45,597 nt of DNA, from positions 1 to 45,597 of the forward strand of contig CAMWVQ010000016.1 in the NCBI GenBank assembly GCA_947177635.1. Direction: 5' to 3'. Positions 1 through 45,597 of the stretch are shown piece after piece (position 1 is the stretch's first letter; each line of letters starts with the position of its first letter). The translations under genes and the position numbers were made by a program. This DNA is from an uncultured Porphyromonadaceae bacterium. Lineage in GTDB: Bacteria > Bacteroidota > Bacteroidia > Bacteroidales > Muribaculaceae. The notes beneath the pieces are model-generated. The model made no database searches. It saw nothing but the letters and a program-made list of their open reading frames with translations, and was not told the origin of the DNA.

Positions 1-1141
1 GGGACACGGGGGGGAGCGGCTCAGCCGCCACCGAATCGGGCAGTATGGAATCAACGGCGGAAACCGGGGGTACTGTCTCTTCAGGTTTCTCGGTCAGGAA
101 GACACGGCGGAAAGTCGAGATGGTGTCGCCGTGGAGATAGAGGGTGTCACTCTGCGAGTATTCCTTTGCCAGGGCGTGGCCGTAGACCTTCGCCGAATCC
201 GACATCTCGAAATAGAAGCCGTAATCGCCCAGGAGGGTCACCTTCTTGGCGGTGTCGACCATCTCTATGTTGCCGAACGCCTCGCCGAATCCGGTCTGCT
301 GGTCGTAATATAGCGTGTCGCCGGTAAGGGTGTTGCCGTTCTTGGCCACCACGAGGGAGCGGCGGTAGAGGTCGGCCTGCTGGGTGTCGGTGTTGTAGAC
401 ACCGTCTGTGGTATGTATGGTTCCATCCTTTGAGACGATTGTCGAGACGGTGTCGAGGATGGCGATGTGGGTGTTGGTGTTGTAGAGCATCTGCTCCGAG
501 AAGATGTCGAGTGTGTCGCCGTCGCGGAGGCTGTGCAGCTCGACACGGTCACGGAAGAGGGCGTCTTTGGTGGTGGGGGAATATTCGCCGTACCAGGATG
601 TGAGGCGGTTCTTTGGGTCGGTCAGCACGCCCCCCACCTCATAATACCCGAGGTCTATGCCGAGGTCGTAGTTGAAGATGTCGGTGGTGAGGGTTACGTC
701 GCGGTTGATGAGCCTGACCTTCTTGCCGAAGTCGGCATAGAGTACGGCCAGCTGCGTGGTGTCGGCGTAATCAAGCTCGTCGGCATAGACAAAGAGGGTG
801 TCGCCCTGCTCCATCCTGACATTCCCGTATGCCTCGATGGCCCCGGGGGAGTCGTAGAAGTGGGCGCTGTCGCAGTACATGAACATACCTCCCCGGCGGA
901 ACTCCACATTGCCGACCACTATCTGATAGTCGGCGTCGGCGGCTTTCTTCAAAACGTCGGCACGTTCGAGGAAAACCCGTCCGGTCTGGTTCCGGTTTGC
1001 GGTGGGTATGGTTGGACGTATGGGGGTGTTGTCACGGCGCATCGACCCCTTGCGCGGGGTCTGGGCGAAGACCGACACCACGACCATGGCCATCGCCATC
1101 AGCGACAACCACTGCAATCCTCTGAATCCTTTACGGTTCAA
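1..1141 (-). CDS. OstA/LptA-like LPS transport protein (3' end beyond window)
   Basis: About 380 codons are visible and the C-terminus lies outside the window. The frame opens at a TTG (1139-1141) preceded by AAGGTGAT and an in-frame TAA; no closer ATG precedes the signal peptide, whose hydrophobic core is at about residues 9-25 and ends near VFAQ. The rest is a run of short beta-strand repeats (for example VVGNVEFRRGG, EAYGNVRMEQGDTL, SLVVAKNGNTLTGDTLYY, EAFGNIEMVDTAKK). This spacing is typical of the OstA/LptA beta-jellyroll that carries lipopolysaccharide across the periplasm (OstA-like family of Bacteroidetes). It lies 23 nt behind surA on the same strand, so co-transcription and a shared outer-membrane biogenesis role are likely. 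The family call is by pattern recognition of repeats and neighbourhood; LPS binding itself is inferred. Confidence 0.85.
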   Translation of the reverse strand, partial: MNRKGFRGLQWLSLMAMAMVVVSVFAQTPRKGSMRRDNTPIRPTIPTANRNQTGRVFLERADVLKKAADADYQIVVGNVEFRRGGMFMYCDSAHFYDSPGAIEAYGNVRMEQGDTLFVYADELDYADTTQLAVLYADFGKKVRLINRDVTLTTDIFNYDLGIDLGYYEVGGVLTDPKNRLTSWYGEYSPTTKDALFRDRVELHSLRDGDTLDIFSEQMLYNTNTHIAILDTVSTIVSKDGTIHTTDGVYNTDTQQADLYRRSLVVAKNGNTLTGDTLYYDQQTGFGEAFGNIEMVDTAKKVTLLGDYGFYFEMSDSAKVYGHALAKEYSQSDTLYLHGDTISTFRRVFLTEKPEETVPPVSAVDSILPDSVAAEPLPPVS

Positions 1142-1164
1142 TATTCTATCACCTTAATTACAGA

Positions 1165-2538
1165 TTACCTGCGCAGCCACTCGGGATGCTCGAACTCACA
1201 GTCGGCCCAGTTGTCCTCGATTTTCACATATGTGTCGCGGATTTTCTTGGCGAGCCAGTCCTTGACCATCTTCTGCTTGGCGGAGTTCTCATACATCCCC
1301 TTGATGGTCTGGTAATCCTCCGAAAGGTTGGCGCGGTGGGCCGGAATCCTCTGGGTTAGCTTCACGATGGCCACGATGTCGCGGTCACGCTTGGGGTCTT
1401 TCATTATGAACGCCTCTGAGACATCGCCGACCTGCATCTTATCGATTTTCTTGGCCACCTCCTGCGGTAGGTCTTTCATCTCGAAGCGGGTTGTTCCGTT
1501 GGCCTGGTTGAGCATGCGGCCCTGGTTGTTTCTTGTGTCCTTGTCCTGAGAAAGAATCGGGGCGGCCTCCTCGAAGGTGAACCGCTTGTGGGTCACGATA
1601 TTGGCGCGCACCGAGTCGAGGCGGTGGATGGCCTCGGTCAGCTCCTGGTCTGACACTTTCGGACGCAGGAGGATGTGGCGGGTGTTGACCCTGTCGCCAC
1701 GCTTCTCGATGAGCTGGATGATATGGTAGCCATATTGGGTCTCCACTATCTTCGACACCTTCTTGGTGTCATTGAGGTTGAAGGCGACGGCGGCGTATTC
1801 CGGCTCAAGGTGGCCACGGCCCATGAAGCCGATTTCACCTCCGCGGACGCTCGAACCGGGGTCTTCGCTGTAAAGGGTGGCGAGGGTGGAGAAGTCGCGT
1901 TCCCCCTTGTTGACGCGGTCGGCATACTGGCGCAGGCGCGACTTTATGTCGTCTATCTCCTCCTGGGGTATCTTCGGATTGATGGTTATGATCTCACACT
2001 CCACCTGGAGGGGAACGAAGGGAATCGAGTCCTGGGGAAGTTCGGAGAAATAGCGCCTCACGTCGCTCGGTGTGACCTTGAGGTCTTTTGTCAACGATGC
2101 CTGAACCTGCTGGATACGATACTGGTTGCGCATCATGTCAGACATCTGGGTGCGGAACTCAGACATAGGCTTGCGGAAATACTCTTCCAGCTTTTCCTTG
2201 CTCCCGAGATTGGTTATCAGATAGTTGAGTCGCTGGTCGACAGCCATTGCCACCATCGATTCCTGCACCTCCACGGTGTCCATGTCGGCCTGGTGGAGGA
2301 AAAGTTTCTCGATTGCGAGCTGCTCGGGCACCACACAGTAGGGGTCGCCGTTGACGGGGGTCTTCTCATACAGCATCTGCTGGTATGCCTCCTCGATTTC
2401 GCTCTTGTAAATGGGCTGGTCGCCTACCATCCAGGCCACCTCCTCGATTATGTTGTTGCCCGGAGCCCCGGGGGCGGCCACGGAGGCCAGGGCCACGACG
2501 GCGGCTCCCAGGAGGGACAGTAACGGTTTTTTCTTCAT
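1165..2538 (-). CDS. surA: Periplasmic peptidyl-prolyl isomerase / chaperone, SurA family
   Basis: This protein of about 457 residues starts with MKKKPLLSLLGAAVVALAS, a clear Sec signal peptide. An ATG two codons upstream (2544) is the alternative start. Residues ~30-170 form the helical SurA N-terminal chaperone region, residues ~178-280 a parvulin (PpiC) domain with the FSTLATLYSEDPGS and GGEIGFMGRG signatures, and residues ~283-395 a second, more divergent parvulin-like domain starting at NTRHILLRP. SurA proteins escort unfolded outer-membrane proteins through the periplasm. The ostA-like gene follows after 23 nt. A TAACTTTG -7 box lies just upstream, which gives a short 5' UTR. The assignment to the SurA/PpiC group is secure, while orthology to E. 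coli SurA is less so. Confidence 0.9.
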   Translation of the reverse strand: MKKKPLLSLLGAAVVALASVAAPGAPGNNIIEEVAWMVGDQPIYKSEIEEAYQQMLYEKTPVNGDPYCVVPEQLAIEKLFLHQADMDTVEVQESMVAMAVDQRLNYLITNLGSKEKLEEYFRKPMSEFRTQMSDMMRNQYRIQQVQASLTKDLKVTPSDVRRYFSELPQDSIPFVPLQVECEIITINPKIPQEEIDDIKSRLRQYADRVNKGERDFSTLATLYSEDPGSSVRGGEIGFMGRGHLEPEYAAVAFNLNDTKKVSKIVETQYGYHIIQLIEKRGDRVNTRHILLRPKVSDQELTEAIHRLDSVRANIVTHKRFTFEEAAPILSQDKDTRNNQGRMLNQANGTTRFEMKDLPQEVAKKIDKMQVGDVSEAFIMKDPKRDRDIVAIVKLTQRIPAHRANLSEDYQTIKGMYENSAKQKMVKDWLAKKIRDTYVKIEDNWADCEFEHPEWLRR

Positions 2539-2561
2539 AAACATCAATGACGAATTTGGCG

Positions 2562-2569
2562 CAAAGTTA
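2562..2569 (-). promoter_or_regulatory. -7 box for surA-ostA
   Basis: TAACTTTG on the minus strand matches the Bacteroidetes primary-sigma -7 consensus TAnnTTTG and sits about 20 nt before the surA start. No convincing TTTG at -33 was found. Confidence 0.6.
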
Positions 2570-2608
2570 CATTTTCTTTTCCAAACTATGATGTTAATAG
2601 ACCGTAAT

Positions 2609-2640
2609 TTTGCACTTTAGGGGGAAAAACCTTAACTTTG
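2609..2640 (+). promoter_or_regulatory. Promoter of the DUF6377 gene
   Basis: TTTG (2609-2612), a 20-nt spacer and TAACTTTG (2633-2640) exactly match the Bacteroidetes -33/-7 arrangement. The -33 TTTG is itself part of a second -7-like box, TAATTTTG (2605-2612). The transcript would begin close to 2645, with a small GC-rich hairpin (about 2651-2667) near its 5' end. Confidence 0.7.
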
Positions 2641-2691
2641 CATTAGGATTGCTCTCCGCGCGGGAGCATATCACGCCCCCACCTTCACCCC

Positions 2692-4311
2692 ATGAAATTC
2701 ATCTTCGCTTTTCTGCTTGCATCCATATCAGTCATTTCCTGCGTAGCCTCGGCTTTCACCGACCGCGACGTGGAGAGGTCGCTCATACAGCTCGACAACG
2801 AGCTGAAACACCGGGGTGTCTACCTCGAGAAGCGTGTAAACCGCCTTGACTCGCTGAAGAAGGTCAGGAAAGACCTGGAGGGGAGAGACTCCCTGGCCTG
2901 GCTCGAGACGACCATGGAGATAGCCAAGGGCTACAACTCCTTCAACAACGACTCTGCCCTGATTTACTACACCAAAGGGTATGACGCCGCCCTGGAGATG
3001 GCCACAGCCATGCCCCCCTCGCGCCTGGCCCATGCAGCCGACTCGATGCAGGCGGAGTTCCGCATCAGGCGCGCCACCTACATGTCGCTCAGCGGATTCA
3101 TATCTGACGCTATTAAGGAATATGACGATGTCGACACCTCGCGGATGAACGCCGGACTGATGGCAACCTACCACGAGTCGGGCCGCCAGATGTATTCCTT
3201 CATCTCCTCTTATTACGGAGGATGGCTTGAGACATACGACTACTGGAACAACCGCTCCATAGAGTCGCAGAGGCAGCTTCTGCCGCTGCTCGACCCGTCG
3301 AGTGACACTTACCTGCTCAACCTCGGGGAATATTTCTACAACATTCGAGAGTATGCCCGCAGCCGCGAGATTCTCATCGACCTGATAGGGAAGATCAGGA
3401 AAGACTCCCCAAGCTACGCCATCGCCACGCATATCCTGGCCTCGATAGCCCTCACCCGGGGAGACCGCAACGAGCACCTGTATTTCCTCACCCAGTCGGC
3501 CATCGCCGACACCCGCCAGGCCACCCTGGAGGTGACCTCGCTGCAGGAGCTGGCCGGGGTGCTATACCAGATGGATGACAAGCGGCGCGCCCACGAGTAT
3601 GTGTCCGTGGCGATGAACAACGCCGTCGAGAGCCGCGCGTCGGTCAGGATGATGAAGACAACCGAGCTGCTGTCGCTGGTCGAGGGTGACCACAACTCGC
3701 AGATAGCCCTGTGGCGCACCTGGATGTATGCCATCATAGCCGTGCTGGTGATGTGCATGTTCGCCCTGATAGTTTCGATATTCTTCCTGCGCCGCCAGCT
3801 GACCCGCGTGGCGAGGATGAAACAGGAGCTGCAGGACGTCAACCAGACCAAGGATGTCTACATCAGCCAGTTCCTCTCGCTGTGCTCCATCTACATGGAC
3901 AAGCTCAAGCAATTCGGCAAAATCGTCAACCGCAAGATTTCAGCCGGACAGGTCGACGACCTCTACAAGCTCACCAAGTCGGGGAAATTCGTCGAGGAGC
4001 AGAGCGCCGACTTCTACAAGGTCTTCGACGACGCTTTCCTCCACATATACCCCGACTTCGTGAATTCCGTAAACGAGCTGCTGCGCCCCGAGGAGCGCAT
4101 CGTGCTGGCCGAGAATGAACAGCTCAACTCAGACCTGCGCATACTCGCGTTCATGCGCCTGGGCATCGACGACACCAACCGTGTGGCCCAGATTCTCAAC
4201 TTCTCGGTCAACACCATCTACGCCTACCGCAACCGCCTGCGAAACCGTGCCATAAACCGCGCCACATTCGAAGCCGACATCATGGCCATCGGCTCGCTCT
4301 CGGCAAACTGA
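2692..4311 (+). CDS. DUF6377 membrane-anchored regulator: TPR sensor plus C-terminal HTH
   Basis: The 539-residue protein has a signal peptide (1-~20) and a long helical, tetratricopeptide-like region (about 30-330, with recurring Y-A-R and A-L-x-R patterns). A single transmembrane segment follows at about 344-368 (WMYAIIAVLVMCMFALIV), then a cytoplasmic coiled coil (RMKQELQDVNQTKD). A LuxR-like helix-turn-helix lies near residues 483-515 (NRVAQILNFSVNTIYAYRNR). This is the layout of the DUF6377 family of Bacteroidales, presumed one-component transcription factors that read a periplasmic signal and act on DNA from the membrane. It has its own canonical promoter and a strong hairpin directly after the stop. 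Target genes are unknown; the convergent secreted-protein gene next to it is an obvious candidate. Confidence 0.85.
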   Translation: MKFIFAFLLASISVISCVASAFTDRDVERSLIQLDNELKHRGVYLEKRVNRLDSLKKVRKDLEGRDSLAWLETTMEIAKGYNSFNNDSALIYYTKGYDAALEMATAMPPSRLAHAADSMQAEFRIRRATYMSLSGFISDAIKEYDDVDTSRMNAGLMATYHESGRQMYSFISSYYGGWLETYDYWNNRSIESQRQLLPLLDPSSDTYLLNLGEYFYNIREYARSREILIDLIGKIRKDSPSYAIATHILASIALTRGDRNEHLYFLTQSAIADTRQATLEVTSLQELAGVLYQMDDKRRAHEYVSVAMNNAVESRASVRMMKTTELLSLVEGDHNSQIALWRTWMYAIIAVLVMCMFALIVSIFFLRRQLTRVARMKQELQDVNQTKDVYISQFLSLCSIYMDKLKQFGKIVNRKISAGQVDDLYKLTKSGKFVEEQSADFYKVFDDAFLHIYPDFVNSVNELLRPEERIVLAENEQLNSDLRILAFMRLGIDDTNRVAQILNFSVNTIYAYRNRLRNRAINRATFEADIMAIGSLSAN

Positions 4312-4314
4312 CAG

Positions 4315-4357
4315 CTGCCGGCAAGCTCCCCCTCATCGGGCGGGAGCCTGCCGGCAG
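4315..4357. terminator. Hairpin between convergent genes
   Basis: CTGCCGGCA pairs with TGCCGGCAG, continues through one mismatch into GCTCCC/GGGAGC, and closes on an 11-nt loop. It starts 3 nt after the DUF6377 stop and lies before the end of the convergent gene, so it could serve both directions. The U-tract is poor on either strand. Confidence 0.6.
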
Positions 4358-4392
4358 GCATCATTTCATCAAGGTAATTCTTGCGGGGCCGG

Positions 4393-5874
4393 TCACCTGA
4401 TGACCACCTTGGTCACATGTGCGCCCTGACGGCGGATGAAGATTCCGTCTGCCGGAGCTTCCACTTTCATACCGTTCAGGTTGAAATACTCGACAGGAAG
4501 CTGCATGTCACTCTCCACAGCCTCGACCGCCGACTGACCGAGCTGGCCTATTGCAATCCTGCTGACGTCGAGGCCAGTACCCTTTATACGCATACCTTCC
4601 GACCTGAACCTTTCGGCATCGGCCGCAGCGATAGTGTACATGGTGTTGACTGTGCCGGGCTGGAAGCAGGCGTAGCTGTCGGTATTGGTGGCAGTCTTGT
4701 CTGTCGCCTCGGCCATTGACCAGTCAAAATAGTCTATCTCCATTTTACCGTAAGATGCACCACCCTGCACACTGAAATCAATATTGATTTCCATTCCGGG
4801 GGTCACGCACTGTAATTTTTCAGGAGAAATCTCAATGCATGTTGACCAGTCTGAGGAGAACACCGCCTTTCCGGTCCAGAGGTAGCCCGTGGCGTCGAAA
4901 GAGTCTGTGCCTTCGACCGACCCGGAGGTTCCGGAGCCTCCGCCGCCATGGTTTCCTCCGCCACCCTGGTTTCCTCCACCCTGGCCGGCGTTCTCCCCTT
5001 TGGTGAAGACAACCTTCTCAAGGGTTATGTTGTATCCCTTGATTATCATGCCCCGGCGGTTGAAATTCGCTATGTCACCGTCGGCGATGTCGTAGGTGGT
5101 GGTGGTGGCGCCGGAATCGAAGCACCCGTCGGCATTAAGCCCTGTGCAGCTGCCGTCGGTCGCCGAGGCAATCTCATAATTGCCGAAATCTATCTCAAGC
5201 TTGCCGTAAGTGTCGTCGTCATTGACCTTGAAATCCACTATCAGGCGGCTGCCGTTGCCAAGCACACTGCGGAAGTTGGCGGGCTTGATGTGAAGCACTG
5301 AGCTCCAGTCTGTGCCGAGGTTCACCTCCCCCGTCCAGGTGACGTTGTCGTCGCCGGTTGTAATCGAGCCGGGCATGTCGCCCCCGGTGTTGCCGCCCCC
5401 CTGGCCGGGCAGTTCCGACTCGTCAGCGATTCCGCCGAGTTTCACGGCTGTGATGACAACCATGTTTCCATACACATATATGCCCCCCTTGAACTTGTCA
5501 AGCTCATCGGGGAGTACAATGAACGTGCTTGAAGCAGTCCCCGCAGGGTACACACCCCCTACAAGGTTGGAAGCCGTGGAGTTGATTCCCGAGAGAGTCT
5601 TCTGGTTGGCATCTTTGATGTCAAGTTTGCCACTCTCGGCCCCTTCGGCGACGGTAAACTCCACGATGACTTTCTGCATCGGCTGCACGGATTCAAGCTT
5701 GTCGGCAAGGATTTTCACACGCTTGCCCCATTTGCCGGTCACGCATTCGCCGGTCCAGATTGTGGTTTCAGTCTCTGCCTGGCTCTCTTCATATGTAACC
5801 ACGGGGTTAACGGCTTGAGCGACGCCTCCTGAGACAAACGAGGCCGCAAGCATCACGATCAGGTTCTTCAACAT
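4393..5874 (-). CDS. Secreted three-repeat protein with type IX-like C-terminal tail
   Basis: This 493-residue protein has a signal peptide (1-~21). It then carries three diverged copies of a module of about 110 residues, each opening with WTGE or WTGK and containing a W-S-S/W-S-T strand, an I-x-P-x-x-F/L strand and a GK-(L/M)-(D/E)-I strand. The second and third copies share a YDIADGDIANF/YTIAAADAERF block and an IKG strand. Gly/Asn-rich linkers separate the modules. The C-terminus (VEYFNLNGMKVEAP...GIFIRR...KVVIR) resembles the short sorting tails of Bacteroidales secreted proteins. The modules look like small beta-sandwich, possibly carbohydrate-binding domains, but I recognise no specific family and assign no enzyme activity. 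It is transcribed divergently from the propeller/AraC regulator. Confidence 0.8.
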   Translation of the reverse strand: MLKNLIVMLAASFVSGGVAQAVNPVVTYEESQAETETTIWTGECVTGKWGKRVKILADKLESVQPMQKVIVEFTVAEGAESGKLDIKDANQKTLSGINSTASNLVGGVYPAGTASSTFIVLPDELDKFKGGIYVYGNMVVITAVKLGGIADESELPGQGGGNTGGDMPGSITTGDDNVTWTGEVNLGTDWSSVLHIKPANFRSVLGNGSRLIVDFKVNDDDTYGKLEIDFGNYEIASATDGSCTGLNADGCFDSGATTTTYDIADGDIANFNRRGMIIKGYNITLEKVVFTKGENAGQGGGNQGGGGNHGGGGSGTSGSVEGTDSFDATGYLWTGKAVFSSDWSTCIEISPEKLQCVTPGMEINIDFSVQGGASYGKMEIDYFDWSMAEATDKTATNTDSYACFQPGTVNTMYTIAAADAERFRSEGMRIKGTGLDVSRIAIGQLGQSAVEAVESDMQLPVEYFNLNGMKVEAPADGIFIRRQGAHVTKVVIR

Positions 5875-6175
5875 AGGATTTTTGATTTATTGATAGTATC
5901 TGTTTGAAATTATTTTCAGGGTATCCGGATAAAAGGGTTTTACGACACCGGGCCGGCAGTCGGGTTTCTGCGGTGTAAAATTAGATGTAAGAATCATCCG
6001 GACATATGCCTGTTTGTTGAAAACATATGTATCGTTTGTGTAACTCACCGTTGATTGTCATCGTTTTACAGATTTGCGCCACAAAATGCCCGACCTTGCG
6101 GGAGCGCTTCCGGCAAGCCCGGGCCACCCCCCCGGGAGGCGCGGACGGCGCGGGCGGCATAACATCATCTCTGCA
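5875..6175. other. Intergenic control region between divergent genes
   Basis: No coding sequence is supported here. The region contains a perfect 10-bp palindrome TATCCGGATA (5922-5931), a further ATCCGGA copy near 5995, an inverted pair ACATATG/CATATGT (6002-6008 and 6024-6030), and an ACACCG/CGGTGT hairpin near 5945-5977. These are plausible operator or leader elements for the secreted-protein gene on the minus strand. No perfect TAnnTTTG box is seen on that strand. Confidence 0.4.
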
Positions 6176-6176
6176 T

Positions 6177-6207
6177 TTTGAGGTGACTTGGAATTTATGT
6201 AAATTTG
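6177..6207 (+). promoter_or_regulatory. Promoter of the propeller/AraC regulator
   Basis: TTTG (6177-6180), a 19-nt spacer and TAAATTTG (6200-6207) are a full match to the Bacteroidetes consensus. The ATG at 6215 lies 8 nt after the box, so the message would have almost no 5' UTR. Confidence 0.75.
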
Positions 6208-6214
6208 CACCATT

Positions 6215-8797
6215 ATGAAAGTGCGCGTCCTGATTATTTCGCTGTTGTTTGTCTTATGCGGCTCAGGCTTGACCACTGCCCGCAACGAGATTTTCTTCCG
6301 CAAGCTCGGCAATCCCAAAGAGGCTTACGGAGACGAGGTTCATCAGATACTGATTGACCGGGACGGATACGCGTGGATAATCACAACCGACCGCCTGTTG
6401 CGATTCGACGGCAAAAGCATGAAGCGCTACAGCGGCCTGAAAGTCGAGCGTCTGGCAATCGACTCATGCGGAGTGATGTACGCGTCAGGCCCCAAATGCC
6501 TGCTTCGCTACAACCGTTCGAACGACATGTTCGACAGCGTGCCGCAATGGTCGGCGGCCCTGAATGACAACAACGGACACCTGTGGCTGTTTGACTCCCG
6601 GGGCGACAACTGCCAGGTCGACGGCGCCAGGGTCAAAGTCCCGGCCGAGCCCGCAGCCGCGCTGCTCACACGGGACGGCAGGTTTTCATACATCCTTGAC
6701 AAAAGCGGGCGCCTGTGGCAGACGCCACGGGGAAAAGAGCCCGGCAAAGTAGACTCCATCCACATGTCGGCGGCAAACGGGGCTTCTTTGTTCCAGGACA
6801 AAGAGGGGAACATACTGTTCTGGGATTCATTCTCTCCCGGCATACACCGCCTGGCCGGGAACGGCCATGAGACTCTTATGCCGGGAATCACGGCGAGGAG
6901 CCTTGACCAGGACACGGATGGTTGCTTCCATATAGCATCGAACGACAACGGGCTGCTTCGTGCGTCGCCTGATTTCAAATCGGTCCTCCCTGCACCAACA
7001 ACAGGCCTGCCCTCAAACCACACCTCGTTCATAATGACCGACCGCAACGGCCGCCTATGGCTCGGAGCCTCATGGGGAGCGGCGATGGCCAACCCCGCGA
7101 GGATAAAAGTGATGCGCCACCGTATCAGCAAAAATGTCGACATAAGCGCCATCGTCGAGATGCCAGACAGCCGTCTATGGCTCGCCCTCGATGGCGACGG
7201 AATCGCGGAAGTCTCTGACGGCGACCGGCTGTCGCGCCACAGAAGCGGTTCAGACGGAAGCGCGCCGTGGAGCAAGACCACCAAACTTCTTCCCCTGGAC
7301 GCCGACCGACTGCTCGTCCTGACATATGGCGACGGCGTCTACCTCTATGACACCCGGAGCGACCGAGTGTCAAAGGCAGAAGGGGCGCCTGACCATGCCA
7401 AAGCTGCGACGGCATCCCCTCTGTCATCCACTTTCTGGATAGGCTCACATATGAAGGGGGTATATGGTTTCGACAAGGAGCTGAACCGCATTTTCCACCA
7501 CACGACGGAGGAAGAGGGGTTGCGCACCGATTTTATCAATGACCTCTGCTCCACAGCCAACGACACTGTCTACATAGCAACCGGTTATGGTGTCTACAAG
7601 TTCCATGCCCCCGACGGCTCACCGCGTCCAGCCATACCCTCCCTGGCCGAGATATCGGCCAGGTGCATAGCTTCCGACACCCGCGGCAACGTCTGGATTG
7701 GCACCGCGCGGGGGCTGCTGCGCTACAGGCCCTCCACCGGGAAAGTCAGCCGGGTAGCGTCTCTGGGCCATGAGTGCATCAACAGTGTGGCCACCGACAG
7801 CCGGGGACATCTGTGGACACTAAGCCCCGCGGGGCTACACCGCATCATGGCGGCTCCCGACGGCCGGCTGTACACCTCGGCTTATCTTCTCGGCGAGGAT
7901 TTCCCGGCCATAAATGTGACGAGCATGTCGATGGCCAAGGGGAAGATATACCTCGGAGGCAACGGCAAATACATCGAGCTGCAACTGCCGGCCTCCCATC
8001 CCGAGAAACCGTCGCGGATTCTGCTCCCCGACTTCCCCCCTGACGTGGAGTCGCTCACCTTTGACGCGGGGGAAGCCCCAAGGCTCAGGGTCGCCACCGA
8101 CAAACTTTCCGAGGCAGTGCCATATATCGAATACCGTCTCGACAGCCAGCATGAATGGACCGAGGCCACTGACGGCTCAATCCCCCTGGATTCTCTAAGC
8201 CCCGGCTCTTACACTCTGAGCATACGTCTGGCCGGGAACATCGAATCCCCTGTAAAAGAGCTGGACGTCGAGATAAGACGCCCATTACCCTTCGGCACAA
8301 AAACAACAGCGGCAATCATCGCCGTGATTGCCGCTGCCGCGGTATTGATAGTAGCATCGCGCAGGAAAGCCGCAGGAAGAAATGCCTCATTGCCATCTGC
8401 CGGTGACACACAAGCCCCGCGTCACCAACCTGCGCCGCAGGTATCCGTTGAGCCTTCGCCGGTCAAGACGAGTTCCCAGGATGAACGGTTTCTGCAAAGG
8501 GCGCGTGAGACCGTCGAGCAGCATATGGCCGATTCAGACTTCGGCGTGGATGAGTTCGCCTCACAGATGTGTGTCAGCCGCAGCGGACTGTACAAAAGGC
8601 TTATCTCCCTGACCGGGCTGTCGCCCAATGAGTTCATCCGTCAGATGAGAATCAAGCGCGGCCGCGACCTCCTTCGGGCTGATGCGGGGAGCATCGCCGA
8701 GGTAGCCTTCATGGTGGGGATGACTCCCCGCCAGTTCTCGAAATTTTACAAAAGCTTCTTTGGTGTGGCTCCGTCGATGGATTCACATGGCTCCTGA
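6215..8797 (+). CDS. Membrane-tethered beta-propeller/AraC regulator lacking kinase domains
   Basis: The 860-residue protein has a signal peptide (1-~22). A long periplasmic region of two-component-regulator-propeller repeats follows, with blades such as RDGYAWIITTDRLLRFDG, RNGRLWLGASWG and TRGNVWIGTARGLLRY. A Y_Y_Y-like Ig domain lies at ~610-690, one transmembrane segment at ~697-718, a Pro/Ser-rich linker, and an AraC-type double helix-turn-helix at ~760-855 (VDEFASQMCVSRSGLYKRL; IAEVAFMVGMTPRQFSKFYKSFFG). It has the sensor and DNA-binding ends of a Bacteroidetes hybrid two-component system, but there is no room for HisKA, HATPase or receiver domains between the membrane segment and the HTH, so no phosphorelay is expected. 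It probably senses a periplasmic ligand, perhaps an oligosaccharide. The divergent secreted gene is a candidate target. Confidence 0.88.
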   Translation: MKVRVLIISLLFVLCGSGLTTARNEIFFRKLGNPKEAYGDEVHQILIDRDGYAWIITTDRLLRFDGKSMKRYSGLKVERLAIDSCGVMYASGPKCLLRYNRSNDMFDSVPQWSAALNDNNGHLWLFDSRGDNCQVDGARVKVPAEPAAALLTRDGRFSYILDKSGRLWQTPRGKEPGKVDSIHMSAANGASLFQDKEGNILFWDSFSPGIHRLAGNGHETLMPGITARSLDQDTDGCFHIASNDNGLLRASPDFKSVLPAPTTGLPSNHTSFIMTDRNGRLWLGASWGAAMANPARIKVMRHRISKNVDISAIVEMPDSRLWLALDGDGIAEVSDGDRLSRHRSGSDGSAPWSKTTKLLPLDADRLLVLTYGDGVYLYDTRSDRVSKAEGAPDHAKAATASPLSSTFWIGSHMKGVYGFDKELNRIFHHTTEEEGLRTDFINDLCSTANDTVYIATGYGVYKFHAPDGSPRPAIPSLAEISARCIASDTRGNVWIGTARGLLRYRPSTGKVSRVASLGHECINSVATDSRGHLWTLSPAGLHRIMAAPDGRLYTSAYLLGEDFPAINVTSMSMAKGKIYLGGNGKYIELQLPASHPEKPSRILLPDFPPDVESLTFDAGEAPRLRVATDKLSEAVPYIEYRLDSQHEWTEATDGSIPLDSLSPGSYTLSIRLAGNIESPVKELDVEIRRPLPFGTKTTAAIIAVIAAAAVLIVASRRKAAGRNASLPSAGDTQAPRHQPAPQVSVEPSPVKTSSQDERFLQRARETVEQHMADSDFGVDEFASQMCVSRSGLYKRLISLTGLSPNEFIRQMRIKRGRDLLRADAGSIAEVAFMVGMTPRQFSKFYKSFFGVAPSMDSHGS

Positions 8798-8798
8798 G

Positions 8799-8817
8799 CG
8801 GCCATAGCGCGTGGCCG
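8799..8817. terminator. Short hairpin between convergent genes
   Basis: CGGCCA and TGGCCG form a 6-bp stem around a 7-nt loop, placed exactly between the regulator stop and the trxA stop. No U-tract is seen, so termination efficiency is uncertain. Confidence 0.35.
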
Positions 8818-8824
8818 GTAATAA

Positions 8825-9142
8825 TCAGAGGGCGAGAAGCTCCTCGATTTTGGCCACGAGGGTCTCGCGGGTCTGAGAACCGGCCAGGCGGATGGGGGCC
8901 TTCTCCCCGTTCTTGAAGAAGAGGATTGTGGGGAGCGACATCACGCGGTATTCGGTGGCGAGGTCTCCCTCCTCATCCACATTGTATTTGCCGATGACCA
9001 CTTTCCCCTCATATTCCTGGGCGAGCTGGTCGACAAGGGGAGCCATTGCCTTGCAGGGGCCGCACCATGTGGCCCAGCAGTCGATAACTACGGGTTTGCC
9101 CGATTCGATGATTTCGCGGGCGTTTTCGTCTGTGATTGTCAT
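8825..9142 (-). CDS. trxA: Thioredoxin
   Basis: This 105-residue protein has the usual single-domain thioredoxin length. The redox site WCGPCK is near residues 26-31, the cis-proline is in SLPT, and the typical FFKNGE strand follows. It has no signal peptide, so it is cytoplasmic and should reduce disulfides of ribonucleotide reductase, peroxidases and similar targets. It is the last gene of a tsaB-dnaE-trxA run, 44 nt after the dnaE stop. Confidence 0.96.
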   Translation of the reverse strand: MTITDENAREIIESGKPVVIDCWATWCGPCKAMAPLVDQLAQEYEGKVVIGKYNVDEEGDLATEYRVMSLPTILFFKNGEKAPIRLAGSQTRETLVAKIEELLAL

Positions 9143-9186
9143 AATATGTTGCGTTATGTTTTTGATTTCAGGGGTATGAAGCCCGG

Positions 9187-12100
9187 CTATTTGCGGGTGT
9201 TGTGAAGTTCGAACTTGTATTCCAGCGGGAGGGAGTCAAGGATGTTGACCAGCTTGCGGTCCATCGGCATCTTCATCGATGATGTCATCCTCAGCCACCG
9301 GTTGGCGTCGGGGTCGAAGATGCGGAAACTGATGTTTCCCTTCCCGGCGTCGGGGTTGTTGGCCTTGAACTGCTCCTTGATGAGGTCTGTCACGGCGGGT
9401 TTCAGGTCATCGCGGGTTATCGACAGCGTGACGCCGGAAATCAGCTGCCCCTTGACGTCGTTGAGGAGCTGTATCCTGACAACCTCGAACTGCGGCGGCT
9501 TGTTGAAGCGGCTTTCGGCGCGCACGTTGACCATGATGGGGGTGCCTTCGCGGCCATACTTGGCGAAGTCGATGTATTTCTGCCCGAAGAGGCGTATCTC
9601 GGTGGAGCCGGTGTAGTCCTCCAGGGTTATGATTGCGAAATTGCCGCCGGTGCGGGTCGGACGTTCCACGAACTTGGTGACCATCCCGCCGAATGTCAGC
9701 TCTTTCCCCTCCTCGGGGACAGCCTCGACATAATCCTTGACGGAACGCATGCCGTAGTTAAGCTCCATATAATAACGGTCGAGGGGATGGGCCGAAAGGT
9801 ACATGCCTACCAGCTCCCGCTCCTTCTCGAGCTTGACGGCGTCGACCCATGGCACCGCGCTCTTGACCTCGGGACGTCCGGCGGTGTTCATCTCCTCGGC
9901 CATGTCGCCGAAGAGCGACGCCGAGGCCTCCATCTGGGCGTTCTGGTACATCTGTCCGTAGCGCAGCAACTGGTCTGAGAAGCTTTCGTCGCGGTTGTTC
10001 TTCTCGAAATAGTCCTCACGCTTGATGTCGGTGTACCAGTCGAAGGCTCCGGCCAGCACCAGCGAGTCGAACACGCGGCGGTTGATGAGCCTGGATGGCA
10101 CACGCTCGACGAAGTCGTAGGGGGAGGTGAACTTCCCACCCTCGTCGCGGGTCTGGATGATGGCGGCCACGACATTGTCGCCTACCCCCTTGATGGCGGC
10201 CAGTCCGAAGCGGATGTCACCCTTGGAGTTCACACCGAAGTCGTTGAACGATTCATTGACGTCGGGTCCCTTGACGGGTATCTTCATCGCCTTGCACTCA
10301 TCCATGAAGTTGGTGAGCTTGGTGATGTCGGAGCGGTTGCGCGACAAGACGGCGGCCATGTATTCCGCCGGATAGTTTGCCTTGAGGTAGGCGGTCTGGA
10401 AGGCCACCCATGAGTAGCAGGTGGCGTGTGACTTGTTGAAGGCGTATGACGCGAACTTCTCCCAGTCACCCCAGATTTTCTCAAGCACCTTCGGGTCGTG
10501 GCCGTTGGCCTGCCCCCCTTCGAGGAATTTCCCCTTGAGGTGGTTCATCTTGTCGATGAGCTTCTTACCCATGGCTTTTCGCAGGGTGTCGCTCTCGCCT
10601 CGGGTGAAGTTGGCAAGCAGACGGCTCAGGAGCATGACCTGCTCCTGGTAGACGGTGACGCCGTAAGTGTCTTTGAGATACTTCTCCATGATGGGGATAT
10701 CGTAGACAATCGGCGACCGCCCGTGTTTTCGGGCGATGAAATCCGGTATGTAGTCCATCGGGCCTGGACGGTAGAGGGCGTTCATCGCTATGAGGTCTTC
10801 GAACACCGAGGGCTGCAGCTCGCGGAGGTATTTCTGCATGCCCGCCGACTCGAACTGGAATGTCCCGACGGTGCGCCCCTCGCAATAGAGCTGGTATGTC
10901 TTGGGGTCGTCGATAGGGATGTTGTCCATGTCGACATCTATCCCCCGGGTGAGCTTGATGTTCTTGACCGCGTCCATGATTATGGAGAGGGTCTTGAGCC
11001 CCAGGAAGTCCATCTTTATCAAGCCGGTCTCCTCGATGACGCGCCCCTCATACTGGGTGACCAGCAGTTTCCCCTCGACCTTGTCGTCGGCGGTGGCGAC
11101 AGGCACCCAGTCGGAGATGGCGTCGCGGCAGATGATGACGCCGCAGGCGTGGACGCCGGTGTTGCGCACGTTCCCCTCAAGCTGACGGGCGTATTTGAGG
11201 GTCTCCCTCATTATCGGGTCGGGATTCTGCAGCTCGTTCTTGAACTCGGTGACATACTCGTAGCAGTTGCCGAGGGTGGGCTTCAGCTCCTTGCCGTTCA
11301 CTTCCGGCATGTGGCGCGGAATCATCTTGGTCAGACGGTCGCTCTCGGGAATCGGCAGACCCTCCACGCGGGCCACATCCTTGAGGGCCGACTTGGCCGC
11401 CATGGTGCCGTATGTGATGATATGCGCAACCTTCTCGGCGCCATACTTGTCGGTGACATATTTGAGCACGCGGGCGCGGCCGTCATCGTCGAAGTCGACG
11501 TCGATATCAGGGAGCGATATACGGTCGGGGTTGAGGAATCGCTCAAACAGGAGGTCATATTTTACAGGGTCTATCTGGGTGATTCCCAGACAGTAGGCCA
11601 CACAGGAACCTGCGGCCGAGCCACGGCCCGGGCCGACCGACACCCCGAGCTTGGCTCGCGACTCGTTGATGAAGTCCTGCACAATCAGGAAGTAGCCTGG
11701 GAAACCCATCGTCTTCATGATGTGGAGCTCGAACTTGATGCGTTCCTGCAGCTCGGGGGTAAGGGGGGAGCCGTAGCGGCGTTCCGCCCCCTCGTATGCG
11801 AGTTTGGCCAGGTAGTCGGCCTCGAATTTTATGCGGTAGAGTTTGTCGTAGCCTCCGAGTTTCTTTATCTTCTTCTCCCCCTCCTCGCGGCTCATCACCT
11901 CGTTGCCGTTCTCGTCGCGGGTGAACTCGTTGAACAGCTCCTCCTCGGTGATGCGCGAGCGGTATTCCTCCTCGGTGCCGAACTCCTCGGGGATGGCGAA
12001 GAAGGGCATGATGGGGGCGTGGTCGATGTCGTAGAACTCCACCTTGTCGAGAATCTCCCGGGTGGTCTCGAGCGACTGGGGGATGTCGGCGAACACGCGG

Positions 12101-12990
12101 CTCATCTCCTCGGTGGTCTTCAGCCACTCCTGCTTGGAGTAGAGCATACGGTTCTCGTCGGCTATTTTCTTGTTGGTGGCCACGCAGATGAGTCGTTCGT
12201 GGGCCTCGGCGTCATCCTCGTTGACGAAATGGACGTCGTTGGTGGCCACGACCTTCACACCGTATTTTTCGGCGATGCGCAGCAGTTCGGCGTTGACGGT
12301 CTCCTGGAGGTGGAATGTCTCGTGGTTGGCGCGTGGCACCGTGGCCTTGTGGCGCTGCAGCTCAAGGTAGTAGTCGTCGCCGAACACCTCCTTGTACCAC
12401 ATCACCTGCTTCTCGGCCTCCTCGATCTCACCCCCGGTGATGAGGCGGGGAATCTCGCCGCCCAGGCATGCCGAGCAGCATATGAGCCCTTCGGAGTGGG
12501 CGCGCAGCTCCTCCTTGTCGGTTCGGGGATGGAAATAGAACCCTTCGGTCCAGGCGCGCGATACTATCTTTACAAGGTTGTGGTAGCCTTTGAGGTTCTT
12601 GGCCAGCAGTATCAGGTGGCGTCCCTTGTCACCCTTGTCGCCACGGTCGAGCAGCGAGTTCCTGGCCACATACACCTCACAGCCGAATATCGGCTTGAAT
12701 ATCTTCTTCTCAAGGGCGGCGGCCTCCTCGCGCTTGGCGGCGGCTGTCGCCTCGTCGCCGCCCTTCGCGGCCTCATCGGCGGCTTTCAGGGCATCTTTGA
12801 TTGCCCCTTTGGTCTTGCCGTTCTTCTTGGCGACATAATTGTAGAATTCCTTGATGCCGAACATGTTGCCGTGGTCGGTCAGGGCGATGCCGGGCATACC
12901 GTCGGCCATCGCCTTGTCTACCAGGGCGTTGATTGACGCCTGGCCGTCAAGGACAGAATATTGAGAGTGGACGTGGAGATGGGTGAACAT
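9187..12990 (-). CDS. dnaE: DNA polymerase III alpha subunit
   Basis: This 1267-residue replicative polymerase begins with a PHP domain (HLHVHSQYSVLDG, TDHGNMFG). A charged Ala/Lys/Glu-rich insert at ~65-100 is of a kind common in Bacteroidetes DnaE. The palm carries GPGRGSAAGS and the catalytic PDIDVDFDD at ~490-500. The fingers follow (YRPGPMDYIPDF; YQEQVMLL), then a helix-hairpin-helix region (AIKGVGDNVVAAI) and an OB-fold near 1080-1160 (ELTFGGMVTKF). The gene is intact with no intein. The start codon directly follows the tsaB stop, which indicates translational coupling. Confidence 0.97.
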   Translation of the reverse strand: MFTHLHVHSQYSVLDGQASINALVDKAMADGMPGIALTDHGNMFGIKEFYNYVAKKNGKTKGAIKDALKAADEAAKGGDEATAAAKREEAAALEKKIFKPIFGCEVYVARNSLLDRGDKGDKGRHLILLAKNLKGYHNLVKIVSRAWTEGFYFHPRTDKEELRAHSEGLICCSACLGGEIPRLITGGEIEEAEKQVMWYKEVFGDDYYLELQRHKATVPRANHETFHLQETVNAELLRIAEKYGVKVVATNDVHFVNEDDAEAHERLICVATNKKIADENRMLYSKQEWLKTTEEMSRVFADIPQSLETTREILDKVEFYDIDHAPIMPFFAIPEEFGTEEEYRSRITEEELFNEFTRDENGNEVMSREEGEKKIKKLGGYDKLYRIKFEADYLAKLAYEGAERRYGSPLTPELQERIKFELHIMKTMGFPGYFLIVQDFINESRAKLGVSVGPGRGSAAGSCVAYCLGITQIDPVKYDLLFERFLNPDRISLPDIDVDFDDDGRARVLKYVTDKYGAEKVAHIITYGTMAAKSALKDVARVEGLPIPESDRLTKMIPRHMPEVNGKELKPTLGNCYEYVTEFKNELQNPDPIMRETLKYARQLEGNVRNTGVHACGVIICRDAISDWVPVATADDKVEGKLLVTQYEGRVIEETGLIKMDFLGLKTLSIIMDAVKNIKLTRGIDVDMDNIPIDDPKTYQLYCEGRTVGTFQFESAGMQKYLRELQPSVFEDLIAMNALYRPGPMDYIPDFIARKHGRSPIVYDIPIMEKYLKDTYGVTVYQEQVMLLSRLLANFTRGESDTLRKAMGKKLIDKMNHLKGKFLEGGQANGHDPKVLEKIWGDWEKFASYAFNKSHATCYSWVAFQTAYLKANYPAEYMAAVLSRNRSDITKLTNFMDECKAMKIPVKGPDVNESFNDFGVNSKGDIRFGLAAIKGVGDNVVAAIIQTRDEGGKFTSPYDFVERVPSRLINRRVFDSLVLAGAFDWYTDIKREDYFEKNNRDESFSDQLLRYGQMYQNAQMEASASLFGDMAEEMNTAGRPEVKSAVPWVDAVKLEKERELVGMYLSAHPLDRYYMELNYGMRSVKDYVEAVPEEGKELTFGGMVTKFVERPTRTGGNFAIITLEDYTGSTEIRLFGQKYIDFAKYGREGTPIMVNVRAESRFNKPPQFEVVRIQLLNDVKGQLISGVTLSITRDDLKPAVTDLIKEQFKANNPDAGKGNISFRIFDPDANRWLRMTSSMKMPMDRKLVNILDSLPLEYKFELHNTRK

Positions 12991-13689
12991 TTACGAGAAG
13001 AGGTTACGCGGCTTCGTGGCCTGGAAATCTTTGAGATAGAGAGGGGTTGAATAGGCGAGGTCGAGGAGGTCGCCGTTGCGGAAAGCGCGTTCCGAGAGGG
13101 CCACCATGTCGACTGCCAGAGGGTTGACATCGGGGATGAAGATGGCGTTGGGATGGCTGCCGAGCAGCTCACGCGCCTTCCCCGACCCGTCGCCGAAGAA
13201 TGCTACCGGCGAACGGTCGAGATATTCCTTGTAGCTGTCCGCGTCGAGAATCAGGGGGGATGGCTCCATCAGCGGCTGCAGGGCAAGGTCGTAGACGGCG
13301 GTGTAGACCTCCATGCGGCGGGCGTCGATCATCGGCGCGAAGAGGGTTCCTTCGGGGAGGTCGTCACGGGAGAACATCACCCCGACAGACATAAGTTCGA
13401 GGGTCGGCACACCTATGAGGGGAATCCCGAGGGCGTAAGCCAGCCCCTTGGCCTCGCTCAGGCCGATGCGCAGCCCCGTGTAGCTGCCCGGGCCAATAGA
13501 GACGGCCACGGCGTCGAGGGGCATCTCGTGACGGCGCAGGTGGTCGAGGGCCTCCTTTATGAAGCCGCTCAGCACCACGGCGTGGTTGCGTCCCTGGAAC
13601 TCTTCGGAATGCTGCAGGATAGCTCCTTCCGAGGCGAGCGCGACGGAGCACACCGATGTTGATGTCTCTATATTCAGTATGGTAGCCAT
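12991..13689 (-). CDS. tsaB: tRNA threonylcarbamoyladenosine biosynthesis protein TsaB
   Basis: The protein has 232 residues. Its N-terminus ILNIETSTSVCSVALA and the SIGPGSYTGLRIGLSEAKGLAYAL block are hallmark TsaB motifs of the ASKHA fold. With TsaD and TsaE it forms the complex that installs t6A at position 37 of ANN-decoding tRNAs. It heads the tsaB-dnaE-trxA group, and its stop abuts the dnaE start. A -7 box lies about 65 nt upstream. Confidence 0.94.
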   Translation of the reverse strand: MATILNIETSTSVCSVALASEGAILQHSEEFQGRNHAVVLSGFIKEALDHLRRHEMPLDAVAVSIGPGSYTGLRIGLSEAKGLAYALGIPLIGVPTLELMSVGVMFSRDDLPEGTLFAPMIDARRMEVYTAVYDLALQPLMEPSPLILDADSYKEYLDRSPVAFFGDGSGKARELLGSHPNAIFIPDVNPLAVDMVALSERAFRNGDLLDLAYSTPLYLKDFQATKPRNLFS

Positions 13690-13753
13690 TAGGGGGAATC
13701 TTGTGACAGTGGGGTCCCGGGGCCTTTCAGGGAGGGCCCGGAAAATTTTTCCA

Positions 13754-13761
13754 CAAAATTA
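13754..13761 (-). promoter_or_regulatory. -7 box for tsaB-dnaE-trxA
   Basis: TAATTTTG on the minus strand matches TAnnTTTG and would give a 5' UTR of about 60 nt. That UTR contains a GC-rich hairpin built from the GGGCCC and GGGGCC runs near 13710-13735. Confidence 0.5.
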
Positions 13762-13785
13762 CACAATTTTCTCATCAAAAAAAGT

Positions 13786-13793
13786 TAAATTTG
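13786..13793 (+). promoter_or_regulatory. -7 box for yicC
   Basis: TAAATTTG lies 36 nt before the yicC ATG. It is back to back with the tsaB box in the 140-bp divergent region. Confidence 0.6.
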
Positions 13794-13829
13794 CAAACAA
13801 AAACAATCAGTATAAACCATAACTGAATA

Positions 13830-14705
13830 ATGATTCTGTCTATGACCGGATTCGGCAGCGCGACTGCCGAATGTCTCAACAAGAAATTTACCGTTGAAGT
13901 CAAATCCTTGAACTCCAAGCAGCTCGACCTGACCCTGCGTCTCCCCCAGGGTTACCGTCAGGTGGAGGCCGAAGTCAGGGCGTTGGTCGCCCCGCGCCTC
14001 GAAAGAGGGAAATCAGAGCTGTCGGCGTTCGTGGAGACCACTTCCGGGGAGGCGTCGGCACGGCTCAACCTCGAGGCAATGGCCGACTACCGCAGGCAGA
14101 TTATCGAGGCCTCGGAAAAACTGGGCATCCCCGAGCCGGCCGACTGGTACGGGGTCTTGCTCCGCATGCCTGACGTGATCAAGGCCGAGACCCCCGTCGA
14201 AGCCGCCGAACCTGAGAAGGAGGCCCTGCTGGAATGTGTCCGCAAGGCTGTCGAGGGGCTGATGGAGCACCGTGCCGCCGAAGGGCGCCGCCTCGACGAG
14301 TTCTTCCGCCTGCGCATCAGCCGCATCTCGGAACTGCTGGCCGAGGTGCCGCGCTACGAGACGGAGCGCATCACCAAAATCCGCTCGCGAATCACCGACA
14401 GCCTCTCCTCGATTCCCAAGGTGGACTATGACAAGGGACGCCTCGAGCAGGAGATGATTTTCTACATCGAGAAACTCGACATCAACGAGGAGAAACAGCG
14501 CCTGTCACAGCATCTGCGCTACTTCCTTGAGACCCTCGACGCCGCCCCCGGCCAGGGGAAGAAGCTCGGCTTCATCGCCCAGGAGATGGGCCGCGAAATC
14601 AACACCCTCGGCTCGAAGAGCAACCAGGCCGACATGCAGATTCTCGTGGTGAAGATGAAGGATGAACTTGAACAGATCAAGGAGCAGGTGCTGAACGTGA
14701 TGTGA
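13830..14705 (+). CDS. yicC: YicC/YloC-family endoribonuclease
   Basis: This 291-residue protein opens with ILSMTGFGSA, the invariant N-terminal signature, followed by VEVKSLNSKQLDLTLRLP and ending in the conserved NTLGSKSNQADMQILVVKMKDELEQIKEQVLNV. Family members are hexameric endoribonucleases acting on RNA. In many Bacteroidales yicC is followed at once by gmk and nadD. Here a terminator and a GH53 gene lie in between. Confidence 0.94.
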   Translation: MILSMTGFGSATAECLNKKFTVEVKSLNSKQLDLTLRLPQGYRQVEAEVRALVAPRLERGKSELSAFVETTSGEASARLNLEAMADYRRQIIEASEKLGIPEPADWYGVLLRMPDVIKAETPVEAAEPEKEALLECVRKAVEGLMEHRAAEGRRLDEFFRLRISRISELLAEVPRYETERITKIRSRITDSLSSIPKVDYDKGRLEQEMIFYIEKLDINEEKQRLSQHLRYFLETLDAAPGQGKKLGFIAQEMGREINTLGSKSNQADMQILVVKMKDELEQIKEQVLNVM

Positions 14706-14760
14706 TTTCCGCAAAGCACGGCCGACATTTTGAATACAGGTCGACATTTTAAATCTATTT

Positions 14761-14804
14761 GTGGAATTTTGTGTGGCGTCACATACAAGATTCCACTCTT
14801 TTTT
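14761..14804 (+). terminator. Intrinsic terminator after yicC
   Basis: A stem of about 15 bp (GTGGAAT...ATTCCAC outer arms, two G-U wobbles) is followed directly by TCTTTTTT. It separates yicC transcription from the GH53 gene 56 nt further on. Confidence 0.75.
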
Positions 14805-14859
14805 GACGTTGTATAACGTGACACATCCATAATCAAACCATAGACAATCAAAACCATAG

Positions 14860-16122
14860 ATGAAACACAGATTACTTCTTTTCGCCGCCGCAGCCGCCCT
14901 GACGGCGACTTCAGCTTTCGCCTCGCGCAAGTATGCCGGGGGCGACATCTCCCTGCTGCCCGAGTATGAGGAGGCCGGCGCGGTCTACCTCAACTACGAC
15001 GGACAGCCTGTCGATGGTTCCGCCCTCGACTTCTTCTCCTCGCAGGGGTGGGACATCATGCGCATCCGCCTCTTTGTCGACCCGGCCAACTACAACGGCC
15101 CCGACAAAGACCCCAACGCCTGCCAGAGCCTCGACTACATCATCCCCATCTGCAAGCGCATCAAGGGCGCCGGACTGCCGCTGATGCTCGACTTCCATTA
15201 CTCCGACACCTGGGCCGACCCGGCCAAGCAGTGGACCCCCACCGCCTGGGTGGGCCTCGACGACAACCAGCTGTACCAGAAAATCTACGACTACACCCGC
15301 GAGACCCTGCTGACGCTCGCCGACGAGGGGATAACGCCCGATTTCATCCAGACCGGAAACGAAATCTCATACGGGATGCTCTGGGGAGCCTGGAACGCCC
15401 CCGCCTCGTCGCTCAAGAAGTGCTTCATCAACAGCAACGCCAACTGGAATCGTTTCACTACCTTGTTGAAACAGGCCGGGAAGGCTTGCCGCGAGGTCTG
15501 CCCCGACGCCGGAATCGTGCTTCACACCGAGCGCGTAGACAACGTTGCCGTGCAAGACAACTTCTACACCCGCATGGAGGAGGCCGGGGTCGACTACGAC
15601 ATCATCGGCCTGAGCTACTACCCCTACTTCCACGGCCCGCTGGCCAACCTCGACAAGGCCGTCAGCAGCCTGGAGGGGAAATTCCCCGGGAAGGAGGTGA
15701 TGGTGGTGGAGGCCGGATACCCCTACAAATGGGAGGTTCCCGGCACAACCTTCGATTACAGCAATGTCTACCCCTACTCCGACGCCGGACAGCGTGATTT
15801 CACCTCCGCCCTAGTGGAGCAGCTGAAGACCCACGACAATGTCACCGGCCTGATATGGTGGTGGCCTGAATACAACGCCTACCGCACAAGCCTCTCGGGA
15901 TGGTACAACGCGCCGCTTTTCGACAGCACCAACGGACGCGCCTGCAACGCCATCAAGTCCCTGGCCTCTTTCGCCGACAAGGCGGGAATCGAGGGAATCG
16001 CCGCCGATGCCCCCAACGCAGAAGGCAGTGGCCCGTGGCACAACCTCCTGGGCCAGCCTGTCGAGGAGCCGCTGGCCCCCGGCATCTACATCCGCGACGG
16101 CGAAAAACGCCTCGTGAAATAA
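14860..16122 (+). CDS. Secreted arabinogalactan endo-beta-1,4-galactanase, GH53
   Basis: This 420-residue glycoside hydrolase has a signal peptide (1-~22, cleavage near AFA). The catalytic domain starts at YAGGDISLLPEYE and holds the GH53 landmarks: IMRIRLFVDP, LDFHYSDTWADP, the acid/base Glu in FIQTGNEI, IGLSYYP and the nucleophile Glu in VMVVEAGYP. These enzymes cleave beta-1,4-galactan, the side chains of pectin and type I arabinogalactan. The last ~30 residues (WHNLLGQPVEEPLAPGIYIRDGEKRLVK) resemble a short type IX sorting tail, which suggests cell-surface or extracellular location. The gene stands between yicC and gmk, is separated from both by its own signals, and has no SusC/SusD pair nearby. 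Confidence 0.92.
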   Translation: MKHRLLLFAAAAALTATSAFASRKYAGGDISLLPEYEEAGAVYLNYDGQPVDGSALDFFSSQGWDIMRIRLFVDPANYNGPDKDPNACQSLDYIIPICKRIKGAGLPLMLDFHYSDTWADPAKQWTPTAWVGLDDNQLYQKIYDYTRETLLTLADEGITPDFIQTGNEISYGMLWGAWNAPASSLKKCFINSNANWNRFTTLLKQAGKACREVCPDAGIVLHTERVDNVAVQDNFYTRMEEAGVDYDIIGLSYYPYFHGPLANLDKAVSSLEGKFPGKEVMVVEAGYPYKWEVPGTTFDYSNVYPYSDAGQRDFTSALVEQLKTHDNVTGLIWWWPEYNAYRTSLSGWYNAPLFDSTNGRACNAIKSLASFADKAGIEGIAADAPNAEGSGPWHNLLGQPVEEPLAPGIYIRDGEKRLVK

Positions 16123-16144
16123 GGCGTGTATTAAAAAATTTGGC

Positions 16145-16152
16145 TATATTTG
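16145..16152 (+). promoter_or_regulatory. -7 box for gmk
   Basis: TATATTTG is a perfect -7 match. The predicted transcription start (about 16156-16158) falls at the first bases of the hairpin that follows. Confidence 0.65.
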
Positions 16153-16154
16153 CA

Positions 16155-16200
16155 GGGTGGTAACCGGCGCGGCATGCGAAAGCACCGCAGGTTTCCACCC
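16155..16200 (+). ncRNA. Structured 5' leader of gmk mRNA
   Basis: GGGTGG-T-AACC pairs with GGTT-T-CCACCC (one internal mismatch). A GCGG/CCGC stem and a TGC-GAAA-GCA GNRA-capped tip are nested inside. The fold spans 46 nt, begins at the predicted 5' end, and is followed by an A/T-rich 26 nt up to the gmk ATG. No U-tract follows, so it is not an obvious terminator. It may be a 5'-end stabiliser, a protein site or a regulatory RNA. Confidence 0.5.
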
Positions 16201-16226
16201 TCATTTTATATAGAAAAACAATCGAC

Positions 16227-16799
16227 ATGGCAGGTAAACTTATCATAATCTCCGCCCCATCGGGTTGCGGCAAATCGACCATCATCGGAGACATAATGGA
16301 CCGGGGGGAACTTGACCTCCAGTTTTCCGTCTCGGCCACCAACCGCAAGCCCCGCGAGGGGGAAGTCGATGGTGTCAACTACCACTTCCTCTCTGACGAG
16401 AGATTCCAGGAACTGATTGCCGAAGGGGCATTCGTGGAATACGAGCAGGTATATCCCGGCCGCTACTACGGCACCCTCCGCAGCGAAATCGAGAACCGCG
16501 TGGCCTCAGGCCACAACGTGATACTCGACATCGACGTGTGCGGCGGGGTGAATGTGAAGGAACTCTTCGGCGACAAGGCCCTGGCCATCTTCATCGAGCC
16601 GCCAAGCATCGAGGAGCTGCGCAACCGCCTGGTCAACCGTGGCAGCGACTCGGCCGACTCGATACGCCAGCGCGTCGACCGCGCCGAGTATGAGCTTGGA
16701 TTCATCCCGAAGTATGACCATGTGGTCACCAACGACGAGCTTCCCCGCGCCATAGCCGAGGTGGAATCGCTCATCAGGGATTACATCAAGGAGGACTGA
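16227..16799 (+). CDS. gmk: Guanylate kinase
   Basis: This 190-residue protein phosphorylates GMP to GDP with ATP. The P-loop is SAPSGCGKST near residues 7-16. The GMP-binding region has the typical FSVSATNRKPREGEVDGVNYHFLS block, and the lid region contains RLVNRGSDSADSIRQR. It is translated from its own promoter with a structured leader, and nadD follows after 18 nt. Confidence 0.96.
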   Translation: MAGKLIIISAPSGCGKSTIIGDIMDRGELDLQFSVSATNRKPREGEVDGVNYHFLSDERFQELIAEGAFVEYEQVYPGRYYGTLRSEIENRVASGHNVILDIDVCGGVNVKELFGDKALAIFIEPPSIEELRNRLVNRGSDSADSIRQRVDRAEYELGFIPKYDHVVTNDELPRAIAEVESLIRDYIKED

Positions 16800-16817
16800 C
16801 CTGGGAGGGGGAAAGAG

Positions 16818-17387
16818 ATGGTCATCGGAGTCTTCGGCGGGTCATTCAACCCGGTTCACAACGGGCATGTCAGCCTGGCCCGCGAGGTCGTGGCCCGCGG
16901 GCTTGCCGACAAGGTGATGATGGTGGTGTCACCCCTGAATCCCCTGAAGGAGAACCCGGCGTCGCTCATCGACGACAGCCTCAGGATGGAGATGCTGCGC
17001 CTTGCCTGCGCCCCATATCCCGAGCTGGAGGCGAGCGACATCGAGCTTTCGATGCCCCGCCCTTCCTACACCGTCGACACCCTCCGCAAGCTATCCGCCG
17101 AAAATCCACACGACTCTTTCCGGCTCATAATCGGGGCAGACAACTGGGAATGCTTCGACCGGTGGAAATCCCACGGGGAGATTCTGCGCGACTACTCCCC
17201 CATCGTCTATCCCCGCCGGGGATGCGTGATGCCCGGGGAGGATTCCCCCGCCACGCCGATGTGGGCCGACCTGCTGCCGGTGTCAAGCACCGAGGTCAGG
17301 GAGAGGCTCGCCCGGGGGCGCGAGGTGAACAATCTGGTGCCTCCGGCGGTATTGGATTATATACGGGCCAACTCACTCTACTCCTGA
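16818..17387 (+). CDS. nadD: Nicotinate-nucleotide adenylyltransferase
   Basis: This 189-residue protein converts nicotinate mononucleotide to deamido-NAD in NAD synthesis. The nucleotidyltransferase signature GGSFNPVHNGH is at residues ~7-17 and the second motif VSSTEVRERL is near the C-terminus. The gene is 18 nt after gmk and probably co-transcribed with it. The ligA product two genes on consumes NAD, though that link may be accidental. Confidence 0.95.
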   Translation: MVIGVFGGSFNPVHNGHVSLAREVVARGLADKVMMVVSPLNPLKENPASLIDDSLRMEMLRLACAPYPELEASDIELSMPRPSYTVDTLRKLSAENPHDSFRLIIGADNWECFDRWKSHGEILRDYSPIVYPRRGCVMPGEDSPATPMWADLLPVSSTEVRERLARGREVNNLVPPAVLDYIRANSLYS

Positions 17388-17429
17388 GCCGACAACCCGG
17401 ACTCATTCAAACATCTGACACTTATTATT

Positions 17430-19965
<2,536 letters not shown>

Positions 19966-20018
19966 CCCTCCTGCCTCCATACCCTTTTTTATAAAGACAA
20001 TATTTCTGATTTCATGCC

Positions 20019-20046
20019 GCAAACTTGCCGATATCGGCAAGTTTGC
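20019..20046. promoter_or_regulatory. 28-bp perfect palindrome over a promoter (candidate operator)
   Basis: The half-site GCAAACTTGCCGAT is followed directly by its exact reverse complement. The left arm contains the TTG (20025-20027) that lies 20 nt before a -7-like TATCTTTA (20048-20055), so the palindrome covers the -33 element and spacer. A third copy of AAACTTGCCGA lies in direct orientation at 20073-20083, inside the predicted 5' UTR. The position is typical of a repressor site. Confidence 0.7.
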
Positions 20047-20047
20047 T

Positions 20048-20055
20048 TATCTTTA
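20048..20055 (+). promoter_or_regulatory. -7 box for the small membrane protein gene
   Basis: TATCTTTA matches TAnnTTTG except for the last base and is 20 nt from a TTG. It supports a start at the ATG of 20101 and rules out an in-frame ATG at 20014, which would be upstream of the promoter. Confidence 0.5.
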
Positions 20056-20100
20056 CGCCATCAAACACATCAAAACTTGCCGACAAATTCCGCATCACAT

Positions 20101-20484
20101 ATGATAACTGAGATTTTCAAAGACAGCCTGGCCGACGGGGCTGCAAAGGTATTGGCAGCGACACTCCCTTTCATAACACTCGGGATGCTCGGCAATGAGT
20201 GGATGTCATATGTCTCGTGTGCAATCGGCATCATAGCCGCGGTGGTGGTGGTTGTGAGGTTTCTCAGCCTGCTCAAAGACACGACGAAAGTAAGGAAAGT
20301 GGAGCTGCTTGACAAAGCCGTCAGCGACATCCTCTCCTTCCCCTACGCCATGGCGCTATGCTCCGCCATATTGATGCAGGCGGGAATCGACGCCTCATAC
20401 GGCCTCTGGTTCGGCGGCTTGCTGGCATTAGGGGTGATTGGGAGCGTTTCCGCCGAGAAAACCGCCCGTGAGCGTCAGCAATGA
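20101..20484 (+). CDS. Small integral membrane protein, unknown function
   Basis: The 127-residue protein has two hydrophobic spans near residues 20-62 (LPFITLGMLGN; YVSCAIGIIAAVVVVVRFLSLL) and one or two near 85-118 (FPYAMALCSAILMQAGI; LWFGGLLALGVIGSVSA). They are joined by a basic, charged loop (KDTTKVRKVELLDKAVSD). I recognise no family. The start at 20101 was chosen because promoter and palindrome lie just upstream. It is in a region less GC-rich than its surroundings, between ligA and a DUF1016 nuclease. Confidence 0.6.
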   Translation: MITEIFKDSLADGAAKVLAATLPFITLGMLGNEWMSYVSCAIGIIAAVVVVVRFLSLLKDTTKVRKVELLDKAVSDILSFPYAMALCSAILMQAGIDASYGLWFGGLLALGVIGSVSAEKTARERQQ

Positions 20485-20490
20485 CCGTTT

Positions 20491-20601
20491 ATGGCCTCCG
20501 GCAATATTTTCAAAATGCGAAAACTCTCCTCCGATGAAATCGTCTATGACGATAGGTGCAATCGTCAACTGTTCAAAAGGATAAGCATTCTGAGGAACTA
20601 A
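20491..20601 (+). CDS. Possible 36-residue small ORF
   Basis: ATG at 20491 opens MASGNIFKMRKLSSDEIV and continues with a basic, otherwise unremarkable C-terminal half to a TAA. It starts 6 nt after the preceding stop. It could be a genuine small protein or a decayed gene remnant; no promoter or family supports it. Confidence 0.2.
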   Translation: MASGNIFKMRKLSSDEIVYDDRCNRQLFKRISILRN

Positions 20602-20615
20602 GTTTCCACACATAG

Positions 20616-20645
20616 TTGAAATTCAAAATAAACGCATTAACTTTG
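20616..20645 (+). promoter_or_regulatory. Promoter of the DUF1016 nuclease gene
   Basis: TTG (20616-20618), a 19-nt spacer and TAACTTTG (20638-20645) form a full promoter. The ATG at 20649 is at the predicted transcription start, so the mRNA appears leaderless or nearly so. Confidence 0.65.
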
Positions 20646-20648
20646 CGT

Positions 20649-21713
20649 ATGGAAACTGTTGTTCGTATTCATAACGAATCGGAATATAATGAAATACTGC
20701 GACAAGCCGTCGCAGTCATTGAGACCGCGAAAGGCAACGCCGCCCGTGCTATTGTCAGGACATCCAATGAAATGCACTGGCATATTGGTCAGCTTCTTTA
20801 TGAGCGCAAGCTTGACAGCGCACATGGAGATGGTGTGGTAAAGCGACTCTCAGCGGACTTGAAAGCGATGTATCCCAAAATGGGTATGTCGGTGAGTAAC
20901 TTATGGGCGATGAAGAAGTATTACGTCCGTTTTCACCTTTCCAATCCAAAACTCCAACGCTGCGTTGGAGTTTTGCCATGGCGACACATAAATCAGTTGA
21001 TGACCAAACTGAAAGATGATGACAACGCTATCCAATACTACGCAGAGAAGAGTGTCGAAAAAGGATGGAATCGCGATTTGCTGATTAATGCCATAAAGCT
21101 GGAGATGCACAAGCATCAGCCTGAAAACAACGAGTCAAATAATTTCGCTGTTGCTCTCCCGGAGGCTCAGGCGGCATACGCCAACGAGGTTTTCAAGGAT
21201 TCATATTGCATGGGATTTCTTGGCGTGACCGAGCCACTTCTCGAACTTGAGCTTGAACGGAGGCTGGTCGAGAAGGTAAAACAGTTTCTTCTGGAACTCG
21301 GCCAGGGATTTACATACATCGGCAATCAGCACGTCCTGTCCTACAACGGCAAGGATTACAAAGTCGACATGCTTTTCTTTCATCGCGGACTTCGGTCGCT
21401 CGTCGCCGTCGATTTGAAAATATCCGAGTTCATACCTGAATATGTCAGCAAAATGAACCTGTACCTCTCCTTGCTTGACAGACTTGAACGCGGAAAAGAT
21501 GAAAATCCATCAATCGGCATAATCCTATGTGCCGAGAAAGACAACGTGGAGGTCGAGCTTGCCCTCGAAGGTTTCACGAAGCCGATCGGCGTCGCCGAAT
21601 ACAAACTCATAGTTCCTCAAAAAGAGCTGAAACAGCTAATCACTGACGAGATAAAGACCTTCAACCAAGAGGTAGTCGATAAATCAACAGTACACTTGGG
21701 AAAGGAAGCCTGA
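20649..21713 (+). CDS. DUF1016/YhcG-type PDDEXK nuclease
   Basis: The 354-residue protein has an N-terminal DUF1016 helical domain (ILRQAVAVIETAKGNAAR, NEMHWHIGQLLYE, LSADLKAMYPKMGMS, MKKYYVRF). The C-terminal PD-(D/E)xK nuclease-like domain has KVDMLFFHRGLRSLVAVDLK as the catalytic D...DxK signature, followed by SIGIILCAEKDNVEVELAL. Family members occur near restriction and mobile elements and are thought to act on DNA, but biochemical roles are mostly unknown. The start at 20649 follows the promoter; an in-frame start at 20616 would precede it. Base composition is less GC-rich than the flanks, and a 14-bp inverted repeat lies inside the gene. Recent acquisition is likely. Confidence 0.85.
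   Translation: METVVRIHNESEYNEILRQAVAVIETAKGNAARAIVRTSNEMHWHIGQLLYERKLDSAHGDGVVKRLSADLKAMYPKMGMSVSNLWAMKKYYVRFHLSNPKLQRCVGVLPWRHINQLMTKLKDDDNAIQYYAEKSVEKGWNRDLLINAIKLEMHKHQPENNESNNFAVALPEAQAAYANEVFKDSYCMGFLGVTEPLLELELERRLVEKVKQFLLELGQGFTYIGNQHVLSYNGKDYKVDMLFFHRGLRSLVAVDLKISEFIPEYVSKMNLYLSLLDRLERGKDENPSIGIILCAEKDNVEVELALEGFTKPIGVAEYKLIVPQKELKQLITDEIKTFNQEVVDKSTVHLGKEA
20947..20975. repeat. 14-bp inverted repeat inside the DUF1016 gene
   Basis: CAAAACTCCAACGC is separated by one base from its exact reverse complement. In frame it encodes part of the conserved LQ...LPW block. No coding reason for such symmetry is apparent. Confidence 0.8.
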
Positions 21714-21808
21714 GTTTAACCGGAATTTCTTTCGTCTCCGGATTTTGTATCTGTATGAAAAAGGTTTAAAAAGGGGACGCGAGTCTCTCGGGTATGAGAT
21801 TTTTTTTG

Positions 21809-21816
21809 TAAATTTG
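21809..21816 (+). promoter_or_regulatory. -7 box for pyrE
   Basis: TAAATTTG preceded by a T8 run gives a 5' UTR of about 25 nt. Confidence 0.6.
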
Positions 21817-21845
21817 CGGCTGTAAACAATACATACATATATCCC

Positions 21846-22493
21846 ATGAACAAGCTTGAGCACCTGCTGGCTGAAAAGCTGCTTAATATCAGCGCAATCA
21901 AACTCCAACCCGACATGCCTTTCACCTGGGCGTCCGGCTGGAACTCCCCCATATACACCGACAACCGCAAGACCTTGTCGTATCCCGAAATCCGCACCTT
22001 CATCAAGACTGAAATTTGTCGTCTGATCATGGAGGATTTCGGTATGCCCGACGCTATCGCCGGTGTGGCAACGGGAGCCATCGCCCAGGGCGCGCTCGTA
22101 GCAGACATGCTCGGCCTTCCCTATGTGTATGTCCGCTCCTCTCCCAAAGACCACGGTCTGGAGAACCTTATCGAAGGCAACCTGACCCTCGGCCAGAAGG
22201 TGATTGTCATCGAAGACCTCATCTCGACCGGAAAAAGCTCGCTGAAAGCCGCCGAGGCCATCCGCATGGCCGGCGCGGAGGTGGTCGGCATGGTGGCGAT
22301 GTTCACCTACGGCTTCCCCGTTGCCGAGAAAGCCTTCAAGGATGCCGGCATCAAGCTGATGACCCTCTCCAACTATGAAGCGATGCTCGAAGCGGCCCTC
22401 GAGACCGGCTTCATCGCCCAGAAAGACATCAAGACCCTCCAGGAATGGCGCGAAGACCCCGCAAACTGGGCCCCCGTCCGTCCTGAGGAATAA
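21846..22493 (+). CDS. pyrE: Orotate phosphoribosyltransferase
   Basis: This 215-residue enzyme joins orotate to PRPP to give OMP in pyrimidine synthesis. It shows the TWASGWNSPIYTDNRK substrate loop, IAGVATGAI, YVRSSPKDHG, and the PRPP-binding motif VIVIEDLISTGKS near residues 119-131. It has its own promoter and a downstream hairpin. The SRPBCC gene next to it is a pairing I believe is common in Bacteroidales. Confidence 0.95.
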   Translation: MNKLEHLLAEKLLNISAIKLQPDMPFTWASGWNSPIYTDNRKTLSYPEIRTFIKTEICRLIMEDFGMPDAIAGVATGAIAQGALVADMLGLPYVYVRSSPKDHGLENLIEGNLTLGQKVIVIEDLISTGKSSLKAAEAIRMAGAEVVGMVAMFTYGFPVAEKAFKDAGIKLMTLSNYEAMLEAALETGFIAQKDIKTLQEWREDPANWAPVRPEE

Positions 22494-22527
22494 TCAATAC
22501 CCCATTTTTGCCGCAACCGGCAACTGC

Positions 22528-22559
22528 GGGGGCGAACTCCGTTCGCTCCCGTTTGTTTT
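22528..22559 (+). terminator. Terminator-like hairpin after pyrE
   Basis: A 9-bp stem GGGGGCGAA/TTCGCTCCC (one G-U pair) with loop CTCCG is followed by GTTTGTTTT. The T-tract is interrupted, so read-through into the next gene is possible. Confidence 0.55.
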
Positions 22560-22575
22560 ACCCTAAAACATTTTC

Positions 22576-22995
22576 ATGGCAACATATAAAAGCAAACCAG
22601 CGAGAATCAACCGCAGCGCCCGTGACCTGTATGACCGTTTCAGCGACATGAGCCGCCTGCAGCAGTCTCTCGACGAGCTTCCCGAAGAGCAGAGGAAGCA
22701 GGTGGGAGATGTCAAGTTCACAGCCAACTCCCTGAAGATAGTCACCCCCCAGGTCGGCGAGATTGCCTTCGTGATAAAGGAGAGGGTCGAGCCCTCGAAG
22801 ATCGTGTTCGGCACCGAGTCATCCCCCGTCCCCCTGACCATGGAGGTTGACATCACCCCCGCCGGAGAGGAAGCCGCCGACGTCGAGACCCGCATCGACG
22901 TGGAGATTCCCGCAATCGTGCGCCCCATCATCGGCCCGCAGCTCCAGAAGGCCGCTGACAAGTTCGGCGAACTGATAGCCGGGCTTAGCATCTGA
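22576..22995 (+). CDS. SRPBCC (START-like) domain protein
   Basis: The 139-residue protein is of a size and strand pattern typical of the SRPBCC/polyketide-cyclase fold: an N-terminal strand with the helix SARDLYDRFSDMSRL, central strands FVIKERVEPSKIVFG and LTMEVDI, and a long C-terminal helix LQKAADKFGELIAGL. Such domains bind small hydrophobic ligands. No ligand can be named. It is cytoplasmic, without signal peptide. Confidence 0.75.
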   Translation: MATYKSKPARINRSARDLYDRFSDMSRLQQSLDELPEEQRKQVGDVKFTANSLKIVTPQVGEIAFVIKERVEPSKIVFGTESSPVPLTMEVDITPAGEEAADVETRIDVEIPAIVRPIIGPQLQKAADKFGELIAGLSI

Positions 22996-23022
22996 ATCCA
23001 CCGACCCTGACCTCACAACGAC

Positions 23023-23544
23023 ATGAATCTCTCCTCCGCGACAAGAAACCTGGCCAAGGCCGCTGTGTCAGCCACAGCGGCCCTGACATTGTTGTCGGCC
23101 TGCGAACAGGTCGACTTCGACCGTGTCCCCCCTACCAACGTGCGCCTCAGTTTCGACACCCAGGCCGAATGGGACAAATACGGCACACCCGGCGCGCTCG
23201 ACCACAAGGAGTTCATCCTTGACGGCAACTATCGCGTGCCATCCGACTTCCCCTGGACGGCCCTCACCTACACCGGCTTCGGCGGCATACTTCTCGTGGG
23301 CGACATCAGCGGCGCACCATATGCCTACGACCTCGCATGCCCGGTGGAGCTGCGCCGCGACGTCAGAATCAAAATCGACCCCGAGACCAATGAGGCATAC
23401 TGCCCCTCATGCGGCAGTCATTACTCTGTCTACACCAATTACGGTTCCCCCCTGTCGGGCGAAGCCCGGAAACTCAAACGGGGTCTGAGGCGTTTCAATG
23501 TAGGGCCCGGGATGAACGGGGAGTTCATGGTAGTCTCCCGCTGA
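23023..23544 (+). CDS. Rieske-like lipoprotein with degenerate cluster ligands
   Basis: The 173-residue protein has a lipoprotein signal peptide ending in the lipobox LLSA-C (Cys near residue 27). The C-terminal half has a Rieske-like layout: YAYDLACPVEL, then about 18 residues, then CPSCGSHYSVYTNYGSPLSGEA. In canonical Rieske proteins the ligands are CxH and CxxH. Here they read CPV and CPSC, so both histidines are replaced. It may keep the fold with a different metal (a three-Cys or rubredoxin-like site) or none. The lipidation signal predicts membrane attachment. It begins 28 nt after the SRPBCC gene. Confidence 0.65.
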   Translation: MNLSSATRNLAKAAVSATAALTLLSACEQVDFDRVPPTNVRLSFDTQAEWDKYGTPGALDHKEFILDGNYRVPSDFPWTALTYTGFGGILLVGDISGAPYAYDLACPVELRRDVRIKIDPETNEAYCPSCGSHYSVYTNYGSPLSGEARKLKRGLRRFNVGPGMNGEFMVVSR

Positions 23545-23573
23545 CATCCCCCGATTTACATCATTTTATTCTT

Positions 23574-24908
23574 ATGGAAACCAAGACTATAATCGAGCGC
23601 CTGCGTGAGCGCCACAATATCACCGTCCTCAATGAGATGCAGCAGCGGATGGCCTCCACCGGTCTCCGCGAGATTGTGTTGCTCTCCCCCACCGGCTCAG
23701 GAAAGACGGCGGCGTTCACCCTCCGCCTGTTGCGGTTTCTCGGCCCGTCGGAGGGGAAAGTGCAGGCGGTGGTGATGGCTCCCTCCCGCGAGCTTGTGAT
23801 ACAGATCGCCGATGTCATACGCCCTGTGGCTGCCGGCCTGAAGACCGTGGCCTTCTACGGCGGACACCCGATGGCCGACGAAATCAACTCCCTGTCGGTC
23901 ACCCCTGACATCATCGTAGCCACTCCGGGGCGTCTTCTCGACCACCTTAAACGCGCCACCCTCTCCCTGGCCGATGTCAAGGCCCTGGTGCTCGACGAAT
24001 ATGACAAGTCGCTCGAACTTGGCTTCCACGACGAGATGAAACGCATCGTCAAGCGGATGAGGCATCCCGAGCTGATTATCCTCACATCGGCCACCCCCCT
24101 GGCCGAAATGCCTGACTTCCTCAGGCTCAGGAAGCCCGAGACTTTCGACTTCTCAGCCGGGAAGCCCTCCGGCGGACGCCTGCAGACCGTGAGGGTCGAC
24201 TCCCCCGAGCGTGACAAGCTTCCCATTCTTGACGACCTCCTCCGGAGCCTCGACAACGGGAAGGCTCTGATTTTCGTCAACCACCGCGAAAGTGCGGAGC
24301 GTGTCTACAACGACCTGAAGAAGAAAGGTTTCCCCGTCGGGCTGTACCATGGAGGCCTGGAGCAGCGTGAACGCAAGCTCGCCATCGACCTGCTCAACAA
24401 CGACACCACCCCCATCCTGGTCTCCACAGACCTCGGGGCGAGGGGACTGGATATCGACAATGTGCAGTATGTAATCCATTACCACCTGCCGCTGACCATG
24501 GAGAGCTGGACCCACAGGAACGGCCGCACAGCCCGTATGGGAGCCGACGGCACTGTCTTCTCCATCATCTCCGACGGGGAGAACATCCCTGAATATGTCA
24601 CCTGGCAACGTGAGTTCCAGCCCCGTTCCAAATCGTCAGACCCCATCCGGTCTGACATCGCGACCATCTATGTCAACGCCGGGAAGAAGGAGAAGCTTTC
24701 ACGCGGTGACATTGTCGGCTACCTCATCCACAAGGGAGGCCTCACGGCCGACAAAATCGGCAAAATCATCCTCGACGACCACTCGTCACTCGTGGCCGTG
24801 CCCCGCGAAGCACTCGCGCCGCTCGAATCCGGCGGCGCGTCGTTGCTGGAGCGTCTGGCTCCCCACAAAATAAAGAATACACGAGTGAGGCTGTCACTTG
24901 TCGGCTGA
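23574..24908 (+). CDS. DEAD-box RNA helicase with DbpA-type RNA-binding tail
   Basis: The start at 23574 (METKTIIERL) was chosen because the in-frame extension upstream overlaps the lipoprotein gene and is not helicase-like. The 444 residues contain all core motifs: SPTGSGKT (I), PSREL (Ia), TPGRLLDHL (Ib), LDEYD (II), TSAT (III), LIFVNHRES (IV), STDLGARGLDI (V) and HRNGRTARMG (VI). Motif II reads DEYD instead of DEAD. The C-terminal ~80 residues (TIYVNAGKKEKLSRGDIVGYLIHKGG, then KIGKIILDDHSSLVAVP) look like the DbpA RNA-recognition domain, which points to ribosome-assembly work on 23S rRNA. The last 15 bp overlap the convergent cca gene. Confidence 0.9.
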   Translation: METKTIIERLRERHNITVLNEMQQRMASTGLREIVLLSPTGSGKTAAFTLRLLRFLGPSEGKVQAVVMAPSRELVIQIADVIRPVAAGLKTVAFYGGHPMADEINSLSVTPDIIVATPGRLLDHLKRATLSLADVKALVLDEYDKSLELGFHDEMKRIVKRMRHPELIILTSATPLAEMPDFLRLRKPETFDFSAGKPSGGRLQTVRVDSPERDKLPILDDLLRSLDNGKALIFVNHRESAERVYNDLKKKGFPVGLYHGGLEQRERKLAIDLLNNDTTPILVSTDLGARGLDIDNVQYVIHYHLPLTMESWTHRNGRTARMGADGTVFSIISDGENIPEYVTWQREFQPRSKSSDPIRSDIATIYVNAGKKEKLSRGDIVGYLIHKGGLTADKIGKIILDDHSSLVAVPREALAPLESGGASLLERLAPHKIKNTRVRLSLVG

Positions 24909-26333
24909 ATCCCCTCCGGCGGCAAGGGGAGCAAGCCCAAGGGCGGAGGCCGCGTATGAGAGCATAAGCTCGCGCGCGGCCGATGTCTCGTTGGGAATCT
25001 CACCGTCGAGGATGGCGTTCTTTATCCGCTCCTTTATCATCCCCACCTCGCGACACTGCCCCAGGCCGAATGTCTGCATTATCTCGATGCCGTCTACAGG
25101 GGGCTGGAAGTTGCGTATCCGGTCGCGCTCCTCAAGCTCCACCATCTTCTGCTTCACCAGCTCGTAGTTCTCGCGGTAACGCGCCACCTTGTCGGCGTTT
25201 TTCGACGTGATGTCGGCGGCGCAGAGCAGCATCAGGTCATCCACATCATCCCCGGCGTCGAACAGCAGACGGCGCACGGCGGAGTCTGTGACCTCCTCCT
25301 CGACCAAGGCTATCGGACGCATATGCAACTCGACCATCTTCTGCACATACTTCATCTTGTCGTTCATCGGGAACTTCATCTGGCGGAAGATGCGCGGCAC
25401 CATCTTGGCCCCGACGGCGTTGTGGCCGTGGAACGTCCACCCCAGCTTCGGGTCGAACCGCTTGGTGACCGGCTTGGCTATGTCGTGGAGCAGGGCCGCC
25501 CAGCGGAGCCACACATTGTCTGACTTCCCGGCGACATTGTCAAGCACCGCCAGCGTATGGTAGAAGTTATCCTTGTGGCCTATCCCCTCCACAATCTCCA
25601 CCCCCTTGAGGGCCTGCAGCTCGGGGAATATGAATTTGAGCAGTCCCGACTTCATCAGAAGAATCCAGCCGAGCGACGGACGGGGCGACTTCATTATCTT
25701 CATCAGCTCATCCATCACCCTCTCCCGGGAGATTATCTTGATGCGGGAGGCGTTGCGGGAGATTGCCTTGAATGTCTCGTCGACGATGCGGAAATCAAGC
25801 TGTGTGGCGAAACGGATGGCCCTCATCATACGCAGAGGGTCGTCTGAGAAGGTGATGTCGGGGTCGAGGGGGGTGCGTATCAGCCCGTCCCTCAGGTCAT
25901 CCAGGCCATTATAACGGTCAATCACCTCCCCGAAACGGCCGGCGTTGACACACGCCGCCATCGCGTTTATGGTGAAATCGCGCCGGGCCAGGTCATCGTC
26001 AAGGGTTCCATCCTCCACGATTGGTTTGCGCGACTCGCGGTGGTATGACTCCTTGCGCGCGCCGACAAACTCCAGCTCCACCCAACGCGACTTCACCTGG
26101 GCGGTGCCGAAATTCCTGAACACGCTCAGGTGGCTCCCCTTTATCCCGCGGGCCACCTCGCGGGCTACCTCGATGCCGCTACCGACCGTGACGAAATCAA
26201 TATCCTTGGATGGACGTTCGAGCAGCAGATCGCGGACATATCCCCCCACGACATAACATTCGCGGCCGAGACGGTCGGCGGCCTGCCCTACCTGGCTGAA
26301 TACCTTTTTATGCAGTTTCTCCGATAAATTCAT
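24894..26333 (-). CDS. cca: CCA tRNA nucleotidyltransferase with HD domain
   Basis: The 479-residue class II enzyme adds or repairs the 3' CCA end of tRNA. The polymerase head holds CYVVGGYVRDLLLERPSKDIDFVTVG, then the RRDFTINAMA motif and RFATQLDF. The C-terminal half carries an HD phosphohydrolase-type domain (WAALLHDIAKPVTK) seen in bacterial CCA enzymes. It is 48 nt behind the M24 peptidase on the same strand. Its 3' end overlaps the convergent helicase gene by 15 bp, so no terminator fits between them. Confidence 0.94.
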   Translation of the reverse strand: MNLSEKLHKKVFSQVGQAADRLGRECYVVGGYVRDLLLERPSKDIDFVTVGSGIEVAREVARGIKGSHLSVFRNFGTAQVKSRWVELEFVGARKESYHRESRKPIVEDGTLDDDLARRDFTINAMAACVNAGRFGEVIDRYNGLDDLRDGLIRTPLDPDITFSDDPLRMMRAIRFATQLDFRIVDETFKAISRNASRIKIISRERVMDELMKIMKSPRPSLGWILLMKSGLLKFIFPELQALKGVEIVEGIGHKDNFYHTLAVLDNVAGKSDNVWLRWAALLHDIAKPVTKRFDPKLGWTFHGHNAVGAKMVPRIFRQMKFPMNDKMKYVQKMVELHMRPIALVEEEVTDSAVRRLLFDAGDDVDDLMLLCAADITSKNADKVARYRENYELVKQKMVELEERDRIRNFQPPVDGIEIMQTFGLGQCREVGMIKERIKNAILDGEIPNETSAARELMLSYAASALGLAPLAAGGDSADK

Positions 26334-26381
26334 TGCTAAAGAGTGATGCCTGTGATAATGTCATCGCTGACAGAGGGGCGT

Positions 26382-27572
26382 TTATCCCAGGGGGATAATC
26401 TCCTCGGGGGCGTTGGTGATGCAGCGCGCACCCTCGGGGGTGACGATATAGGTGTTCTCGATGCCGACAGCCCCGACATGGGGGATGACGAACTTCGGCT
26501 CCATGGCTATGGCGTTGCCTGCCTGGAGGATGTCACGGCTGCGCGGGGCGATGACCGGGGTCTCGTTGATTTCGATGCCGACACCGTGGCCGCAGAATCC
26601 GGCCTTCTGCCTGTGTCCCATGAAATAACGCTCGAATCCCGCCTCACGGGCAAGCCGTGCGGCCATCTCATAGAGGTCGGAAGCCTTCGCCCCGGGGACG
26701 GCCATACGCCGGAACTCCCGGTGAATCTCAAGGGAGCATTCGTGGGCGGCCAGGGCCTCGGCGGGAATCTCCCCGTAAGAGAACACACGGGTCATGTCGG
26801 TCATATAACCTGTATAGTCGCCGTTGACATCGACAGAGACGGTGGTGCCGCGCTTGATTTCCTCCCCTGAGGCTCCGACCGGGAGGGATGGGCTCATCCC
26901 CTTGCCGCCGAGGGCGAAGTCATAGGGGGAGGGGGCGTCGGCGTTCTCACCCGTCAGCACATTCCCCATGAAGAACTCCATCGACTTGCCGGCGATGCGG
27001 AACTGCCCCAGGCATCCCTCCTGGCGGGAAAGATGCTCGATGGCCACATCAAGCTCGAAGTCGGTCATGCCGGGAGTGAAAAGCGACGGAATCTTGCGGT
27101 AGACCGCCGTGTGGATGACACCTGACCTCTCCATCATCGAGATTTCGAGAGGGGTCTTGACGGCACGGGCAGCCGCCGCCAGGGGGGACACACTGTAATA
27201 TTCAGCCTCGGGGAACACAGCCTGAAGGCGGGTGATGGTGGAGTAAGGCATAGCATCCATCTCCAGTCCGAGGGCTTCGGGGAGAGGCAATCCCAGGGCC
27301 TCCAGGCGCGATGGAATCTCCTCGGGTTTCCTTACCTCGACGACATCATCACCGGCCATCTCAACCGGACGGCGCACGAACCATACCGGCCTGGCCGCCT
27401 CATCCACGGGGATGTAGGCCCAGCCGCTGTAAACGCGGCCTGTGAGATAGTAGAGCATCGCGTTGTCGGCGACGAGCATCGCGCCACGGCGACGGGCGGC
27501 AACCGCCGCGCCGCGCAGCCGCCCGATTCTCAGGGCGGCTTCCCCGGGGGGGAGGAGTATGAGATTTTCCAT
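26382..27572 (-). CDS. M24-family Xaa-Pro aminopeptidase-like protein
   Basis: The 396-residue protein has an N-terminal creatinase-type domain and a pita-bread C-terminal domain. Metal ligands are visible: Asp in VSVDVNGDY and TDMTRVF, His in CGHGVGIEI, Glu in AMEPKFV and Glu in GIENTY. It is thus likely an active dinuclear metallopeptidase removing residues before proline. It is cytoplasmic, with no signal peptide, and sits in the rny-ricT-gldH-M24-cca row. Confidence 0.88.
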   Translation of the reverse strand: MENLILLPPGEAALRIGRLRGAAVAARRRGAMLVADNAMLYYLTGRVYSGWAYIPVDEAARPVWFVRRPVEMAGDDVVEVRKPEEIPSRLEALGLPLPEALGLEMDAMPYSTITRLQAVFPEAEYYSVSPLAAAARAVKTPLEISMMERSGVIHTAVYRKIPSLFTPGMTDFELDVAIEHLSRQEGCLGQFRIAGKSMEFFMGNVLTGENADAPSPYDFALGGKGMSPSLPVGASGEEIKRGTTVSVDVNGDYTGYMTDMTRVFSYGEIPAEALAAHECSLEIHREFRRMAVPGAKASDLYEMAARLAREAGFERYFMGHRQKAGFCGHGVGIEINETPVIAPRSRDILQAGNAIAMEPKFVIPHVGAVGIENTYIVTPEGARCITNAPEEIIPLG

Positions 27573-27604
27573 TGTTTCTTCTTTTTAGGGATTTATCCCT
27601 GTTT

Positions 27605-28111
27605 TCACATAGGAACGAAAAAGATGCCGACCTGGTTGACCCCCCTCAGGGTGTCGGCGCGCATTATGTGGCGCACACCCACCGGGGAACCTGAACAGTG
27701 GGTGAAACTCCCCGCAACGGTGTCGGCCACCTGGAACGATGCACCGATGCCCCGGCCGTTCCAGCTGCCGAAACTGTCGGCAAGCTTGACCTCTAGGGTG
27801 TCGACCTTGGGGCGTCCATTGTCGACAACGGTGGTCTCAAGCCAGAGTGAGGTGTACGGGAAACTGTTGTCGTGGCGAACACCCACCACAAGCCTGCCTC
27901 GGCACACCGAGTCGGGATGGACGGGGAGAAACCTAAGCGTGTCGCCATACTTCCACCCCTCCTCAGCTATATTGGCATACTCGGCGTAGTCGTTGCCGGG
28001 CGCCTCGCAGCCTGTCAACGCCGGAAGGAGCATAACCGACAGCCCCGCCGCCATTGTCAGGCGTGGGGCTATCAAACGGTATATGTCGCTAATCAGGCGC
28101 ATTGTCATCAT
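27605..28111 (-). CDS. gldH: Gliding motility lipoprotein GldH
   Basis: The 168-residue lipoprotein has a lipobox ending in ALTGC near residue 35. Shared GldH features are YANIAEEGWKYGDTLRF, the VGVRHDNSFPYTSLWLETTV strand pair and a C-terminal VNQVGIFF strand. GldH belongs to the gliding/type IX secretion set of Bacteroidetes; non-motile gut species keep it too. It starts 5 nt after the ricT stop, a neighbourhood I believe is common in this phylum. Its presence agrees with the sorting-like tails on three secreted proteins in this window. Confidence 0.88.
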   Translation of the reverse strand: MMTMRLISDIYRLIAPRLTMAAGLSVMLLPALTGCEAPGNDYAEYANIAEEGWKYGDTLRFLPVHPDSVCRGRLVVGVRHDNSFPYTSLWLETTVVDNGRPKVDTLEVKLADSFGSWNGRGIGASFQVADTVAGSFTHCSGSPVGVRHIMRADTLRGVNQVGIFFVPM

Positions 28112-28116
28112 AAATG

Positions 28117-29670
28117 TCAGGAGGGCTTGTTCTCACCTGCGGGCTTGCGGTCGCCACCCTTCTTTCCGGGCTTGCGCTCACCCTTGGGCTGCTGGGGCTT
28201 CTGCTCACCCTTCGGTTGTGAAGGCTTCTGCTCAGCTTTCGGCTGGGAGGGTTTCTGTTCACCCTTGGGCTGCGGTTTCTGGGGATTTCCTCCCTTTGGC
28301 TGCCCATCCTTCTGTCCCTGCTGACGCCTGGGAGCATCCTTACCCTGCGGACGTTGTTTCTTGCCCCCCTTCGGCTGCCCCTCCTTGGGCTGCTGCCCCT
28401 CGCGCGAGCCACCCTCCTCCTTCTTGCCGGAGGCCGGTTTTGAGGGCTTGCGTTTCTTCTTTTTCTTGTCGAAGCGGGTCAGGGAGTCCTGGCCGAGAAT
28501 GTCGGCGTACTCCGACGGTTTCTTCTCCTCCCCGTCTTCCTCCTTGAGGGCCAGGGGCTTCTCGCCGGCCTTGTTCATGGCGATGACCTCGAAAGCACGG
28601 GCGGCGCTGATGGTGACAAGGTTGGCGGGTATGTTCTTGTCTGTGGAGTAAGTAATCTCCCGCTTGAAGATGTCGGCCTTGAAGTAGTGGTAGAGGTTGT
28701 CGGCGGTCTCAAGCTTGGCATCCTTGGGAGGAAGCTTCTTCGACGCCTCGACATAGGCGTCGACCTCGAAATTGAGGCAGCATTTCAGCTTGGCGCACTG
28801 TCCGGCAAGCTTCTGCGGGTTGAGGGATATGTCCTGGTAACGGGCCGCGCCGGTGGAGACGCTGACGAAGTTGGTCAGCCAGGTCGTGCAGCAGAGGGGA
28901 CGTCCGCAAGGGCCTATGCCCCCGATGCGTCCCGCCTCCTGGCGCGCGCCAATCTGCTTCATCTCGATTCTCACCTTGAAGGTCTCGGCCAGCACCTTGA
29001 TGAGCTGGCGGAAGTCGACACGCTCGTCGGCGATGTAATAGAAGATGGCCTTGTTGCCGTCACCCTGGTATTCCACATCGCCGATTTTCATGTTGAGCTT
29101 GAGGTCGGCGGCGATTTTGCGGGCACGAATCATAGTGTCGTTCTCGCGGGCGCGGGCCTGCTCGTAGCGTTCGAGGTCTGACGACTTTGCCTTGCGGAAC
29201 ACCCTGCGCGTCTCGGCGTCGGGCTTTATCCCCGCCTTGCGCATCTGGAGTCTCACAAGCGCGCCGGTGAGGGTCACCCGGCCTATGTCGTGGCCCGGCT
29301 GGGCCTCGACGGCCACCATGTCGCCCACTTCAAGGGGAATCTTGCCGGAATTGAGGAAGTATCCTTTGCGGGTGTTCTTGAAGTTCACCTCCACCATGTC
29401 GTCGTCGGCGAATCCGCCGGGAATATCCTCCCAGTAGTCGTAACTGTGGAGCTTCCCCCTGAGGTCGCAACCGCCGCCACAGCCGCCGCAGCGGGAGCCA
29501 CAGCCCCCCTCCTTGGCGCAGCCGCCATCTTTCGAGCAGCCGTCCTCCCTGGTGCAGGCGCCTCCCCTGGCGCATTCCTCCTTGCCGCGGCAGTCTTCAC
29601 AGCCGCGCCCGCAACAGCCCTTCGCGCCCTCCGTCTTATCCTTTTCCTTTTCTTTATCCATTGGGGTCAA
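28117..29670 (-). CDS. ricT: RicT-like PSP1-domain protein with expanded Cys-rich N-terminus
   Basis: The 517-residue protein has a PSP1/YaaT core starting near DYWEDIPGG and including VEVNFKNTRKGYF, IGPCGRPLCCTTWL and QCAKLKCCLNFE with the conserved cysteines. In Bacillus the homologue is part of the RicA-RicF-RicT complex that carries Fe-S clusters and influences RNase Y. rny lies directly upstream here, which supports a related role. Two parts are unusual. Residues 19-68 hold twelve cysteines, several at strict 6-residue intervals. The last ~90 residues are a Lys/Pro/Gln-rich low-complexity tail with repeated KPSQPK units. An alternative start Met lies at residue 4. Confidence 0.9.
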   Translation of the reverse strand: MTPMDKEKEKDKTEGAKGCCGRGCEDCRGKEECARGGACTREDGCSKDGGCAKEGGCGSRCGGCGGGCDLRGKLHSYDYWEDIPGGFADDDMVEVNFKNTRKGYFLNSGKIPLEVGDMVAVEAQPGHDIGRVTLTGALVRLQMRKAGIKPDAETRRVFRKAKSSDLERYEQARARENDTMIRARKIAADLKLNMKIGDVEYQGDGNKAIFYYIADERVDFRQLIKVLAETFKVRIEMKQIGARQEAGRIGGIGPCGRPLCCTTWLTNFVSVSTGAARYQDISLNPQKLAGQCAKLKCCLNFEVDAYVEASKKLPPKDAKLETADNLYHYFKADIFKREITYSTDKNIPANLVTISAARAFEVIAMNKAGEKPLALKEEDGEEKKPSEYADILGQDSLTRFDKKKKKRKPSKPASGKKEEGGSREGQQPKEGQPKGGKKQRPQGKDAPRRQQGQKDGQPKGGNPQKPQPKGEQKPSQPKAEQKPSQPKGEQKPQQPKGERKPGKKGGDRKPAGENKPS

Positions 29671-29696
29671 AGAGTTAGTGAAAAAACTGAGGGGGC

Positions 29697-31250
29697 TTAC
29701 TTGGCGAAGCTTACCGCACGGGTCTCACGGATGACGGTGATCTTTACCTGTCCGGGATAGGTCATCTCATCCTGGATGCGCTTGGCGATTTCGTTGGAGA
29801 GGCTTTCGGTCTGCACATCGTCGATCTTGTCGGCGCCGACAATCACGCGCAGCTCGCGGCCGGCCTGGATCGCGTAGGTCTTCAAGACGCCGGGATAGCT
29901 CATGGCGAGCTGCTCCAGGTCGTTGAGACGCTTGATATAGGCCTCGACGATTTCGCGGCGCGCGCCGGGACGGGCACCGGAGATGGCGTCGCAGACCTGG
30001 ACAATGGGGGCAAGCAGAGTGGTCTGCTCGATTTCGTCGTGGTGGGCGCCGATGGCGTTGCAGATGTCGGGTTTCTCCTTGTATTTCTCGGCGAGCTTCA
30101 TACCGAGGATTGCGTGGGGCAGTTCGGGCTCCTCGTCGGGCACTTTGCCTATGTCGTGGAGCAGACCGGCGCGGCGAGCCTTCTTGGGATTGAGACCAAG
30201 CTCGGAAGCCATTATGGCACAGAGGTTTGCAGTCTCGCGGGCGTGCTGCAGCAGGTTCTGGCCGTAGCTCGAACGGTATTTCATCTTGCCGATCATGCGG
30301 ATGAGGTCGGGGTGCAGACCGTGGATACCCAGGTCAATCGCGGTGCGCTTTCCGGTCTCGATGATTTCCTCCTCGATCTGCTTGCGCACCTTGCCGACAA
30401 CCTCCTCGATGCGGGCGGGATGGATGCGGCCGTCGGCCACAAGCTGGTGGAGAGCAAGGCGGGCGATTTCGCGGCGCACGGGGTCGAAACCTGAGAGGAC
30501 GATGGCCTCGGGGGTGTCGTCGACGATGATTTCGATGCCGGTGGCAGCCTCAAGGGCACGGATGTTGCGCCCCTCGCGGCCGATGATGCGGCCCTTGATT
30601 TCGTCGCTGTCGATATGGAAGACGGTAACCGAGTTCTCGATGGCGGCCTCGGTAGCCACACGCTGGATTGTCTGGATCACGATGCGCTTGGCCTCCTTGT
30701 TGGCGGTCATCTTCGCCTCATCCATGATGTCGTTGATGTAGGAGGCTGCTGCGGTCTTGGCCTCATCCTTCATCGATTCCACCAGCTTCTCCTTCGCCTC
30801 GTCGGCCGAGAGTCCGGAGATATGCTCCAGGGTGTCCTGGGCGGTGCGCTTGAGCTTGTCAAGCTCCTCCTTGCGGGCGGCGATGACATTCTCCTCGGCG
30901 TCGAGTTTCTGGCGGCGGGTCTCCAGCTCCTTGTTCTGCCGCTGGTTGTCCTGCTGGAACTGGTTGAGCTCCATCTCGCGCTTCTTCATCTTGGCCTCGA
31001 TTGACTGTACCTTCGAGATGCGCTGGTTGGCGGCCTTCTCGGCCTCCTCCTTGATTTTCATACCCTCCTCGCGGCTCTTGAGGAGTTCTTTCTGGCGAAT
31101 CACCTCACCTTCACGTCCGGCCTCCTCGATTATCGACTTGGCGCGGCTGATGGCGAGCTTGTTCTGTATCAGGATTGTGCCGAGTATGCCGATGGCGATA
31201 CCGACTACTGTGACCGTGATATAAATCAGGATGTCTATATATGCGTCCAT
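29697..31250 (-). CDS. rny: Ribonuclease Y
   Basis: The 517-residue protein has one N-terminal transmembrane segment ([22 protein letters not shown]), a long coiled coil (~35-190), a KH RNA-binding domain ([17 protein letters not shown]), and an HD nuclease domain with [12 protein letters not shown] and GAHHDEIE. It is a membrane-bound endoribonuclease that starts mRNA decay. Length and order are standard. ricT follows after 26 nt. Confidence 0.96.
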
Positions 31251-31437
31251 ATTTTTGTTTAACGAGTTGTTTTTTCTGTTTTTTAGGATTGATTATCAGG
31301 TTGCTAATAGTTGTCACACTCAAATGGGCCGCGGAGGCCCGGAAAAGAAAACGCGCCCGGCCTGACAGCATTCCCCGTGGAGGGGGCGGCTGCGGCTGTG
31401 CGCGGGAAATCGGCAATATGACATGTCGGCGGCGGAA
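31251..31437 (-). other. Structured zapA-rny intergenic region
   Basis: This 187-bp stretch has no ORF. Read on the minus strand it shows CGCGC-ACAGC...GCTGT...GCGCG followed by TTTTCTTTT, which could terminate zapA transcription. A second hairpin follows (GGGCC TCCGC GGCCC, or AGGCC/GGCCT with the first element), then an A/T-rich leader into rny. A terminator plus 5' UTR is the simplest reading; a small RNA is possible. Confidence 0.45.
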
Positions 31438-31821
31438 TCAGGAGGCCATCCAGGGATTGGCCCCCACGGGGGCGTCACCATCAGATGGAGCCGTGGACGG
31501 CTGCGCGCCATCCTCCGCCGGGAAGGAGACCCCGAAACCGTGGAGCATCCTGTCGAGTTCCGTCTCGAACTTCTCCAACACCGTGTTGGTCTCCTCCGAG
31601 AGCCTCGTGGCGTTGAAATATAGCTCGGCAAACTGATACGCCACCATCGCCAGCACCTCCGTGGAGTTCTTGTCAGGGAAACGCTGGAGCCAGCGGCTCC
31701 AAAGGCGGTTGACCTGGTATTCGGCGTTGCGGACACGCTCCTCATCGGCCCGGTTGATCTTCAGGGCGACGGGGTTCTGCCCCGCGATGCGTATCGTTAT
31801 ATTGAGTTTGTCTTCTGTCAT
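31438..31821 (-). CDS. zapA: Cell division protein ZapA
   Basis: The start at 31821 gives MTEDKLNITIRIAGQ, the proper ZapA N-terminus. The same frame stays open upstream through the preceding gene but does not resemble anything there. The 127-residue protein has the ZapA fold: strands NITIRIAGQNPVALKI, the helix with RADEERVRNAEYQVNRL, and a long helix with MVAYQFAELYF. It bundles FtsZ at the division site. ATG and the preceding TGA overlap (ATGA), so translation is coupled to the upstream coiled-coil gene. Confidence 0.85.
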   Translation of the reverse strand: MTEDKLNITIRIAGQNPVALKINRADEERVRNAEYQVNRLWSRWLQRFPDKNSTEVLAMVAYQFAELYFNATRLSEETNTVLEKFETELDRMLHGFGVSFPAEDGAQPSTAPSDGDAPVGANPWMAS

Positions 31822-32111
31822 TCTTTGAGGTCGGCAATACACTTGTCGATTTCCCGTACCAATTCGGCCAACAGGGCGCGGGTCTGCTCCACATCCTTTC
31901 GTTCGGGAGCGATTGTGGTGGCTATCCTGAGGAAGTCCACCTCCTGCTGCAGCTTTCCGGCGAGTTTCCGCGAGCTGTCGAGGGCGGCCTCCAGCTCGGC
32001 GATGCGGGCCAACGCCCTGTCTCTCTCGCCGCATACCAACGAAAACCGGTCTGAGACGACCAGCATTTTCGCCCTCAGGCGTTCGACGGTCTGTTGCAGG
32101 TCTCCGGCCAT
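31818..32111 (-). CDS. Coiled-coil protein, ZapB-like, upstream of zapA
   Basis: The 97-residue protein starts at MAGDLQQTVERL, 18 nt after a TACTTTTG box. An in-frame start at 32186 would lie before the promoter. It is almost entirely predicted coiled coil (residues ~3-65, heptads in LARIAELEAALDSSRKLAGKLQQEV). The ATGA overlap with zapA and its small coiled-coil nature suggest a ZapB-like division partner. This is inference from position; sequence identity to ZapB is not claimed. Confidence 0.7.
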   Translation of the reverse strand: MAGDLQQTVERLRAKMLVVSDRFSLVCGERDRALARIAELEAALDSSRKLAGKLQQEVDFLRIATTIAPERKDVEQTRALLAELVREIDKCIADLKE

Positions 32112-32128
32112 TATTGTCCAAATTTTTA

Positions 32129-32136
32129 CAAAAGTA
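32129..32136 (-). promoter_or_regulatory. -7 box for the coiled-coil gene and zapA
   Basis: TACTTTTG on the minus strand is a full TAnnTTTG match, 18 nt before the start codon. Confidence 0.55.
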
Positions 32137-32245
32137 CAATTTTTTTCCAAGATTCCGCCTAACGAGTGAAGTATTTTTTCAGGCACAAGGGTGATTGACC
32201 ATCAAAATACGTAATCTCACGGCAGGGGTTATTGAAATTCAACGA

Positions 32246-33466
32246 TTATGACGGCAGGTCGTCGCGGCCCGCAAAGAAGTAGGGGATGTTGCAGAGGAAG
32301 ATGTCGGCGGCCGCGAGGATGGAGGAGGATTTCAACAGGTCAGAGAGCATTATCTCCCCGACCACATAACGGTAGGATGGGGAGCGGTATTCCTCCCGGA
32401 TTTCTTTCCAGGGGAGGAGCGTGGCCAGGTCGGTGGTGGAGAAACGGGCGTAGAGCTTCAGGGGCAGGTCGGTGGTGTAGACCGGACGGGGGGTGAAGGC
32501 GGTCTTCTTGTATTCGTAGCGGTAATCGTGGCGCAGGGCGGTGATGTCGCTCAGCAGCGAGGAGGCGGTCGGGTAGCCGCCGGCTCCCTTGCCGAACATG
32601 AACTGGCGGTCGTAACATTCCCCACGGATGACGACTCCGTTATATTCATCGTCAACGGCGTAGATGTAGCGGTTGGGAGCCACGAACTCCGGCATCACGA
32701 ACATCGTGAAACGGTTGTCGGGGAGTTTCACTACCTGGGCCACAAGCTTGATTTTCATCCCTTTCTCACGGGCGTAGCGGATATCCTCGTCGCCAAGGGT
32801 CGGGATTCCGTAGACGAAGATGCCGGAGGGGGCCACATACACCCCGATGGCGTGGAGGGTGATGATGACAAGCTTGTTGAGCGAGTCGGCGCCACTCACG
32901 TCATGGGTGGGGTCGCTCTCGGCGAATCCGAGTTTCTGGGCGCGCAGGAGAGCGTCGGCGTAATCCTCGCCGTGGTCGAAGACGCGCGACAGTATGAAGT
33001 TGGAGGAGCCGTTGAGAATCCCTTTCACCTCAAGGAGCAGGTCGTTGTCGTAATACTCCTCAAGGTTGCGTATCACCGGGATGGAGCCGCAAGAGGAGGC
33101 ATCGTAGAGAAGCGCGGCACCGGTGGCGCGCTGCAGCTCCATCAGTTCGGGCAGATGGCGCGCCAGCATGGCCTTGTTGCCGGAGACCACATTCTTGCCA
33201 CGTCGGAGGGCTTCGCTGACGATGCGGAACGAGGCCTCGGCATTGTCAATCACCTCCACAACAAGGTTGATTGAGGGGTCGGAGAGAATATCGTCGGGGG
33301 AGGTGGTGAGCAGCCCGGCGGGAACCTCCACATCGCGAGGCTTGTCGAGTGAGCGCACACAGATTTTCGTTATCGAGGCGTGGGCGTTGGCCGCACGGCC
33401 GATGACTTTGTAAAGAGCCTGGCCTACTGTTCCGAAACCGACAAGGCCGATTGTCATATCATTCAT
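32246..33466 (-). CDS. hom: Homoserine dehydrogenase
   Basis: The start at 33466 (MNDMTIGLVGFGTVG) was chosen because the frame upstream overlaps metX. The 406-residue protein has a Rossmann motif GFGTVGQ, EVIDNAEASFRIVSEALRRGKNVVSGNKAMLA, the catalytic region GILNGSSNFILSR and AQKLGFAESDPTHDVSGADSLNKL. The C-terminal ~90 residues are a divergent ACT-like segment, which I believe is usual in Bacteroidetes. It reduces aspartate semialdehyde to homoserine. Third gene of metY-metX-hom, it starts 10 nt after metX and so supplies the substrate for the other two enzymes. Confidence 0.94.
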   Translation of the reverse strand: MNDMTIGLVGFGTVGQALYKVIGRAANAHASITKICVRSLDKPRDVEVPAGLLTTSPDDILSDPSINLVVEVIDNAEASFRIVSEALRRGKNVVSGNKAMLARHLPELMELQRATGAALLYDASSCGSIPVIRNLEEYYDNDLLLEVKGILNGSSNFILSRVFDHGEDYADALLRAQKLGFAESDPTHDVSGADSLNKLVIITLHAIGVYVAPSGIFVYGIPTLGDEDIRYAREKGMKIKLVAQVVKLPDNRFTMFVMPEFVAPNRYIYAVDDEYNGVVIRGECYDRQFMFGKGAGGYPTASSLLSDITALRHDYRYEYKKTAFTPRPVYTTDLPLKLYARFSTTDLATLLPWKEIREEYRSPSYRYVVGEIMLSDLLKSSSILAAADIFLCNIPYFFAGRDDLPS

Positions 33467-33476
33467 AATATCGGGG

Positions 33477-34553
33477 TTAAGATTTAGTTTGTGACTGCGC
33501 CGCTTCCTGCCGGAAGAAAGGCACAAGGATTGAATTGAGCTGTCCGTGCTCCACGAGGAACCCGTCGTGGCCCAGAGGGGAACTGATTTCCTCATAGGCG
33601 CATCCGGGTATCATCGAGGCGAGCCGGCGCATCTCACCGGGGGTGAACACCAGGTCGGTTGAAAGGCCGATGGCCAGAATACGCGCCCCTCCGGATGCGA
33701 CGGCCTCCAAGGCGGAGGCTACTCCGCCACGGTCACGGCCGATGTCGTGGGTGTCGAACGTGTCGAGAATCGTCACATAAGAGTAGGCGTTGAAACGGTT
33801 GACAAGCTTCTCCCCCTGATGGGCCTGGTAGGTGCAGGCGCGATGGGTGGATGGGAGTCCGGGGAGGGAGCAGGGGGCGTCGTGATTGTCCTGCTGGGTA
33901 AGGTTGTATCCCTCCGGCCCACGGTATGTGAGCAGCCCAAGGGCACGCGCCGCCGCCAGTCCGGCAGCTCCGGCATCAGGGTCGGGATTGCCGAATGTCT
34001 TGTCTGCGCGGATGGCCATGCGCTGGGTCTCGTCGATGGCGATGGCCCAGGGGGAGGCCTTCGCGGCTGTGGCGAGGAGCACTATCGCGTCGAAGCGTTC
34101 CGGCTCCTGCGCGGCCCATTCCAGAGCCTGGAAGCCACCGACAGACGCCCCGACCAGCCCGCGAACACGGCCAATGCCGAGATGGGAGGCGAGCAGCCGG
34201 TGGGCACGGGCCACGTCGCGCATCGTCACGGCGGGGAAGTCGCCGTAATAGGGCCGTCCGGTTGAGGGACACACGCTCATGGGGCCGGTCGTGCCATAGC
34301 AGGAGCCGATGATGTTGGCGCACACCACGAAATAACGTGCGGGGTCGAGAAATCCACCCTCCACCACCGTGTGGGGCCACCAGTCGGCCACATCGCTGTT
34401 GGCCGTCAGGGCATGGCACACCCATATGACGTTGTCGCGGCGCGCGTTCAGTGTGCCGAAAGTGTGGTATGCTATTTCGAGCCGGTCAATGACTCCACCA
34501 AGTTCCAGCCGGAACGGTTCCTCTGACCGATAGATGGATTGCGATACTTTCAT
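33477..34553 (-). CDS. metX: Homoserine O-acetyltransferase
   Basis: The 358-residue alpha/beta hydrolase has its nucleophile Ser in GASVGGFQALEWA, the catalytic Asp in GLSTDLVF and His in GHDGFLVEH. The MetX-typical HALTANSDVADWW and IIGSCYGTTGP blocks are present. It acetylates homoserine. Its start overlaps the metY stop by 4 nt (ATGA), so the two are translationally coupled. Confidence 0.93.
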   Translation of the reverse strand: MKVSQSIYRSEEPFRLELGGVIDRLEIAYHTFGTLNARRDNVIWVCHALTANSDVADWWPHTVVEGGFLDPARYFVVCANIIGSCYGTTGPMSVCPSTGRPYYGDFPAVTMRDVARAHRLLASHLGIGRVRGLVGASVGGFQALEWAAQEPERFDAIVLLATAAKASPWAIAIDETQRMAIRADKTFGNPDPDAGAAGLAAARALGLLTYRGPEGYNLTQQDNHDAPCSLPGLPSTHRACTYQAHQGEKLVNRFNAYSYVTILDTFDTHDIGRDRGGVASALEAVASGGARILAIGLSTDLVFTPGEMRRLASMIPGCAYEEISSPLGHDGFLVEHGQLNSILVPFFRQEAAQSQTKS

Positions 34554-35842
34554 AGTCCGGTCTTTTCAAAAGCCTGCCTGAAATCATCTATGATGTCCTC
34601 CACATCCTCAAGTCCCAGACTTATGCGGAGTAGCGTCGGTGTGATTCCTGCCGCCTTGAGGTCGGCGTCGCTCAGCTGTTTGTGGGTGGTGGAGGCGGGG
34701 TGGGTGACAACAGTGATGGAGTCGCCGATCATCGTCATATGGGCGCAGAGCTGCAACGCCTCCACGAATCTCACGGTGCTGTCGAGGTCACCCTTCAGTT
34801 CGATGTTGAACACCGCCGATGAACCGTGGCGGAAATACTTGGCGGCCGCCTTATGATAGGGATGGTCTTCAAAGCCGACGAAGCTCACGGTCTTTACGCA
34901 GGGACTTTCTGCGCAGAAGCGGGCCAGGCGCGCGGTGGATTCCACCTGATGGCGCACACGCAGGGAGAGTGTCTCCAGGCCGAGACACATCAGGTAGCTG
35001 TCGAACGGGGAGGGGCAGGTGCCGAAGTCACGCAGACCGTCAACCCTGCACTTCACCGCGAAGGCCGCGGCGCCGAAAGCATCCACAAGGTTGAGTCCGT
35101 GGTAACCGTCAGAGGGGCCGTCGAGCTGCGGGAATTTCCCGTTGCGCCAGTTGTAGCGGCCACCATCCACAATGACTCCACCCATTGCCGTGCCGTGGCC
35201 GTTAATCCACTTCGTCGCCGAGTCAACCACGATGTCGGCTCCCCAGTCGAAGGGGTTGCACAGGTAACCTCCGGCACCGAAAGTGTTGTCGACAATCAAC
35301 GGCACATCAACCTTCCGGGCCACTGCGGCCAGCTCCTCGAGGTCGGCCACGGCACAGGTAGGGTTACCCATCGACTCGCAGAATATGCCCTTTGTCCGGG
35401 AGTCGCAGAGTGATTCCAGGGTGGCGGGGGATTCATCGTATGCAATCCTCACCTCCACACCCAGCTTCCTGAGCGAATGACGGTAGAGATTGTAAGTGCC
35501 GCCATAAAGAAAGGGGGTGGTAACAATGTTGTCACCCTGCCCGGCCAGGGCGGAGATGGCGATGAAGATGGCCGACATTCCGGAAGAGGTGGCCACCGCC
35601 GCGCTCCCGCCGTAAAGGGCCGCTATGCGCTCCTCATAAGAGGTGGTGGTGGGGTTCTGGAGTCGGGAATAGATATTTCCGGGCTGGGAAAGCTCGAACA
35701 GCCCGGCTGCATAGTCGCAAGTCGGGAAGCGGAAAGCTGAGGTGGGGACGATGGCGAGGCCACGGGCGTTGCCCGCCTCGCCGGGATGGAGGCCACCGTG
35801 AATCTGACGGGTGGCGAATCTGAGTTTGTTTTTCTGAGCCAT
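34550..35842 (-). CDS. metY: O-acetylhomoserine sulfhydrylase (PLP-dependent)
   Basis: The 430-residue Cys/Met-metabolism PLP enzyme has the MetY-type features TRQIHGG, YSRLQNPT, SSGMSAIF and DNTFGAGGYLCNPF. The PLP lysine is in DSATKWINGHG and the C-terminal VTHPASTTHKQL is conserved. It makes homocysteine from O-acetylhomoserine and sulfide. It is the first gene of metY-metX-hom and is preceded by a promoter, a Met/Cys-rich leader ORF and an intrinsic terminator. Expression is therefore probably attenuated in response to charged tRNA-Met, tRNA-Cys or both. Confidence 0.94.
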   Translation of the reverse strand: MAQKNKLRFATRQIHGGLHPGEAGNARGLAIVPTSAFRFPTCDYAAGLFELSQPGNIYSRLQNPTTTSYEERIAALYGGSAAVATSSGMSAIFIAISALAGQGDNIVTTPFLYGGTYNLYRHSLRKLGVEVRIAYDESPATLESLCDSRTKGIFCESMGNPTCAVADLEELAAVARKVDVPLIVDNTFGAGGYLCNPFDWGADIVVDSATKWINGHGTAMGGVIVDGGRYNWRNGKFPQLDGPSDGYHGLNLVDAFGAAAFAVKCRVDGLRDFGTCPSPFDSYLMCLGLETLSLRVRHQVESTARLARFCAESPCVKTVSFVGFEDHPYHKAAAKYFRHGSSAVFNIELKGDLDSTVRFVEALQLCAHMTMIGDSITVVTHPASTTHKQLSDADLKAAGITPTLLRISLGLEDVEDIIDDFRQAFEKTGL

Positions 35843-35857
35843 AGATGGTAGTATAAC

Positions 35858-35891
35858 AAAAAATCCGGCGCTCCTGAAAGGACGCCGGATT
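35858..35891 (-). terminator. Intrinsic terminator in the metY leader
   Basis: In RNA sense AATCCGGCG pairs with CGCCGGATT (9 bp), extended across a single-base bulge by TCCT/AGGA around a UUC loop, and followed by six U. It ends 15 nt before the metY start. A full-strength terminator upstream of the first gene, with no gene before it to terminate, indicates attenuation. Confidence 0.85.
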
Positions 35892-35936
35892 AAGTGAGTT
35901 ATTTCTGAATGAATATGACAGCTTTACACCCGGCGT
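35882..35936 (-). promoter_or_regulatory. Antiterminator pairing in the metY leader
   Basis: ACGCCGGGT (35936-35928), in the last leader codons, is complementary over 9 positions (one G-U) to ATCCGGCGT (35890-35882), the 5' arm of the terminator. The two structures are mutually exclusive. A further pair, ATGAATATGA in the Met-codon stretch (35965-35956) and TCATATTCAT (35918-35909), would place the antiterminator segment in an apical loop when no ribosome is present. Confidence 0.75.
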
Positions 35937-35980
35937 TGTCGGCTGCACATGCACATCATATTCATCATTGAGCTATACAT
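35924..35980 (-). CDS. Met/Cys-rich leader peptide of the metY-metX-hom operon
   Basis: The 18-codon ORF MYSSMMNMMCMCSRQRRV ends in TAA. It has Met at positions 1, 5, 6, 8, 9 and 11 and Cys at 10 and 12, a composition very unlikely by chance in front of a methionine operon. It starts about 14 nt after the predicted transcription start and ends 33 nt before the terminator stem. Ribosome stalling in the Met/Cys run would leave the downstream antiterminator segment free. A ribosome reaching the stop codon would cover it. Confidence 0.8.
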   Translation of the reverse strand: MYSSMMNMMCMCSRQRRV

Positions 35981-35998
35981 TGTCTCTTATTTTCGAGG

Positions 35999-36006
35999 CA
36001 AAGGTA
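35999..36006 (-). promoter_or_regulatory. -7 box of the metY operon
   Basis: TACCTTTG on the minus strand is a perfect TAnnTTTG match. It gives a leader RNA of about 150 nt before metY. The -33 element is weak (TTTT in place of TTTG). Confidence 0.7.
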
Positions 36007-36039
36007 ATAAATATTTCTTTTATTAAAACCAGACCACCG

Positions 36040-36399
36040 TAAATTTTTCTGACCGCCACCGGAAATTCACCACCGTAAATTCCCCGGAACGGGGCGGCCC
36101 CGCCAGGAAAGAGCAACCGTGACTATCAATATCCGGTCATTTGATATGAAAAATCTCGTTATGCCGAATTTTTGATGACCATTGACAGGAATCTTATATG
36201 CCGTTCGAGGCTTTTTGCCGAAATTTGTGGTGTCAAAGGTGGATGGATCAACCCCTCCCCTCTTTGAGTTATTGGTAAGATATTTTTTTGGTAAGACAAA
36301 GTTTTGGTTTGAAAAACGGGCCGGGAGGTTTCCGGCCATCAAAAATTGTTCGGTCAGTTTAAGGATAATTCTGACAATATTGTTCAAGGACAAGACAAG
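36040..36399. other. Non-coding stretch between the metY promoter and parB
   Basis: No supported gene is present. The middle is A/T-rich. On the minus strand GGCCGG-AAACCTC-CCGGCC is followed by CGTTTTT (around 36318-36338), which could be a back-up terminator after parB. ACAATATTGT (near 36374) is a 10-bp palindrome. A loose inverted pair built on TTTTTGATG lies near 36165 and 36345. Confidence 0.4.
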
Positions 36400-36430
36400 G
36401 CGGCCGGTCGCAGAGATTGCGACCGGCCGC
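36400..36430 (-). terminator. Hairpin after parB
   Basis: A perfect 13-bp stem (GCGGCCGGTCGCA and its complement) surrounds a 5-nt loop 36 nt past the parB stop. The U-tract is weak (CTTGTCTTGTCC), so it may be a processing or stabilising hairpin as much as a terminator. Confidence 0.55.
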
Positions 36431-36466
36431 ACTGTTATGACTGAGGGCCTTTCCGGGGGGAGAGGA

Positions 36467-37363
36467 CTACCTGAGGGTGTCGAAGAGGGTGATAAGGCGG
36501 GTGAGGTCCTCCTCGTTGGAGAACTGGAAGGTGATTTTCCCTTTCCCCTGGCGGTCGCAGGAGAAGGAGACGGGGGTGTGGAAGGCGGCGGAGAGGTGGT
36601 TTTTCAGCAGGTCGAAGTCGTGGCTCGACGCGTAGGGGTTGCCCCCTTTGGGGCGGTTGTCGGCTGAGGATTCCTCCCCTGCGTCGCGGCTCTGCTGCCA
36701 CGCCTTGGCCAGTTCCTCGACTTTGCGCACCGACAGCCCTTCGCGGAGGATTTCCTTGTAAATCTTGAGCTGAACGCGGGGGTCGTCGATGCCCAGGAGG
36801 GCTTTTGCGTGACCCATGTCGACGCGCTTGTCGCGCAGGCCGAGCTGCACCTCGGAGGGGAGCTTGAGCAGGCGCAGGAAGTTGGCGATGGTGGCGCGTT
36901 TCTTGCCGATGCGCTCCGACAGGCGTTCCTGGGTGAGTTCATACTGGTCGATGAGCTTGCGGAATGTCAGGGCGATTTCGATGGCGTTGAGGTCTTCGCG
37001 CTGTATGTTCTCGATGAGGGCCATCTCGGTCAGCTCCGCCTCGTTGGCGGTGCGGACATATGCCGGCACTGACTCCAGACCGGCCATACGGGCGGCGCGG
37101 AAACGTCGTTCGCCGGCGATTATCTGGTAGGAGTCGGGACCGGTCTTGCGGAGCGAGAGGGGCTGTATGATGCCGAGTTCGCGGATTGAGGCGGCAAGTT
37201 CGGCCAGGGCTTCCTCGTCGAAACTGGTTCGCGGCTGCTCGGGGTTGGGGGTTATCTTGTCGAGCGGCACGTCGTTTATCGCCGAGGTGCCGCGGGCCGG
37301 GGTGTCGTCCATCGATATCAGCGAGTCGAGTCCGCGGCCCAATGCTTTGCGTTGGATTGCCAT
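36467..37363 (-). CDS. parB: Chromosome partitioning protein ParB
   Basis: The 298-residue protein has an N-terminal ParB/Srx CTPase domain (ITPNPEQPRTSFDEEAL, ELGIIQPLSLR, IAGERRFRAARMAG), a central helix-turn-helix (LSERIGKKRATIANFLRLL; VDMGHAKALLGI) and a C-terminal dimerisation domain ending near FSNEEDLTRLITLFDTL. It binds parS and spreads as a CTP-dependent clamp to segregate the origin. It starts 21 nt after parA. No parS-like TGTTnCACGTGnAACA was seen in the window. Confidence 0.95.
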   Translation of the reverse strand: MAIQRKALGRGLDSLISMDDTPARGTSAINDVPLDKITPNPEQPRTSFDEEALAELAASIRELGIIQPLSLRKTGPDSYQIIAGERRFRAARMAGLESVPAYVRTANEAELTEMALIENIQREDLNAIEIALTFRKLIDQYELTQERLSERIGKKRATIANFLRLLKLPSEVQLGLRDKRVDMGHAKALLGIDDPRVQLKIYKEILREGLSVRKVEELAKAWQQSRDAGEESSADNRPKGGNPYASSHDFDLLKNHLSAAFHTPVSFSCDRQGKGKITFQFSNEEDLTRLITLFDTLR

Positions 37364-37384
37364 TTTCGTTTCAGGAGTGAGGGG

Positions 37385-38146
37385 TTAGTTTTTGGCGATT
37401 ATCTCACGGGCCAGCAGCACGTGAGCTGTCGCGCCACGGCTTTCGGGGTCGTAGAGGATGGCGGGGAGGCCGTGCGAGGGGGCCTCGCTCAGGCGTATGT
37501 TGCGGGGAATCACGGCGTTGAACACCATGTCGCCGAAGTGGCTTTTCAGCTCTTCGTAAATCTGGTTGGCCAGGCGCAGGCGGGCGTCATACATCGTCAG
37601 CAGGAACCCTTCGATTTCGAGCGACGGGTTGAGCTTCGACTTTATGATGCGGATGGTGTTGAGCAGCTTGCTGATTCCCTCCAGGGCGAAATACTCGGCC
37701 TGCACGGGGATTATCACCGAATGGGCGGCCGTCAGGGCGTTGACGGTGATTAGGCCCAGCGAGGGGGAGCAGTCGATGAGTATGTAGTCGTAGCTGTCTT
37801 TCACGGAGTCGAGCGAACGGGCCAGCACCCTCTCCCTGCCGGGCTTGTTGATAAGCTCAAGCTCGGCACCGGCCAGGTCGATGCGCGAGCCGACCAGGTC
37901 GAGGCCGTCGACGCAGGTGGCGACCTGCGAGCCGTCCATAGGGTAATCGTCAACGAGACATTCATATATGGATGAGTCCATCGTCCGGGGATCGATGCCG
38001 TAGCCCGAGGTTGCGTTGGCCTGGGGGTCGGCGTCGATGATCAGCACCCTCTTCCCCTCCTTTGCCAGGGAGGCGGCGAGGTTGATGGTGGTGGTGGTCT
38101 TTCCGACTCCACCCTTCTGGTTTGCGATGGCTATGATTTTTCCCAT
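37385..38146 (-). CDS. parA: Chromosome partitioning ATPase ParA (Soj)
   Basis: The start at 38146 gives [27 protein letters not shown], the standard N-terminus; 13 further in-frame codons upstream are not conserved in type. The 253-residue protein has the deviant Walker [23 protein letters not shown], and Walker [19 protein letters not shown]. It forms the ATP-dependent gradient that positions ParB-parS complexes. A TATCTTTG box lies 37 nt upstream. Confidence 0.96.
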
Positions 38147-38182
38147 AAGCTGAGGTTTTGGTTGCGATGGCGTCCCGGGGAG

Positions 38183-38190
38183 CAAAGATA
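38183..38190 (-). promoter_or_regulatory. -7 box of parA-parB
   Basis: TATCTTTG on the minus strand fits TAnnTTTG and gives a leader of about 30 nt. Confidence 0.55.
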
Positions 38191-38358
38191 ATCTCGCGCC
38201 GGGCGGCGTTTACTCTGCAAAGTAACAACAAAAAACTGGCAAACAACCGTTTAAAAAATCTTAAACTGTCACGGATGTTGATAACTTTCCTCTATTGTTA
38301 ATAACCGCGCCCCTCAGCCCCGCTCCGCCGATGGCTCCCGAACCGCCCCGCGGCCCGA

Positions 38359-38390
38359 TTTGTTTATTAATATAAAAAGGTGTATCTTTG
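38359..38390 (+). promoter_or_regulatory. Promoter of DUF6722 gene and surE
   Basis: TTTG (38359-38362), a 20-nt spacer and TATCTTTG (38383-38390) are a full consensus match. The nearest downstream conserved start is at 38419. Confidence 0.7.
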
Positions 38391-38418
38391 CAATGAACAT
38401 CAATCCCGTTGCAGAGAA

Positions 38419-38631
38419 ATGCGCAAGGAGTTTGGAAAATGGCTGATGGACATCGCCAAATATATAACCACGGCGGTAATCCTGTCATCGGTTTTCGGGC
38501 AGGTCAACACCCCCTGGATCATTTACCTGGTTGGAGCAGTCTCCGTCACGGTCACCCTCTGGTGTGGCCTCCACCTGATAGGCGACTCGCAAAAACCAAC
38601 GGAAAAGAAATCTAACGACAAAAACAAGTAA
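38419..38631 (+). CDS. DUF6722-like small membrane protein
   Basis: The 70-residue protein starts MRKEFGKWLMDIAKYITTAV. An upstream in-frame ATG at 38380 would lie within the promoter. It has two transmembrane helices (about 11-25 and 30-50: ITTAVILSSVFG; WIIYLVGAVSVTVTLWCGLHLI) and a charged Lys-rich tail. The arrangement matches the DUF6722 family of Bacteroidales, function unknown. A 33-residue membrane peptide follows 3 nt later. Confidence 0.75.
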   Translation: MRKEFGKWLMDIAKYITTAVILSSVFGQVNTPWIIYLVGAVSVTVTLWCGLHLIGDSQKPTEKKSNDKNK

Positions 38632-38634
38632 GTT

Positions 38635-38736
38635 ATGGGAGCTATAATAATGTGTTCACTGGTAACGGCGATTGCCATTGGTGGCACGATATATTTCAAC
38701 CACCAGGACAAAAAGGCCCAGCATGGCCACAAATGA
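38635..38736 (+). CDS. 33-residue single-span membrane peptide
   Basis: The ORF runs from ATG at 38635 to TGA at 38736: MGAIIMCSLVTAIAIGGTIY followed by a polar His/Lys/Gln-rich tail. One transmembrane helix fills residues 2-19. It starts 3 nt after the DUF6722 stop and ends 13 nt before surE, with no room for another signal. This suggests co-translation with the DUF6722 protein, possibly as a partner subunit. Confidence 0.55.
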   Translation: MGAIIMCSLVTAIAIGGTIYFNHQDKKAQHGHK

Positions 38737-38749
38737 CGCCGTGTTTTGT

Positions 38750-39514
38750 ATGGAAAAGAAACTTATACTTATATCAAACGATGACTCGGTAAACGCGCCG
38801 GGCCTGCATTTTCTTGTCGACTGCGTGAAGGAGCTGGGGGAAGTATGGGTTGTCGCGCCCGACGAGCCCAAGAGCGGCCAGTCGTCGTCGCTGACTTTCA
38901 ACTCACCCCTGCGCATCACAGAACGCCCCGGATATGAGGGGGCGCGCCTCTTCTCCGTCTCCGGAACCCCGGTCGACTGCATAAAACTGGCGATGCACAA
39001 CATCGTCCCCCGCCGCCCCGACCTCGTGCTGGCGGGCATCAACCACGGCTCGAACGCCGGGAACTCGGTGATATACTCCGGCACGATGGGTGCCGTCTTC
39101 GAAGGCTGCATGGCCGGAATCCCATCCATCGGCTATTCGCTCCTCCACCACTCGATGGCGGCCGACTTCTCCGAGTGCGCCCCCTTCGTGAAGGAAATCA
39201 CCGCCAAAGTCCTCGACAAAGGGTTGCCCCAGGGTGTATGCCTCAACATCAACTTCCCCGCCAAAGTGAAAATCGAGGGGATGAAGGTTGTGCGCGCCGC
39301 CCGCAGCCACTGGACGGAGGAATACCAGGAATACACCGACCCCCACGGCAAGCCATTCTACTGGCTAACCGGGCGCCAGATCAACCAGGAGGAGGGGAAC
39401 CCCGAGACAGACCTCTACTGGCTCCCCCGCAACTACGCGACATGCGTCCCCTGCGTCGCCCTCCAGAACGCCCCCTCCGCCGACATCGACGCCGTGGCCT
39501 CCCTCCTGGGCTAA
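38750..39514 (+). CDS. surE: 5'/3'-nucleotidase SurE
   Basis: The start at 38750 (MEKKLILISNDDSVNAPG) places the metal-binding NDD at residues 10-12, as in other SurE proteins. The in-frame extension upstream overlaps the small membrane peptide. At 254 residues it has the usual length. Other ligands are seen in PDEPKSGQSSS and AGINHGSNAGNSVIYSGTMGAV. The residue after NDD is Ser, where Gly is more common. The enzyme dephosphorylates nucleoside monophosphates with a divalent metal. A strong terminator follows. Confidence 0.94.
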   Translation: MEKKLILISNDDSVNAPGLHFLVDCVKELGEVWVVAPDEPKSGQSSSLTFNSPLRITERPGYEGARLFSVSGTPVDCIKLAMHNIVPRRPDLVLAGINHGSNAGNSVIYSGTMGAVFEGCMAGIPSIGYSLLHHSMAADFSECAPFVKEITAKVLDKGLPQGVCLNINFPAKVKIEGMKVVRAARSHWTEEYQEYTDPHGKPFYWLTGRQINQEEGNPETDLYWLPRNYATCVPCVALQNAPSADIDAVASLLG

Positions 39515-39551
39515 CCCCGGCACCCGCCGATACATCCCGCACAGACACAAG

Positions 39552-39603
39552 CCACCGGGCTGCAGTGACCGACCGTCACCCCTGCAGCCCGGTGGTTTTG
39601 TGT
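39552..39603 (+). terminator. Intrinsic terminator after surE
   Basis: A 14-bp perfect stem CCACCGGGCTGCAG/CTGCAGCCCGGTGG with an inner GTGAC/GTCAC pair is followed by TTTTGTGT. Confidence 0.8.
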
Positions 39604-39608
39604 ATGAA

Positions 39609-39644
39609 AAAAGGCCGTCACCCCGCAGTGGGCAACGGCCTTTT
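39609..39644 (-). terminator. Terminator between convergent genes
   Basis: AAAAGGCCGT pairs with ACGGCCTTTT (10 bp). The minus-strand sequence continues into a six-T run, so it fits the 3' end of the large secreted-protein gene ending at 39666. It can also act on the plus strand. Confidence 0.8.
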
Positions 39645-39665
39645 GAACAGTTATGATGTCACGCG

Positions 39666-42600
39666 TCAGCGTACATGGAGCTTCGAGCGGTTGACGATGT
39701 AGAGCCCGGAGGGGAGTTCCACGACTGTCTGGCCAGGAAGGACATCAACCATCCTGACGAGCACGCCGGTGACGGAATAAACCGCGACACTGGCGCGGGC
39801 CGGGGAGACGATGGTCACGCGTCCTTCACCCGGGAGCACCGAGATTCCGCCATCGGCATCGGCGAGCACATTCTCTACGCCCGAGTTGCCACGCGAGGCG
39901 GTGAGTATGCCGCTGACAGGGTCGAAGCTGACGGCTACCTTGCCGGCGGGAGCCTTGACATACCAGTCGCCGATTCCCTGCGCTCCGGCATTCTCACGGT
40001 AGGTGGGCCTGCTGACAGCAAGGTTGTCGCCGGTGATGTCAAAAGACATCACGTTTTCGTCCCAGAGCGGGGTGTTGATGCCAATCGCGTTGGTGTAGCT
40101 GCAGCTCTTGAGGAAATTGATGCGGAAGCTCTGGTCAGCCATGTCCTCGCCGACGGTGATTTCACCGACATACAGGCCCGAACCTGCGCGGGTCAGCATC
40201 TGTGAGCGCATCTGCTGCATATGTGTGATGCCAAGGTCATTTTGGGCGGGGGACAGAATGAAATAGCCATTGTTGTGGGCCGAGGAGAAGATGGTCAGCC
40301 TGGAGTTGGCTTCGTCGACAAGCATGGAGACAGCGCTGTTGCTTCCCTCAGGCATGTCGAAATGCCATGTGGCTTCCTGTGAAGCCGCCTTCCTGACTGC
40401 CGAACGGCTGCGGGCTGCGGGTCTCTTGACAAACTGGCCGCTCCACACACCTGCCTCGTCGAACTCCACAAGGGTGGTGGCGCCGCTTGCGGGAGCAATC
40501 ACAGTGCCGTTGGGAGAAGCGAGGTTGAAGTCGTAGCCATCCTCAGAGTTGCCCTCCAGCTGGCTCTCGATTATCACAGCGTTTTCAATCTCGGCTGCGG
40601 GATATCCGGTGGTGCCGTCGAGGTCGGTATTGCCGCCGGAAACGGCCTCGTAGACCATCCCCTCGTTTTCGGGAGAGGTAACGACGGAGAGCGTCAATGT
40701 GTTGAGGTCGATGGTCATCTCCATCTCGCCGTCACCCACGAGTGACGGGAACGAGAACAAGTACCCCTTGTCGAAACCAATCGGCGCGGTGGCGATGCCG
40801 TTGTTGGGCACGACGATTTCATCTCCGTCGAAAAGATAGCTGCCGCTGCCGGTCCATATCTTGCGGGATGTGACATATATGGTTTTCTGCGCGGTCTGCT
40901 TGAGCTGGATAAACAGGGAAATGCCAAGACCGCCGTTGAGGAACTTGCATGTCCCCTTGTAGACCAGGCTGCCGGGGGATGTCTCGGAGAATGTCACCAA
41001 TTCCTCATATCCAGAGGCCCAAGAGGTGTTGCGCACGGCCAGCTCGGAGACTGTCGACATGTCGACCATGTAATCCCGGGAGACAAGCACTTTCCCCCCT
41101 TTCCAGTCGGGAGACTGAACCCTCCACCACGGTAGGTATGAATCGTTGTTGAGGGCCACGCCGTCGGTGAACTCGACCGTAGATGTAAAGGCGGGGGGGT
41201 ATTCATAGGCATAGGCGATGGAGTAGGAGAAAGAGACATCAAGTGTCCCGGCTGGGATGTCGACTACTCCTCCCGAGTAAGGGATACGGTGGCTGGCAAA
41301 CTCGGCGCGGTTGGCGTAAGTGGGTCTTTTCCCGCCGGTCATGCTGCCGTAGACGTATGTTCCCCTTTCAAAATTTATAGTCTCAAGATAGAGGCGGTTG
41401 TTGTCGAGGTCGACAGTTACATAGGCATATGGCTCCTGGGGGGAGGCCTTGAAGGTGAAAGGCGCGGTTGTCTGCGTGACAACTCCGTCATTTACCGTTA
41501 CTGCCGACTCGGCCACGCCCAGCTCGTCAAGTTCAAGCATTCCATTGCCTGCGGGCGCTATGGCGTAGCTCCCCTCCCATGCGGGATTCTCCGGCGAGAT
41601 GGGCAACTTTTTGGTGAACAGGCGGAAAGCCTCGGTGTCGGAATTGTGATTGATGTAAATCTCTCCTTTGTACAGGCCGTCGGCGCCCATGTTGAGCGTG
41701 GTGTATCTCCCTTCGTGGAAGAGATACAGCGTGTTTACGGCGGTGGGGTCGATGACGTCGCCTGCTGAGGAGATGGGGTCGGGAGACACCTTGATGATGC
41801 CTGAGGAGAGTGACACATACACATACATTGTGCCGCCGGGCCAGTCTACCGCCCAATTGCCGTCTTCTCTCATCCCGCAATATCCGGTGTAATCCGATGA
41901 GATGGATTCATTGGGACTCCAGTACGAGCCGATTGAGTAGTTGATGTCCCAGTTGCTATCGAGGCTTGTCAGGAACCTGAACTCGTTTTTCCCCTTCGGT
42001 ATGTCGAACATACCGTAATATCCCCCGTTGGTGGTGGGATAAAGCGGCATCGAGCCGTCGGTGGGATCCCAGCCCTGTGGAGTGCCGACGAGATATATCG
42101 CCTCGTATGCCGGGCTGTCGTCCTGGGAATCGTAGAAATCAAATTTCACTGAAGGGGTGTCGCCGGTGTTGACAGTGACATACACGTCGCCACCACCCCA
42201 TCTATTGTACTTTCCGTTGTATGTCCAGTAGCCGGCCTGGTTGTCGGCCAGGGAGGCAATCGAGCTGTAAGCGTCTTTGCCCGAGGGCATCAACGCCTGG
42301 TCTTTGCCCGAGGGGGGAGCGATCACAGTGTTGGGCGTGCCTTTCTCGCCGAGCTGGCTGATGAAGCGGAGATTGAACTCCCCGGCGGGGACATACACGT
42401 TTCCGCTGAATTTGTTGTCGGCGATCTTGGGCAGCGACTGGATATTCATCAACACCGCGTCTGAGCAATTTTTCCAGGGGGTGTAGGGGTCGTAGGGGGT
42501 CTGCACGAACAGGACGTTGCGGTTGACCACGGATTTCACCGAGGGCATCGTGAGGTCGACATCAGCCGGGAATGTGAGGGTTCCGGCGGTGAGGTTGACC

Positions 42601-43721
42601 GATATGGTCACCGGCCTGGCGAGCGGGGATGAGAAGCTGGCGTTGTTGGAGGTCTCGCCTACGCTCAGGTTTATCACCTTGTTGTCGCCTACGATGGTGG
42701 CGTCATTGCCGCTGCCGAGGGTTTGCGACTCCCAGTTGTCGCCGAGCTGTATTTTGAAGTATTGGGTTCCGGCGGGCAGCTCGAACTCATATACCGCGTC
42801 ATCGAGGCCGAGGCGCCGGCTTTCGACAAATTCCCATCCGCTGAAGTCACCCACAGGATATATGGCCTCATAGTCGAGAGGCTCATACGCGGGAGTTACG
42901 TCGGAGTGTATGCTGAATTTCCCGTGGGTCGCGTCGCTCTGCGATCCGTTGCAGATGACACCCCCTTTCCAGTCGGGAGCGACAAAGGCCTCCCCCTTGC
43001 CCGAGGAGGGTGTGAACTCAAGGTAGTTTTGCCACTGCACATCATTGAGGATGTTGCTTCCCACAGGTTTCTGCCACTGCTGGTTGAACGGGTCGTAAAT
43101 CCTGATTCTAAGTTCGTCGCAAGGCTCGTAATAGTTGTTTAGGTTGTCAAACGAGATGTAGCTTTCGAGGCGGTCGAGGCTGAAATCCGAGTCGTCGTTG
43201 ACCGCAAGGACCATGGCGCCTTCGGGGAAGGCGTAGATTCGCATCTCGTTGAGGTCGACGCGTAGGCGGTACCGCTTTGGTGTAGGCAATTGCCAGGAGT
43301 AGGGGGCGTTGCTCGGGCCGACATACACCGGTGACATCTCGAAATCAGATGTGGCGCATATGCCGCTCTTCCCTGCTGTCGGCAAGAAAGGCATTACTCC
43401 GGGATTGAAGTCAGGCCCCGGATAGATGGCGTTGTAGATGCGGGCATTGTAAGGGTCGGCTGTGTCTGCCAGGTCATAATGGAAATAGAAGACTGTACCT
43501 CCCGCGGGCACTACGGTCTCGTAGATGTTTGAGCCGGGAGCGGTTTCCGGCATCTTGTACTGCTCCCATTCATCTGCAAACTGCACATGTGGCGGGGTGT
43601 TGTTCCAAAACGAGGCGAGATAGATGAATTTGTTTCCGGCCTCATCGGTAGCCGCGTCGGCGGTGGCGACGACACACGTCATCGCCGCCGCACACAACAG
43701 GCGCGTAAAGAATTTGTTCAT
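39666..43721 (-). CDS. Large secreted multi-module protein with SusE/F-like repeats and sorting tail
   Basis: The 1351-residue protein has a signal peptide (1-~23). It is built of repeated beta-sandwich modules recalling SusE/SusF starch-binding or glycan-binding domains: YEAIYPVGDFSGWE, YEAIYLVGTPQGWDPTDG with YGMFDIPKGKNEFRFLTSL, and NTLYLFHEGRYTTLN with YKGEIYIN. A DWKGG-type turn recurs (APDWKGG, SPDWKGG, DWPGG). The last ~70 residues (VAVYSVTGVLVRMVDVLPGQ, then ELPSGLYIVNRSKLHVR) look like a type IX secretion C-terminal sorting domain. No catalytic signature was recognised. A surface glycan-binding or adhesin role is inferred. It is monocistronic, with its own promoter, a ~125-nt leader and a terminator. 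Confidence 0.8.
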   Translation of the reverse strand: MNKFFTRLLCAAAMTCVVATADAATDEAGNKFIYLASFWNNTPPHVQFADEWEQYKMPETAPGSNIYETVVPAGGTVFYFHYDLADTADPYNARIYNAIYPGPDFNPGVMPFLPTAGKSGICATSDFEMSPVYVGPSNAPYSWQLPTPKRYRLRVDLNEMRIYAFPEGAMVLAVNDDSDFSLDRLESYISFDNLNNYYEPCDELRIRIYDPFNQQWQKPVGSNILNDVQWQNYLEFTPSSGKGEAFVAPDWKGGVICNGSQSDATHGKFSIHSDVTPAYEPLDYEAIYPVGDFSGWEFVESRRLGLDDAVYEFELPAGTQYFKIQLGDNWESQTLGSGNDATIVGDNKVINLSVGETSNNASFSSPLARPVTISVNLTAGTLTFPADVDLTMPSVKSVVNRNVLFVQTPYDPYTPWKNCSDAVLMNIQSLPKIADNKFSGNVYVPAGEFNLRFISQLGEKGTPNTVIAPPSGKDQALMPSGKDAYSSIASLADNQAGYWTYNGKYNRWGGGDVYVTVNTGDTPSVKFDFYDSQDDSPAYEAIYLVGTPQGWDPTDGSMPLYPTTNGGYYGMFDIPKGKNEFRFLTSLDSNWDINYSIGSYWSPNESISSDYTGYCGMREDGNWAVDWPGGTMYVYVSLSSGIIKVSPDPISSAGDVIDPTAVNTLYLFHEGRYTTLNMGADGLYKGEIYINHNSDTEAFRLFTKKLPISPENPAWEGSYAIAPAGNGMLELDELGVAESAVTVNDGVVTQTTAPFTFKASPQEPYAYVTVDLDNNRLYLETINFERGTYVYGSMTGGKRPTYANRAEFASHRIPYSGGVVDIPAGTLDVSFSYSIAYAYEYPPAFTSTVEFTDGVALNNDSYLPWWRVQSPDWKGGKVLVSRDYMVDMSTVSELAVRNTSWASGYEELVTFSETSPGSLVYKGTCKFLNGGLGISLFIQLKQTAQKTIYVTSRKIWTGSGSYLFDGDEIVVPNNGIATAPIGFDKGYLFSFPSLVGDGEMEMTIDLNTLTLSVVTSPENEGMVYEAVSGGNTDLDGTTGYPAAEIENAVIIESQLEGNSEDGYDFNLASPNGTVIAPASGATTLVEFDEAGVWSGQFVKRPAARSRSAVRKAASQEATWHFDMPEGSNSAVSMLVDEANSRLTIFSSAHNNGYFILSPAQNDLGITHMQQMRSQMLTRAGSGLYVGEITVGEDMADQSFRINFLKSCSYTNAIGINTPLWDENVMSFDITGDNLAVSRPTYRENAGAQGIGDWYVKAPAGKVAVSFDPVSGILTASRGNSGVENVLADADGGISVLPGEGRVTIVSPARASVAVYSVTGVLVRMVDVLPGQTVVELPSGLYIVNRSKLHVR

Positions 43722-44060
43722 ACAATTGAGATTATGTTTTTGATTGGTTCAGTTGTTGAATTCAGGTAACTGACATCCACAGCTCCCGGATACGGCATCC
43801 GGACTGACTGACAACTCTTTCATTGTCGCAAATGGCGAAAAATCAAGCCACTGCAAAGTTAAGAATATATTCCCTGTTTACCCCCCCAATTGTTAAACTA
43901 CGTTAAAGTCATCATTTCTGCAATACAATAGTAACTTCGTCACCCATCCGTCATCCCCATTCCCGTGGGCGCCTCTCCGGGACTGACGCCACAGGCTCCG
44001 CCAACCGACCCCACACCCACCCTTTTTGGAAACACCGCCACTGATTTCAGTCCCCCGAAA
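43722..44060. other. Intergenic region upstream of the large secreted protein
   Basis: No coding sequence is supported. The minus-strand leader of the secreted-protein gene contains a CCGGAT/ATCCGG hairpin (43786-43802). About 200 bp beyond its promoter toward yqeY show nothing I can assign. Confidence 0.4.
43854..43861 (-). promoter_or_regulatory. -7 box of the large secreted-protein gene
   Basis: TAACTTTG on the minus strand gives an unusually long 5' UTR of about 125 nt. Confidence 0.55.
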
Positions 44061-44092
44061 TTTGTTTGTCTCAGCCAGGTTGCGTAACTTTG
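44061..44092 (+). promoter_or_regulatory. Promoter of the yqeY-like gene and serS
   Basis: TTTG (44061-44064), a 20-nt spacer and TAACTTTG (44085-44092) form a canonical Bacteroidetes promoter 24 nt before the start codon. Confidence 0.7.
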
Positions 44093-44116
44093 CGGTAAAT
44101 TAAAACCCAGAAGAAA

Positions 44117-44566
44117 ATGAATCTTTTTGACCGCGTGTCGGAGGACATCAAGAAGGCGATGCTCGCCCGCGACTCACAGTCGCTTGAGGCCCTCCGCGGA
44201 ATCAAGAAGGAATTCCTGGAGGCTAAGACCGCCAAGGGTTCCGACGGCGACCTCTCCGACGAGAAGGCCGTGGCAATCCTCGCCAAGATGATCAAGCAGC
44301 GCAAGGAAAGCGCAGACATCTACTCCCAGCAGAACCGCCCCGAACTGGCCGCCACCGAGATGGCCCAGGCCGAGGTGATCGGGCGCTATATGCCCGCGAG
44401 CCTCTCAGAGGAGGAGCTGACCGAAAAGCTCCGTGAAATCATCGCCCGCGTGGGCGCATCCTCACCCAAGGAGATGGGCAAGGTAATGGGCGTGGCCTCC
44501 AAAGAGCTCGCCGGACGAGCCGAAGGGAAAGCCATCTCAGCCAAAGTCAAGGAACTCCTGTCATAA
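44117..44566 (+). CDS. GatB/YqeY domain protein
   Basis: The 149-residue protein starts NLFDRVSEDIKKAMLARDSQSLEALRGIKKEF. It contains the YqeY hallmark stretches KMIKQRKESADIYSQQNRPELAATEMAQAEVIGRYMP and SPKEMGKVMGVASKELAGRAEGKAIS. The fold is shared with the tail of GatB, which contacts tRNA, but a free YqeY has no established reaction. serS follows 27 nt later, which would fit a tRNA-related role. Confidence 0.92.
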   Translation: MNLFDRVSEDIKKAMLARDSQSLEALRGIKKEFLEAKTAKGSDGDLSDEKAVAILAKMIKQRKESADIYSQQNRPELAATEMAQAEVIGRYMPASLSEEELTEKLREIIARVGASSPKEMGKVMGVASKELAGRAEGKAISAKVKELLS

Positions 44567-44593
44567 ACCACCCTCCTCTTAACGCTTCACAAG

Positions 44594-45597
44594 ATGCTTA
44601 CATTACAACAGATAAAAGCCGATCCCGCCCGCACGGTGGAGCGGCTCGCCGTCAAGGGCTTCGACGGAAAAGAACCCATCGACAATGTGCTGCGCCTCGA
44701 CGACCGCCGTCGCCAGCTGCAGCTCGACAATGACAACAAGGCCGCCGAGCTCAACCGTATCGCCGCCTCCATCGGCCAGCTGATGAAGGAGGGGAAAAAA
44801 GATGAGGCCAACGAGGCCAAGACCCGCGTAGGCGCGCTGAAAGACGCCCAGAAGGAAATCGCCGTGCAGCTCGCCGCCACCGAGCAGGAGCTCCACGAGC
44901 TGCTCTGCACCATCCCCAACCTCCCCTGCGACATGGTGCCCGAAGGGAAATCGGCCGAAGACAACGTGGTCGAGAAAATCGGAGGCCCGATGCCCGACCT
45001 CCCCGAAGACGCCCTCGCCCACTGGGACCTGGCCAAGAAATACAACCTCATCGACTTCGACCTCGGTGTGAAAATCACCGGCGCCGGATTCCCCGTCTAT
45101 ATCGGCAAGGGAGCCCGCCTGCAGCGCGCCCTCATCCAGTTCTTCCTCGATGAGGCGAACGCCGCCGGCTACACCGAAATCGAGCCCCCATACGTGGTCA
45201 ACGAAGCCTCGGCCTACGGTACCGGACAGCTCCCCGACAAGGAAGGGCAGATGTATCACTGCCAGCTCGACAACCTCTACCTCATCCCCACCGCCGAAGT
45301 GCCGGTGACAAACATCTACCGCGACGTGATTCTCTCAGAGGACTCCCTCCCCAAGAAGAACTGCGCCTACTCCGCCTGCTTCCGCCGCGAGGCCGGCAGC
45401 TACGGCAAGGATGTCCGCGGCCTCAACCGCCTCCACCAGTTCGACAAAGTGGAAATCGTCCGCATCGAGAAGCCCGAGAACTCCTACGCGGCCCTCGAGG
45501 AGATGAAAGACCATGTGCAGGGACTGCTTGAAAAGCTCGGCCTCCCCTGGCACATCCTGCGCCTCTGCGGCGGCGACATGAGCTTCACCTCGGCCAT
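44594..45597 (+). CDS. serS: Seryl-tRNA synthetase (3' end beyond window)
   Basis: The frame starts MLTLQQIKADPARTVERL and remains open to the window edge (334 codons). The N-terminal tRNA-binding coiled coil covers ~28-100 (RRRQLQLDNDNKAAELNRIAAS). The class II core includes YTEIEPPYVVNEASAYGTGQLP, LIPTAEVPVTN and motif 2 with FRREAGSYGKDVRGLNRLHQF. It charges tRNA-Ser (and tRNA-Sec where present). Motif 3 lies outside the window. It is probably co-transcribed with the yqeY-like gene. Confidence 0.96.
   Translation, partial: MLTLQQIKADPARTVERLAVKGFDGKEPIDNVLRLDDRRRQLQLDNDNKAAELNRIAASIGQLMKEGKKDEANEAKTRVGALKDAQKEIAVQLAATEQELHELLCTIPNLPCDMVPEGKSAEDNVVEKIGGPMPDLPEDALAHWDLAKKYNLIDFDLGVKITGAGFPVYIGKGARLQRALIQFFLDEANAAGYTEIEPPYVVNEASAYGTGQLPDKEGQMYHCQLDNLYLIPTAEVPVTNIYRDVILSEDSLPKKNCAYSACFRREAGSYGKDVRGLNRLHQFDKVEIVRIEKPENSYAALEEMKDHVQGLLEKLGLPWHILRLCGGDMSFTSA

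Follow-up and report, generated by a model that had tools for sequence, protein, structure and literature searches.

Attenuators of the trp, his and thr type, which occur in Proteobacteria, consist of a leader ORF containing regulatory codons, of hairpins 1:2, 2:3 and 3:4, and of an intrinsic terminator. According to PMC3766115, the attenuators then covered by Rfam responded to His, Leu, Thr and Trp; the same account also mentions Ile/Val and Phe. Among systems devoted to sulfur amino acids, PMC8632094 presents the uORFC-8-2 motif as a Cys-codon attenuator located before cysS in Rhodobacterales, while PMC1262725 describes leader ORFs with runs of Cys codons, lacking terminators, before the cys operons of Mycobacterium and other bacteria, and handles methionine as a case for the S box. 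As far as the text of PMC2965389 goes, its authors knew in 2010 of no leader peptides shown outside Proteobacteria and Actinobacteria, and the same article describes the swapping of sensor types at one gene. Clues for leader-peptide attenuation have been noted upstream of amino-acid operons of a flavobacterium (PMC9723704), and sORFs resembling leader peptides in B. thetaiotaomicron (PMC7366714); thus, as far as these two accounts go, the phylum alone would not make such a leader new. No methionine leader-peptide attenuator appeared among the matches listed in a search of the open-licence literature without preprints, covering titles and the openings of abstracts.

In the 45.6-kb stretch of DNA analyzed here (the window), which belongs to a member of the Muribaculaceae, the metY-metX-hom operon is preceded on the minus strand by a leader (36006-35843) containing a promoter box, a Met-rich ORF and a terminator (Table 1). 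This leader is very likely a transcription attenuator of the ribosome-mediated kind, through which the supply of elongator Met-tRNA, perhaps along with that of Cys-tRNA, controls metY-metX-hom; it would probably let the cell switch on its methionine genes only when its ribosomes are short of methionine. It shares with the trp, his and thr attenuators a run of codons in the leader ORF, three hairpins, a terminator and an operon making the sensed amino acid. Unlike them, it appears to sense Met, matches no Rfam family and occurs in Bacteroidota; furthermore, its strand 2 is the 3' end of the ORF itself, and its hairpin 1:2 extends into the stop codon. As in uORFC-8-2, sulfur-amino-acid codons of the uORF lie in the first stem and a terminator follows, but uORFC-8-2, as described in PMC8632094, is concerned with Cys only, precedes a tRNA synthetase gene and belongs to another phylum. 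The Mycobacterium-type leaders, in turn, have in common with it a short ORF with sulfur-amino-acid codons near the stop, and differ, in the account of PMC1262725, in lacking a conserved terminator and in using Cys, not Met. The leader is best read as a known mechanism with an amino-acid specificity that is new; Met would be added to the specificities named in PMC3766115, PMC8632094 and PMC1262725 (Trp, His, Leu, Thr, Ile/Val, Phe and Cys).

Table 1. Features of the candidate attenuator and of the operon that follows it in the window.
Feature	Position	Strand	Basis or remark
Promoter box TACCTTTG, Bacteroidota-type -7 (presumed)	35999..36006	-	sequence
Leader ORF MYSSMMNMMCMCSRQRRV, then stop (35926-35924); 18 codons, 6 Met and 2 Cys	35924..35980	-	sequence; homologous Met-rich uORFs
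Putative stall site: Met and Cys codons, block of codons 5-11 (Met Met Asn Met Met Cys Met)	35948..35968	-	
Hairpin 1:2; strand 1 (35947-35940) with 35932-35925	35925..35947	-	folds, covariation
Strand 2, antiterminator segment ACGCCGGGU, 9 nt, 3' end of the ORF	35928..35936	-	
Strand 3, AUCCGGCGU, common to antiterminator and terminator	35882..35890	-	
Intrinsic terminator; hairpin 35891-35862 plus T run 35863-35858	35858..35891	-	folding
metY, O-acetylhomoserine aminocarboxypropyltransferase	34550..35842	-	TIGR01326, 528.3 bits; cut-off of 495.1 passed
metX, homoserine O-acetyltransferase	33477..34553	-	TIGR01392, 330.4 bits, E 1.3e-98; under curated cut-off of 500
hom, homoserine dehydrogenase	32246..33595	-	NF004976, 296 bits; cut-off of 205 passed

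All the parts of such an attenuator could be recognized in the sequence: a promoter-proximal ORF, a Met block near its 3' end, hairpin 1:2, pairing 2:3 and terminator 3:4. We take the promoter box to be a -7 element of the Bacteroidota type (consensus TAnnTTTG); the transcription start is a presumed one. The terminator hairpin, AATCCGGCGTCCTTTCAGGAGCGCCGGATT, has nine outer pairs, a bulge and four inner pairs (-19.0 kcal/mol), and its run of six T ends 15 nt upstream of the metY ATG (35842). Strand 2 forms with strand 3 a duplex of -16.6 kcal/mol, so that an antiterminator pairing that would exclude the terminator is present, and hairpin 1:2 takes in most of the stop codon and hides the antiterminator strand. 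The sequence-only reading had already pointed to the promoter box, the 18-codon ORF, the terminator and the complementarity between the end of the ORF and the 5' arm of the terminator, and all four were found again. On both strands of the window the leader ORF was the only sORF of up to 60 amino acids with at least six Met and at least 25% Met, and no such sORF arose in 5,000 dinucleotide shuffles of the 168-nt leader. The fold of the leader was better than those of all 200 shuffles (z -4.98).

To place the ribosome on these strands, the general size of its footprint and the usual three-hairpin attenuator scheme were used. When methionine is plentiful, the ribosome would reach the stop codon and cover strand 2, and the terminator would form, ending the transcript after about 130 nt. 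Under methionine shortage the ribosome would stall on the Met codons; with its A site on codons 5 to 9 it would cover strand 1 and not strand 2, which would be free to pair with strand 3 and let the polymerase continue into metY. If the ORF were not translated, hairpin 1:2 would hide strand 2, and termination would result by default. A Met specificity is awkward in theory, because every protein starts with the residue being sensed. Initiation depends on Met-tRNA, so that a severe lack of Met should curb it as well, which counts against the proposed reading; a Met attenuator poses the question of how the cell separates a shortage of initiator Met-tRNA from one of elongator Met-tRNA.

The operon was assigned by NCBIfam matches, the metX score remaining under a cut-off that is the equivalog cut-off of TIGR01392. 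As listed, the hom ORF is about 43 codons too long at its N terminus; its likely start is MNDMTIGLVGFG, and it overlaps the 3' end of metX (33467-33595, minus strand). Homocysteine, the product of the operon, is the precursor of methionine. That the downstream enzymes make homocysteine, as had been stated from the sequence, is borne out by the matches of metY, metX and hom together with established knowledge of the pathway.

The sequence-only reading had proposed aligning the upstream regions of metY in relatives, looking for conservation of a Met-rich ORF and for covariation in the competing stems, and both were observed. In the window's genus, metY was matched in 9 of 14 genomes, and all nine carried a Met-rich uORF before the gene (L001-L009). 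The same search in 149 genomes of the family gave a match in 121, mostly distant ones with about 42% identity or less. Restricting the view to same-clade metY genes (66-74% identity, the window itself included), a Met-rich uORF ending in MMxMMCMxSRxSRV-stop or a variant of it was present at 12 of the 15 complete loci. The leader was absent from the other three (L014, L017 and L020) and likewise from L022, a disrupted metY; L021, cut at a contig end, lies outside the complete set.

With R1, a covariance model that takes in the end of the ORF and some 20 nt more but not the terminator, 49 places were found in 48 of 397 family genomes. By ORF and context, 32 of them were real (L036-L065, L155 and L157), and the remaining 17 were rejected as chance ATG-rich sequence without a match to metY, metX or hom. 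For its part, L008, found through metY, was missed by the scan. Over 393 genomes spread across the order, R1 found no further convincing copy: nine genomes matched, two of them of the window's genus, and the eight places in the other seven (L066-L073) were discarded, showing neither an SRxSRV-type ORF end nor a metY, metX or hom homologue in the fetched stretch. Leaders of the window's type (class I) were also present in four records titled Alistipes (L080, L082, L098 and L102), among the best 80 of 581 named contigs. Around G615, neither this class nor the second one described below was found in the 14 genomes searched for each.

The comparisons were made on a set of 38 leaders. The window's family, Muribaculaceae, contributed 32 of them and named records six, four of which are Alistipes. 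The family part of the set includes L008 and leaves out L064, whose contig begins inside the ORF, so that 38 of 39 collected leaders were kept. Terminators played no part in this choice. Met made up a fraction of 0.305 of the 20 C-terminal residues of the ORFs, as against 0.053 of their N-terminal parts, with 3 to 11 Met per ORF (mean, 7.4, start codon included). This richness is partly selected, because leaders entered the set through R1 or, near metY, through a filter for Met-rich ORFs; loci found by metY alone are free of the Met filter. In 31 of the 38 leaders a TANNTTTG box was present in the 75 nt ahead of the uORF start codon, as against none in the control stretch (0/38); in L086 just 14 nt were available for this search. 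Of the two residues proposed to be sensed, Met is the constant feature of the leaders. Since Cys was present in 31 of the 38 ORFs, its sensing would be secondary or incidental.

A T-tailed hairpin was observed 19 to 56 nt past the uORF stop in 37 of the 38 leaders, the exception being L155. At that locus (about 1390-1470) there is an isolated ORF end, MKLMMRSRRSRL followed by a stop, with neither a terminator nor a met gene in the fetched stretch, and it is probably an orphan or degenerate leader.

In the remaining 37 leaders the 3' end of the ORF paired with the 5' arm of its own terminator at a mean of -16.6 kcal/mol, compared with -14.3 kcal/mol for foreign arms, and none of 200,000 permutations, which leave relatedness in, reached the sum obtained with the own arms. 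When a segment further up the ORF was used as a control, 122,813 of 200,000 permutations reached the own sum, and with the own 3' arm of the terminator 2,076 of 200,000 did, strand 2 thus pairing somewhat better with its own than with foreign 3' arms. An earlier test with 14 leaders had given 1 in 100,000 permutations, although, in individual leaders, as many as 10 of the 13 foreign regions paired better than the own one (L015). The longest unbroken run of 2:3 pairs ranged from 4 (L157) to 14 (L056), with 5 in L015 and L057, leaders that, like L157, pair poorly.

The CCGG core hardly varies, so the covariation of pairing 2:3 rests on the flanking pairs. To compare these, the two strands were anchored independently on their CCGG/ACGG cores, which was possible for 34 of the 37 leaders (L060, L063 and L103, in which the core motif gave no anchor, were set aside). 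In the four flanking pairs, 100 of 136 variable cells were standard pairs, versus a mean of 87.0 +- 3.2 after shuffling, and 10 of 100,000 shuffles, with relatedness left in, reached that number. For example, L019, L058 and L059 have A-U where most leaders have G-C, and in L006 AUGGUCCGG pairs with CCGGACCGU. L103, which has a different core and ends in GLSDRS-stop, and L006, ending in MVRV-stop, each pair with their own terminator. Along a tree of 29 MetY proteins, a small test that retains relatedness, six double changes fell on the same branch and five of them ended paired, compared with 3 of 5, 1 of 4 and 1 of 6 in rotated controls. RNAalifold on the 14-row MAFFT alignment (A1) did not recover the terminator, because its arms were misaligned there.

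What RNAalifold did recover was a hairpin within the end of the ORF, hairpin 1:2. In alignment A2, whose 13 rows do not include L008, the paired cells of this hairpin amounted to 96.2%, versus 33-40% when the strands were slid, and its covariation score was 0.218, compared with 0.082 +- 0.031 for shuffled alignments, none of 500 reaching it. One of five measures did not rise above the shuffles: a single pair had changed on both sides, as many as in 401 of 500 shuffles. In the 32 leaders with ATG-CGC or ATG-TGC, the stop codon varied together with the CGC/TGC codon: leaders with CGC ended in TGA in 8 cases and in TAA or TAG in 3, while those with TGC ended in TGA in 3 and in TAA or TAG in 18 (Fisher 0.0018, relatedness left in). 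A broader test of the energy between strands 1 and 2 gave a weak result, 9,028 of 100,000 permutations doing as well, and just the short hairpin is supported. These data lend moderate support to a hairpin 1:2 that would sequester strand 2 in the untranslated ORF. The longer third pairing that had been suggested, between the Met codons and 35918-35909, does form in the window sequence. As a family feature it was dropped, since 85,523 of 100,000 permutations were as good; the sequestering hairpin that is conserved is a shorter one, formed within the ORF.

As for the genes behind the leader, methionine-pathway genes lay downstream of 31 of the 32 real-looking family matches, and the first gene was metY in 26 of the 32. 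In L057, L059 and L062, metX-hom follows directly, without metY, and in L063 the leader precedes another PLP enzyme of the metY superfamily. The leader is kept before methionine genes where metY has been lost, and therefore tracks the pathway and not metY itself. Downstream of the leader at L048 (about 1500-2000) come a metY remnant, of which only residues 5-130 are matched, and then metX, as if metY were being lost and the leader kept.

Three other explanations of the leader were weighed. A conserved nascent chain, MMxMMCMxSRxSRV, might itself arrest the ribosome, free methionine or SAM being a possible ligand, instead of the ribosome stalling for want of charged tRNA. The C-terminal SRxxRV that recurs in many of the ORFs would fit such an arrest peptide, but the same bases form strand 2, which explains the pattern. 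Furthermore, the number and position of the Met codons vary, and the peptide ending is dispensable: L008 stops ahead of strand 2, L009 and L063 read beyond it, and L103 and L157 (MRGAIS) end differently as well, the RNA pairing being kept in L008, L009 and L103. We consequently give an arrest peptide little chance. It is still harder to regard the ORF as incidental, with a metabolite such as SAM binding the leader RNA directly. The strong structure of the leader RNA and the presence of a SAM riboswitch at metY in other Bacteroidales speak for such a switch. Nevertheless, at the gathering score no Rfam family, T-box included, matched in the window, nor did any match the leader in four class I loci (L001, L002, L006 and L080), where the only match was to a tRNA adjacent to the leader of L002. 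The 14-row alignment is conserved mainly in the ORF end, with no aptamer-like core outside it, and in-frame Met codons crowd near the 3' end of the ORF.

Very improbable, too, is a leader whose ORF and terminator simply fix the level of read-through or yield a small RNA, with no sensing of Met involved. It would release a leader of about 130 nt, an outcome expected on any reading. Against it stand the roughly sixfold enrichment of Met at the proposed stall position and the fact that homocysteine, from which methionine is made, is what the operon produces. The Met-rich ORFs of the relatives and the covariation of the stems favor the leader-peptide attenuator proposed by the sequence-only reading. 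A leader of this kind would be a candidate ready-made methionine-responsive control element for gut Bacteroidales.

The SAM (S-box) riboswitch RF00162 can also precede metY, but it differs from the Met leader in being a SAM-binding aptamer with no ORF. It was found in none of 25 family genomes, the window's included, under strict filters that can lose weak matches and with some of the genomes incomplete, whereas, elsewhere in the order, it was present in 6 of 16 genomes of other families; 3 of 14 control genomes were matched. Three of the four loci fetched (L174, L175 and L176) have it before a metY of about 48% identity; at the fourth, L177, metY, metX or hom was not found. The leader may have replaced the SAM riboswitch at metY, which would suggest a change from riboswitch to leader peptide at one gene within one order.

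Another uORF, ending in MRMCR-stop and unrelated to the Met leader, precedes metY in records of Alistipes, Rikenellaceae, Tidjanibacter and Prevotella. This second class was seen at 23 loci (L079, L088, L089, L091, L092, L101, L106, L108, L110-L115, L117, L119, L120, L122, L128, L129 and L132-L134), at about 1200-1390 of the fetched loci and at about 365 in L101. The ending is MRMCL in L113 and L132, and L116 also ends in MRMCR. The element has an invariant AUGCGAAUGUGCC...GGC hairpin around the stop codon and, in addition, a covarying hairpin whose loop resembles UACG; no terminator was evident by eye, and none of nine loci examined matched an Rfam family. A search of the 18 genomes behind the named loci found 14 places in 13 genomes, with metY following in 13 of the 14 and none seen after the element in L190. 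Across 295 genomes of the order, the MRMCR core pattern, allowing up to two mismatches, gave a single match, with two mismatches, and a literature search for MRMCR returned no related match. We lean slightly toward the view that the SAM riboswitch on metY was replaced at least twice by translation-based sensors, the Met-codon attenuator and the MRMCR element, so that methionine synthesis would be gauged by the ribosome and no longer by SAM.

Finally, metY genes more distant than these were preceded, upstream of position 1501, by other uORFs rich in sulfur amino acids (L141, L144, L145 and L153). Two of them read MMCCCMCCCSC-stop and MRMMACCCC-stop, the latter downstream of a SAM riboswitch; the others were an MCMCMC ORF followed by a GC-rich hairpin and a T run, and an MMAMMCM ORF, also with a hairpin and a T run.
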